Origin: Fibrobacter succinogenes
GTDB lineage: Bacteria; Fibrobacterota; Fibrobacteria; Fibrobacterales; Fibrobacteraceae
DNA length: 37,643 nucleotides
NCBI GenBank assembly: GCA_902768325.1
Contig: CACXKY010000029.1
Span: 1 to 37,643, forward strand
Direction: 5' to 3'
Below are positions 1 to 37,643 of the stretch, piece after piece. Within the stretch, counting starts at the first letter, position 1; every line of letters begins with the position of its first letter. Under the pieces are notes generated by a model, which saw nothing but the letters and a program-made list of their open reading frames with translations, had not been told where the DNA came from and made no database searches. The translations under genes and the position numbers were made by a program.

Positions 1-1703
1 AGAGTGAGGTCCGGGTTCTTGCCGGCAGCGGTATTGTCGCTCACGATGTAAGCGCCCTTGCGGCAAGCCTTCGCGGCTTCGTAGCGGTTTTCGCCGGGAA
101 GCGTATTCACCACCTGGCGCGTGAGGATGAGAGCCGTCGGGCTATCGTTGTTTTCGAAAGCCATTTCCCAGGCAGCGAGCGTTTCGAACGCGTCTGCCGG
201 ACGGAGCACGAGCATTTCGGCCTTGCCGTTTTCCTTCGTGAGGTCTTCGAGCAAGCGGATCTGCGTTTCGTGTTCGATGGGCTGGTGCGTCGGGCCGTCT
301 TCGCCCACGCGGAAGCTGTCGTGCGTGAACACGTACTTGACGGGCAGGCCCATGAGGGCGGCCATGCGGATGGCGGGCTTCATGAAGTCGCTGAACACGA
401 AGAACGTGGCGCAAATCGGGAAGAGTCCCTTCTGCAAAGCGATACCGTTCATGATGGCGCCCATCGTGAGTTCGGCGACACCCACCTGGACAAACGCGCC
501 CTTGAAGTCGTTCGGGCGGAAGATGCCCGTCTTGTTGAGGAACGCCTGCGTGTTGTCGGAGTTGGAAAGGTCGGCGGAACTGCAAATGATGTTGTGGAAG
601 TTTTCGGCGAGGTAGCCGAGCACCGTACCGCTCGTAACGCGGGTAGCGACACCTTCCTTGATGGGGAGGTTCGAGAGGTTGAGCACAGGAGCCTTGCCGG
701 AGAGCCATTCATTGAGAGTAGCAGACTTCTCGGCATTCGCGGCATCCCAAGCGGCCTTGGCCTTCTTCCATTCGGCGACTTCCTTGCGGAGTTCGTTTGC
801 GCGTGCTTCGAATGCAGCCTTCACGTCGTCGAACACCTGGAACGGGTCGTCCGGGTTACCGCCGAGGTTCTTGACCGTCGCGGTAGTGGAAGCACCGGCA
901 GCGTTGAGCGGCTGGCCGTGCGTAGAAACTTCGCCTTCGTAGCTCTTGCCGTCTTCGGCAACAGCGCCCTTGGCCATCGTGGTGTGGCCGTACACGAGCG
1001 TCGGCTTTTCCTTCTCGGCCCAGGCTTCCTTGAAAGCCTTGCGGAGTTCGGCGATGTTTGAACCGTCGCATTCGATAACGCGGAAGCCCCAGGATTCATA
1101 CTGACCAATGAAGTCGTGGCTCATCACGTCTTCGGTCTTGCAGCTCAGCTGCACCTGGTTCGCGTCGTAGAAGAAGATGAGATTCGAGAGCTTGAGGTGA
1201 CCGGCGATACGGCCCACGCCGTAAGCAATTTCTTCTTCGAGGCCACCGTCAGAAACGAGGCAGACCGTCTTGTGCTCGAGGATGGAACCGAAGCGTTCCA
1301 CCATGAAGCGTTCGGCGATGGCGGCGCCAAGAGCGATGCCGTGGCCGATACCGAGCGGGCCCGAGGAGTTCTCGATGCCGAGCATCACGTCCAGTTCGGG
1401 GTGACCCGGCGTGCGGCTACCGAGCTGACGGAAGTTCTTCACGTCGTCGAGCGTGAGGCGGCCGGTGAGCACGAGCTCGGAGTACAGGAGCGGGCTCATG
1501 TGGCCCGGGTCCATGAAGAAGCGGTCGCGGCCCATCCATTCCGGATCATCCGGATCGAAGCGCAAAAATTCCGCAAACAAAAGCGTCGTGGCATCGGCGG
1601 CGCCCATGGCACCACCCGGATGTCCGGACTTCGCCTTCTGCACCATCGCGGCAGAAAGGATTCGAACGTTGTCGGCTGCTTTCGTAACTAGGGAGTCTTG
1701 CAC
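1..1703 (-). CDS. tkt: Transketolase, 3' end outside the window
   Basis: Thiamine-diphosphate enzyme of the non-oxidative pentose phosphate pathway that moves two-carbon ketol units between sugar phosphates in the cytoplasm. Reading the minus strand from a GTG at 1703 gives an open frame of 567 complete codons to the window edge. Family blocks seen in order are KSGHPGGAMGAAD near the N-terminus, the diphosphate-binding VSDGGLEEEI with FYDANQ, and DSFRVGEDGPTHQP in the pyrimidine-binding domain. Full-length enzymes have about 640-670 residues, so roughly the last 80-100 are missing. The GTG start is supported by an AAAGAGG ribosome-binding site just upstream and a good promoter (1740-1768). 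An internal ATG 20 codons in would lose the conserved start. SDG instead of the usual GDG also occurs in transketolases of the Bacteroidetes, from memory. Confidence 0.96.
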   Translation of the reverse strand, partial: MQDSLVTKAADNVRILSAAMVQKAKSGHPGGAMGAADATTLLFAEFLRFDPDDPEWMGRDRFFMDPGHMSPLLYSELVLTGRLTLDDVKNFRQLGSRTPGHPELDVMLGIENSSGPLGIGHGIALGAAIAERFMVERFGSILEHKTVCLVSDGGLEEEIAYGVGRIAGHLKLSNLIFFYDANQVQLSCKTEDVMSHDFIGQYESWGFRVIECDGSNIAELRKAFKEAWAEKEKPTLVYGHTTMAKGAVAEDGKSYEGEVSTHGQPLNAAGASTTATVKNLGGNPDDPFQVFDDVKAAFEARANELRKEVAEWKKAKAAWDAANAEKSATLNEWLSGKAPVLNLSNLPIKEGVATRVTSGTVLGYLAENFHNIICSSADLSNSDNTQAFLNKTGIFRPNDFKGAFVQVGVAELTMGAIMNGIALQKGLFPICATFFVFSDFMKPAIRMAALMGLPVKYVFTHDSFRVGEDGPTHQPIEHETQIRLLEDLTKENGKAEMLVLRPADAFETLAAWEMAFENNDSPTALILTRQVVNTLPGENRYEAAKACRKGAYIVSDNTAAGKNPDLT

Positions 1704-1737
1704 GGTAAAACCTCTTTAGGTATTGTTTTTTACGCGC

Positions 1738-1768
1738 CAAATGTAGTTTTTTTTACGCTTTCTCTCAA
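1738..1768 (-). promoter_or_regulatory. Sigma-70-like promoter of transketolase
   Basis: On the minus strand TTGAGA (1768-1763), a 17-bp spacer, then TACATT (1745-1740), extended to TACATTTG. The extension also fits the TAnnTTTG -7 element known from Bacteroidetes. The predicted leader is about 30 nt and contains the AAAGAGG site. Confidence 0.65.
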
Positions 1769-1849
1769 GGTCAAAACCTTCAGGAAATAGGCCGGAAAAA
1801 GAAAAGTTATATTTTAACGTACTTACAAAAAAATCTCAAGGTCCAAAAA

Positions 1850-4453
1850 ATGAAGATCAAAGAACCTATTCTGTTGACTCTCAAGAATTTAGCTCACCCG
1901 GCAGGCATTACCGGGCTCATTATCGCCCTGGCCATCCCTTTCCTCGTCTACCTCGGCCCCAACGTCGGCCACAAGGAAACCATCCGCCAGCTAGACCTCT
2001 ACCTCCCCCTCCCCCTCTTTGCCGTCCAGCTTATTGCCGCCATCGTCCTATTCTGCCTCCTGAACAAGGACTTCCGTGAATGGATCAAGGGAATCCTCCC
2101 CGAAAAGACAATCAGCATCTTCGCGGTCACCTTCGCAGTCGCCATCGCCATCTTCGCCGGGACCCAAATCGAGGCCCGCCACCGCGTGCAGAGCGACGAA
2201 AGCGTGTTCATGTCCGTCGCGCAGAACATGTATTACAACCACGAGTCGGGCACCTGCAACCAGGGGCTCTTCCAGGACGGCCAGCTCACCTGCACCAGCA
2301 AGTCCAACAGCTTCAAGACCAAGGGCCTTTCGTTCCTCTACTACCTGGGAATGCCCCTGTTCGGTTCCAACCTGCACTGGATTTTCAATGCGGAACTCTT
2401 GCTGTTGCCGCTCAGCTTCCTCCTGATGTTCCTCGCGATTGTCGCCTGGACCCGCCAACCGCTACTCGCCTTCTTTGCCGCGCTCCTCACGGCACTACAG
2501 CCCACCGTACTTTTCCAGTTCCGCTCCATGTCGGTGGAACCCCTCTATATATTCCTGTCCGCGCTCTCGCTTTTGATTTTCAAGTGGGCCTATGACCGCA
2601 ACACGGTCAAGCACTGGGCCCTTCTTGCGCTCAGCCTCGCCTTCTTCGCGCAGACCCGCCAGGAAACCGCATTCTGCCTGCTCGCGTTCATCTTCTTCGC
2701 CTTCCCGAAAATCCTCGACAAGCAGGATTTCAAGGCCCCCACGTTCTTCGTCTTGCTCTCGCTGTTCTCGGTTCCCGCGCTGGTTACCATCAGCTACTAC
2801 CAGGGATTCGGCTTCCAGGGCGGTGAATTCGATGCCCACGGGCACTTCTTTGAAGACCTCGCCAAGAACTGGACCGAAATGACCTTGCCCCTCAAGGACA
2901 ACGGCGAACTCGAAAACCCCTTCCTGACCTATTTCAACTACCTCTTCCTCGCAGGCCTCATCTACCTTATCTTCCGCGCCATTTACGATGCCAGGAAGGG
3001 GGAACGTTTCTACCTGTGGACCCTCGTGTTCCTCGCCCTCTACCACATCCAAACGTTCATGATTCTCGAAAACGTCTCGGGCGACTTTTCTATCCAGATC
3101 AACCAGCGCTACAGCCTGGTGATGCTCCCGTCCATGGCCTTCCTCGCGGCTTTACCCGTGGTACATACCATCAAGTTCTTTGCGGAATCCATCGACAAGG
3201 CCAACGCCCAGAAAATCACTTTGCTTGGCGGACTCGTCGTTGCGCTGCTCTTTACCGGATGGACGGCCCACTACAAGCAGGACTTCAACAATAATATCAT
3301 GTACAACAGGAACCACCTGACCATCGAGGAATACGAAATCTGGCAGTGGCTGAACGAACAGCCGCAGGCCGAAAGACTATTTATTTATGGCAGGCCCTGG
3401 CATTTCGTCGGTTACGGCGTTTCATCCATCCATTACGACAAAGCCCGCCAGATGAAGGATTCCGAGCTGCAGGAAATGATTGACAAGTACAACGGCGAAG
3501 TCTATTATATCCGCGGCCTTGACTGCTGGGACAGCCAGACCTACCACAAAAAAGCCGTCGAGCACCGTATCGCGACCACTTGCGACGTCTTTGAACGCGA
3601 AATGGACATGGTCGGCATCAAGAACATCTTGATTACCAATAATTACTGGGTACAGATTGCCAAGTTCAACGGCCGCAAGAACTACAACTCCGAAAACGTC
3701 ATCACGGTTACGGAGCCCAGCTTTAGCGCTGCCGCCCCCGAAGAAAAGCTCAACTTGAACGAACTTGAAGAAAATACCGACGTCAACAAGATTGTCGTCG
3801 ATACGCTACGCTACAAGTACAACCTCAAGGAAACGAGCGAAGTTATCGCCAACTGGGAAATCATTGTCCTGCTGAACAGCAAGATCCAGCTGAGAGGCGC
3901 CTACGAGACCGGAGAAAAGATCATTGCCCTCCCCGGTGACACGCTCCAGCCGGGATACAACCAGATCCGCTTTATCGTCCAGGACAAGTCCAAGAACAGC
4001 AAGATCGCCGATATTTCCAAGTACTACTTCAACAAGGCCGGCGGCACCATTCCGCTTTCCGACCTCGAATACGAAAAGCACACGCAAGGATGGGGAACGC
4101 TGCACAAGAACCAGAGCATCGAAGGGAACCCGCTCACTATCGACGCGCAGAAGTTCGAAAACGGTTTCGGCACGCACGCTGCGTCTGAAACGACCTTCGA
4201 CATCGGTGGAAAGTATTCCAGCTTCCGCACTTCCTTCGGACTCGATGACGAAAGCCTTTGTGGCGAAGGCGTCTACGTGGAAATCCTGGGTGACGGTAAG
4301 GTACTCGCCCAGAGTCCCGTTTTCCAGAACAGCAAGGTTCTCACGCTCACGGCGAACGTCCAGGGCGTCCAGAAGCTCACGCTCAAGGCCATTCCCCACA
4401 ACGGCATCGACTGCACCCACGTCGATTTCGTGAATTCCGTATTGATTCCCTAG
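1850..4453 (+). CDS. GT-C membrane glycosyltransferase with C-terminal NPCBM-like domain
   Basis: 867-aa polytopic membrane protein of the ArnT/PMT (GT39/GT83-like) type, which uses polyprenyl-phosphate sugars as donors on the outer face of the inner membrane. Many hydrophobic segments cover about residues 15-480. The Asp-Glu pair at 116-117 (RVQSDESVF), just after the second or third segment, sits where the catalytic acidic motif of GT-C enzymes lies. Residues about 490-730 are a soluble, presumably periplasmic part. Residues 731-867 resemble the NPCBM fold (GWGTLHKNQSIEGNPL, then FGTHAASE and FDIGGKYSSF). The next gene encodes a DPM1/GtrB-like GT2 that could make its donor. The start is an ATG with AAGG 8 nt upstream and a TATATTTT -10-like element at 1808-1815. 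A GT-C enzyme carrying an NPCBM-like tail is unusual. The acceptor is unknown. Confidence 0.8.
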   Translation: MKIKEPILLTLKNLAHPAGITGLIIALAIPFLVYLGPNVGHKETIRQLDLYLPLPLFAVQLIAAIVLFCLLNKDFREWIKGILPEKTISIFAVTFAVAIAIFAGTQIEARHRVQSDESVFMSVAQNMYYNHESGTCNQGLFQDGQLTCTSKSNSFKTKGLSFLYYLGMPLFGSNLHWIFNAELLLLPLSFLLMFLAIVAWTRQPLLAFFAALLTALQPTVLFQFRSMSVEPLYIFLSALSLLIFKWAYDRNTVKHWALLALSLAFFAQTRQETAFCLLAFIFFAFPKILDKQDFKAPTFFVLLSLFSVPALVTISYYQGFGFQGGEFDAHGHFFEDLAKNWTEMTLPLKDNGELENPFLTYFNYLFLAGLIYLIFRAIYDARKGERFYLWTLVFLALYHIQTFMILENVSGDFSIQINQRYSLVMLPSMAFLAALPVVHTIKFFAESIDKANAQKITLLGGLVVALLFTGWTAHYKQDFNNNIMYNRNHLTIEEYEIWQWLNEQPQAERLFIYGRPWHFVGYGVSSIHYDKARQMKDSELQEMIDKYNGEVYYIRGLDCWDSQTYHKKAVEHRIATTCDVFEREMDMVGIKNILITNNYWVQIAKFNGRKNYNSENVITVTEPSFSAAAPEEKLNLNELEENTDVNKIVVDTLRYKYNLKETSEVIANWEIIVLLNSKIQLRGAYETGEKIIALPGDTLQPGYNQIRFIVQDKSKNSKIADISKYYFNKAGGTIPLSDLEYEKHTQGWGTLHKNQSIEGNPLTIDAQKFENGFGTHAASETTFDIGGKYSSFRTSFGLDDESLCGEGVYVEILGDGKVLAQSPVFQNSKVLTLTANVQGVQKLTLKAIPHNGIDCTHVDFVNSVLIP

Positions 4454-4485
4454 CGGCTTCGCCGTAGTTCCTAGTTCTGAGTTCT

Positions 4486-4542
4486 TAGTTACTAGTATGG
4501 CATTTTCAAGACGCTTCTTGATATTTGAAATACTAGTAACTA
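4486..4542. repeat. 12-bp-arm inverted repeat element between glycosyltransferase genes
   Basis: TAGTTACTAGTA (4486-4497) is an exact inverted copy of 4531-4542, separated by 33 nt. Nested inside are TCAAG (4506-4510) and CTTGA (4517-4521), so the whole could fold into a long hairpin. Around it are further direct copies of the TAGTAACT/TAGTTCT theme (from about 4465 to 4555), so the 120-nt gap is almost entirely repeat. No T-run makes it a plain terminator. It could be a REP/MITE-like element or a decayed short-period repeat. Confidence 0.7.
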
Positions 4543-4562
4543 GTAACTAATAACTCTTTTAC

Positions 4563-4568
4563 TATAAT
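4563..4568 (+). promoter_or_regulatory. -10 element TATAAT, 7 nt before the GT2 start
   Basis: TATAAT ends 7 nt before the ATG at 4576, and no Shine-Dalgarno sequence is present. Transcription from it would start at or next to the start codon. No convincing -35 is seen. Confidence 0.5.
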
Positions 4569-4575
4569 TACCCAT

Positions 4576-5487
4576 ATGCTCTTATCCGTAATCATTCCCG
4601 TCTTTAACGAAGAAGAAATTGTCGCCGAAACCTACCGGGTTCTGGAAGAAGAACTCAAGGGCATCGAGCATGAACTCATATTCGTGAACGACGGCTCGAA
4701 GGACCGCACCCGCGAAATCGTCGAGGGATTGCTGCCCCAGAATCCGAACAACAAGATTGTCAACTTCAGCCGTAACTTCGGTCACCAGGCCGCTTTCAGC
4801 GCGGGCCTTGACCATGCCACGGGTGACGCGGTCGTGATTATCGACGGCGACCTGCAAGACCCGCCTAGCCTCATCCACGAGATGCTCGAAAAATGGAAGG
4901 AAGGCTACCAGGTCGTCTACGCGCAGAGAAACAAGCGCAAGGGCGAAACCATCTTCAAACGTTTCACCGCGTTCGCATTTTACCGCATCATCGGCAAGCT
5001 CACGAGCATCGACATCCCGCCCGATACCGGCGACTTCCGCCTCATGGACCGCTGCGTGGTGGACCAGCTCAAGAACCTCCCGGAACGCAGCCGTTTCTTG
5101 CGCGGACTCGTCTGCTGGGTCGGTTTCAAGAAAATCGGCGTCAAGTACGACCGTGCCGAACGTACGGCAGGAACTTCCAAGTACCCGCTCAAGAAGATGA
5201 TGCGCCTCGCTTTCGACGGCATCACCGGTTTCAGTTCCGCCCCGCTCAAAATCAGTTTCTACCTCGGCTTCATCGCGACCATCGTCGGGTTCGGCCTTTT
5301 CGTCTGGTCTATCCTCGAGAAGTTCCTCTCCCCCGCGACAACCGTCCCCGGCTGGGCATCTCTCATGACCGCCATCGTGTTCTTCGCCGGCGTGCAACTG
5401 ATTTCTATCGGCATCCTCGGCGAATACATCGGCCGCATCTACGACGAAGTCAAGCAGAGACCGCTATACATCGAAGACAAGAAATAG
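4576..5487 (+). CDS. GT2 polyprenyl-phosphate glycosyltransferase (DPM1/GtrB/ArnC-like)
   Basis: 303 aa. Predicted to transfer a hexose from a nucleotide sugar to polyprenyl phosphate on the cytoplasmic face of the inner membrane. The N-terminal GT-A domain opens with SVIIPVFNEEE. It carries FVNDGSKDRT and the metal-binding DGD with LQDPP at 90-97, in the place of the usual DADLQDPP. Two C-terminal membrane segments lie at about 227-250 and 262-285, followed by the family-typical GEYIGRIYDEVKQRP tail. It follows the GT-C gene on the same strand, and the two together make a complete donor-synthesis and transfer pair. It has its own -10 (4563-4568), so it may be transcribed separately as a leaderless mRNA. 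The exact sugar cannot be told. Confidence 0.9.
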   Translation: MLLSVIIPVFNEEEIVAETYRVLEEELKGIEHELIFVNDGSKDRTREIVEGLLPQNPNNKIVNFSRNFGHQAAFSAGLDHATGDAVVIIDGDLQDPPSLIHEMLEKWKEGYQVVYAQRNKRKGETIFKRFTAFAFYRIIGKLTSIDIPPDTGDFRLMDRCVVDQLKNLPERSRFLRGLVCWVGFKKIGVKYDRAERTAGTSKYPLKKMMRLAFDGITGFSSAPLKISFYLGFIATIVGFGLFVWSILEKFLSPATTVPGWASLMTAIVFFAGVQLISIGILGEYIGRIYDEVKQRPLYIEDKK

Positions 5488-5502
5488 ACGAGAGACGAGA
5501 GA
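5485..5502 (+). repeat. GACGAGA short-period repeat directly after a stop codon
   Basis: The 18-mer TAGACGAGAGACGAGAGA starts on the stop codon of the GT2 gene. It recurs exactly, in the same orientation relative to transcription, behind the TonB-receptor gene (minus strand 13042-13025). Confidence 0.75.
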
Positions 5503-5547
5503 TTAGAGACTCAAACCTCGAGTCCCGAGCCTGAAACTTAAAAGCAT

Positions 5548-6108
5548 ATGAAAAACAAACTTTTCGTCATGAGCGCCGCGAGTGGCGCGGGCAAGACTAC
5601 CCTCAAGGACAAGGTCATCGGGGAATTCCCCGACATCGTGTATTCCATTTCGGCGACCACGCGCAAGCCGCGCGAAGGCGAAGTAGACGGAGTCCATTAT
5701 TTTTTCAAGACCAAGGAAGAATTCGAGAAGCTGATCAAGGAAGACGGCCTTATCGAATGGAACGAGGTCCACGGTAATTACTACGGCACGCCCAAGTTCT
5801 TTGTCGAAGACATGCTCCGCCAGGGCAAGCGCGTCATCTTTGACCTCGACGTTTTCGGCAAGGTGAACTTCGACAAGGTCTATCCCGACGCAACGGGCAT
5901 CCTGATTCTCCCGCCGAGCGAAGAGGAACTGGAACGCAGGCTGCGCGGGCGCGGCACCGACTCCGAAGAAGTCATCCGCCTGCGTCTCGAGAACGCGAAG
6001 AAAGAAATGGAATTCGCAAAGACGAAGGGCAAGTACGAATACACCATCGTAAACGACGACCTTGAAAAGGCCGCCAACGAACTGCGCGCCATCTTAAAGA
6101 ACCGCTAG
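5548..6108 (+). CDS. gmk: Guanylate kinase
   Basis: 186 aa, within the normal bacterial length. Phosphorylates GMP to GDP with ATP. The P-loop SAASGAGKTT lies at residues 9-18. The GMP-binding stretch SATTRKPREGEVDGVHYFF follows, then the lid region with RLRGRGTDSEEVI. It ends 3 nt from the convergent priA stop, with no hairpin between, so transcripts may overlap. The start lacks a clear Shine-Dalgarno sequence, and I see no well-placed -10 for it either. Confidence 0.96.
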   Translation: MKNKLFVMSAASGAGKTTLKDKVIGEFPDIVYSISATTRKPREGEVDGVHYFFKTKEEFEKLIKEDGLIEWNEVHGNYYGTPKFFVEDMLRQGKRVIFDLDVFGKVNFDKVYPDATGILILPPSEEELERRLRGRGTDSEEVIRLRLENAKKEMEFAKTKGKYEYTIVNDDLEKAANELRAILKNR

Positions 6109-6111
6109 TCC

Positions 6112-8199
6112 TTATTCTATTTCGACTTTTATTTCGACGCCCGGAGCCCACGGTTTCGGGGCGTTTATTATAGGCGCGAGCAGGCGGCGGATAACATTCA
6201 GTTCGCTTGCCTTCAGATAGATTTTCGCCCAGCGCACGTTCTGGACCACCGGAACAAAAGCGTCGACGGGACCGAGGACCATCAAGGACTTTTCCGCACG
6301 GCACAAGGATTCCACGCGCGATACGGCTTCACGCAAGAGCGATTCGTCCTTGCTGCCGAACGAAACCTCCACCAGCTTGCAGAACGGCGGGTACAGCGCA
6401 TCGCGACGGTCTTGCAGTTCTTTTTCGGCAAAGCCCGCAAAGTCGTGACGAATGGCAAAGTGCATCACGCTCTCCCGCGGATTGAGCGTCTGGATCAAGA
6501 CCTTCCCGTTATTTTGCGCTCGACCGGCACGTCCAGCCGTCTGGCTCAGCAACTGGAAAAGCCTCTCCGTATTGCGGAAGTCCGGCATGCTGAAACCGGA
6601 ATCGGCACCCACGATGCCGACAAGGCTTACTCCCGGGAAGTCATGCCCCTTCGCGACCATCTGCGTCCCGAGGAGCACGTTGTACTCACGGTTGCGGAAG
6701 GCGTCGAGAATCTTTTCGACAGCGCCTACGTTCTGCGTGGTATCGCGGTCCATACGGACGATCTTGGCGTCGGGAATCCACTCGGCAATTTCTTCTTCCA
6801 GCTTTTCGATGGCGCCACCGACGAACTCGTACGTTTCGGCACCGCAGGACGGGCAAGGTGTATCCACAGGATACAGCGTACCGCAGTAATGGCACAGGAG
6901 GGAGCGGTATTGCTTGTGGTAGACCAGCGGGACATGGCAGTTCTTGCAATAGAGCGTCTCGCTACAGGCGCTGCAAACGCGGACCTTGGAATAGCCGCGG
7001 CGGTTCATCAGCACAATCGCCTGCTCTCCACTGGCGGTGCATTCCACAAGGGCGTCCCGGAGGTCCGGTGAAAGCAGGATTCCCTTCTGCTGGCGGTTCG
7101 CCCCCATATCGATGATTTTCACCTCGGGGAGCGGGGCGTCCGTGGCGCGCTTGGCGAGGCGCACGTACTTTAGTTTGTTCGCACTTGCGTTATAGAATGT
7201 TTCGAGGCACGGGGTCGCACTCCCGAGAACGACTAGCGCTCCGTACTTGTACGCCAGGTGGAAAGCGAGTTCGCGCGTGTGGTAACGCGGTGCCGGATCC
7301 TGTTGCTTGAACGAAGAATCATGTTCTTCGTCGAGGATTACGGTATCGAAATTGAACGGGGCGAGGATGGCGCTGCGCGTTCCGAGCACGACCTTCGCAC
7401 GGCCTTCTAAAATAGCCACGTAGGCTTCACGGCGTTTCGGTGCCGAAAGTGCCGAATGGAGCACATACACGGGTTGCTGCAGAAATTTTTCGAACCGCTC
7501 CGACGTCTGCGGCGTAAGGCCTATTTCCGGAACGAGAATCAGCACCTTTTTCCCGCGCGCTAAAGCCTCTCGGGCCAGTTCCTGGTAAACCCTCGTCTTT
7601 CCAGAACCCGTCACGCCGTGCAACAACGTCCCGCGGAAACCGTCCCCGTCCAAATCCTTGACAAGGCTGGATAAAGCGACTTCTTGTTCGTCCGTGAGCG
7701 GAGGGACCTCCGGCCCCGCCTTCCCTACGGCAGGCGCGGCAACAGCGGTAGCGGGATTTTCTTCGGGCGGATTTGACGCATTGGCGGCAACCGCGTCCAG
7801 GTACTTCTCGAAATCCGACGGCCAGAAAACATCCAGCGCCTTCATGGGCGTACTAATATAATAACGCGCCACCCATTCCAGCGTTTCCATGTAGCGTTCG
7901 CCAAAAACGTACCCCGAAGCATGCGGGTAGGCGCACCGGACATCAAAACCCGGCCTTTCAGTAAGGACCTTCGAGACCACAGCAAGGGCAGGCTTCTTGC
8001 GCGTCGAAAACTGGACCCAGACAACGCTCCCGCGGCGGATTTCCATCCCTTCGGGCAGATCGGCAGGAACCCCGTACGTAAACACCGACGGCGCCTGCGG
8101 GATGTAGACTTCGCAGAAGCGATCGAGGCTTGAGGCCTTGATTTTGGTCCGAATTTGTTCGGGAACAGCCGTCTTGGGGATGCGTTTTGCCATTTTCAT
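6112..8199 (-). CDS. priA: Primosomal replication-restart helicase PriA
   Basis: 695 aa from the first ATG. A second ATG at 8193 (MAKRIPKT) is equally possible. 3'-to-5' DNA helicase that restarts stalled replication forks. Seen in order: N-terminal DNA-binding region (about 30-130), a short Ala/Pro-rich insert (about 140-165), Walker A GVTGSGKT at 195-202, DEEH at 290-293, an aromatic-rich loop just after it, and the zinc-binding insert with eight cysteines at 409, 412, 418, 421, 436, 439, 449 and 452. Helicase motifs around GTQMVAKGHDF and QTAGRAGR follow. All key residues are present. It is divergent from the DUF349 gene. Confidence 0.96.
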   Translation of the reverse strand: MKMAKRIPKTAVPEQIRTKIKASSLDRFCEVYIPQAPSVFTYGVPADLPEGMEIRRGSVVWVQFSTRKKPALAVVSKVLTERPGFDVRCAYPHASGYVFGERYMETLEWVARYYISTPMKALDVFWPSDFEKYLDAVAANASNPPEENPATAVAAPAVGKAGPEVPPLTDEQEVALSSLVKDLDGDGFRGTLLHGVTGSGKTRVYQELAREALARGKKVLILVPEIGLTPQTSERFEKFLQQPVYVLHSALSAPKRREAYVAILEGRAKVVLGTRSAILAPFNFDTVILDEEHDSSFKQQDPAPRYHTRELAFHLAYKYGALVVLGSATPCLETFYNASANKLKYVRLAKRATDAPLPEVKIIDMGANRQQKGILLSPDLRDALVECTASGEQAIVLMNRRGYSKVRVCSACSETLYCKNCHVPLVYHKQYRSLLCHYCGTLYPVDTPCPSCGAETYEFVGGAIEKLEEEIAEWIPDAKIVRMDRDTTQNVGAVEKILDAFRNREYNVLLGTQMVAKGHDFPGVSLVGIVGADSGFSMPDFRNTERLFQLLSQTAGRAGRAQNNGKVLIQTLNPRESVMHFAIRHDFAGFAEKELQDRRDALYPPFCKLVEVSFGSKDESLLREAVSRVESLCRAEKSLMVLGPVDAFVPVVQNVRWAKIYLKASELNVIRRLLAPIINAPKPWAPGVEIKVEIE

Positions 8200-8339
8200 G
8201 GTAAAGATAGGTAATCCGCCCCTAAATTAACCCCATTTAATTGCCAATAATCCAATTTTTTCCTAAACGAGTTAATTTCTTTTTAGTTAGATTATGTTAC
8301 ACGAGCCTTACAAGGCCGTCTACCCTTTTGGAGAAACTT

Positions 8340-11213
8340 ATGAGCTTATTGGATACTTTTAGACCGAAATGGCAAAATTCCAACCCCGACAAGCGCCTCG
8401 AGGCGATTGACGAACTGGATGCACAGGACACCCTGGAACGCATTGCCCTTTCCGATGAAAATAATGATGTGAGAGCGGCAGCCATCCGTAAACTGAAACA
8501 GATCCCTGTTCTCTTGCAGATATCCAAAAACGACAGCGAAGCTAGCATCCGCCGCCTTTCTGAAGCTCGTTATTTTGAAGAAGTTGCAAAGATGCTCAAG
8601 GAATTCCGCGAACCCGCCAACGACGAGGTCAAGGTTTACCTGAACGACATCAAGGATACGCGTTACGCCGAAGAACTGGTCAAATCCATGCCCAGCTCCG
8701 AACTCCGTATGGAACTCGTCAAGAGCACCGGCAAGGCGAACGTACTCGCCGTCGCCGCCAACAAGGATGCCAAGGAAGAAATTGCCAAGGCAGCCGTCGA
8801 ACGCATTGAATCCGAAAGTCTCCTTACCGATATTGCCAAAAGTTCCAAACACACCTCCGCAAGGAAAATTGCAGCCGAAAAGCTCCGTGCACAGCGCGAA
8901 GCCGCAGACGGCGGCAAGAAGGCGGCCACGCTCCTCATCAGCAAGCGCGAAGCCCTTATCCAGCAGGCGCACCACCTGGCCGCCCAGAAGGATCCCCTTA
9001 CCGTCAAGCCCCAGTTCGAAGCCCTCATGAACGAAGCACGCGAACTCGGCATGGGCCCCGCCCAGGCCACGCTTGACGAAATCTACGAAAGCTTCAAGAA
9101 GTTCTGCGACGAGACGGATGCCAACCGCATTGCCGCCGAAAAGGCCGAAGCCGAAAAGCTCGCCAAGAAGGAACACCTCATCGAGACGCTCAACGAACTC
9201 GAAGTGCTCCTGAACGGCGTAAATCCGTTGGACAATGCCAACCGCATTGACGCCATCATTGCCGAATGGAACGAAGGCAAGTCCATTATGGACGGAATCG
9301 AAGTCAAGCGCTTTAACCAGGCGTTCTTCAAGGCACAGGACCTGAAGAAGAAGACGGATGCCGTCGAAGAAACCGAAACCACCGTCGACGAATCCTCCCG
9401 TCCTGAACTGCTGGAACGACTTCAGGCGCTGGCCGACACGGATGCAAGCGAGACGACCCCCAAGCACCTGCACGCCATCGTGCGCGAATGGGAAAAGCTC
9501 CCGCTGCTCGAAGGCGAAGACCCGACGCTCCAGGCTTACAACGCTCTCCGCAACAAGCTGAGCGAAAAGATTGCGGCTTTCAACGAAAACGCCCAGAAGG
9601 TTTTCGAAGCCAATACTGAAAAGCTCAAGAAGATTATCGAACGCGTCAAGGGCTTTGACGAAAACGAAGACTTCAAGGAACTGAGCCTCAAGCTCCGCAA
9701 CGTCTATAATGAATGGAAGGAGATTGTCGGCGAACAGAAATTCAAGTACCACGACCTGTGGCTCGAATACAAGGCCGCCACCGAACGCTTCCAGGAAATG
9801 CGCCAGTGGGAATCTTGGCACAACGAGAACGACCGCGCCGAAATCCTTACGGAAATGGAAGCTCTCGCCAAGGAACCGGGCAGCCAGGAAGTACTCAACA
9901 AGCTTAAGGACTTGAGCCTCAAGTGGAAAAACTGCGGGCCGACGTCTGCGGCCAAGTTCAACGAATTCAAGGAAAGGTTCCAGGCAAGCCTCGACCAGAT
10001 CCGTCAAAACTGCGCTCCGTTTATTGAAGAGCAGATGGCCGAACGCAAGCAGAACCTCGAAAAGAAGGAAGAACTCTGCAAGAAGATCGAAGACCTCGTC
10101 GCCAATGCCGAAATCTTCTGGAAGGACAAGTTCAAGGCCATGCAGGAAATCCAGGAAAGCTGGAAGGCCATCGGCATGGTCCCGAAGGAAAATATCTCTG
10201 CCTTGATGGACCGCTTCAAGGCGGCGACCAACGCCTTCTACGCCCAGCACAAGGAAAACCAGAAGAAGGAAGATTCCAACCGCGAGGCGAACTACGAAAA
10301 GAAGGTCAAGCTTTGCGAACAGGCCGAAGCCCTCTCCAATTCTACGGACTGGAACGCGACCTCCAACAAGCTGAAACAACTGCAGGAATCCTGGAAGTCT
10401 GTCGGTCCCGTGCCCAAGAGCAAGTCTGACGAAATCTGGACGCGCTTCCGCACGGCCTGCGACGCCTTCTTCGAAAAAAAGCGCGGCCATTTTGAAGAAA
10501 TGGACGAAGCCAAGAAGGAAAACCTCGCGAAGAAGACCAGCCTCTGCGAAAAGCTCGAGGCATTGGACATCAATAACATTACCGCGGAACTCGTCGAAGT
10601 CGTGAAGGGCATCGAAGCCGAATGGAAGACCATCGGCATGGTCCCGAAGGAATCCGTTGACGCCATCAACGACCGCTTCAGCGAAACGATCAACCAGTTC
10701 CTGGAACGCTGTGCCGAGCTCGATGCGAACCTCCGCAAGCAACTCGACCAGATCAAGAAGCAGAAGCAGGACATTATCGAGAAGGTCCGCCAGTTTGCTG
10801 AAAGCGCCGGTTCCAACCAGTTGGCCGATGCCGTACGCGACCTCCAGAAGGATTGGCGCACGCTCGGTTCTTGCGGTGTCGACGACCTGCTGCTCTACAA
10901 GAACTTCCGCGAAGTCTGCGACGACTTCTTCACACGCCGTCGTGACCAGCTGGACATTCAGGAACAGGCTCGCCAGAACAACCTCCAGAAGAAGGTTTTG
11001 CTCTGCGAACAGGCCGAAGACCTCCTCAGCGACTTGAGCGAAGCGACCGTCGGTGGCGCCATGAACAAGGTGAAGCACCTGCGCCGCCTGTGGAAGGAAG
11101 TCGGAGCCGTACCTCGCGACCAGTCCGACAAGATCTGGAAGCGTTTCAACGGCGCCTGCGACAAGGTTTTCGCCTTCGGCCGCAAGGACCAGGCAGAAGC
11201 CCCCGAAGCTTAG
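8340..11213 (+). CDS. DUF349 repeat protein, large coiled, cytoplasmic
   Basis: 957 aa, highly charged, no signal peptide or membrane segment. The start is the ATG at 8340 with GGAG 7 nt upstream; the frame is open 33 codons further up, but that stretch does not look coding. Residues about 1-180 look like HEAT-type helical repeats (DVRAAAIRKLKQIP). From about residue 430 there are at least five DUF349 units, each with a W-K-x-[IV]-G-x-[VC]-P centre (for example ESWKAIGMVPK, LWKEVGAVPRD) and a following RF[KRN] segment. DUF349 proteins are widespread in Bacteroidetes relatives and their function is not well established. A strong terminator (11235-11268) closes the gene. Confidence 0.88.
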   Translation: MSLLDTFRPKWQNSNPDKRLEAIDELDAQDTLERIALSDENNDVRAAAIRKLKQIPVLLQISKNDSEASIRRLSEARYFEEVAKMLKEFREPANDEVKVYLNDIKDTRYAEELVKSMPSSELRMELVKSTGKANVLAVAANKDAKEEIAKAAVERIESESLLTDIAKSSKHTSARKIAAEKLRAQREAADGGKKAATLLISKREALIQQAHHLAAQKDPLTVKPQFEALMNEARELGMGPAQATLDEIYESFKKFCDETDANRIAAEKAEAEKLAKKEHLIETLNELEVLLNGVNPLDNANRIDAIIAEWNEGKSIMDGIEVKRFNQAFFKAQDLKKKTDAVEETETTVDESSRPELLERLQALADTDASETTPKHLHAIVREWEKLPLLEGEDPTLQAYNALRNKLSEKIAAFNENAQKVFEANTEKLKKIIERVKGFDENEDFKELSLKLRNVYNEWKEIVGEQKFKYHDLWLEYKAATERFQEMRQWESWHNENDRAEILTEMEALAKEPGSQEVLNKLKDLSLKWKNCGPTSAAKFNEFKERFQASLDQIRQNCAPFIEEQMAERKQNLEKKEELCKKIEDLVANAEIFWKDKFKAMQEIQESWKAIGMVPKENISALMDRFKAATNAFYAQHKENQKKEDSNREANYEKKVKLCEQAEALSNSTDWNATSNKLKQLQESWKSVGPVPKSKSDEIWTRFRTACDAFFEKKRGHFEEMDEAKKENLAKKTSLCEKLEALDINNITAELVEVVKGIEAEWKTIGMVPKESVDAINDRFSETINQFLERCAELDANLRKQLDQIKKQKQDIIEKVRQFAESAGSNQLADAVRDLQKDWRTLGSCGVDDLLLYKNFREVCDDFFTRRRDQLDIQEQARQNNLQKKVLLCEQAEDLLSDLSEATVGGAMNKVKHLRRLWKEVGAVPRDQSDKIWKRFNGACDKVFAFGRKDQAEAPEA

Positions 11214-11234
11214 TCGCCCGACTATAACGCCATT

Positions 11235-11268
11235 AAAGGGATAGAAAGTTCTATCCCTTTTTTTTATT
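11235..11268 (+). terminator. Intrinsic terminator of the DUF349 gene
   Basis: An 11-bp perfect stem AAAGGGATAGA (11235-11245) pairs with 11250-11260 over a 4-nt loop, followed by a T-run. The end of the T-run merges with the -10-like TATTTTTG of the next gene. Confidence 0.93.
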
Positions 11269-11272
11269 TTTG
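11265..11272 (+). promoter_or_regulatory. TATTTTTG -10-like element before tsaC
   Basis: Fits TAnnTTTG. The hexamer TATTTT ends 9 nt before the ATG at 11280 and no Shine-Dalgarno sequence is present. It overlaps the terminator T-run, so it could be coincidental. Confidence 0.35.
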
Positions 11273-11279
11273 TGCCATA

Positions 11280-12245
11280 ATGAAATTTCCTCCATGGACA
11301 AGCGTCAGCGAAGCCGCCAGGCTGCTCAAGGAAGGCGAAGTCGTCGCCATCCCCACCGAGACCGTATACGGGCTTGCCGGCAACGCGTTCGAGCCGAAGG
11401 CCCTCGCCAAGATTTTCGCCGCGAAGGAACGCCCGACGTTCGACCCGCTGATTGTCCATATCGCCGACATTGACCAGCTTGCAGACATCGCGAAAGACAT
11501 TCCCGATGAAGCCTACAAGCTCGCCGAAGCCTACTGGCCAGGCCCGATGACGATTATCCTCCCGAAGAAGGATTGCATTCCGGACCTATGCACCAGCGGG
11601 CTGCCTTCCGTTGCAGTGCGTTTCCCGAGCCATCCGGTCGCACAGGCGATCATCAAGGAATCCGGGCTACCGCTTGCGGCCCCGAGCGCGAACCTCTTCA
11701 AGCACGTGAGCCCGACAACCGCGGAACATGTGGCGGCACAGCTCGCCGACCGCATTGCGGGAATCGTCGACGGCGGCGCCTGCAGCGTCGGCGTGGAAAG
11801 TTCCATCATCTCGCTAGCAGGCGAGACGCCCACGGTACTCCGCCCGGGCGCCATCACGCCGGAGATGTTCAGCAAGGTTATCGGTAATGTTACCGTGAAG
11901 GAATCGACGAGTAAGCCCGGGCAAGCGATGCAGGCGCCGGGGCAGTGCGACACGCACTACCGCCCGCAGGTTCCGCTGTACTTCGGTGAAATTCCCGAAG
12001 GCTACAAGCTCCCCGCACGTACCGTACGTATCGCATTCGGCAAGCAGGCCGGCGCGATTCCCGCAACCGTCAACCTCTCCGAATCCGGCGACATGACGGA
12101 AGCGACGTCCAAGCTGTACGCCTACATGCACGATTTGGACAAGCCCGAATACGACTTGATTCTCGTAGACCCGATTCCCAATACCGGAGTCGGAATGGCG
12201 CTGAACGATCGCCTCAAGCGTGCGAGCGTTAAAGTACTGCCTTAA
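11280..12245 (+). CDS. tsaC: L-threonylcarbamoyladenylate synthase, Sua5 type
   Basis: 321 aa. Makes threonylcarbamoyl-AMP from threonine, bicarbonate and ATP for the t6A modification of ANN-decoding tRNAs. The YrdC domain covers about residues 1-190, with AIPTETVYGLAG, the KERP motif in AAKERPTFDPLIVH, and the SAN motif in APSANLF. The remaining 120 residues form the C-terminal Sua5 domain found in the long version of the family. It converges on the dipeptidase gene with a 12-nt gap. Confidence 0.93.
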   Translation: MKFPPWTSVSEAARLLKEGEVVAIPTETVYGLAGNAFEPKALAKIFAAKERPTFDPLIVHIADIDQLADIAKDIPDEAYKLAEAYWPGPMTIILPKKDCIPDLCTSGLPSVAVRFPSHPVAQAIIKESGLPLAAPSANLFKHVSPTTAEHVAAQLADRIAGIVDGGACSVGVESSIISLAGETPTVLRPGAITPEMFSKVIGNVTVKESTSKPGQAMQAPGQCDTHYRPQVPLYFGEIPEGYKLPARTVRIAFGKQAGAIPATVNLSESGDMTEATSKLYAYMHDLDKPEYDLILVDPIPNTGVGMALNDRLKRASVKVLP

Positions 12246-12257
12246 AAAAGGTCAACA

Positions 12258-12947
12258 TCAAAGCGGGAACAGCGGATAATGTTCCTTCGTGAACGTTCTC
12301 GTGTACGCGTTAAAGTGCCACCACTCGCTTTGTAGCGTCACCCAGCCGGCACGCTTCATGATACCGCGGAGCAAATTGCGGTTATCCACCTGCTGTTGCG
12401 TAAGCCGCCCGCTTTCAAGCGCCATAGCCTCGCCCACTTCGCCGGCGCAGGTTTCGAACGAATCGAAGTCCGTCCCCATGTCGAGCAAGGCGCCTGTAGA
12501 ATCGGCGAGCCCGATGTCGAGCGCAAGGCCGTAGTTGTGCAGCCCGCCGGTCTTGCCCGACGAAACGTAGTTTGAATACGGAGTCCCCGCCACCGTACTC
12601 TTGAGGGCCGCCTGCGCATACATCGGGCGAGCCGCGTCAAAAATCACGATGGAATAGCCGGGCAGTTCCTTGGCGATGAGCGTGAGGGCGCGACGCAGTT
12701 TCGGCAAGGCGTCGCGGTGCAAGAAGGCACGCTGGATACCGCAATACAGATCGTGGCCGGTAACGTTATTGAACGTACCGTAACGCAGGTCCATACGGAT
12801 CCCGCGCATATGCGTGATTTCTACGAGGTTGGAATCATGACTGGCGTAATCGATCCACTGCTTCGCCGCCGTACAAAAACGCAGCGGCTTCGCAGGCTTC
12901 GGCGGAACGAACTGCGCATCTGTTCCCTGCGCAAAAACAGACGTCAA
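12258..12947 (-). CDS. ddpX: D-alanyl-D-alanine dipeptidase (M15D, VanX/DdpX-like)
   Basis: Zinc peptidase that cleaves D-Ala-D-Ala, probably periplasmic, in peptidoglycan turnover. The M15 pattern is complete: FDAARP (substrate arginine), HNYGLALDIG (first zinc His and Asp) and the EWWHF motif. The coordinates use a TTG as start (229 aa), but this is doubtful. The frame stays open upstream to 13043 and encodes a hydrophobic signal-like run ending in LLTSVFAQG, yet contains no ATG, GTG or other TTG. An ATT at 12965 behind a GGAGCGGGG stretch, or an indel joining the ATG at 13000, are alternatives. Part of this region also forms the upstream terminator hairpin. The mature enzyme looks intact. 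Confidence 0.85.
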   Translation of the reverse strand: MTSVFAQGTDAQFVPPKPAKPLRFCTAAKQWIDYASHDSNLVEITHMRGIRMDLRYGTFNNVTGHDLYCGIQRAFLHRDALPKLRRALTLIAKELPGYSIVIFDAARPMYAQAALKSTVAGTPYSNYVSSGKTGGLHNYGLALDIGLADSTGALLDMGTDFDSFETCAGEVGEAMALESGRLTQQQVDNRNLLRGIMKRAGWVTLQSEWWHFNAYTRTFTKEHYPLFPL

Positions 12948-12958
12948 AAGAACTACGA

Positions 12959-12992
12959 CAAGAATAAGAAAGAACCCCGCTCCACAGCGGGG
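12959..12992 (-). terminator. Terminator-like hairpin behind the TonB-receptor gene
   Basis: On the minus strand CCCCGCT (12992-12986) pairs with AGCGGGG (12981-12975) over GTGG, followed by a T-rich stretch TTCTTTCTTATTCTTG. The T-rich part doubles as the apparent signal-peptide coding region of the next gene. Confidence 0.6.
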
Positions 12993-13012
12993 ATGTCCAT
13001 CAGAATATTTTC

Positions 13013-13042
13013 TCTCGTCTTTCGTCTCTCGTCTCTCGTCTA
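13013..13042 (-). repeat. GACGAGA short-period repeat after the TonB-receptor stop
   Basis: Minus strand, 1 nt after the TAA stop. It contains the exact 18-mer TAGACGAGAGACGAGAGA (13042-13025) also found at 5485-5502, extended by two more imperfect GACGAAA/GACGAGA units. Confidence 0.75.
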
Positions 13043-13043
13043 A

Positions 13044-15392
13044 TTAAAGCCCCAGCTGCACTTCGACACCGAACTGCAGGTAGAGTCCCATGCCCTTCGC
13101 CATGAACGGTACAAGGTCGTAGCCGTTCGTAGATTTTTCATCCGGATCCTGCGTCACCCAGGAACGTTCGCGCGCATTCTCGGCGCCGAGGAACTTGAGG
13201 GCGGCCACGTCCAACTTCGAAAGGAAGTTGTCGAGTTCGAGGTAGAATCGGGCGTCGCGGAAGAATCCCTTGTCACGATGCAAATCCAAGTTCACGCGGA
13301 CATCCGTACGGAACAAGTCGGTAAATTCGTTCAGGTCCATGAGCCTGCGCGTCCCGTTTTCGCGGGTAGCCGGATCGGACGGCGTAATCTTGTAATAGTA
13401 CAGCGGCCTGTGCCAGGCGGCATGGTGCGTGAGGATTACCGAGATCATGGAATCCTTGCGCGGGTAGTAACGGAAATGCGAGACAACGTCCAGCCTGGAG
13501 TTCGCTTCCCACGGCAGGGAACCGGAGCCTTCCAGTTCGTATTCACCGTAAACGGAACTCACGTTCGTCGACATCGAGAAGTGATGCGAAGTCTTCCATT
13601 CCACCTTGGCATTCGCGCCCATCACCCAGGCGTAATCAATATCCGTCACGTCGTCGTACTGCGCATAGGCCTTGGGCAAAGGCAAAAGCGGATCGTTGTA
13701 GTAGCGGCCAAAGCCGCTGGCCAAGCCGTCGAAATACTTGGAACGGTAACCGAAGCCGAGCTTGCCGGACGTACCTGTCTCGAGACGGCCCGTCAGGTCG
13801 CCATCGTCATAATACGGCTTCCAGTCGCTGCGGTAGGCTGCATTACCGACAATACGCCAATAAGCGGAATCCTTCTTGGAGAGGTTCCTTTCCACATCCA
13901 TCGACGCCGTCGGCTGGGCGCTGTGGTCCACGGCATCGGCGATACCGCCCACCGAAAGGATGTATTCGGAATAGTCCTGCTTCCAGTCAAAGCGGCCCGT
14001 ACCGGAAAGCACGCCCGTCTTGTAGTCATCGGAAATCGTCCCGCCAAAGTCGGGATACTTGCGTTCTACGATATGCTGTTCGTACAACACCGCGCCGCTC
14101 AGCTTGGAGCCCAGAATAGAACCCTTGAAATCCTTGTCGAGCCCGCCGCTAATCGTCGTGTGCGTATAGTCGTAGCCATCGATAAAGGCAGAGCCTTCCT
14201 TGGTGGCCGCCGTATTGCGGAAGCCCGTCGTATCGCGGAGCGTATCGCCCACATGCTCGCGGACAAATCCCGCATGGGCGCTCGTACCGAACTTGCTCGC
14301 GTATTCCGCGCCGACAACGAGGTACTGCTGTTCCCCTTCGATAATCTTGATCGAGTTCACCTGGTCATAGGCCGTCGAAGTATCCTGCTTAATCGAATAC
14401 TCGTCAGAACTGTAGAGGGTACGCAACGCCCAGGTATTGCCCATGGAATCGGAACCGTTCAACTGCGCGTAGACATCGTACGCCGAAAGTTCAAAGGGAT
14501 CCTGGGACTTCACGCGGCAATCGTCCGTGCAGTCGCCATCGCGCTTCTTGAATTCGGTAAAGAACTTCTCGCCCAAGTTCTTGAGCATTTCGTCATCGAG
14601 ACGGCGGAACGAGAAGCGGAAGCTGTCCCATATAAAGAAGGGCGCGTCGAGAACGACTTCTTGAACGGTAAGGCCCGCGGCCCCCTTCAGGCCCCAATCG
14701 CCCTTGGTCTGTTCCGGCAGGTACTGGACCGAGGTGGCAAGTCCCTGCCCGATAGGCCCGCTACCATAATGGTCGTGGATTTCAATCCCGCTCAAGATAT
14801 GCGGGTTCACAACCGAGAGGTTGCCGGGGAAGCCGACATCCAGGTGGCGCATGTTCGGAATGCGGAGGCGCCCTAGGTGGTAAGCCACGTCGCCCGCACG
14901 GGAACCTTCATAATAAAGAGCACTGCTAAAATCTTTCTGGCCCGAAATACCCGGCATCTGGCTCAAGTGTTCCGTCAAGTCAAAACGCATACCGGCGGCA
15001 TCTTCCAGCTTGTCCAGCGAGATGGTACGTTCCGGTTCCCACTTCTCGGGTTCACCACCGCCGATAACGGTACTGGACCCCAGGTCGCGCAAGTTGCTCG
15101 AGAGGGTCACCACCATATCGCGCAAGTCTGCAAAATCCTGCAACTCGACAACAACGCTATCAAAACCTTCCTTGTGAAACACCAGGACCGCATTCTTGGA
15201 ATCGACCGTAAACTCGAAACGACCGTCCGATCCGGTTCTTCCTAAATTCTTGCCGGAACGGTACGTCACATCGACCCCATCCAGGGGCAGGTCGGAACCC
15301 GATTCCAAGACAACGCCGACAATATCCGTAGGCGTTGCTGCAAAAGCGGCCATGGCGAACAACGCCACTATCCATAAAACACGGGAACTCAT
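13044..15392 (-). CDS. TonB-dependent receptor-like outer membrane protein
   Basis: 782 aa from the ATG at 15392; the frame also allows a TTG three codons earlier. The signal peptide is MSSRVLWIVALFAMAAFA. A carboxypeptidase-regulatory-like beta-sandwich follows (about 22-110: DIVGVVLESGSDLPLDGVDV, then GSDGRFEF). Next is a plug-like domain (about 115-230, with LSQMPGISG and LSGIEIHDHYGSGP), then a long aromatic-rich, alternating beta-barrel region to the end. This order matches TonB-dependent receptors with a CarboxypepD_reg extension. The substrate is unknown. I do not see a clear TonB box, and the last residue is Leu rather than the usual aromatic. A TAAATT -10 sits exactly 7 nt before the ATG. 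It could also be a TonB-independent member of the same fold. Confidence 0.8.
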   Translation of the reverse strand: MSSRVLWIVALFAMAAFAATPTDIVGVVLESGSDLPLDGVDVTYRSGKNLGRTGSDGRFEFTVDSKNAVLVFHKEGFDSVVVELQDFADLRDMVVTLSSNLRDLGSSTVIGGGEPEKWEPERTISLDKLEDAAGMRFDLTEHLSQMPGISGQKDFSSALYYEGSRAGDVAYHLGRLRIPNMRHLDVGFPGNLSVVNPHILSGIEIHDHYGSGPIGQGLATSVQYLPEQTKGDWGLKGAAGLTVQEVVLDAPFFIWDSFRFSFRRLDDEMLKNLGEKFFTEFKKRDGDCTDDCRVKSQDPFELSAYDVYAQLNGSDSMGNTWALRTLYSSDEYSIKQDTSTAYDQVNSIKIIEGEQQYLVVGAEYASKFGTSAHAGFVREHVGDTLRDTTGFRNTAATKEGSAFIDGYDYTHTTISGGLDKDFKGSILGSKLSGAVLYEQHIVERKYPDFGGTISDDYKTGVLSGTGRFDWKQDYSEYILSVGGIADAVDHSAQPTASMDVERNLSKKDSAYWRIVGNAAYRSDWKPYYDDGDLTGRLETGTSGKLGFGYRSKYFDGLASGFGRYYNDPLLPLPKAYAQYDDVTDIDYAWVMGANAKVEWKTSHHFSMSTNVSSVYGEYELEGSGSLPWEANSRLDVVSHFRYYPRKDSMISVILTHHAAWHRPLYYYKITPSDPATRENGTRRLMDLNEFTDLFRTDVRVNLDLHRDKGFFRDARFYLELDNFLSKLDVAALKFLGAENARERSWVTQDPDEKSTNGYDLVPFMAKGMGLYLQFGVEVQLGL

Positions 15393-15399
15393 ATGCCAC

Positions 15400-15405
15400 A
15401 ATTTA
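15400..15405 (-). promoter_or_regulatory. -10 element TAAATT, 7 nt before the receptor ATG
   Basis: Minus strand TAAATT ends 7 nt before the ATG at 15392, with no Shine-Dalgarno sequence. A second candidate, TATAAT (15430-15425), would give a leader of about 26 nt. Confidence 0.45.
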
Positions 15406-15443
15406 GCAAACTAAAACAGGAAAGATTATACTAGATTTAAACC

Positions 15444-16035
15444 ATGCTTAAAGTTTACCTCGTACAGATGGAATCCCATAGACAGTACGGGTTGCTTTAT
15501 CGCCGGCGGAGGAATGCAGCGCGACGGCGGAACCGTCACGAACCATGTCGGCATCTACGCGCCCCATAAGCAAGGCGAGATTGCCGGTTACGACAAGATG
15601 CATCCGTTCTTCCCCGAGCAAGGGCTAATCACCGCCGGGAAAGACGTCACCGTCACCGCCATCGGCGCCGTCCAAACCGCGCCCACCATCTGTTTCGACC
15701 TGAGGTTCCCGGAACAGTACCGCGAAGCCGTGCAGCGCGGCGCGCAACTGTTCACCGTCCATGCCGCCTGGCCCGCCAAGCGCACGGACCATTGGGAAGC
15801 GCTCCTCAAGGCTCGCGCCATCGAGAACCAGGCCTACGTCGCCGCCGTCAACTGCGTTACCGCAAACGGCGATTTCATCGGCAATTCCCAAGTCATCGAC
15901 CCACTCGGAAACGTGATCGCGCATGCCGAACCGGGCAGGGAAATGGTCGTCGAAGCGGACGTGGACATCGGCCTTTTGTTAAAATACAGAAACAATTTCC
16001 CGGTACTGCCGACGACGCGCAGCGGGAAAATGTGA
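15444..16035 (+). pseudogene. Nitrilase/omega-amidase-family gene with internal deletion and frameshift
   Basis: The first codons from the ATG at 15444 read MLKVYLVQMESH, a normal carbon-nitrogen hydrolase N-terminus. The frame then turns into nonsense, while the +1 frame picks up at about 15489 as FIAGGGMQRDGG and runs to a stop at 16035. The remaining part keeps the catalytic Lys (YDKMHPFF) and the catalytic Cys (ICFDLRFPE), with HWEALLKARAIENQAYVAAVN as in YafV-like omega-amidases. About 60 residues, including the catalytic Glu (usually in LPEMF), are gone. A truncated product from the ATG at 15514 would lack that Glu and should be inactive. A TAGATT -10-like hexamer ends 6 nt before the original ATG. 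Confidence 0.8.
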
Positions 16036-16255
16036 TTTTTATCACTCCGAAAATCTGTTGCAAAAATAAACACCCGAAAACGGGCGGTTTCGTAACCTAT
16101 TACTCTTCAACAAAATAAATATCGGGTGCCTTGACCCGTAATTTGTGACCCATCTAACACACAAAAATCCAACTGAAAAAAGCCCTACTATTATCCTAAA
16201 AAAAAGCTACTTTAACAACGTAAACACAAATCAACTTAACCAACCTGAGGTTACC
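16036..16255. other. Intergenic region, AT-rich
   Basis: 220 nt without a convincing gene. Two weak hairpins are visible: CCCG-AAAA-CGGG near 16072, and CGGGT with ACCCG around 16125-16140. TTGACC near 16132 could be a -35 for the small ORF downstream, but the spacing to a -10 is not convincing. Confidence 0.4.
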
Positions 16256-16396
16256 ATGACATCACCGGACATGAATAAAATCAATTATGCCAGGGCCCTC
16301 ATCAGGGCTGGAATAACACAGGACCTCATCCTGAAAATCACGTTGATTTCCCGCTACCAGTACGTGCAGATTCAACGCGAACTCATGGCTGCCTAG
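16256..16396 (+). CDS. 46-aa small protein, helix-turn-helix-like, unknown
   Basis: Starts MTSPDMNKINYARAL and ends QIQRELMAA. The ATG at 16256 is chosen because GAGG sits 6 nt upstream; the frame is open further upstream, but that stretch is AT-rich and does not look coding. The peptide is predicted helical, with LIRAGITQDLILKITLISRY resembling two helices joined by a turn, as in small DNA-binding proteins. It is followed 43 nt later by a strong terminator hairpin, so it is probably a separate transcript. I do not recognise the family. Confidence 0.5.
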   Translation: MTSPDMNKINYARALIRAGITQDLILKITLISRYQYVQIQRELMAA

Positions 16397-16439
16397 TCCT
16401 GCCAAGGCATTCCATTTGCAACTGGTTTTAAACATTCCC

Positions 16440-16484
16440 GCGCAGCCTGCCACCCAAATGAAGGAACGGCAGGCTGCGCTTTTT
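16440..16484 (+). terminator. 12-bp-stem intrinsic terminator or attenuator
   Basis: GCGCAGCCTGCC (16440-16451) pairs perfectly with 16468-16479 across a 16-nt loop, then TTTTT. It lies after the 46-aa ORF. Its loop contains the ATG (16458) of the following ORF. Confidence 0.88.
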
Positions 16485-16775
16485 GCATGCTATAAAGACG
16501 GGACGCTCTTACTGGACGCCCGCGACTACCATAAGCCCTCCCGCTTCTACCTCTCGACCAGGGACTCCTTCCCGTGGGAGCAGTTCCTCGAAAAGATGCT
16601 CTGCGCCTGGCAGCTCGGCGACTACAGCGACGTCCCGCCGCAATTCAGGCCCTGCAAGCGCATCCCGCAGTTCGTGCTGGACGGGTTCCCCGCCGAACCG
16701 CTCGAGAGCAAGCTCAAGATTCTCGCCACCCTGCGCACCCAGGGATTCTTCCCGGCATTGCCCGCGAAAAAGTAA
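16458..16775 (+). CDS. Hypothetical protein, 105 aa, start inside a terminator hairpin
   Basis: Codon use is strongly biased to G/C in the third position throughout, like the surrounding genes, so it is probably translated. It reads [15 protein letters not shown], later [19 protein letters not shown] and ends FFPALPAKK. It is soluble, with no signal peptide or recognised domain. The only ATG candidate, 16458, lies in the loop of the hairpin at 16440-16484. A TTG at 16416 with AAGG upstream (119 aa) is the alternative. Either way, transcripts from upstream must pass the terminator, which suggests attenuation. The maltokinase gene starts 47 nt downstream. Confidence 0.55.
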
Positions 16776-16809
16776 ACGGCGTCCCCAATTCAACCGCCCC
16801 GCTTATTGC

Positions 16810-16815
16810 TATTTT
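16810..16815 (+). promoter_or_regulatory. -10 element TATTTT, 7 nt before the maltokinase start
   Basis: Ends 7 nt before the ATG at 16823. There is no Shine-Dalgarno sequence and no clear -35. Confidence 0.4.
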
Positions 16816-16822
16816 ATTCCGC

Positions 16823-18178
16823 ATGGACATCAGGCGGAACATTCAAGACAAGCGCTGGTTCATGGGCAAGGGCGGCACCATCGAGTCCGTCACGGAAGTT
16901 TCTCGAGCCGCGATCGCCGGGAACGGCATTGCGATACTCCGGGTGAAATCCGTCCAGGGCGGCACCCCCACCGAAGACCTCTACGCCACCATCGATGACG
17001 AAGGCTCCATCGGGCGCCTCCTCGAAGAGGCGTTCTCCGCAGGCGAAAGGATTTACGACGCCTCTTCCGGGCATATCGCCTTCAAGCGCCTCCGGGACAT
17101 CGAGAAAATAGCGGGCGTTCCGCAAAGCCCGCTCCGCTCCATCACTCCCGTACAGGCCGAGCAGAGCAACTCCGCCTTCACGAGCGAAAGATTTTTTTTC
17201 AAGCTGTACCGCAGGCTACAGCCAGGCGCCCATCCCGAAGTCGAAATTCTCGAACACCTGGAACAGCAGGGCTTCGAGGCGATACCGCACTACTACGGTT
17301 CGTGCCGCTACATCGACAGTTCGGGAACCGAATACGCCCTCGGGATCCTCGAGGAACGCCTCGCCCGCACGCAAGACGCCTGGGCGTTCTTCAGCCAGGG
17401 AACGCCTAGCGATGCGCTGGAAGCGGTCGCCTACGGTCTGGGCGAAGCGACCGCCAAGATGCACCGCGCCCTAAAAAGCCTAAGCGGGACCGAAAGCGCC
17501 CCCGTCGAAATCCCGTTCGGAAAGCTGGAACGCCTCCTCCGCGACGCCCTAAGTGCCGACGCTCGAAGTTCTGCCGACGCCCTAAGCACCGACGCCCTAA
17601 ACGGCGACGCTCCGAACAATAGCCGCACCGACGCCCCGGGCAAAAACCGCGAACTCATGGAAAACGTCCTGGGCAAGATTCCCGCCCTCAAGGAACTTGC
17701 CGCCCAGAGTTTCGCCAAAGGGCGCGCCCAACAGCTCTTCGCGAACCTCCCGCCACAACGCATCCACGGGGATTACCATCTGGGGCAAGTCCTGCTTTCC
17801 GCGAACATCAACGACGATGCCCACGCCGTACGGCCCGACGATATCAAGATTCTCGACTTCGAAGGGGAACCGTCGAGGACGCTTCTGTACCGCAGGGCGC
17901 TCCGTTCTCCGCTCGTCGATGTCGCCGGGATGCTCCGCAGTTTCGGCTACGCGGGCGCCACCGCCGACATGGACCGCTCCGCTTGCGAACGTTCGTTCCT
18001 CGAAGGCTACGCCAAGCTTTCGGGAATTCCCGCAGCCGCGCTACGTGAAGCCTGCGCACCCTACACCATCGCCAAGGCCGTCTACGAAGCCTGTTACGAA
18101 CTGGAGTTCCGCCCCGACTGGTTCCACATTCCGGCCCGCGCGCTATTGGAATTCATAAACCCCAAGCATTCCCTGTAG
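16823..18178 (+). CDS. Maltokinase-like aminoglycoside-phosphotransferase-fold kinase
   Basis: 451 aa. Family members phosphorylate maltose to maltose 1-phosphate, the donor used by GlgE in alpha-glucan synthesis. The N-terminus has [11 protein letters not shown], characteristic of maltokinases and the kinase part of trehalose synthase fusions. Next come the FFFKLYRR lysine region (K127) and HPEVEI, then the catalytic loop [10 protein letters not shown] (D317) and metal site LDFEGEP (D345). The ATG at 16823 is chosen because the conserved RWFMGKGG follows at once; the frame is open further up, but that stretch is the shadow of the preceding ORF. Residues about 241-272 are a low-complexity Asp-Ala-Leu-Ser repeat encoded by a DNA minisatellite. 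No glgE is in the window. Confidence 0.87.
17543..17640 (+). repeat. In-frame minisatellite in the maltokinase gene
   Basis: Imperfect tandem units beginning GACGC[CT] at 17543, 17558, 17576, 17591, 17606 and 17630. The commonest unit is 15 bp (GACGCCCTAAG plus four bases), and the others are 18 or 24 bp. All lengths are multiples of three, so copy changes keep the frame. Confidence 0.8.
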
Positions 18179-18199
18179 CCGCAAGCACATCACCTTTTC

Positions 18200-18207
18200 T
18201 ATATTTG
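18200..18207 (+). promoter_or_regulatory. TATATTTG -10 element before cysE
   Basis: Exact TAnnTTTG match. The hexamer TATATT ends 10 nt before the ATG at 18216, with no Shine-Dalgarno sequence. Confidence 0.45.
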
Positions 18208-18215
18208 CTACCGCT

Positions 18216-19004
18216 ATGACAGTAGAAGAAATGGAAAAACTGCTTCGCGACGAGGCACAGGCCCAAGCCGAAAAAGAACCGCTCTCCAGGCTGATGCTAG
18301 GAGAACAGGTGCTCAACCGCAAGGACTTTGCCGACATGCTCGGCGTTACGCTTGCCTGCCAGCTGGCCGGCGAGGTCATAGACCGTGCGGAACTCGAAAA
18401 AATGTTCCGCGACATCTACCAGAAGAATCCGGACATTCTGCTGTGCGCCGCCAAGGACTTGAAGGCGACCGTACTCCGCGATGCCGCCTGCACGAGCCAC
18501 CTCGAACCGCTCCTGTTTTTCAAGGGCTTCCAGGGATTGCAGGCTTACCGCGTTGCGCACATCTTGTGGAATGAAGGGCGCCCCTTCCCGGCCAAGATGC
18601 TCCAGAGCATCATCAGCCGCAAGTTTGGCATGGACATCCATCCGGCGGCCAAAATCGGCTACGGGCTCCTGATCGACCATGCGACAAATATTGTCATCGG
18701 CGAAACGGCCGTCGTCGGCAACAACGTGAGCTTCTTGCACGGCGTGACGCTCGGCGGTACCGGTAACGAAGTCGGCGACCGTCACCCGAAAATCGGGAAC
18801 GGCGTGATGCTCGGTGCCCACGCGCAGCTGCTCGGCAACATCCACATCGGTGATGGCGCCAAGATTGGTGCCGGCGCTGTCGTGCTCGGCGACGTTCCGC
18901 CGCATACGACGTTCGCAGGCGTCCCCGCCGTTGAAGTCGGCCACCCGCACGACGACATGCCGAGTTTCAACATGCAGCAGGACTTCCGACAGGACTGTGA
19001 GTAA
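18216..19004 (+). CDS. cysE: Serine O-acetyltransferase
   Basis: 262 aa. Transfers acetyl from acetyl-CoA to L-serine, the first step of cysteine synthesis. The N-terminal helical domain covers about 1-135. The left-handed beta-helix then carries the conserved MDIHPAAKIG (D140, H142), the active-site LLIDHATNIVIGETAVVG (D154, H155), GVTLGGTG and GDRHPKIG. The C-terminal tail ends SFNMQQDFRQDCE. Many CysE enzymes use the tail to bind CysK or cysteine; whether this one does cannot be told. It is 37 nt behind the maltokinase gene with its own -10 element. Confidence 0.95.
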   Translation: MTVEEMEKLLRDEAQAQAEKEPLSRLMLGEQVLNRKDFADMLGVTLACQLAGEVIDRAELEKMFRDIYQKNPDILLCAAKDLKATVLRDAACTSHLEPLLFFKGFQGLQAYRVAHILWNEGRPFPAKMLQSIISRKFGMDIHPAAKIGYGLLIDHATNIVIGETAVVGNNVSFLHGVTLGGTGNEVGDRHPKIGNGVMLGAHAQLLGNIHIGDGAKIGAGAVVLGDVPPHTTFAGVPAVEVGHPHDDMPSFNMQQDFRQDCE

Positions 19005-19015
19005 GGTCACGCTTT

Positions 19016-19042
19016 AAAAAATCTCAACGCTTAAGATTTTTT
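19016..19042. repeat. 9-bp-arm hairpin after cysE
   Basis: AAAAAATCT (19016-19024) pairs with AGATTTTTT (19034-19042) over 9 nt. AT-rich, possibly a weak first terminator. Confidence 0.5.
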
Positions 19043-19046
19043 ACAC

Positions 19047-19078
19047 CGCCTTTTTTCGATAAAAAAAGGCGTTTTTTT
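19047..19078 (+). terminator. Intrinsic terminator of cysE
   Basis: CGCCTTTTTT and AAAAAAAGGCG form a stem of about 10 bp around a short CGAT loop (19047-19071), then seven Ts. A second small hairpin CGGCC-AAA-GGCCG plus six Ts follows at 19111-19129. Confidence 0.85.
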
Positions 19079-19110
19079 GCATTCCGTTGAGAACTTTTCA
19101 CCACAAATAT

Positions 19111-19129
19111 CGGCCAAAGGCCGTTTTTT
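19111..19129 (+). terminator. Second terminator-like hairpin upstream of the GH5 gene
   Basis: 5-bp GC stem CGGCC/GGCCG with an AAA loop, followed by TTTTTT. It lies 62 nt before the GH5 start, so it could also act as an attenuator if the promoter lies upstream of it. Confidence 0.5.
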
Positions 19130-19190
19130 ATTTACTTTGCGCCCCCCGGTATTTAATTTCTTAGATAAAGGAAAATACCAAGGAGTCATA

Positions 19191-21287
19191 ATGACACGTA
19201 TCGGAATGTTTGGAATCTTTTGCGGTACGGCACTTTTCGCCGCTTCTAGCGCGTTCGCCTTACCCAAGGCGAGCGAAATCTTCCCCCTAATGGGACTCGG
19301 CTACAACATCGGCAACACGATGGAAGTGCCGGGCAACCAGGGAGGCCCGACAGGATGGGGCAATCCCTTCCCCGACGCTGCCTATGTAAAGGCCATCAAG
19401 GACGCAGGCTTCAATACCGTGCGCATCCCCTGCGCCTGGGATACCCACGCCTCCAACGGCACCATTAACGCCGGCTGGCTTGACTCCGTAAAAACCGTCG
19501 TCGATCTCGTCATCAATAACGGCATGTACGCCATCTTGAACAGCCACTGGGATGGCGGCTGGCTCGAAGACCACGTCTTTGACGGCGAAGGCTACGACAA
19601 GACCGGACTCGTGAACAGTTCCGCCAACTCGGTCGCCGCCAAGCAGGAAAACTACTGGAAGCAGATTGCCACCAAGTTCGCCGCCTACGACGAACACCTG
19701 ATTTTTGCCTCTGCCAACGAACCGGGCGTGAACGACCCGTGGAACGGCGGTGCGGACAACGGCCAGTGGGCATTCAACGAAACCCGTATGCAGGTGCTCA
19801 AGCAGTTCCATGAAGCTTGCCTCAAGGCCGTGCGCGCAACCGGCGGCAACAACGCCACCCGTATCGTAGTCGTGCAGGCCCCGCGTACCGAAATCGACAA
19901 GTCCCCGCTTCTCGCCTCCATGTACCCGGAAGACCCGGCTGGCGCAGGCTACACCATGGCCGAAGTCCATTTCTATCCCTACCAGTTCTCGCTCATGACG
20001 GGTGGCGACGAAGACTGGGGCAAGATGTTCTACTACTGGGAAGACCAGACTCCGGGTACCGACGCCGCACACACTTGCTCCGGTTCGGCCCTCGGTTCCA
20101 AGAGTTCGATCGACCAGCTGTTCAGCGGACTCAAGAGCCGCTTCTACGACAAGGGCATTCCTGTCGTGATCGGTGAAATGGGTGCCGTAAAGCGTCTCGA
20201 CGCTCTCACCGGAGACAATCTGAAATACCACTTGAAGGCACGTGCCGCATGGTATGGCTACACGGTCGCTGCCGCAAAGAAGAACGGCCTTGTCCCCTGC
20301 GTTTGGGACACCGGTGACGAAGGCAACGGCAACTTCACCATCATCCGCCGTCAGGTGGACAAGTTCGGCGGCAAAGTGGGCGACATTACCGACGTCGAAA
20401 CGTTGAACGCCATGCGCGAAGCATACGGACAGGCGGCCCTCCCGGGCAACAGCATTGATTCCATTGTCACGGAAAGCCTTTCTACCGACGACAAGGCCTT
20501 CCATATTTCTTACAAGACTATCCAGGCCGACACCGCCGAAGCGGGCACGATGAGAATCAATACGAGCGCCGACTGGAGCCAGTATGTTGCGATTTCCTTC
20601 GACATGCGTGTTGCCGGCGAATCCGCCGGCCCGTGCCTCGACCAGACGCGTGACGGCTGCAATGATTACGGCTGGGCAAGCGTTTCGCTGTTCAACATGA
20701 GCAGTGAATGGAAGTGGAACGAAGTATCGCTCGGAAACGTCTCTGACCTCGGCACCCTCAAGAACTACAAAATCGAATTCGGCGATGGAGACGGCCAGAT
20801 TGCTTTCGAAGACGCCTCCAAGATGAACGCCATCGGCATCAATGTCTACGGCACGCAATTCACCGGCGACATGTACCTCGACAACATGCTCCTGTGGAAG
20901 GCCGACGGCACCGCCGATACGCTGGAAAGCTTCAACAAGAAAAAACCCTCTTTAGAAGGCATCGCCTCGGGCGAACTGATCCAAGCCAATACCACCGGTG
21001 ACTGGGGCGCAAGCACCTCCGCCATCGCAACAACGCGCATCGCCGCCACCGGCAAGATGCTCGTGAACGTAAGGCCCGGTACAGTGAGCGCGACCTTCAC
21101 AGCTACGAAGGCCTCCCCGGCAAAGGCTATGCTCATGAACGCCATGGGCCAGGTGATTGCCCAGCAGAGCTTCACCGCGAGCAAGGGTATGAACAGCGTT
21201 GAACTCACGAACAGCTACCGCGGCCCCGCCATGCTCATCGTAAAACAGGGCAGCCAGCAGTTCGTACAGAAGATAAATCTCAAGTAA
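19191..21287 (+). CDS. Secreted GH5 cellulase with CBM-like domain and C-terminal sorting tail
   Basis: 698 aa. Endo-beta-1,4-glucanase-type enzyme. The ATG at 19191 has AAGGAG 5 nt upstream; the frame is open 38 codons further up, but that region is a terminator-rich leader. The signal peptide ends near SSAFALP. The GH5 barrel covers about 28-415, with VRIPCAW, acid/base Glu177 in the ASANEPG motif, the HFYPY histidine, and nucleophile Glu329 in VVIGEMGA. Residues about 420-575 look like a beta-sandwich carbohydrate-binding module (CBM11-like, ending in DMYLDNMLLW). Residues 621-698 (NAMGQVIAQQSF, a Gly/Ser-rich turn, then VQKINLK) resemble type IX secretion C-terminal domains. Fibrobacterota are known to encode that system. 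The GH5 subfamily is not assigned. Confidence 0.93.
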   Translation: MTRIGMFGIFCGTALFAASSAFALPKASEIFPLMGLGYNIGNTMEVPGNQGGPTGWGNPFPDAAYVKAIKDAGFNTVRIPCAWDTHASNGTINAGWLDSVKTVVDLVINNGMYAILNSHWDGGWLEDHVFDGEGYDKTGLVNSSANSVAAKQENYWKQIATKFAAYDEHLIFASANEPGVNDPWNGGADNGQWAFNETRMQVLKQFHEACLKAVRATGGNNATRIVVVQAPRTEIDKSPLLASMYPEDPAGAGYTMAEVHFYPYQFSLMTGGDEDWGKMFYYWEDQTPGTDAAHTCSGSALGSKSSIDQLFSGLKSRFYDKGIPVVIGEMGAVKRLDALTGDNLKYHLKARAAWYGYTVAAAKKNGLVPCVWDTGDEGNGNFTIIRRQVDKFGGKVGDITDVETLNAMREAYGQAALPGNSIDSIVTESLSTDDKAFHISYKTIQADTAEAGTMRINTSADWSQYVAISFDMRVAGESAGPCLDQTRDGCNDYGWASVSLFNMSSEWKWNEVSLGNVSDLGTLKNYKIEFGDGDGQIAFEDASKMNAIGINVYGTQFTGDMYLDNMLLWKADGTADTLESFNKKKPSLEGIASGELIQANTTGDWGASTSAIATTRIAATGKMLVNVRPGTVSATFTATKASPAKAMLMNAMGQVIAQQSFTASKGMNSVELTNSYRGPAMLIVKQGSQQFVQKINLK

Positions 21288-21346
21288 CACCATCTCGGCA
21301 CCGCTTTGAGGTGTCGGTGCCCCGATCTCCTTCGGTGTGTGGAAGT

Positions 21347-21382
21347 CCCCCGCGGCATAAGCCGCGGGGGATGTTTTATTTT
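21347..21382 (+). terminator. Intrinsic terminator of the GH5 gene
   Basis: 10-bp perfect stem CCCCCGCGGC (21347-21356) with GCCGCGGGGG (21361-21370), loop ATAA, then ATGTTTTATTTT. A second hairpin GGCACCG/CGGTGCC lies just before it (21297-21321). Confidence 0.9.
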
Positions 21383-21386
21383 ACGA

Positions 21387-21414
21387 ATTGTTCGTTAGGG
21401 ATTGTTCGTTAGGG
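21387..21414. repeat. Tandem 14-bp direct repeat over the lipoprotein stop codon
   Basis: ATTGTTCGTTAGGG twice (21387-21400 and 21401-21414), followed by ATTG. The lipoprotein stop (minus strand, 21411-21409) lies in the second copy. Confidence 0.85.
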
Positions 21415-22872
21415 ATTGACTACGCCGATGCCAGTGAAGCCGAATTCGTAATCGCCTTCTGCGGCTTGGATTTTGAACCTCAGCGCCACAAGCTGTTCGG
21501 CCGCAGTTTCTGCACCGTTCCATCCTTCGGGCACTTGATTACCCGGGAACTGGAACGCACTCCAGGGATAGCAGGCCGCTACAGGCTCCTCGGACGCAGG
21601 CATGTTCACCCCGGCGAGGCCGCCCAGCGCCGTATTGACCGAGTCGCCCAAATCCAGTTCAAGCTTCATGTCCGTTTCGGAACGGTATTCCACACAGACG
21701 CCTCCCCAGTTCGAAACATCGACCGGCACGACGTCCAATGCAGAGTCAAGTGCGATTCCGACATTGATGGTAACCATCGGGTCTTGCTCCTGCTCCCCCT
21801 TCACCAAGGACGCCGTACCGCAAATGCCACCACAAGTATCCATTACCGCGCCCAGGTCACCCCCGGCATAATCCGCCACCGGCCAAATCACCTTAGACTC
21901 ACCGCCTTGATCCGAATTGACGTACCAGTATCCACTAGCCTCGACACCATCCGCCCAAACGGAATCCGAATAGAACGCCGTATTGACACGAACCTTGTGT
22001 TTTGCCGGATTCCAAAGGCTCTTGTCAACGCCCTCGGAGCTAGAAGAAAGGCTAGAGGAACTTTCCACTCCAGAACTGGACGGTACGCTCGACGAGCTCA
22101 CGTCTTCGAAGGTCGCATCATCCGCAAGCGTCCCGATATACGAAATATTGAAATCGTAGCTTCCGGTTTTGCCCTGAATCCTGAGCCGCACTGCAACCAA
22201 CTGCTTTGCAGCCTTTTTCCCGACATCGCCACTCCAGGATCTCGGAACATCGTCGAGCCAAGGAGGCAAATTGAAATCGCTCCAGCGGACACACTTGGAT
22301 TCAACCGAATCTGTCTTGGGGAACGTATAAGAGGGCAAGCCCAGCTGCAGTTCGCGATTCACCGAATCTCCCAAATCCAAATCCAGTGCAATGTTCGTTT
22401 CCGATGTATAGGTAAGGCAGAAGCCTCCCCAGCTCGAAACGTCGACCGGTACGGAATTGCCAAGGGAATCCTTCGCCAGCGTAAAGCCCACGGTCACAAA
22501 CGGATCGTAGTACAAATCGCCATGGTCCAGAACCGCGGTTCCGCAAATGCCACCGCAATTATCGATAATCGGTGCCAGCGGGTCTTCGCCATTGCCCGGT
22601 TCCACAGGCCAGACGATTTCGGAACGGCCTCCGTCCTCTTCGTCCGTTTGCGTCTCCCAGAACCAACGCCCATCGGCGACAGTCCCTTTTGGCAACACAA
22701 CAGCCAAAGCCGCCGTATTGATTCGATAAGCGCCCGACTCCGCCTTCCACAGCACGTTATCTTCTGCGTATACCGTATTCGGGTCCGTCGATGTCCCGGC
22801 CCCATTGTCTTCTGAGCACGCCGCCAAGGCAAGCGCCATGGCTCCGCACGTCAAATAGATATTATGCTTCAT
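21409..22872 (-). CDS. Secreted lipoprotein with two homologous four-cysteine domains
   Basis: 487 aa. The ATG at 22872 is chosen because GGGGAGG lies 6 nt upstream. The lipoprotein signal has lipobox L16-A-A-C19. Two tandem copies of one domain follow, about 41-254 and 287-487, joined by a serine-rich linker (259-279) of the kind common in Fibrobacter secreted proteins. Each copy has the invariant motif CGGICGTA (Cys106/110 and 347/351), a third Cys in WGG[FV]C (152, 393) and a fourth before [RP]WS[DA]F (194, 434), so two disulfides per domain are likely. The aromatic GxWxxxxD and WGG..YxSE pattern suggests a CBM11/CIA30-like beta-sandwich, but this is inference. It overlaps the upstream TIGR02147 gene by 11 bp and is probably translationally coupled. 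The function is unknown. Confidence 0.8.
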   Translation of the reverse strand: MKHNIYLTCGAMALALAACSEDNGAGTSTDPNTVYAEDNVLWKAESGAYRINTAALAVVLPKGTVADGRWFWETQTDEEDGGRSEIVWPVEPGNGEDPLAPIIDNCGGICGTAVLDHGDLYYDPFVTVGFTLAKDSLGNSVPVDVSSWGGFCLTYTSETNIALDLDLGDSVNRELQLGLPSYTFPKTDSVESKCVRWSDFNLPPWLDDVPRSWSGDVGKKAAKQLVAVRLRIQGKTGSYDFNISYIGTLADDATFEDVSSSSVPSSSGVESSSSLSSSSEGVDKSLWNPAKHKVRVNTAFYSDSVWADGVEASGYWYVNSDQGGESKVIWPVADYAGGDLGAVMDTCGGICGTASLVKGEQEQDPMVTINVGIALDSALDVVPVDVSNWGGVCVEYRSETDMKLELDLGDSVNTALGGLAGVNMPASEEPVAACYPWSAFQFPGNQVPEGWNGAETAAEQLVALRFKIQAAEGDYEFGFTGIGVVNP

Positions 22873-23707
22873 TTTTTGCCTCCCCTTTTTTTTCAACCTC
22901 TTTTGTAAGAGGGAATAATTGTAAATTCAGCCTGTAAACCTGCCTCACATCCGTGCACGATTCGGCAATCGCGACTATCCGCTTGCGGCATTCGGCCAGT
23001 TCGATCGCAATACGTTCATACGCTTCGCGGTTAACGCCCATCGTAATACCCGTAATGTCCCGTTCATCGGCCGTGAACTTGTCGAGCGCATCGATAGCGA
23101 GTTTCCCCATTTCGCGGTGCATGGAACGTATAGCGAGCGGGAGCCCCTCCTTTGACCCCACTACGGACTTTTCAGTCTGTACATAGGTGTCTCCCCCCAG
23201 ATTTTTAAGGAGTCCCGCCCGCTCCAGGAACGCAATCGATTTGCGAACCTCTAATGCCGATACCTCCTGGCAACATGCCTTAGCTATCTCCCCCGGCATG
23301 GACCCTGGCATTATCGGAGCCAATTCGCGCACCACCGGATTCTTCCAGCTCTCGTAATATTCAAATGCATCCTTGTCTATTACGCGGACCTTATGATCGA
23401 GTGCTATCGATTGCATCTGTTCCAAAAAAACTTTCTTGGCGGCATCCTTCTTGGCGTTGCCGAACTGGACCATCGCCTCGAAGTACACCACCTCGTGACC
23501 CACAAGCCCCATCGCCGTGGCCACGCGCCCCATTGTCACCTTGCTCAAGTTGGTCTTGCCTTCACAAACCATCTTGAGGTACGAAGGTGAAGAAAATCCC
23601 GCAATCTTCGCAAACTCGCGCCATGAAAAAGCAGAAGTCCTCTTGCGTTCTTCATAGTAGTCGCTCAAGAAAGCGTGGTAGTCTTGATATTCAATAATCG
23701 GTTTCAT
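22862..23707 (-). CDS. TIGR02147 family protein (DUF4423), probable regulator
   Basis: 281 aa. Family expanded in Fibrobacter succinogenes (TIGR02147) and also known from Bdellovibrio. The N-terminus EYQDYHAFLSDYYEERK followed by FSWREFAKIAGFSSPSYLKM is the family signature and contains a helix-turn-helix-like segment (about 25-55). A DUF4423-type helical region fills the rest. The ATG at 23707 is chosen because a sigma-70 promoter (TTGACT, 17 bp, TATATT) ends exactly 7 nt before it, while the frame further up is AT-rich upstream DNA. The gene overlaps the lipoprotein gene by 11 bp. A role in controlling its partner lipoprotein is inference from the pairing. Confidence 0.88.
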   Translation of the reverse strand: MKPIIEYQDYHAFLSDYYEERKRTSAFSWREFAKIAGFSSPSYLKMVCEGKTNLSKVTMGRVATAMGLVGHEVVYFEAMVQFGNAKKDAAKKVFLEQMQSIALDHKVRVIDKDAFEYYESWKNPVVRELAPIMPGSMPGEIAKACCQEVSALEVRKSIAFLERAGLLKNLGGDTYVQTEKSVVGSKEGLPLAIRSMHREMGKLAIDALDKFTADERDITGITMGVNREAYERIAIELAECRKRIVAIAESCTDVRQVYRLNLQLFPLTKEVEKKGEAKNEA

Positions 23708-23714
23708 ATAAACG

Positions 23715-23743
23715 AATATACAATCAAAAATTTTAAAAGTCAA
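23715..23743 (-). promoter_or_regulatory. Near-consensus promoter giving a leaderless TIGR02147 mRNA
   Basis: TTGACT (23743-23738), a 17-bp spacer, TATATT (23720-23715), then 7 nt to the ATG at 23707. Transcription would begin at the start codon, and there is no Shine-Dalgarno sequence. Confidence 0.75.
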
Positions 23744-23818
23744 TAGTTTATAGAACATTTTTTGCATATTTTTTAAGATTTCATCATTTTTCTTTGCCGC
23801 AAAAACATTTTTATTGTC

Positions 23819-23843
23819 TATATAGTACACCCTGTACTATATA
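23819..23843. promoter_or_regulatory. 11-bp-arm palindrome, operator candidate
   Basis: TATATAGTACA (23819-23829), CCC, TGTACTATATA (23833-23843): perfect arms with a 3-nt spacer. It lies 76 bp upstream of the -35 of the TIGR02147 promoter and adjacent to the terminator of the small-peptide gene. It lacks a T-run, so it is more like a protein-binding site than a terminator. Confidence 0.6.
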
Positions 23844-23845
23844 CG

Positions 23846-23871
23846 AAAAAGGCCCGCTTACGCGAGCCTTT
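23846..23871 (-). terminator. Intrinsic terminator of the beta-helix/small-peptide operon
   Basis: On the minus strand AAAGGCTCGC pairs with GCGGGCCTTT (one U-G pair) over a GTAA loop, followed by Ts (23871 down to 23846). Confidence 0.85.
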
Positions 23872-23893
23872 CCTTGCAATTTTTGTCGCCTCT

Positions 23894-24034
23894 TTATGCC
23901 TTATCGAAATTCGACGAATCCATCATCGAAACCTGGTCGCGGTAAATGCTGTCTTGCAACAGGTTTGCCCTATGCTTGAGCATCACGGTCTTCATGGCGG
24001 GCTTGCTGTAATTTTTCTTCTTTTCGTTCTTCAT
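23894..24034 (-). CDS. 46-aa 'KPAMK' small peptide, unknown
   Basis: Short ORF MKNEKKKNYSKPAMKTVMLK, ending MMDSSNFDKA, with a strong GGGGAG ribosome-binding site upstream. It starts 12 nt behind the stop of the beta-helix gene, so it is cotranscribed and closed by the terminator at 23846-23871. The layout, a basic start, then Y-x-K-P-x-M-K and a hydrophobic-basic stretch ending LL, resembles small proteins that I recall as common and unstudied in Prevotella and Bacteroides relatives. It has no signal peptide and no double-glycine leader. Peptide precursor, chaperone-like partner or regulator are all possible; no function is assigned. Confidence 0.75.
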   Translation of the reverse strand: MKNEKKKNYSKPAMKTVMLKHRANLLQDSIYRDQVSMMDSSNFDKA

Positions 24035-24046
24035 GATATTCTCCCC

Positions 24047-25846
24047 TTATTTCTTCAAAACCTTTTTACCATAGTAGGCGCCACGGGCCTTGGGCGCACC
24101 GTTCAGCTTGCGCCCCTTGATGTCGTAGTTGCGGTTCATAATGAACTCGCCCGTACGCACATTGATGCGGCCGATAGAGGTCGTGCCATTTTCCCCTTCG
24201 GTGCTTGCGATAACCACGTCGAGGCTTTCCGGAAGATCCGGCATCGGCTTTAACTGTCCTCCAGATTTCTGGCCAGCCTTCATGTTGAAGAGGCTTGCAC
24301 GGAACGGAGGCATCCAGGCTCCGGCACCGAGCTTTACAAATTTCCCTACCGACGAGATCTCATCTGAAGTCCGCGCGTTAAAACCATAGGCTCCAATCGC
24401 GTAATCGTCCTTTTCCCACTCATAATACCTGTCAGGGGACGAAATGGCCCAGTCGCCAATGGTATCCGACACATAATTCGCCGAAGGCAATTTCTCGATT
24501 TGAACGCCGCCCTTGATTTTCAAGTTTGCCGATTCCATTTCGAGGATATACGGCTTGTAGGCCTTGATGCAAGCCCTCTTGCCGCACATGGGCTTTTCCC
24601 TTACGTTTTCCAAAATCACCTTGTACCTGCCATCGGTTTCCTTGATACCCGCGAAATTGTAGACATTCTTGACTCCGATCAGGCTATCGACATTGACATC
24701 GAACGGGAGCTGAACCGTAGAATAGGCGCCGGTTCCCGTAACCAGGAACTTCCTGTCGAGAACAGCCGAGTCCACCACCTGCGTTTCGACCTTGTTGACG
24801 ACGCCATAATAGTCACCGTCAACGATGGCGATACTCCTGCCGTTCTTTTTAATGACCCTGATCGCCGGATAATCCTTCTTGACCATCAGTGTCTTGTCGT
24901 AAACGTACAGTTTGTAATCTGTTACGGGATTAGGTGCGTACTCAATAAATTTATTATCGATAGTACTTTTCGTAACATATTCCGATTTTCCGGAAATGGC
25001 GATTTTGGGGGTATCGTCCGACAACGAACATGCTATATCGAATTTAATATTGGCGCCACCTTCCAATTCGCCGACTACATTGATTTTTTTCCCATCGGAC
25101 AAAACAAGCGCATTCTGTATGAACTTCAGATTTCCGGAAACATTGACATCATCCAAGGCTTCCACACCAATGCCGTTTCCCACAACGGTTCCCCCAGAAA
25201 GGCTCACCTTCGAGCCCTCGTTTACAACCAAGCCCCTACTTGAATTATCCTGAATATAGCCTCCCGACACCGACACCGTAGAGCCGGCATAGGCGTTTAC
25301 ACCGATTTTATCATCAATGACCGTTCCGTCCCGCATGATAAAGGAGCCGTATACACTAATCACGGACTGAGCCACATCGTATCGGCTTCCGTAAAGCATT
25401 CCACCTTCCAAAATAAAGGTTCCTCTTTCCTTAACGAGAACCGTCGACGCCGATAAGGGCTCCGCCTCGTGACCTCCCTTGATAATGGCACGGTAACCTT
25501 GCTCGTTTCGAATCAGAAGCTTCCCTTCAACGACAAAAACGCACCCATTCTTGAGATCTTGCTCAAGAGAACGATCTAAACCGACGCCATTAAGGTCTAT
25601 GACCACTTCGGCATCGAGTGGAATGTAAAGATACCCATCCAACTGGAAATCTGCATAACCATTTAGCTTGTAGTATCCCGATTTCATCGTTCGATAGGAG
25701 CTTTTATCGCTGTAGGAAACAGGCGTAAAGGCGCCCAAATCCGCCACATCGAGGACGTCTACGTGTTTTAGCGGTTTTTCAAACCAATTATCTTGTGCAA
25801 AAGCCCCCAAAGGCAAAAGCAGGAGCGCCGCGAGCAGTTTTTTCAT
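24047..25846 (-). CDS. Secreted beta-helix-like protein with C-terminal sorting-like tail
   Basis: 599 aa. The signal peptide is MKKLLAALLLLPLGAFA. Residues about 70-270 carry repeating short strands with G and V/I alternation (GTFILEGGML, GSFIMRDGTV, STVSVSGGYI, SKVSLSGGTV), the look of a right-handed parallel beta-helix. A less repetitive middle part follows. The tail 559-599 has MNRNYDIKGRKL and ends GAYYGKKVLKK, resembling type IX sorting domains and close to the FDLRGK tail of the GH9 enzyme. GGGAG precedes the ATG. Coding DNA here is visibly richer in A/T than in the neighbours, which hints at recent acquisition or different selection. No catalytic motif is recognised; it may be an adhesin or polysaccharide-binding surface protein. 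Confidence 0.75.
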   Translation of the reverse strand: MKKLLAALLLLPLGAFAQDNWFEKPLKHVDVLDVADLGAFTPVSYSDKSSYRTMKSGYYKLNGYADFQLDGYLYIPLDAEVVIDLNGVGLDRSLEQDLKNGCVFVVEGKLLIRNEQGYRAIIKGGHEAEPLSASTVLVKERGTFILEGGMLYGSRYDVAQSVISVYGSFIMRDGTVIDDKIGVNAYAGSTVSVSGGYIQDNSSRGLVVNEGSKVSLSGGTVVGNGIGVEALDDVNVSGNLKFIQNALVLSDGKKINVVGELEGGANIKFDIACSLSDDTPKIAISGKSEYVTKSTIDNKFIEYAPNPVTDYKLYVYDKTLMVKKDYPAIRVIKKNGRSIAIVDGDYYGVVNKVETQVVDSAVLDRKFLVTGTGAYSTVQLPFDVNVDSLIGVKNVYNFAGIKETDGRYKVILENVREKPMCGKRACIKAYKPYILEMESANLKIKGGVQIEKLPSANYVSDTIGDWAISSPDRYYEWEKDDYAIGAYGFNARTSDEISSVGKFVKLGAGAWMPPFRASLFNMKAGQKSGGQLKPMPDLPESLDVVIASTEGENGTTSIGRINVRTGEFIMNRNYDIKGRKLNGAPKARGAYYGKKVLKK

Positions 25847-25865
25847 TTTTTTTCTCCCTTCTTGA

Positions 25866-25906
25866 CAAAATAAAAACCAGGTAAAATCTATAAAATTCTA
25901 CCTGGT
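25866..25906 (-). terminator. Intrinsic terminator of the malic enzyme gene
   Basis: On the minus strand ACCAGGTA (25906-25899) pairs with TACCTGGT (25883-25876), and the stem can extend by about four pairs, followed by TTTTATTTTG. Confidence 0.85.
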
Positions 25907-25946
25907 CCATACTTTTGTCTGTAACCGTCTGCGGCGTTCTATCGTC

Positions 25947-28271
25947 TTACCACATCTTATCGTATTTCTTGCGCGTCATCTCTTCGTCTTTCTTTTCCTG
26001 CACGATGGCGTCAATCACGGCGGCGACCGTCAGGTTGAAGATGTCGTGTACGGAGGCGTCGGAGTCGGTGAAGTGCACCGGCTTGTTCAGTCCCATCTGC
26101 ACGGGACCGATGGATTCGCCCACGCCCATTTCGAGGAGCATCTTGCAAGTCGTATTTGCAGAGGAGAGGCACGGGAAGATAAGCGTGTTGACCGTCTGGC
26201 CCTTCAACTTGTTGAAGGGGTACTTCGTGTCGCGCAGTTCCTTGTCGAGCGCCACGTTCACCTGCATTTCGCCATCGAGCACGTAGTCCGGGAACTGTTC
26301 GTGAATCATCTTCACGGCGTCGCGGGCCTTGTTGGCCGTACCGCGGGCGGCTTCCTTGTCGCTACCGAAGTTCGCGTAGCTGAGCATCGCCATCACGGGT
26401 TCGTGGGCGAAGAAGCGTACGGCGTCGTGCGTGAGCTTCACGATATCCACGAGCGTTTCGGCATCGGGGTCGCGGTTCACGAGCGTATCGGCCAGGAAGA
26501 ACGTTCCCTTGCGGGTGCTCAAGATGTGCATGGCACCGAAGTGCTTGTATTCCGGACGGATACCGATGATTTCCTTCGCAAGTTCAATCGTCTCGGAGTA
26601 CTTGGAGTAACCGCCGGTAATGAACGCATCGGCATCGCCGACCTTCACCATCATCATGCCGAAGTGGTTCGGTTCGAACATGTCGTCGCGGGCTTCTTCG
26701 AAGGTCACGCCGTTACGGCCGTTTTCTTCGGCATAGATTTCGGCGTACTTGCGACGGCGTTCGAACTCTTCCGGAGAACGCGGGTTCACAATCTTGATGC
26801 CCGCGAGGTCGAGCTGTTCCTTGTGCGCCATCATCTGGATGCGTTCGGGGTTACCGAGCAGGATCGGATGTGCAACGCCTTCAATCTTCGCCTGGACAGC
26901 GGCCTTGAGCATGTTGAGGTTAGAGCCTTCGGCAAACACCACGCGCTTGGGGTTACTGCGGGCGGTATCGCTGAACTGGCGGATAAGCTTGTTGTCGTAG
27001 CCCATCATGTCGCGGAGGCGATCGTAATAGGCGTCCCAGTCGGTAATCGGCTTACGGGCCACACCGCTTTCGATGGCGGCCTTCGCCACGGCGATAGAAA
27101 CATCCGTCAACAGGCGCGGATCGAGCGGCTTCGGAATCAGGTATTCCTTGCCGAAGGTAAAACGCTGGGCGTTGTAGGCGATGTTCACCACATCGGGCAC
27201 GGGCTGGTGCGCGAGTGCGGCAATCGCACGCACGGCGGCATGCTTCATATGTTCGTTGATGCAGGTGGCGCGCACGTCCAAGGCACCGCGGAAAATGTAG
27301 GGGAAGCCGATGACGTTGTTCACCTGGTTCGGATAGTCACTGCGGCCCGTCGCAAAGATCAAGTCACCGCGGCTCGCCATGGCTTCTTCGTAGCTGATTT
27401 CGGGAGTCGGGTTCGCGAGCGCGAAAACGATCGGCTGGTCAGCCATGCTGCGGACCATTTCACGCGTGAGGATGTTGCCCTTGGAGAGACCGACGAACAC
27501 GTCAGCGCCCTTCATGGCGTCTTCAAGCGTTTCGATGTCGGTGCGGTCGGTCGCAAAGAAGGCCTTCGCTTCGGTGAGGCCCTTGCGGTCCTTGCGAATG
27601 ACACCCTTGCTGTCGCACATCACGAGGTTTTCCTTCTTGAGACCGAGCGACAGGTAGAGTCGCGTGCAGGCGCAAGCGGCTGCACCCGCACCGTTCACCA
27701 CCATTTTAACGTCACGGATGCTCTTGCCCGCGACTTCAATGGCGTTCAAAAGGCCGGCAGAAGAAATGATGGCCGTACCGTGCTGGTCGTCGTGCATCAC
27801 GGGGATGTCGAGTTCGGCCTTGAGCGTGTCTTCGATTTCGAAGCATTCCGGGGCCTTGATGTCTTCGAGGTTGATGCCGCCGAACGTCGGGGCGATTCCC
27901 TTCACGATCTCGATGAACTTTTTCGGGTCTTTCTCGTTGATTTCGATATCGAAAACGTCGATACCGGCATAAATCTTGAACAGGAGCGCCTTGCCTTCCA
28001 TCACCGGCTTACCCGCGAGGGCGCCGATGTCACCGAGGCCGAGAACCGCAGTACCGTTACTGATGACGGCGACGAGGTTTCCCTTGCCCGTGTATTCGTA
28101 GGCGAGGTTATTGTCCTTTTCAATTTCCAAACAGGGGGCGGCCACACCCGGAGTGTAAGCAAGTCCCAAGTCCGTCTGCGTGCTGTGCGGCTTGGTCGGC
28201 ACGATTTCGATCTTGCCGGGCTTACCCATGGCATGGTATTCAAGAGCCAGTTCCTTCAAATCCTTGCTCAT
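25947..28271 (-). CDS. maeB: NADP-type malic enzyme with phosphotransacetylase-like domain
   Basis: 774 aa. Oxidative decarboxylation of malate to pyruvate and CO2 with reduction of NAD(P). The ATG at 28271 has AAGGAGAG upstream; the frame is open 32 codons further up, but that is leader. The catalytic part covers residues 1 to about 430: [15 protein letters not shown] (Tyr39), GKPVMEGKA (Lys94), the metal-site region [10 protein letters not shown] and the nucleotide-binding [11 protein letters not shown]. Residues about 440-774 resemble phosphotransacetylase ([24 protein letters not shown]), as in the long MaeB type, where this domain is usually regulatory. In a succinate-forming Fibrobacter it would link the C4 branch to pyruvate and NADPH supply. 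Confidence 0.95.
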
Positions 28272-28300
28272 TTTCTCTCCTTGTCTTTTTTCGGCGGGAC

Positions 28301-28308
28301 CAAATTTA
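28301..28308 (-). promoter_or_regulatory. TAAATTTG -10-like element of maeB
   Basis: Minus strand exact TAnnTTTG match, 29 nt before the ATG at 28271, leaving room for the AAGGAGAG site. The -35 is not clear. Confidence 0.45.
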
Positions 28309-28346
28309 AAAAATTTTACATAATAATAAAAGGGTCTATTTTTTAG

Positions 28347-28352
28347 TATTTT
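28347..28352 (+). promoter_or_regulatory. -10 element TATTTT, 8 nt before the MBL-fold gene
   Basis: Ends 8 nt before the ATG at 28361, with no Shine-Dalgarno sequence. Confidence 0.4.
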
Positions 28353-28360
28353 TAGCCCAT

Positions 28361-29014
28361 ATGACACTCAAACCGTTCATATTTAACCCATTTGGAGTCA
28401 ACGGATTCATTCTGGGCAACGATTCGGGCGAAGCCATCCTCATCGACCCGAGCGCCTCGAATGCCCGCGAGGAGGCCGCCCTTTCCGATTATCTCGAGAA
28501 AAACGGCCTTTCTGTCAAGAGGCTTTTGAACACGCACCTCCACCTGGACCATGTGCTCGGCAACGCCTTTATCGCAGGCAAGTACGGCGTAAGCCCCGAA
28601 GCCCACAAAGAAGACGCTTTCCTATTGGACCTGCAAGAAGAACAGAGCCAGATGTTCGGGCTCCCGATGCGGGCCGCCTCCCCGGCGTTAGGGAACTACC
28701 TCGCCGAAGGCGATACCGTCGAAATCCCGGGAATCAAGCTGCAGGTCATCCATGTGGCAGGGCACTCCCCCGGCGGACTCGCTTTCTACTGCGAAGCCCC
28801 CGGTGATGTGAACGGTCAAAAAGCGCCACCGCTCCTGTTTGCCGGCGACATCCTTTTTGCAGGGAGCCGCGGGCGCAGCGACCTCTTCGGCGGTGACGAA
28901 GACGCGCTCGTCTCCGGAATCAAAAGCAAGCTGTTGACCTTGCCGGGAGAAACCATCGTGTTCCCCGGTCACGGACCGACAACGACAATCGCAGACGAGA
29001 GAAGATGGTATTAA
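28361..29014 (+). CDS. MBL-fold metal-dependent hydrolase (glyoxalase II-like)
   Basis: 217 aa, cytoplasmic. The metal-binding motif is HLHLDHVLGN, with GHSPGGLAFY, FAGDILFAGSRGRSD and VFPGHGPTT supplying the further ligands in the order usual for glyoxalase II-like hydrolases. The exact substrate is not predictable; many relatives act on thioesters. It overlaps the next gene by 10 bp (ATG at 29005 inside the end of this frame), so the pair is probably translationally coupled. Confidence 0.9.
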   Translation: MTLKPFIFNPFGVNGFILGNDSGEAILIDPSASNAREEAALSDYLEKNGLSVKRLLNTHLHLDHVLGNAFIAGKYGVSPEAHKEDAFLLDLQEEQSQMFGLPMRAASPALGNYLAEGDTVEIPGIKLQVIHVAGHSPGGLAFYCEAPGDVNGQKAPPLLFAGDILFAGSRGRSDLFGGDEDALVSGIKSKLLTLPGETIVFPGHGPTTTIADERRWY

Positions 29015-30183
29015 AGGCGGCGGCAAGAATTGGGTGGATTGACGAATTCAAGGGATTCGTGCTTTTACTCGTTTGCCTCTACCACGTCGAACAGACCTTC
29101 CCGACTACGCACATGGGGACGCTCCACTTAAGCGCGCTCCGCATGTCGGCCTTCTTCTTTATTTCGGGCATGCTCTTCAGCACGCGACGCTTTAACAACT
29201 TCAAGGATTACTTTGTACACAAAACCAAAGTCCTTTTGTTGCCCTATATTTGCCTTTCGCTTTTATTCCTAGCCATCGATCCGGTCGTCTACAACTTCGA
29301 CCTGTTCCCGAAAACGCCGCGCATGACCATCATGAACATCCGTCCCGAAATCACGAGCGTGTGGGATTACCTCTACTGGAACCTCGCGAAAATCTTCGTG
29401 GCCGGGAAATCTTCCATCGGCTCGGGGCCGCTCTGGTTCGTGTTCACGCTGTATTCCGTGAGCTTGATGTTTTACGGGGTGCAAGCGCTTGCAAATGCTC
29501 TTTCGCAGGTTCTAAACAGGCGACCCCAGAACAAGTTCGGGGTGACAAGCAAGGTAATCGTCGCCATCGCGGCAATCGCCAGTCTCGCCGGAGGATGGCT
29601 CCTGTACAAGTACCACATCCGCCTTCCGCTTGGAATCGAACGCGACCTGACCGTCCTCTTCTTCTTCGCCTGCGGGTGGCTTTTCAAGGACCCGATCCGC
29701 GACAACCTCTGCGCCAAAGGGAAACGCGCTACGCCCTGGACCCTCATCGTGGCGACCTCCGTGACCGCCTTCGTCCTCTACGCGGCCTTCGAAATTCCCG
29801 ACCCGAATTTCAGCATCATGAACAATGACCTCGGCAAGAGCCTCCCGAAATTCATCGCGAGTTCCGCCTTCGGCATCACGGGTCTTGTCACCGCCTTTGT
29901 CGCCATGGACAAAATCCCGAACCTCCTGCCCATCCGTATCGCAAAGGGGATCCTCCGGAACATCTCGAGGAACGCGCTCGTCATCCTCGCCGTCCACTGG
30001 TATATACTGCTCTTGATGCGCCTCTGGTGCCGCAGCACCTTCAACAAGCCCGATACCGCATACCTTTCGATACCGATTGTCATCGCGGGGCTTATCGTCG
30101 CCATCCCGCTATTCCGCTGCAAGCTCTATAAGCTGCTCGGCAAGGAACGCGTGAGCGTCCGCGAAAGCCTGAGCATCAAGTAA
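29005..30183 (+). CDS. Acyltransferase 3 family membrane protein
   Basis: 392 aa with about ten membrane segments. The N-terminus RIGWIDEFKGFVLLLVCLYHVEQTF holds the family's conserved early His (YHVE), followed by FFFISGMLFS. Such proteins O-acylate sugars of surface polysaccharides or other extracytoplasmic acceptors. It starts within the end of the MBL-fold gene. The basic C-terminal tail is cytoplasmic. The target is unknown; the later GT2 and beta-helix genes suggest a surface polysaccharide. Confidence 0.88.
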   Translation: MVLKAAARIGWIDEFKGFVLLLVCLYHVEQTFPTTHMGTLHLSALRMSAFFFISGMLFSTRRFNNFKDYFVHKTKVLLLPYICLSLLFLAIDPVVYNFDLFPKTPRMTIMNIRPEITSVWDYLYWNLAKIFVAGKSSIGSGPLWFVFTLYSVSLMFYGVQALANALSQVLNRRPQNKFGVTSKVIVAIAAIASLAGGWLLYKYHIRLPLGIERDLTVLFFFACGWLFKDPIRDNLCAKGKRATPWTLIVATSVTAFVLYAAFEIPDPNFSIMNNDLGKSLPKFIASSAFGITGLVTAFVAMDKIPNLLPIRIAKGILRNISRNALVILAVHWYILLLMRLWCRSTFNKPDTAYLSIPIVIAGLIVAIPLFRCKLYKLLGKERVSVRESLSIK

Positions 30184-30203
30184 AGGCGTCCCGGAACGTA
30201 CGC

Positions 30204-30470
30204 TTAGAGATAGCTCTTGAAACGGCGGGGTTCTTCGGCCTGTTCTTTTTTCTTGGGCACGTAAATCTTGATGGCATAGACGTTCTGTTCCGTCTCGGCC
30301 ACGATATCGCCTTCTTGCAATTCCTCGTCCACCTCGATTTCCACTTCCACGCCGTCACGGGCAATGCAGCGAATCGAATGCGCATTCAGCTCTTCGCGCA
30401 GGAGCGGCACGTCTACAACCTTCTTGTACGTGCCGTGGTGAGTCGTCCCTAGGATTCTATTGCAAAACAT
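30204..30470 (-). CDS. Hypothetical protein, 88 aa
   Basis: Starts MFCNRILGTTHHGTY and ends EEPRRFKSYL. Soluble, acidic centre (VEVEIEVDEELQEGDIV) with short alternating strands, basic tail, no signal peptide. The ATG at 30470 is chosen over a TTG three codons earlier because TATATT ends exactly 7 nt before it. It is transcribed against the flanking genes, divergent from the GT2. The family is not recognised. Confidence 0.65.
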   Translation of the reverse strand: MFCNRILGTTHHGTYKKVVDVPLLREELNAHSIRCIARDGVEVEIEVDEELQEGDIVAETEQNVYAIKIYVPKKKEQAEEPRRFKSYL

Positions 30471-30477
30471 GATGCGC

Positions 30478-30483
30478 AATATA
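30478..30483 (-). promoter_or_regulatory. -10 element TATATT, 7 nt before the 88-aa ORF
   Basis: Minus strand TATATT (30483-30478), then GCGCATC and the ATG at 30470. No Shine-Dalgarno sequence. Confidence 0.45.
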
Positions 30484-30513
30484 AAAAAAGTCGATGGAGA
30501 ATCCAGTTTAAAC

Positions 30514-30521
30514 TATATTTC
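30514..30521 (+). promoter_or_regulatory. TATATTTC -10-like element of the GT2 gene
   Basis: Lies 21 nt before the ATG at 30543. The AAGGTCCAAA stretch just before the ATG also precedes the GT-C gene at 1850. Confidence 0.4.
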
Positions 30522-30542
30522 AAAGAAACAAAAAAGGTCCAA

Positions 30543-31514
30543 ATGCTCCTCTCCGTCATCATACCCGTCTACAAATCGGAAAAATACATCCGGCATACAC
30601 TGCAGAGTATTTTCGGGCAGGCATTTGACCGTTCCGCCGTCGAAGTCATCGTCGTGAACGACGGTACGCCCGACAACTCGATGGAAATAGTCCGCGAATT
30701 CGCCGCACGCGAACTGGGCATCCAGATTATCGAACAGGAAAACCGCGGCCTGAGCGCTGCCCGTAACGCCGGGCTTGTCCGCGCCACCGGAAAATACATC
30801 TGGTTCGTCGACAGCGACGACTGGATCGAAGACGGCTTCCTCGAAAAGGCCCTCCCGCTCATCCGCGAAGACGATACGGACGTATTCCTGTTCCGCATCC
30901 GCGAGCACCGCGAAAGCGACGGCAAGATCGTTTTGGAACGCAAACTGTTGGGGAACGAAATCCGCGAAACCGACTTCTTGGAACTCCTTCAAGCCAAAAT
31001 CGATTTCACCCCTGTACAGCTCTTCCTCATCCGCAAAGAACTGATGGACGCACACCAGTTAAAATTCGTCGAAGGCATTGTCCACGAAGATATGGAATTC
31101 GCCCCGAGGATGCTGGCGTTTGCCAAAAAAATCAAGACCGTCCCCTGGTTCCACTACAACTACCTGTGGCGCGAAAGCGGCAGCCTCACCAGCAGCCCGA
31201 CAAACCGCCAGAAGAGAATCGAAAGCCTCTTCCGCATTATCGACCTCCACCGCGAACTCTCGAAAAACATCACGAACCAGAGAAACGCCCGCGCCATGGA
31301 AACCGTGATGTTCTGGCTCTACCGCAAGGTCTACAACTTCGCAAGCCTTGACGAATTCGACACGATGGCCGGCAACTCCAAGGGGCGCCTTGGCGAAATG
31401 AAGACTCTCGTCCGCAAGAACCTGTTCTACCGCGCGACATCCATGATGTTTATCCACCGAATGATGTTCCTCGTTTCACCCCGTTGGCCGAAAAAGTCCA
31501 ACAAGGTCCTATAG
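30543..31514 (+). CDS. GT2 glycosyltransferase (GT-A fold)
   Basis: 323 aa, cytoplasmic or membrane-associated. Opens SVIIPVYKSEKYI. It has VVNDGTPDN, QENRGLSAARNAG and the metal-binding DSDD at 90-93, and FVEGIVHEDMEF further on, the set expected for capsule or O-antigen-type GT2 enzymes. There is no membrane segment. It is 4 nt ahead of the membrane beta-helix gene, so the two form an operon. Confidence 0.92.
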   Translation: MLLSVIIPVYKSEKYIRHTLQSIFGQAFDRSAVEVIVVNDGTPDNSMEIVREFAARELGIQIIEQENRGLSAARNAGLVRATGKYIWFVDSDDWIEDGFLEKALPLIREDDTDVFLFRIREHRESDGKIVLERKLLGNEIRETDFLELLQAKIDFTPVQLFLIRKELMDAHQLKFVEGIVHEDMEFAPRMLAFAKKIKTVPWFHYNYLWRESGSLTSSPTNRQKRIESLFRIIDLHRELSKNITNQRNARAMETVMFWLYRKVYNFASLDEFDTMAGNSKGRLGEMKTLVRKNLFYRATSMMFIHRMMFLVSPRWPKKSNKVL

Positions 31515-31518
31515 GATT

Positions 31519-33618
31519 ATGGAATTCAACGCACTCGTCAGCTTCGCCTTGGCCACCTTGTTCTTTGGGGTCGGAATCCAGATCTACGGCAACGATTTGC
31601 TGTTGCGTACAGGCATCTACCATTACCGCACCCGCCTGCCGCAAGCCATCACCTATATCGCCGTCGCAATCGCCCTCTACTTTTCGATTTCCCATCCGAC
31701 CATTCTCTCTTCTAGCGGTTTTTCGTGGATTGACCTCGGGATTTTCACCGTTGCCGCCTACATCGTCAGCTTCGCCTTCGAATGGACGCTCGCCAAGATC
31801 AACTGGCAGAACCGATTCCTCACGGTAGCGGTGCGCCTTATCGAAATCGCACTCCTCGTCATCGTGCAGTGGGAATACCACCAGGCCATCTATGTTTTGC
31901 CTTTTGTCGTAGCCGGCTATTACCTGCGCAACTGCAAATTCGGTGTCGTTCACGGCAAGGATTTCGTGATTGCAAGCCACATGCCTTCGCGAAAGAAGCT
32001 CGCGGGCAAGGCCAAAAAACGCAAGGAATTCAGCCGCTGTATGCCCGAGCTTCCGAACTTTTCCAACGCCGGGCAGCGTAACGATTTCGGCGAAGACTTC
32101 CCGCGGTTCAACGTCTGCGATTTCGGTGCAACGCCCGATGCGGCAGACGACCAGACCGAAGCCGTCCAGAAGGCGATTGACAAGGCGGGCACCTCCGGCG
32201 GCGGCATCGTCTTTTTCCCCAAGGGCAAGTACCGCTTCCGCAAGGGATTCCTGCAAATCAACTACAGCAACATCATCCTGGAAGGCGAAACGGGCAAAGA
32301 CGGCAAGCTCCTCGCGGAACTCATCCTCTGCCACAACCTCGTGAGCGGTAAACGCAATCCCTGGCTATCGCCGTTCCTGATTACCACGGGCGAATCGCTA
32401 CAGCGGAGCAACATCTTCTTCGGGCTGCAGTTCAAAAAGCGCAAGGAGACGTTCACGCAGAGCACCTCGCTTTCCGACCCGGGCAGCGACGGAAACATCC
32501 TGACGCCCGAATTCGCGACCAACGTGATCAAGACGTCGCACAAGGGCGAAACGATCCTGCACGTCGAAGACTCATCCAAGCTTTCCAAGTTCATCATGCT
32601 CGGGCTGTACAACACCACCGAAGACGGCAACCTGTTAAAGGACATCCTCGGGCTGGACCTGTTCCGCGAAGAATGGCAGACCGCCCGCCGGGCAGGCCCG
32701 GAACGCGCGCCTTCTTACCAGTGGCTTATCGAAATCAAGCGCGTCATCGACGAACATACCGTCGAGCTTGTGCAACCGCTCTGGCGCGACTGCGACATGC
32801 TTTACGAACCGGCGCTCTTTAACGTCCCGATGCTCGAGAACATCGGGCTGCGCCACCTGAAACTGAACAGCACGTGGAACGGGCTTTTCCGCCACCACGG
32901 TCACCGCCGTTACTACACCGTCGCGCAGACGCAAGAGATGGACTACGGCTGGAACGCCATCAACATGAAGCGCGTCGCGAACGGATTCGTCAAAAACGTC
33001 GAGTTCCATAATTTCACGAACCCGCTGTACGTTATGGACAGCAGGAACATCGCCGCAACGAACCTCCGTTTTGACGGCTACGACGGCCACCAGGGAATCA
33101 AGGTGTACGAACACGCCTGCGACAACCTGTTCCAGGACATCGAATTTCGCAGCCACTATGCCGATATGATGGGCGGCGAAGGAAACGCCTACGGCAACGT
33201 CTTTAGCCGCGTACAGTACGTGAATCCCGTCTTCAAGCCGGTCGACTACGACTTCCACGGTTTTTCCGAAGGCCCGATGAGCCCGCCCTCGCACAACCTC
33301 TTCGAGCTCGTTTCCGGTTTCGCGCTCATCCATTGCGGCGGATCGAATCACATGCACCCATCCTTTGCACAAAATAACGTGTGGTGGAACTGCTGTGCCG
33401 AAGGGGAATTGAAAAAATCCTTCATTTTCCGTACGCGCTATGATAAAAAGCAGTACACGCCCAAGGACCAGTGCAGGCTTTTCCGTAATTCCCATTTTTA
33501 CGGGACCGTCGGGGCCTACGACCAAAAAGCGCTCGATCCCGAATTTATCCGCGGCGATTCCTGGGGCACGCCGGTCAAGCCCGATTCTCTCTATTTGAAT
33601 CAAAAAGAGCGTTTTTAA
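31519..33618 (+). CDS. Membrane-anchored pectate-lyase-fold protein
   Basis: 699 aa. Residues about 1-145 contain four or five hydrophobic segments (FALATLFFGVGIQIYG, AITYIAVAIALYFSI, LGIFTVAAYIVSF, IEIALLVIV, AIYVLPFVVAGYY). From about 195 it turns into a right-handed beta-helix of the Pectate_lyase_3 type: FNVCDFGATPDAADDQTEAV, then GGGIVFFPKGKYRF. Such domains cleave, epimerise or bind polysaccharides. Here it is tethered to the membrane rather than secreted, an uncommon layout. The immediately preceding GT2 gene suggests a role in making or trimming a surface polysaccharide. A catalytic site cannot be assigned by eye. Confidence 0.75.
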   Translation: MEFNALVSFALATLFFGVGIQIYGNDLLLRTGIYHYRTRLPQAITYIAVAIALYFSISHPTILSSSGFSWIDLGIFTVAAYIVSFAFEWTLAKINWQNRFLTVAVRLIEIALLVIVQWEYHQAIYVLPFVVAGYYLRNCKFGVVHGKDFVIASHMPSRKKLAGKAKKRKEFSRCMPELPNFSNAGQRNDFGEDFPRFNVCDFGATPDAADDQTEAVQKAIDKAGTSGGGIVFFPKGKYRFRKGFLQINYSNIILEGETGKDGKLLAELILCHNLVSGKRNPWLSPFLITTGESLQRSNIFFGLQFKKRKETFTQSTSLSDPGSDGNILTPEFATNVIKTSHKGETILHVEDSSKLSKFIMLGLYNTTEDGNLLKDILGLDLFREEWQTARRAGPERAPSYQWLIEIKRVIDEHTVELVQPLWRDCDMLYEPALFNVPMLENIGLRHLKLNSTWNGLFRHHGHRRYYTVAQTQEMDYGWNAINMKRVANGFVKNVEFHNFTNPLYVMDSRNIAATNLRFDGYDGHQGIKVYEHACDNLFQDIEFRSHYADMMGGEGNAYGNVFSRVQYVNPVFKPVDYDFHGFSEGPMSPPSHNLFELVSGFALIHCGGSNHMHPSFAQNNVWWNCCAEGELKKSFIFRTRYDKKQYTPKDQCRLFRNSHFYGTVGAYDQKALDPEFIRGDSWGTPVKPDSLYLNQKERF

Positions 33619-33723
33619 GCCGCATTAGGCACTGAAAAAGCGCCTTGGATACAGCCGTAAACACGGTGGTTTCTAGTGAAAACACTTTTTGGCCACCCAT
33701 CTATCAAAATGGCCGTTTTCGTT

Positions 33724-33729
33724 TATAAT
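33724..33729 (+). promoter_or_regulatory. -10 element TATAAT of the GH9 gene
   Basis: A start site about 7 nt downstream would be near 33736, the first base of the hairpin that covers the ribosome-binding site. No good -35 is seen. Confidence 0.5.
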
Positions 33730-33733
33730 TTAT

Positions 33734-33759
33734 ATGGTAACAGAGAGGACTGTTACCAT
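33734..33759 (+). promoter_or_regulatory. Stem-loop enclosing the GH9 ribosome-binding site and start
   Basis: ATGGTAACAG (33734-33743) pairs with CTGTTACCAT (33750-33759), 10 bp perfect, loop AGAGGA. The loop is the Shine-Dalgarno sequence, and the end of the right arm is the AT of the start codon. Confidence 0.8.
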
Positions 33760-35644
33760 GAACTTCAAGAACTTTATCGTAGCCTCGGCATGTGCGGCCG
33801 TCACCGTTTCCGCCGCCACCGTTTACCAGAACCAGGTGGGTTTCCTCACCGGCGGTCTCAAGCAGATTGCCGTCGTGGACGCTGCCGGCGAAGATGTCAT
33901 CTTCAAGGACGCCGAAGGGAACGCCGTACTGACCGTGACCGCCCCCGAAGCGCAGCCCTGGGAACCGGCCGGCAAGAGCGCCTCGCTCGTGGACTTCACC
34001 GAACTGAACGTCCCCGGCACCTACAGCATCTTCATCGGCGACGAAGAAGTCGGCCACCCCGTCATTATCGATGACAACGCCTACGAAGGCATCACCAAGG
34101 GCGCCCTCAAGTTCTTCTACTTCCAGCGAGCCTCTACCGCCCTCGAAGAAGAATACGCCGGCATCTACGCCCGTGCGGCAGGCCACCCGGATACTTCCGT
34201 CAAGTACCACGCCTCCACCGGTCACGAAACCACCGATTCGACCATCAGCGCTCCCAAGGGCTGGTACGACGCCGGTGACTACGGCAAGTACATCGTGAAT
34301 TCCGGCATTACGACCTATACGCTCCTGCAGCTCTACCAGCAGAACAAGGCGTACTTCGATACTCTCAATCTGAACATTCCCGAAAGCGGCAACGACGTGC
34401 CGGACATCCTTGACGAAATCCGCTGGAACCTCGATTGGATGGCCGCCATGCAAGATACCGACGGTGGCGTTTTCCACAAGCTCACTACCAAGCAGTTCGC
34501 CGGCATGGTCATGCCCGAAAAGACGACCACGCAGCGCTTTGTAATCGGCAAGGGCGTCGAAGCCACCTGGAACTTTGCCGCCGTGATGGCCCTCGCCGCC
34601 GACATCTACAGCCCCTACGACAGCGCCTTCGCCAGTTCTTGCGCCAAGGCCGCCGTCAAGGCGCGTTGGTGGGCCTACACCCACCCGAGTGCCGCCTTTG
34701 AACAGCCCAAGGACGTCGGCACGGGAACCTACACCGGTTCCATCACTTGGACGCTCAAGCTCTGGACCAACGCCGAACTCTACCGCATCACCGGCGACAA
34801 GGTCTTCTCCGATTCCCTCCATACGCTCAAGTATACCCGCAAAAAGGCCACGCTGCAGAGCTGGTCGAACAGCCTGATGCTCGAAGCCTTTACCATCGCC
34901 ACGAACCCGGAAGTCTTCGACGAAGCCGACGTCGATACCGCGAAGGCGCTGATCTTCACCCTGGCCGATGCCTACGTCGCCTCCCTCGAAAAGAACGGCT
35001 TTGGCGTCGCCATGACGAACAACGATTTCTACTGGGGTTCCAACAGCATGGCCGCCAACAAGGGCATGGTGCTCATCCACGCCTACATCCTTACCAAAGA
35101 AGACAAGTACCTCAACGCGGCCATCGGCCTTGTGGACTACATGCTGGGCAGGAACCCGCTCGACAAGTCTTACCTGACCGGCTTCGGCGTCAACCCCGTG
35201 ATGAACCCGCACCACCGCATCAGCCAAGCCGACGGCATCGAAGCCCCGGTCCCGGGCATGCTTTCCGGCGGCCCGAACGCGACCGCCAACGACGCCGGCA
35301 CCTGCAAGCAGGACTACGCCAAGGGCAAGCCGCCTGCAGAAGCCTACTACGACAACGCCTGCAGCTTTGCCAGTAACGAAGTCGCCATCAACTGGAACGC
35401 CCCCTTCGCCTACCTCGTCGGTAGCATCCAGGCCATCCTTTCTACCGGCAAGACTTACGACACCTCTTCCAAGAGCAAGGCGACCTACAACGACCTCGAA
35501 TCTATCCCCGCCAAGAAGCCGCTGTTCAAGCCCGCGGCCGCAGGCAACAGGCTCATCGTCAAGGGCAACAGCATCCGCCTCGAAAGAACCGCTGCGGACG
35601 GCACCAAGAAGTATTTCGACCTGCGCGGGAAAACCATCCGCTAA
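33758..35644 (+). CDS. Secreted GH9 cellulase
   Basis: 628 aa. Inverting beta-1,4-glucanase. The ATG at 33758 follows an AGAGGA site in a hairpin loop; the open frame further up is promoter DNA. Signal peptide to about residue 20. The N-terminal immunoglobulin-like CelD_N domain covers about 21-105 (YQNQVGFLTGG), then the (alpha/alpha)6 barrel. Catalytic Asp are in WYDAGDYGKY (Asp171/174), with the family His in NPHHRISQADG and acid Glu541 in SNEVAINWNAP. Residues 587-628 form a short basic tail (RLIVKGNSIRLERT, then YFDLRGKTIR) that looks like a shortened type IX or Fibrobacter basic terminal sorting region. Closed by a strong terminator. Confidence 0.95.
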   Translation: MNFKNFIVASACAAVTVSAATVYQNQVGFLTGGLKQIAVVDAAGEDVIFKDAEGNAVLTVTAPEAQPWEPAGKSASLVDFTELNVPGTYSIFIGDEEVGHPVIIDDNAYEGITKGALKFFYFQRASTALEEEYAGIYARAAGHPDTSVKYHASTGHETTDSTISAPKGWYDAGDYGKYIVNSGITTYTLLQLYQQNKAYFDTLNLNIPESGNDVPDILDEIRWNLDWMAAMQDTDGGVFHKLTTKQFAGMVMPEKTTTQRFVIGKGVEATWNFAAVMALAADIYSPYDSAFASSCAKAAVKARWWAYTHPSAAFEQPKDVGTGTYTGSITWTLKLWTNAELYRITGDKVFSDSLHTLKYTRKKATLQSWSNSLMLEAFTIATNPEVFDEADVDTAKALIFTLADAYVASLEKNGFGVAMTNNDFYWGSNSMAANKGMVLIHAYILTKEDKYLNAAIGLVDYMLGRNPLDKSYLTGFGVNPVMNPHHRISQADGIEAPVPGMLSGGPNATANDAGTCKQDYAKGKPPAEAYYDNACSFASNEVAINWNAPFAYLVGSIQAILSTGKTYDTSSKSKATYNDLESIPAKKPLFKPAAAGNRLIVKGNSIRLERTAADGTKKYFDLRGKTIR

Positions 35645-35673
35645 AGCAGATTTGCAATTCCAACCCCATCCAA

Positions 35674-35702
35674 AAAACGGCCCCCACCCCGGGGGCCGTT
35701 TT
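35674..35702. terminator. Bidirectional terminator between GH9 and coaE
   Basis: 12-bp perfect stem AAAACGGCCCCC (35674-35685) with 35691-35702, 5-nt loop. The A-run on one side and T-run on the other serve both convergent genes. Confidence 0.92.
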
Positions 35703-35714
35703 CCATCCAAGCTG

Positions 35715-36290
35715 TTAAAGGATTTCTTCCAGCTGTCGCAGCAGCGAAGCCGCATCGCCGGTATTTAAAAGCTTGCGCACGGTCTTGCCCGCGAACAGCG
35801 ATTCGTCACAGGCGCCCCGCTGGTCCTGAATGCGGCGGCGGGCATCACCTTCGTCGAGGCCGCGGTCAACCAACCGGCGCAAACGCAACTCTTCGGGTGC
35901 GTCGACAATCCAGACTTCGTCGAGCAGGGCGACAATTCCCGGGGCACGCGAAAGGAGGGCAGCCTCCAAAAAGCGCGGACGTTCAAAATCGCCTTCAAAA
36001 AACGCACGGACAGCTTCCGTCAAATGCGGGTACACCACCGCCTCGAGCTTTTCGCGGGCAGCCTTATCCGCAAAAACGCGCTCCACGAAAAAACGGCGGT
36101 TCACCCCGCCTTCCACAAGGCATTCCGGGCCGAACGCCGCCGTCATTTCCGCACGCAGCGCCGTACAGTCGCGGTACAGTCCATGCACCGCTGCATCGGC
36201 ATCCAGCACCTCGAAACCGCGCTCCCGCAGGAGGGCAGCGGCAAAGGACTTGCCCGCACCGATGGCACCCGTGATACCGATCTTCTTCAT
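35715..36290 (-). CDS. coaE: Dephospho-CoA kinase
   Basis: 191 aa from the ATG at 36290 (MKKIGITGAIGAGKS). Last step of coenzyme A synthesis. P-loop GAIGAGKS, the DADAAVHGLY substrate segment, the DAPEELRLRRLVDRG lid region and the basic/acidic C-terminus are all as in the family. The frame continues ten codons further to 36320, but the 36290 start is preferred because TATAAT ends exactly 7 nt before it and the protein then begins with the conserved motif. An ATG at 36299 overlaps the -10 itself. Confidence 0.93.
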   Translation of the reverse strand: MKKIGITGAIGAGKSFAAALLRERGFEVLDADAAVHGLYRDCTALRAEMTAAFGPECLVEGGVNRRFFVERVFADKAAREKLEAVVYPHLTEAVRAFFEGDFERPRFLEAALLSRAPGIVALLDEVWIVDAPEELRLRRLVDRGLDEGDARRRIQDQRGACDESLFAGKTVRKLLNTGDAASLLRQLEEIL

Positions 36291-36297
36291 ACTTTCC

Positions 36298-36303
36298 ATT
36301 ATA
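36298..36303 (-). promoter_or_regulatory. -10 element TATAAT, 7 nt before the coaE start
   Basis: Minus strand TATAAT (36303-36298), then GGAAAGT and the ATG at 36290. Confidence 0.45.
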
Positions 36304-36330
36304 GAAAATTTTCCGGGCACGCCCCGGGAA

Positions 36331-37203
36331 CTACCCCTTACCGAGCGAAATCAGGCAGAGCCCGATGACCACGCCCAGCAGCGCCACGAACTTGAGCTTG
36401 CTCTTGCGCTCGCGGAAAATGAGAATCCCCGCCAAGAAGCTGATGAACACGCTCGAACGCCTGAGCACCGTGATAATCGAGATGAGCGCGTCGGGGTTCC
36501 CCACCGCCAAAAAGTAACAGCGGTCCGCGATAATGAGCAGCGCCGCCACCGCGATAAAGCTCCAGCGGAACTGGAACGGCGGCGTCGTCTTGCGCGTCGG
36601 GAACCACGTAAACGCCGTCGTAATAAACTGCACCGCAAGCATGTAGATGCTGAACCACACCTGTACCGTCATCGGTTCGAAATTCATCCTCTGCAATATG
36701 AACTTGTCGTAAATACCGCTACAGCTCGCGAGGATCGTCCCGATAAGCATCGACACCACCCAGCCGTTGCTGAAAAAGTGCCCCATCTCTTTCCGGCCCG
36801 CCATGCTGAGCCCGATGTACGAACACACGCAGATGGCAATACCCACCCACTGCAGCGCGAACGGACGTTCCCCCATGAACCCGACCGCAATCATGATGGT
36901 AAACAGCGGGGCGAGCGCACGGATCGTCGTCGAAATGGACAGCGGCATATGCGCGATGGCGTTGTACGTAAAAAGCCAGCTCAGCCCCACGATAACCGCC
37001 TTCGCCATCAAGAGCAGGTGGTCGTGCAGCGAAAGCGGCTCGCAATGCCCTGTCAAAAGCACCGGCAGCATGAACAGCGCATAGAAGGCGCTACACAGGC
37101 AAAGGACCGGCCGGACCGCGTTATCCTGCACCGATTTTTTCTTGGCCAGATCGTAGAAACCGAGGAAAACCGCCGAAGCGAAAGCCAGAATCAACCATGA
37201 CAT
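36331..37203 (-). CDS. EamA/DMT family transporter
   Basis: 290 aa with ten predicted membrane segments in two halves of five, the drug/metabolite transporter layout (MSWLILAFASAVFLGFYDLAKK at the start; PLSISTTIRALAPLFTIMI, with the GE[RK] end of helix 4, GFMGERPFALQWVG). The second half has LISIITVLRRSSVFISFLAG and FRERKSKLK. An inner-membrane permease, substrate not predictable. TAAATTTG ends 7 nt before the ATG. It is upstream of coaE with a 40-nt gap. Confidence 0.9.
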   Translation of the reverse strand: MSWLILAFASAVFLGFYDLAKKKSVQDNAVRPVLCLCSAFYALFMLPVLLTGHCEPLSLHDHLLLMAKAVIVGLSWLFTYNAIAHMPLSISTTIRALAPLFTIMIAVGFMGERPFALQWVGIAICVCSYIGLSMAGRKEMGHFFSNGWVVSMLIGTILASCSGIYDKFILQRMNFEPMTVQVWFSIYMLAVQFITTAFTWFPTRKTTPPFQFRWSFIAVAALLIIADRCYFLAVGNPDALISIITVLRRSSVFISFLAGILIFRERKSKLKFVALLGVVIGLCLISLGKG

Positions 37204-37210
37204 AGCGCGC

Positions 37211-37218
37211 CAAATTTA
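37211..37218 (-). promoter_or_regulatory. TAAATTTG -10 element of the EamA gene
   Basis: Exact TAnnTTTG match ending 7 nt before the ATG at 37203 (hexamer TAAATT ends 9 nt before). No Shine-Dalgarno sequence. Confidence 0.5.
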
Positions 37219-37287
37219 GAAATTCGGCTTGCCAAACCGGGTGACAATACTATTTTTTTTGCAACAACAATCAACAAAGGAGCCCCC

Positions 37288-37643
37288 ATGGGTATCAAAG
37301 GTAAAGCATCGTCCCTGATCGAAGAGTTCAAGGCCTTCGCATTCAAGGGAAACATCGTCGATATGGCCATCGGTGTGATCATCGGTGGTGCTTTCGGTAA
37401 AATCGTCACCTCCTTCGTGAACGACATCGTCATGCCGTGCGTCACGGCCATCATCGCCATGGGCGGTGGCAAGGACGCAGGCGAAGGCCTCAAGGCTCTG
37501 GCCTTTACGACTGCCGAAGGCGTGACCATCCCCTACGGCAGCTTCATCGGCGGCATCGTCGACTTCCTCATCGTCGCCATCGTGGTCTTCATCGTGATGA
37601 AGAAGTTCCTCGGATTCATGCAGAACATGCGCAAGAAGGAAGA
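37288..37643 (+). CDS. mscL: Large-conductance mechanosensitive channel, 3' end outside the window
   Basis: Pressure-relief channel of the inner membrane, a homopentamer with two membrane helices. The first 118 codons are in the window. Seen: EEFKAFAFKGNIVDMAIGV (N-terminal amphipathic helix and start of the pore helix), IIGGAFGKIVTSFVNDIVMP, a periplasmic loop, then the second helix GGIVDFLIVAIVVFIVMK and a basic cytoplasmic tail, cut at the edge. AAAGGAG precedes the ATG. It is divergent from the EamA gene. Confidence 0.97.
   Translation, partial: MGIKGKASSLIEEFKAFAFKGNIVDMAIGVIIGGAFGKIVTSFVNDIVMPCVTAIIAMGGGKDAGEGLKALAFTTAEGVTIPYGSFIGGIVDFLIVAIVVFIVMKKFLGFMQNMRKKE

Follow-up and report, generated by a model that had tools for sequence, protein, structure and literature searches.

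The window contains an overlapping regulator and lipoprotein gene pair

The window, by which we mean the whole stretch of 37,643 nucleotides from Fibrobacter succinogenes that was analysed, carries two overlapping genes on its minus strand. The first (22862–23707) encodes a TIGR02147/DUF4423 regulator of 281 amino acids, with an HTH part at residues 1–105 and DUF4423 at residues 105–267, and the second (21409–22872) encodes a lipoprotein of 487 amino acids. The genes have 11 bp in common (22862–22872), and the ribosome-binding site of the lipoprotein gene, GGGGAGG (22879–22885, minus strand), lies within the 3' end of the regulator gene. The pair is real, and both the overlap and the strong internal site are located as the initial annotation had described them. 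PADLOC, which covers defence systems, returned no match for either the regulator or the lipoprotein, and a defence system identity for the pair was rejected on this ground.

The regulator scores 309.3 bits against TIGR02147 (Fsuc_second) over residues 1–269 (curated cut-off 50) and 91.6 bits against PF14394 (DUF4423) over residues 105–267 (gathering cut-off 30). Its score against the XRE-type DNA-binding domain HTH_3 is 16.3 bits, which is under the Pfam gathering score of 23. A structure model with an overall pLDDT of 63 is confident mainly for residues 1–105 and mostly poor past residue 105. The top Foldseek matches of the N-terminal half are XRE-type HTH proteins, all of them weak (E 0.027 or worse), and this half is weakly similar in fold to the autoregulatory HTH proteins C.BclI, C.AhdI and C.Esp1396I (E 0.03–0.2). 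A search for relatives among solved structures with the regulator profile gave a single weak match (E 0.34). In the literature, we found no paper on TIGR02147 by name and none describing its pairing with a lipoprotein, and DUF4423 was found in one paper, as a table entry. DUF4423 proteins are also present in Bdellovibrio.

According to our custom rule, the product of the second gene has a signal peptide and a lipobox cysteine (LAAC, Cys19). Its location is probably at the surface. Cys19 is followed by SEDNGAGTSTDPNT, and six residues past the cysteine begins AGTSTDPNT (22774–22800, minus strand, residues 25–33), which corresponds to a tag of the wider family. Then follow, on the same strand, domain 1 (22099–22752), a linker that is serine-rich over most of its length (22003–22098) and domain 2 (21412–22002), which is 43% identical to domain 1. 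Re-reading the protein thus reproduced the architecture that had been proposed for it, with CGGICGTA and four matching cysteines in each of the two domains. Among 49 copies of the domain, the window's two included, two of the cysteines are invariant and the other two are present in at least 90%.

Structure prediction of the domain, a check named in the initial annotation, yielded a model with a pLDDT of 90. Its best fold matches are NDUFAF1 (7zkq, Z 13.7) and CBM11 (1v0a, Z 12.8), followed by other families at 10–11, and the domain is accordingly predicted to be a beta-sandwich of the CBM11/CIA30 type. In sequence searches the lipoprotein matched no Pfam family at E 1 or better, and so no CBM11 or CIA30 profile; nor did it match any NCBIfam family at E 1 or better, TIGR02145 included, or any relative among solved structures.

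Lipoproteins recur behind TIGR02147 regulators

The window pair is one of 38 TIGR02147 loci above the cut-off in its own genome, in agreement with the earlier view of TIGR02147 as a paralogous family in Fibrobacter. A scan of genome contigs with the window regulator recovered 20 loci, 19 from Fibrobacter and one from a Fibrobacteres bacterium. Genomes of Fibrobacter and its relatives contain from one to dozens of copies of the two-gene unit, and a copy often has a candidate DNA switch to itself.

Partner lipoproteins carry after the lipobox cysteine a tag that approximates to AGG-x-x-E-x-x-N. A regular expression that described the tag strictly was discarded, as it matched only 53 of 123; we used instead a profile trained on 52 lipoproteins of other genomes, from which the window's own genome was absent. 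With a threshold of at least 5 bits, the tag is encoded behind the regulator at all 34 assessable loci of the own genome and, over 13 families, at 191 of 241, compared to 34 of 902 control stops. The lipobox rule likewise applies to 110/123 regulator-adjacent ORFs versus 31/200 background ORFs. Pairing was detected at 35 of 45 loci in three genomes of other genera, at 15 of 29 in outer families and, in 11 genomes with one or two copies, at 11 of 12 loci by rule and at the remaining one by eye. On reading, 9 of the 241 loci have no clear lipoprotein behind the regulator, including one regulator subfamily in three genomes. Thus, a coupling of TIGR02147 regulators to dedicated lipoproteins is strongly supported, well beyond one locus. 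The original proposal is supported in part: this coupling stands, the support for regulation is indirect, as detailed below, and surface location and sensing are putative. One tagged lipoprotein of the own genome lacks a regulator in front.

Beyond the tag the partner lipoproteins vary. They often contain Fib_succ_major, lectin-like or carboxypeptidase-regulatory-like domains, Fib_succ_major (TIGR02145) being present in 9 of 33 own-genome partners. This domain content, together with the predicted fold, suggests that their outer part binds glycans.

The domain of the window lipoprotein was found at 29 loci. At 15 of these the fetched stretch includes a regulator, and the profile detects the tag in 14. 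Of the 14 loci whose fetched stretch lacks a regulator, 11 lack the tag as well, which rules out the CGGICGTA domain as the determinant of a regulator neighbour. In five of these 14 the upstream sequence is short, at 366–709 bp (L169, L173, L175, L180, L181). L161 and L162, also among the 14, each represent a second lipoprotein that bears the tag; L169 scores 14.8 bits with the tag profile, its tag is poor by eye, and no regulator is seen within 709 bp.

A candidate operator precedes the regulator gene

The regulator promoter is near-consensus, TTGACT-N17-TATATT, with its -35 box (23738–23743, minus strand) also present in relatives. Its -10 box (23715–23720, minus strand) ends 7 nt ahead of the start codon. 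A leaderless transcript is therefore predicted, as it had been initially. The pattern is found in 18/18 members of the close group, to which the window belongs, in 11/11 of a sister group and in 4/4 and 16/38 of two further subfamilies, but only in 1/21, 0/7, 0/7 and 4/52 of others.

Directly upstream of the -35 box lies a half-site, TGTTCTATAA (23748–23757, minus strand), which reads TGTACTATAA in several relatives. It is a half-copy of a distal operator candidate (23819–23843, minus strand), a perfect 11-nt inverted repeat that on the plus strand reads TATATAGTACA-CCC-TGTACTATATA, with arms that are 100% complementary and a gene-side arm 72 bp from the half-site. With up to three mismatches allowed, the genome holds a single match to the palindrome's 21-nt core. 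Most close relatives retain palindrome, half-site and promoter: in 15 of the 18 members of the close group the arms match at 8 or 9 of 9 positions and the half-site is 71–72 bp away, and in the other three (L186, L196, L158) the palindrome is weak or changed. In the sister group palindrome and half-site are altered together, to a different word, with a spacing of 73 bp in 10 of 11. In a scan of 60 spacings over 22 regions of the own genome, the top three ranks went to 70, 71 and 72 bp; in other subfamilies the scan gave no clear peak. Moreover, palindromes picked blind to the half-site fit their own half-site better than a swapped one (19/2000 and 1/2000 permutations). The near-constant spacing suggests that distal site and half-site are held by one complex.

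Several regulator subfamilies have their own conserved, repeated word ahead of their own gene, such as GTGTTC in 21 of 21. The word GTATCAT, which typifies the operator of the sister group, also lies in front of 13 among 38 additional paralogs, and the switches may therefore cross-talk. An automatic three-site operator search left most own-genome regulators without a clean operator. Across all loci it was clean only in part, with many rows reflecting AT-rich chance or terminators, and a universal operator was rejected. The operator claim consequently rests on the cross-species footprints, the spacing scan and the permutation test. Regulation of the own operon is supported indirectly, by the subfamily-specific conserved words before the own gene and by the weak HTH-type fold similarity. 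In one subfamily the words span the core promoter, which suggests that autoregulation would be by repression.

The DUF4423 half tracks the partner lipoprotein

In two genera the sequence of the partner lipoprotein is followed more closely by the DUF4423 half than by the DNA-binding half. For the tag, r is 0.349 with DUF4423 (residues 110–240) versus 0.220 with the HTH part in one and 0.458 versus 0.155 in the other, and the bootstrap intervals of the difference lie above zero. With the rest of the lipoprotein removed, the partial r between tag and DUF4423 is 0.214 and 0.302. For the rest of the lipoprotein, r with DUF4423 is 0.491 and 0.482, no lower than for the tag. Shared descent of a linked block could be the source of the correlation, although this declines in the last segment of the regulator, which is closest to the lipoprotein gene. 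The correlation fits with sensing, short of proving it, and the regulator may plausibly sense the lipoprotein with which it is paired.

Interpretation

We consider it probable that the pair belongs to a family of self-regulated two-gene operons that extends across the phylum, with one lipoprotein in each operon. The regulator, an HTH and DUF4423 protein encoded by the first gene, would act on its own operon by binding a subfamily-specific distal site, here the palindrome, and the matching half-site beside the -35 box. For the subfamily of the window, the predicted message begins with the regulator ATG, and the overlapping second gene would be translated from the site inside the first. Its product has a standard N-terminal part, lipobox then tag, and a variable outer part that is often glycan-binding-like, and DUF4423 would read a signal tied to it.

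What the tag does allows several readings. Quite conceivably, though short of probably, it directs the sorting or surface export of these lipoproteins, and what the regulator senses is a small molecule or cell state unrelated to them. Its position close behind the cysteine resembles the Bacteroidetes lipoprotein export signal (as presented in the excerpt of PMC5080379). However, its sequence is unlike K-(D/E)2 and Q-A-(D/E)2, it follows DUF4423 in sequence correlation, and 27 of 31 background lipoproteins of the same genome score below 5 bits for it. It is rather doubtful that DUF4423 binds the tag while the precursor is still unexported, the regulator gauging the lipoprotein that awaits export and adjusting the operon. 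The near confinement of the tag to regulator partners (30/31 versus 4/31 in the background) and its preference for DUF4423 over the HTH part, also as partial r, argue for such binding, and the gene overlap would bring both nascent chains to one place; against it, the correlation of DUF4423 with the remainder of the lipoprotein is no worse than with the tag. Still more tentatively, a cell might have up to several dozen such circuits, each surface lipoprotein serving as its own reporter: the DUF4423 regulator would bind the AGG-x-x-E-x-x-N tag of the cytoplasmic lipoprotein and so couple its own operator to that lipoprotein's export or stock. If the lipoprotein itself is indeed the signal, this would be a new mode of envelope protein control.

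That the genes stay together only because they are copied as a block, and that the regulator represses its own operon locally with its sensing unmatched to the lipoprotein, seems rather unlikely to us. Tandem pairs speak for it, with three consecutive ones on contig C87 and two adjoining ones in several relatives. Yet the conserved operators change in concert, the tag is retained across families while the remainder of the lipoprotein diverges, and the 12 loci in genomes with one or two copies retain both pair and tag. Finally, chance adjacency without a functional unit, for which only the nine exceptional loci speak and which the control stops and the pairing in other families refute, is excluded because the same gene order recurs behind most paralogs. 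Neither of the refuting outcomes named in the initial annotation, a lack of recurrent neighbours or separation of the pair in close relatives, was borne out.

The reading as a family of self-regulated operons gives TIGR02147, a large paralogous family of Fibrobacter, a partner, a likely DNA target and a division of roles between its halves that can be tested. It also joins the family to Fib_succ_major proteins, proposed as cellulose-binding in the excerpt of PMC4704652, and so offers a handle on the choice of a rumen fibre degrader among its envelope proteins.

Comparison with known systems

According to PMC4824078, the controller (C) protein C.Csp231I of a type II restriction-modification system is an HTH protein that regulates its own gene, which is preceded by inverted repeats and yields a leaderless message. 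The window regulator may resemble C proteins in this design, with candidate operator sites and a leaderless message predicted from promoter geometry. C proteins are short and HTH-only, whereas the window regulator has 281 amino acids and a second domain, DUF4423. Their partner is a restriction enzyme rather than a lipoprotein. To their repeated inverted sites might correspond the one candidate palindrome and one half-site of the window, which differ in lying about 72 bp apart.

In phage lambda, the CI gene is expressed as a leaderless mRNA from its own promoter, where an operator adjoins the -35 box. The window regulator weakly matches the HTH fold of CI. CI lacks DUF4423 and a lipoprotein partner, and the window promoter is near-consensus.

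On the lipoprotein side, the beta-sandwiches of CBM11 and CIA30/NDUFAF1 share the predicted fold of the window domain, with an identity of only 11–13% and no Pfam match, and sugar binding is putative. Fib_succ_major (TIGR02145), for which the excerpt of PMC4704652 proposes a cellulose-binding or cohesin-like role, is present in some partner lipoproteins of the own genome but not in that of the window. The Bacteroidetes export signal, according to the excerpt of PMC5080379, is a short K-(D/E)2 or Q-A-(D/E)2 sequence behind the lipobox cysteine. Neither pattern is present after Cys19 of the window lipoprotein, whose tag is alike in position, differs in sequence and is tied to the neighbouring regulator.

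A lipoprotein gene adjoins most TIGR02147 regulator genes

Rechecking the window confirmed the gene pair described in the initial annotation and the details given there for it, the rank of its promoter within the window aside: a gene matching the TIGR02147 profile (22862-23707, minus strand) overlaps a lipoprotein gene (21409-22872, minus strand) by 11 bp. A GH5 cellulase gene (19077-21287, plus strand) is convergent to the pair; its product weakly matches a type IX sorting tail (E 0.056). Upstream lies a gene for a beta-helix-like protein with weak Pfam matches (24047-25846, minus strand); behind it, at 23848-23871, is an inverted repeat resembling a terminator. The genome carrying the window, termed the own genome, is a draft of 2.9 Mb in 231 contigs (completeness 85.5%), and 19 of 20 relatives found by searching with the window regulator bear Fibrobacter names, on which ground the genus is taken to be Fibrobacter.

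In the own genome, 38 matches to TIGR02147 exceed the cut-off, some of them truncated at a contig end; there is also a single weak fragment. For 35 loci the contig extends past the regulator. There, the following gene on the same strand begins anywhere from 14 bp ahead of the regulator end to 72 bp beyond it, and encodes a lipobox in all 35 by reading and in 31 by an automatic rule. Across 123 regulator loci from the own genome, other Fibrobacter and four further families, the rule detects a lipobox in 110, against a background of 31 in 200 own-genome ORFs. The most frequent gene overlap is 4 bp (49 of the 110 rule-positive loci). Among the 13 rule failures, ten have a lipobox by reading, L070 has it in another frame, L120 has none and L096 is doubtful.

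In genomes of other genera (G032, G038 and G040) the rule detects a lipobox behind 35 of 45 regulators, five of which also belong to the 123-locus set, and reading finds it in eight of the remaining ten. Eleven low-copy genomes, each with one or two regulators, yield 11 of 12 loci by rule and the twelfth by eye; the outer families yield 15 of 29 by rule and 11 more by eye. In an even sample of 150 genomes from across the phylum, 140 carried TIGR02147 itself, which was absent from all eight sampled genomes of genus g11 and both of genus g8. A literature search, mostly of journals open without subscription, found no paper describing the regulator-lipoprotein pairing and nothing naming TIGR02147 or FISUMP.

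At locus L130 (contig C87) three regulator-lipoprotein pairs stand in tandem, an arrangement suggesting that both genes are duplicated together. Ten genomes of genera g19 and g23 (L249-L258) have a single TIGR02147 copy beside a lipoprotein, which measures 212-231 residues in the nine measured by rule and carries a nearly fixed motif, AGGTSEETN. These single-copy pairs offer a minimal system for experiments.

The partner lipoproteins share a tag behind the lipobox cysteine

When 33 partner lipoproteins of the own genome were aligned globally, every row had the cysteine and the consensus was ACS-x5-AGG-x-x-E-x-x-N, its AGG-x-x-E-x-x-N part being termed the tag; few positions were shared elsewhere. 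A profile of the post-cysteine region scores at least 5 bits in 30 of 31 regulator partners versus 4 of 31 other lipoproteins. The two best of these four tagged non-partners are L127, which has a regulator fragment ahead of it where the contig ends, and L146 (235-1888, minus strand, contig C123), a true orphan with no regulator in front. The L146 tag resembles those of the L148, L041 and L039 lipoproteins (genomes G001, G004 and G014), which have regulators.

The domain of the window lipoprotein provided an internal control, since 15 of the 29 fetched loci encoding it have a regulator within the retrieved sequence and 14 do not. With a regulator, 14 of 15 carry the tag by profile and the fifteenth (L155) by eye (GCSGTSTEPNT); without one, 11 of 14 score below 5 bits, the exceptions being L161, L162 and L169. 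The L161/L162 lipoprotein is the second one behind the regulator in the related locus L194, and in G014 the regulator lies approximately 2.1 kb upstream.

We then trained a profile on the surroundings of the lipobox cysteine in 52 lipoproteins of the genus, excluding the own genome, and used it to search all three frames behind each regulator stop. The profile scores at least 5 bits in 34 of 34 own-genome loci, in 191 of 241 overall, and in 88 of 92 further loci assigned to the family of the own genome, which include most or all training loci and L202, named only Fibrobacteres bacterium. As a control, we took the stops of 902 other open frames at least 250 codons long, many of which are probably not genes; 34 of them reach this score, and several of these 34 come after a tagged lipoprotein of the same operon. 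Success is lowest in two groups whose tag has drifted, f9 (1 of 5) and f3 (21 of 53).

Reading the 50 loci below 5 bits recovers a lipobox in 41 and none, or a doubtful one, in nine: L243, L244, L245, L268 and L279 (both from genome G057), L264, L228, one regulator of L239, and L096. L243 is the L120 locus with longer flanks. It shares with L244 and L245, from three genomes in all, the lack of a lipoprotein behind the regulator, and the three regulators form one subfamily starting K[RK]IFEYLDY.

Paired candidate operators lie upstream of the window regulator and its relatives

Upstream of the window regulator are, in order, a perfect 11-nt inverted repeat, a half-copy of it 72 bp nearer the gene, TTGACT, TATATT, seven bases and the ATG. 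The own genome has no second copy of this palindrome at up to 3 mismatches. We compared 34 distinct upstream regions of relatives, including a close group of 18 (with the window) and a sister group of 11. In 15 of the 18, arms matching at 8 or 9 of 9 positions are accompanied by a half-site 71-72 bp off; the palindrome is weaker in L186 and L196 and changed in L158. The sister group has the word GTATCAT in both palindrome and half-site, with 73 bp spacing in 10 of 11; in the remaining one, L197, the palindrome is weaker and lies 63 bp from the half-site, approximately one turn less. The two distant sites have changed in concert between the groups, the pattern expected if one protein reads both.

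A scan of spacings from 45 to 104 bp in 22 own-genome regions put 70 bp first (mean 12.9), 71 bp second (12.6) and 72 bp third (12.3), against a mean of 11.7 (s.d. 0.39) over all spacings. When palindromes were picked blind to the half-site, own pairs matched better than swapped ones, a result reached in 19 of 2000 permutations (17 loci whose arms match at 7 or more of 9 positions) and, for a stricter set, in 1 of 2000 (8 loci, 8 or more of 9).

The words differ in other subfamilies. GTGTTC lies upstream of 21 of 21 regulators in one, many having a distal pair 11 bp apart and often a proximal copy 62-63 or 73-74 bp further, classes approximately one helical turn apart; such repeats precede L150, L098, L055 and other NVYAYYN-type loci. 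TTTGAGT spans the core promoter in 4 of 4 members of another subfamily, and CCACAACG occurs in 5 of 7 of yet another. Promoters of the leaderless type are frequent in some subfamilies only. Finally, GTATCAT is also found upstream of 13 of 38 further paralogs, so some switches may cross-talk.

The DUF4423 half tracks the lipoprotein

We correlated pairwise distances of paralogous regulators with those of their lipoproteins. Along 60-residue windows of the regulator, the correlation with both the tag and the rest of the lipoprotein climbs from the HTH part into DUF4423 and drops at the end; a separate genus gives the same climb and a smaller drop. For the tag, residues 110-240 reach 0.349 versus 0.220 for residues 1-100 in the own genome (34 pairs; bootstrap interval of the difference 0.031-0.212), and 0.458 versus 0.155 in G032 (31 pairs, leaving out one regulator without lipoprotein; 0.147-0.441). 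For the rest of the lipoprotein the values are 0.491 versus 0.337 and 0.482 versus 0.313, respectively. Linkage alone should put the highest correlation at the regulator's last residues, where it is not found; since these windows hold fewer residues and are worse aligned, the drop supports, rather than proves, more than linkage.

The lipoproteins carry diverse domains

The 33 own-genome partners include 11 CarboxypepD_reg, 9 Fib_succ_major and 3 Laminin_G_3 matches, and 35 partners from other genera include 20 CarboxypepD_reg and 8 Laminin_G_3 matches. A published F. succinogenes S85 proteome places four lipoproteins with carboxypeptidase-regulatory-like domains among the proteins lower on cellulose than on glucose (PMC6851124). 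The window lipoprotein has no family match in NCBIfam or Pfam profile searches. Its domain, predicted with 49 sequences (pLDDT 90), resembles NDUFAF1/CIA30 (Z 13.7) and CBM11 (Z 12.8), and from this predicted fold we would guess that it binds sugar.

Proposed working and nearest known system

We propose that the N-terminal half would bind the paired candidate sites and set the level of its own short operon, in which the overlapping regulator and lipoprotein genes would rise and fall jointly. The DUF4423 half would hold information belonging to the partner lipoprotein, with three candidate inputs, the precursor of that lipoprotein, some ligand or the state of the cell; that it reads the precursor seems to us rather unlikely. 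Restriction-modification controller proteins follow the closest known logic (PMC4824078), but the regulator-lipoprotein unit is not itself a restriction-modification controller system.
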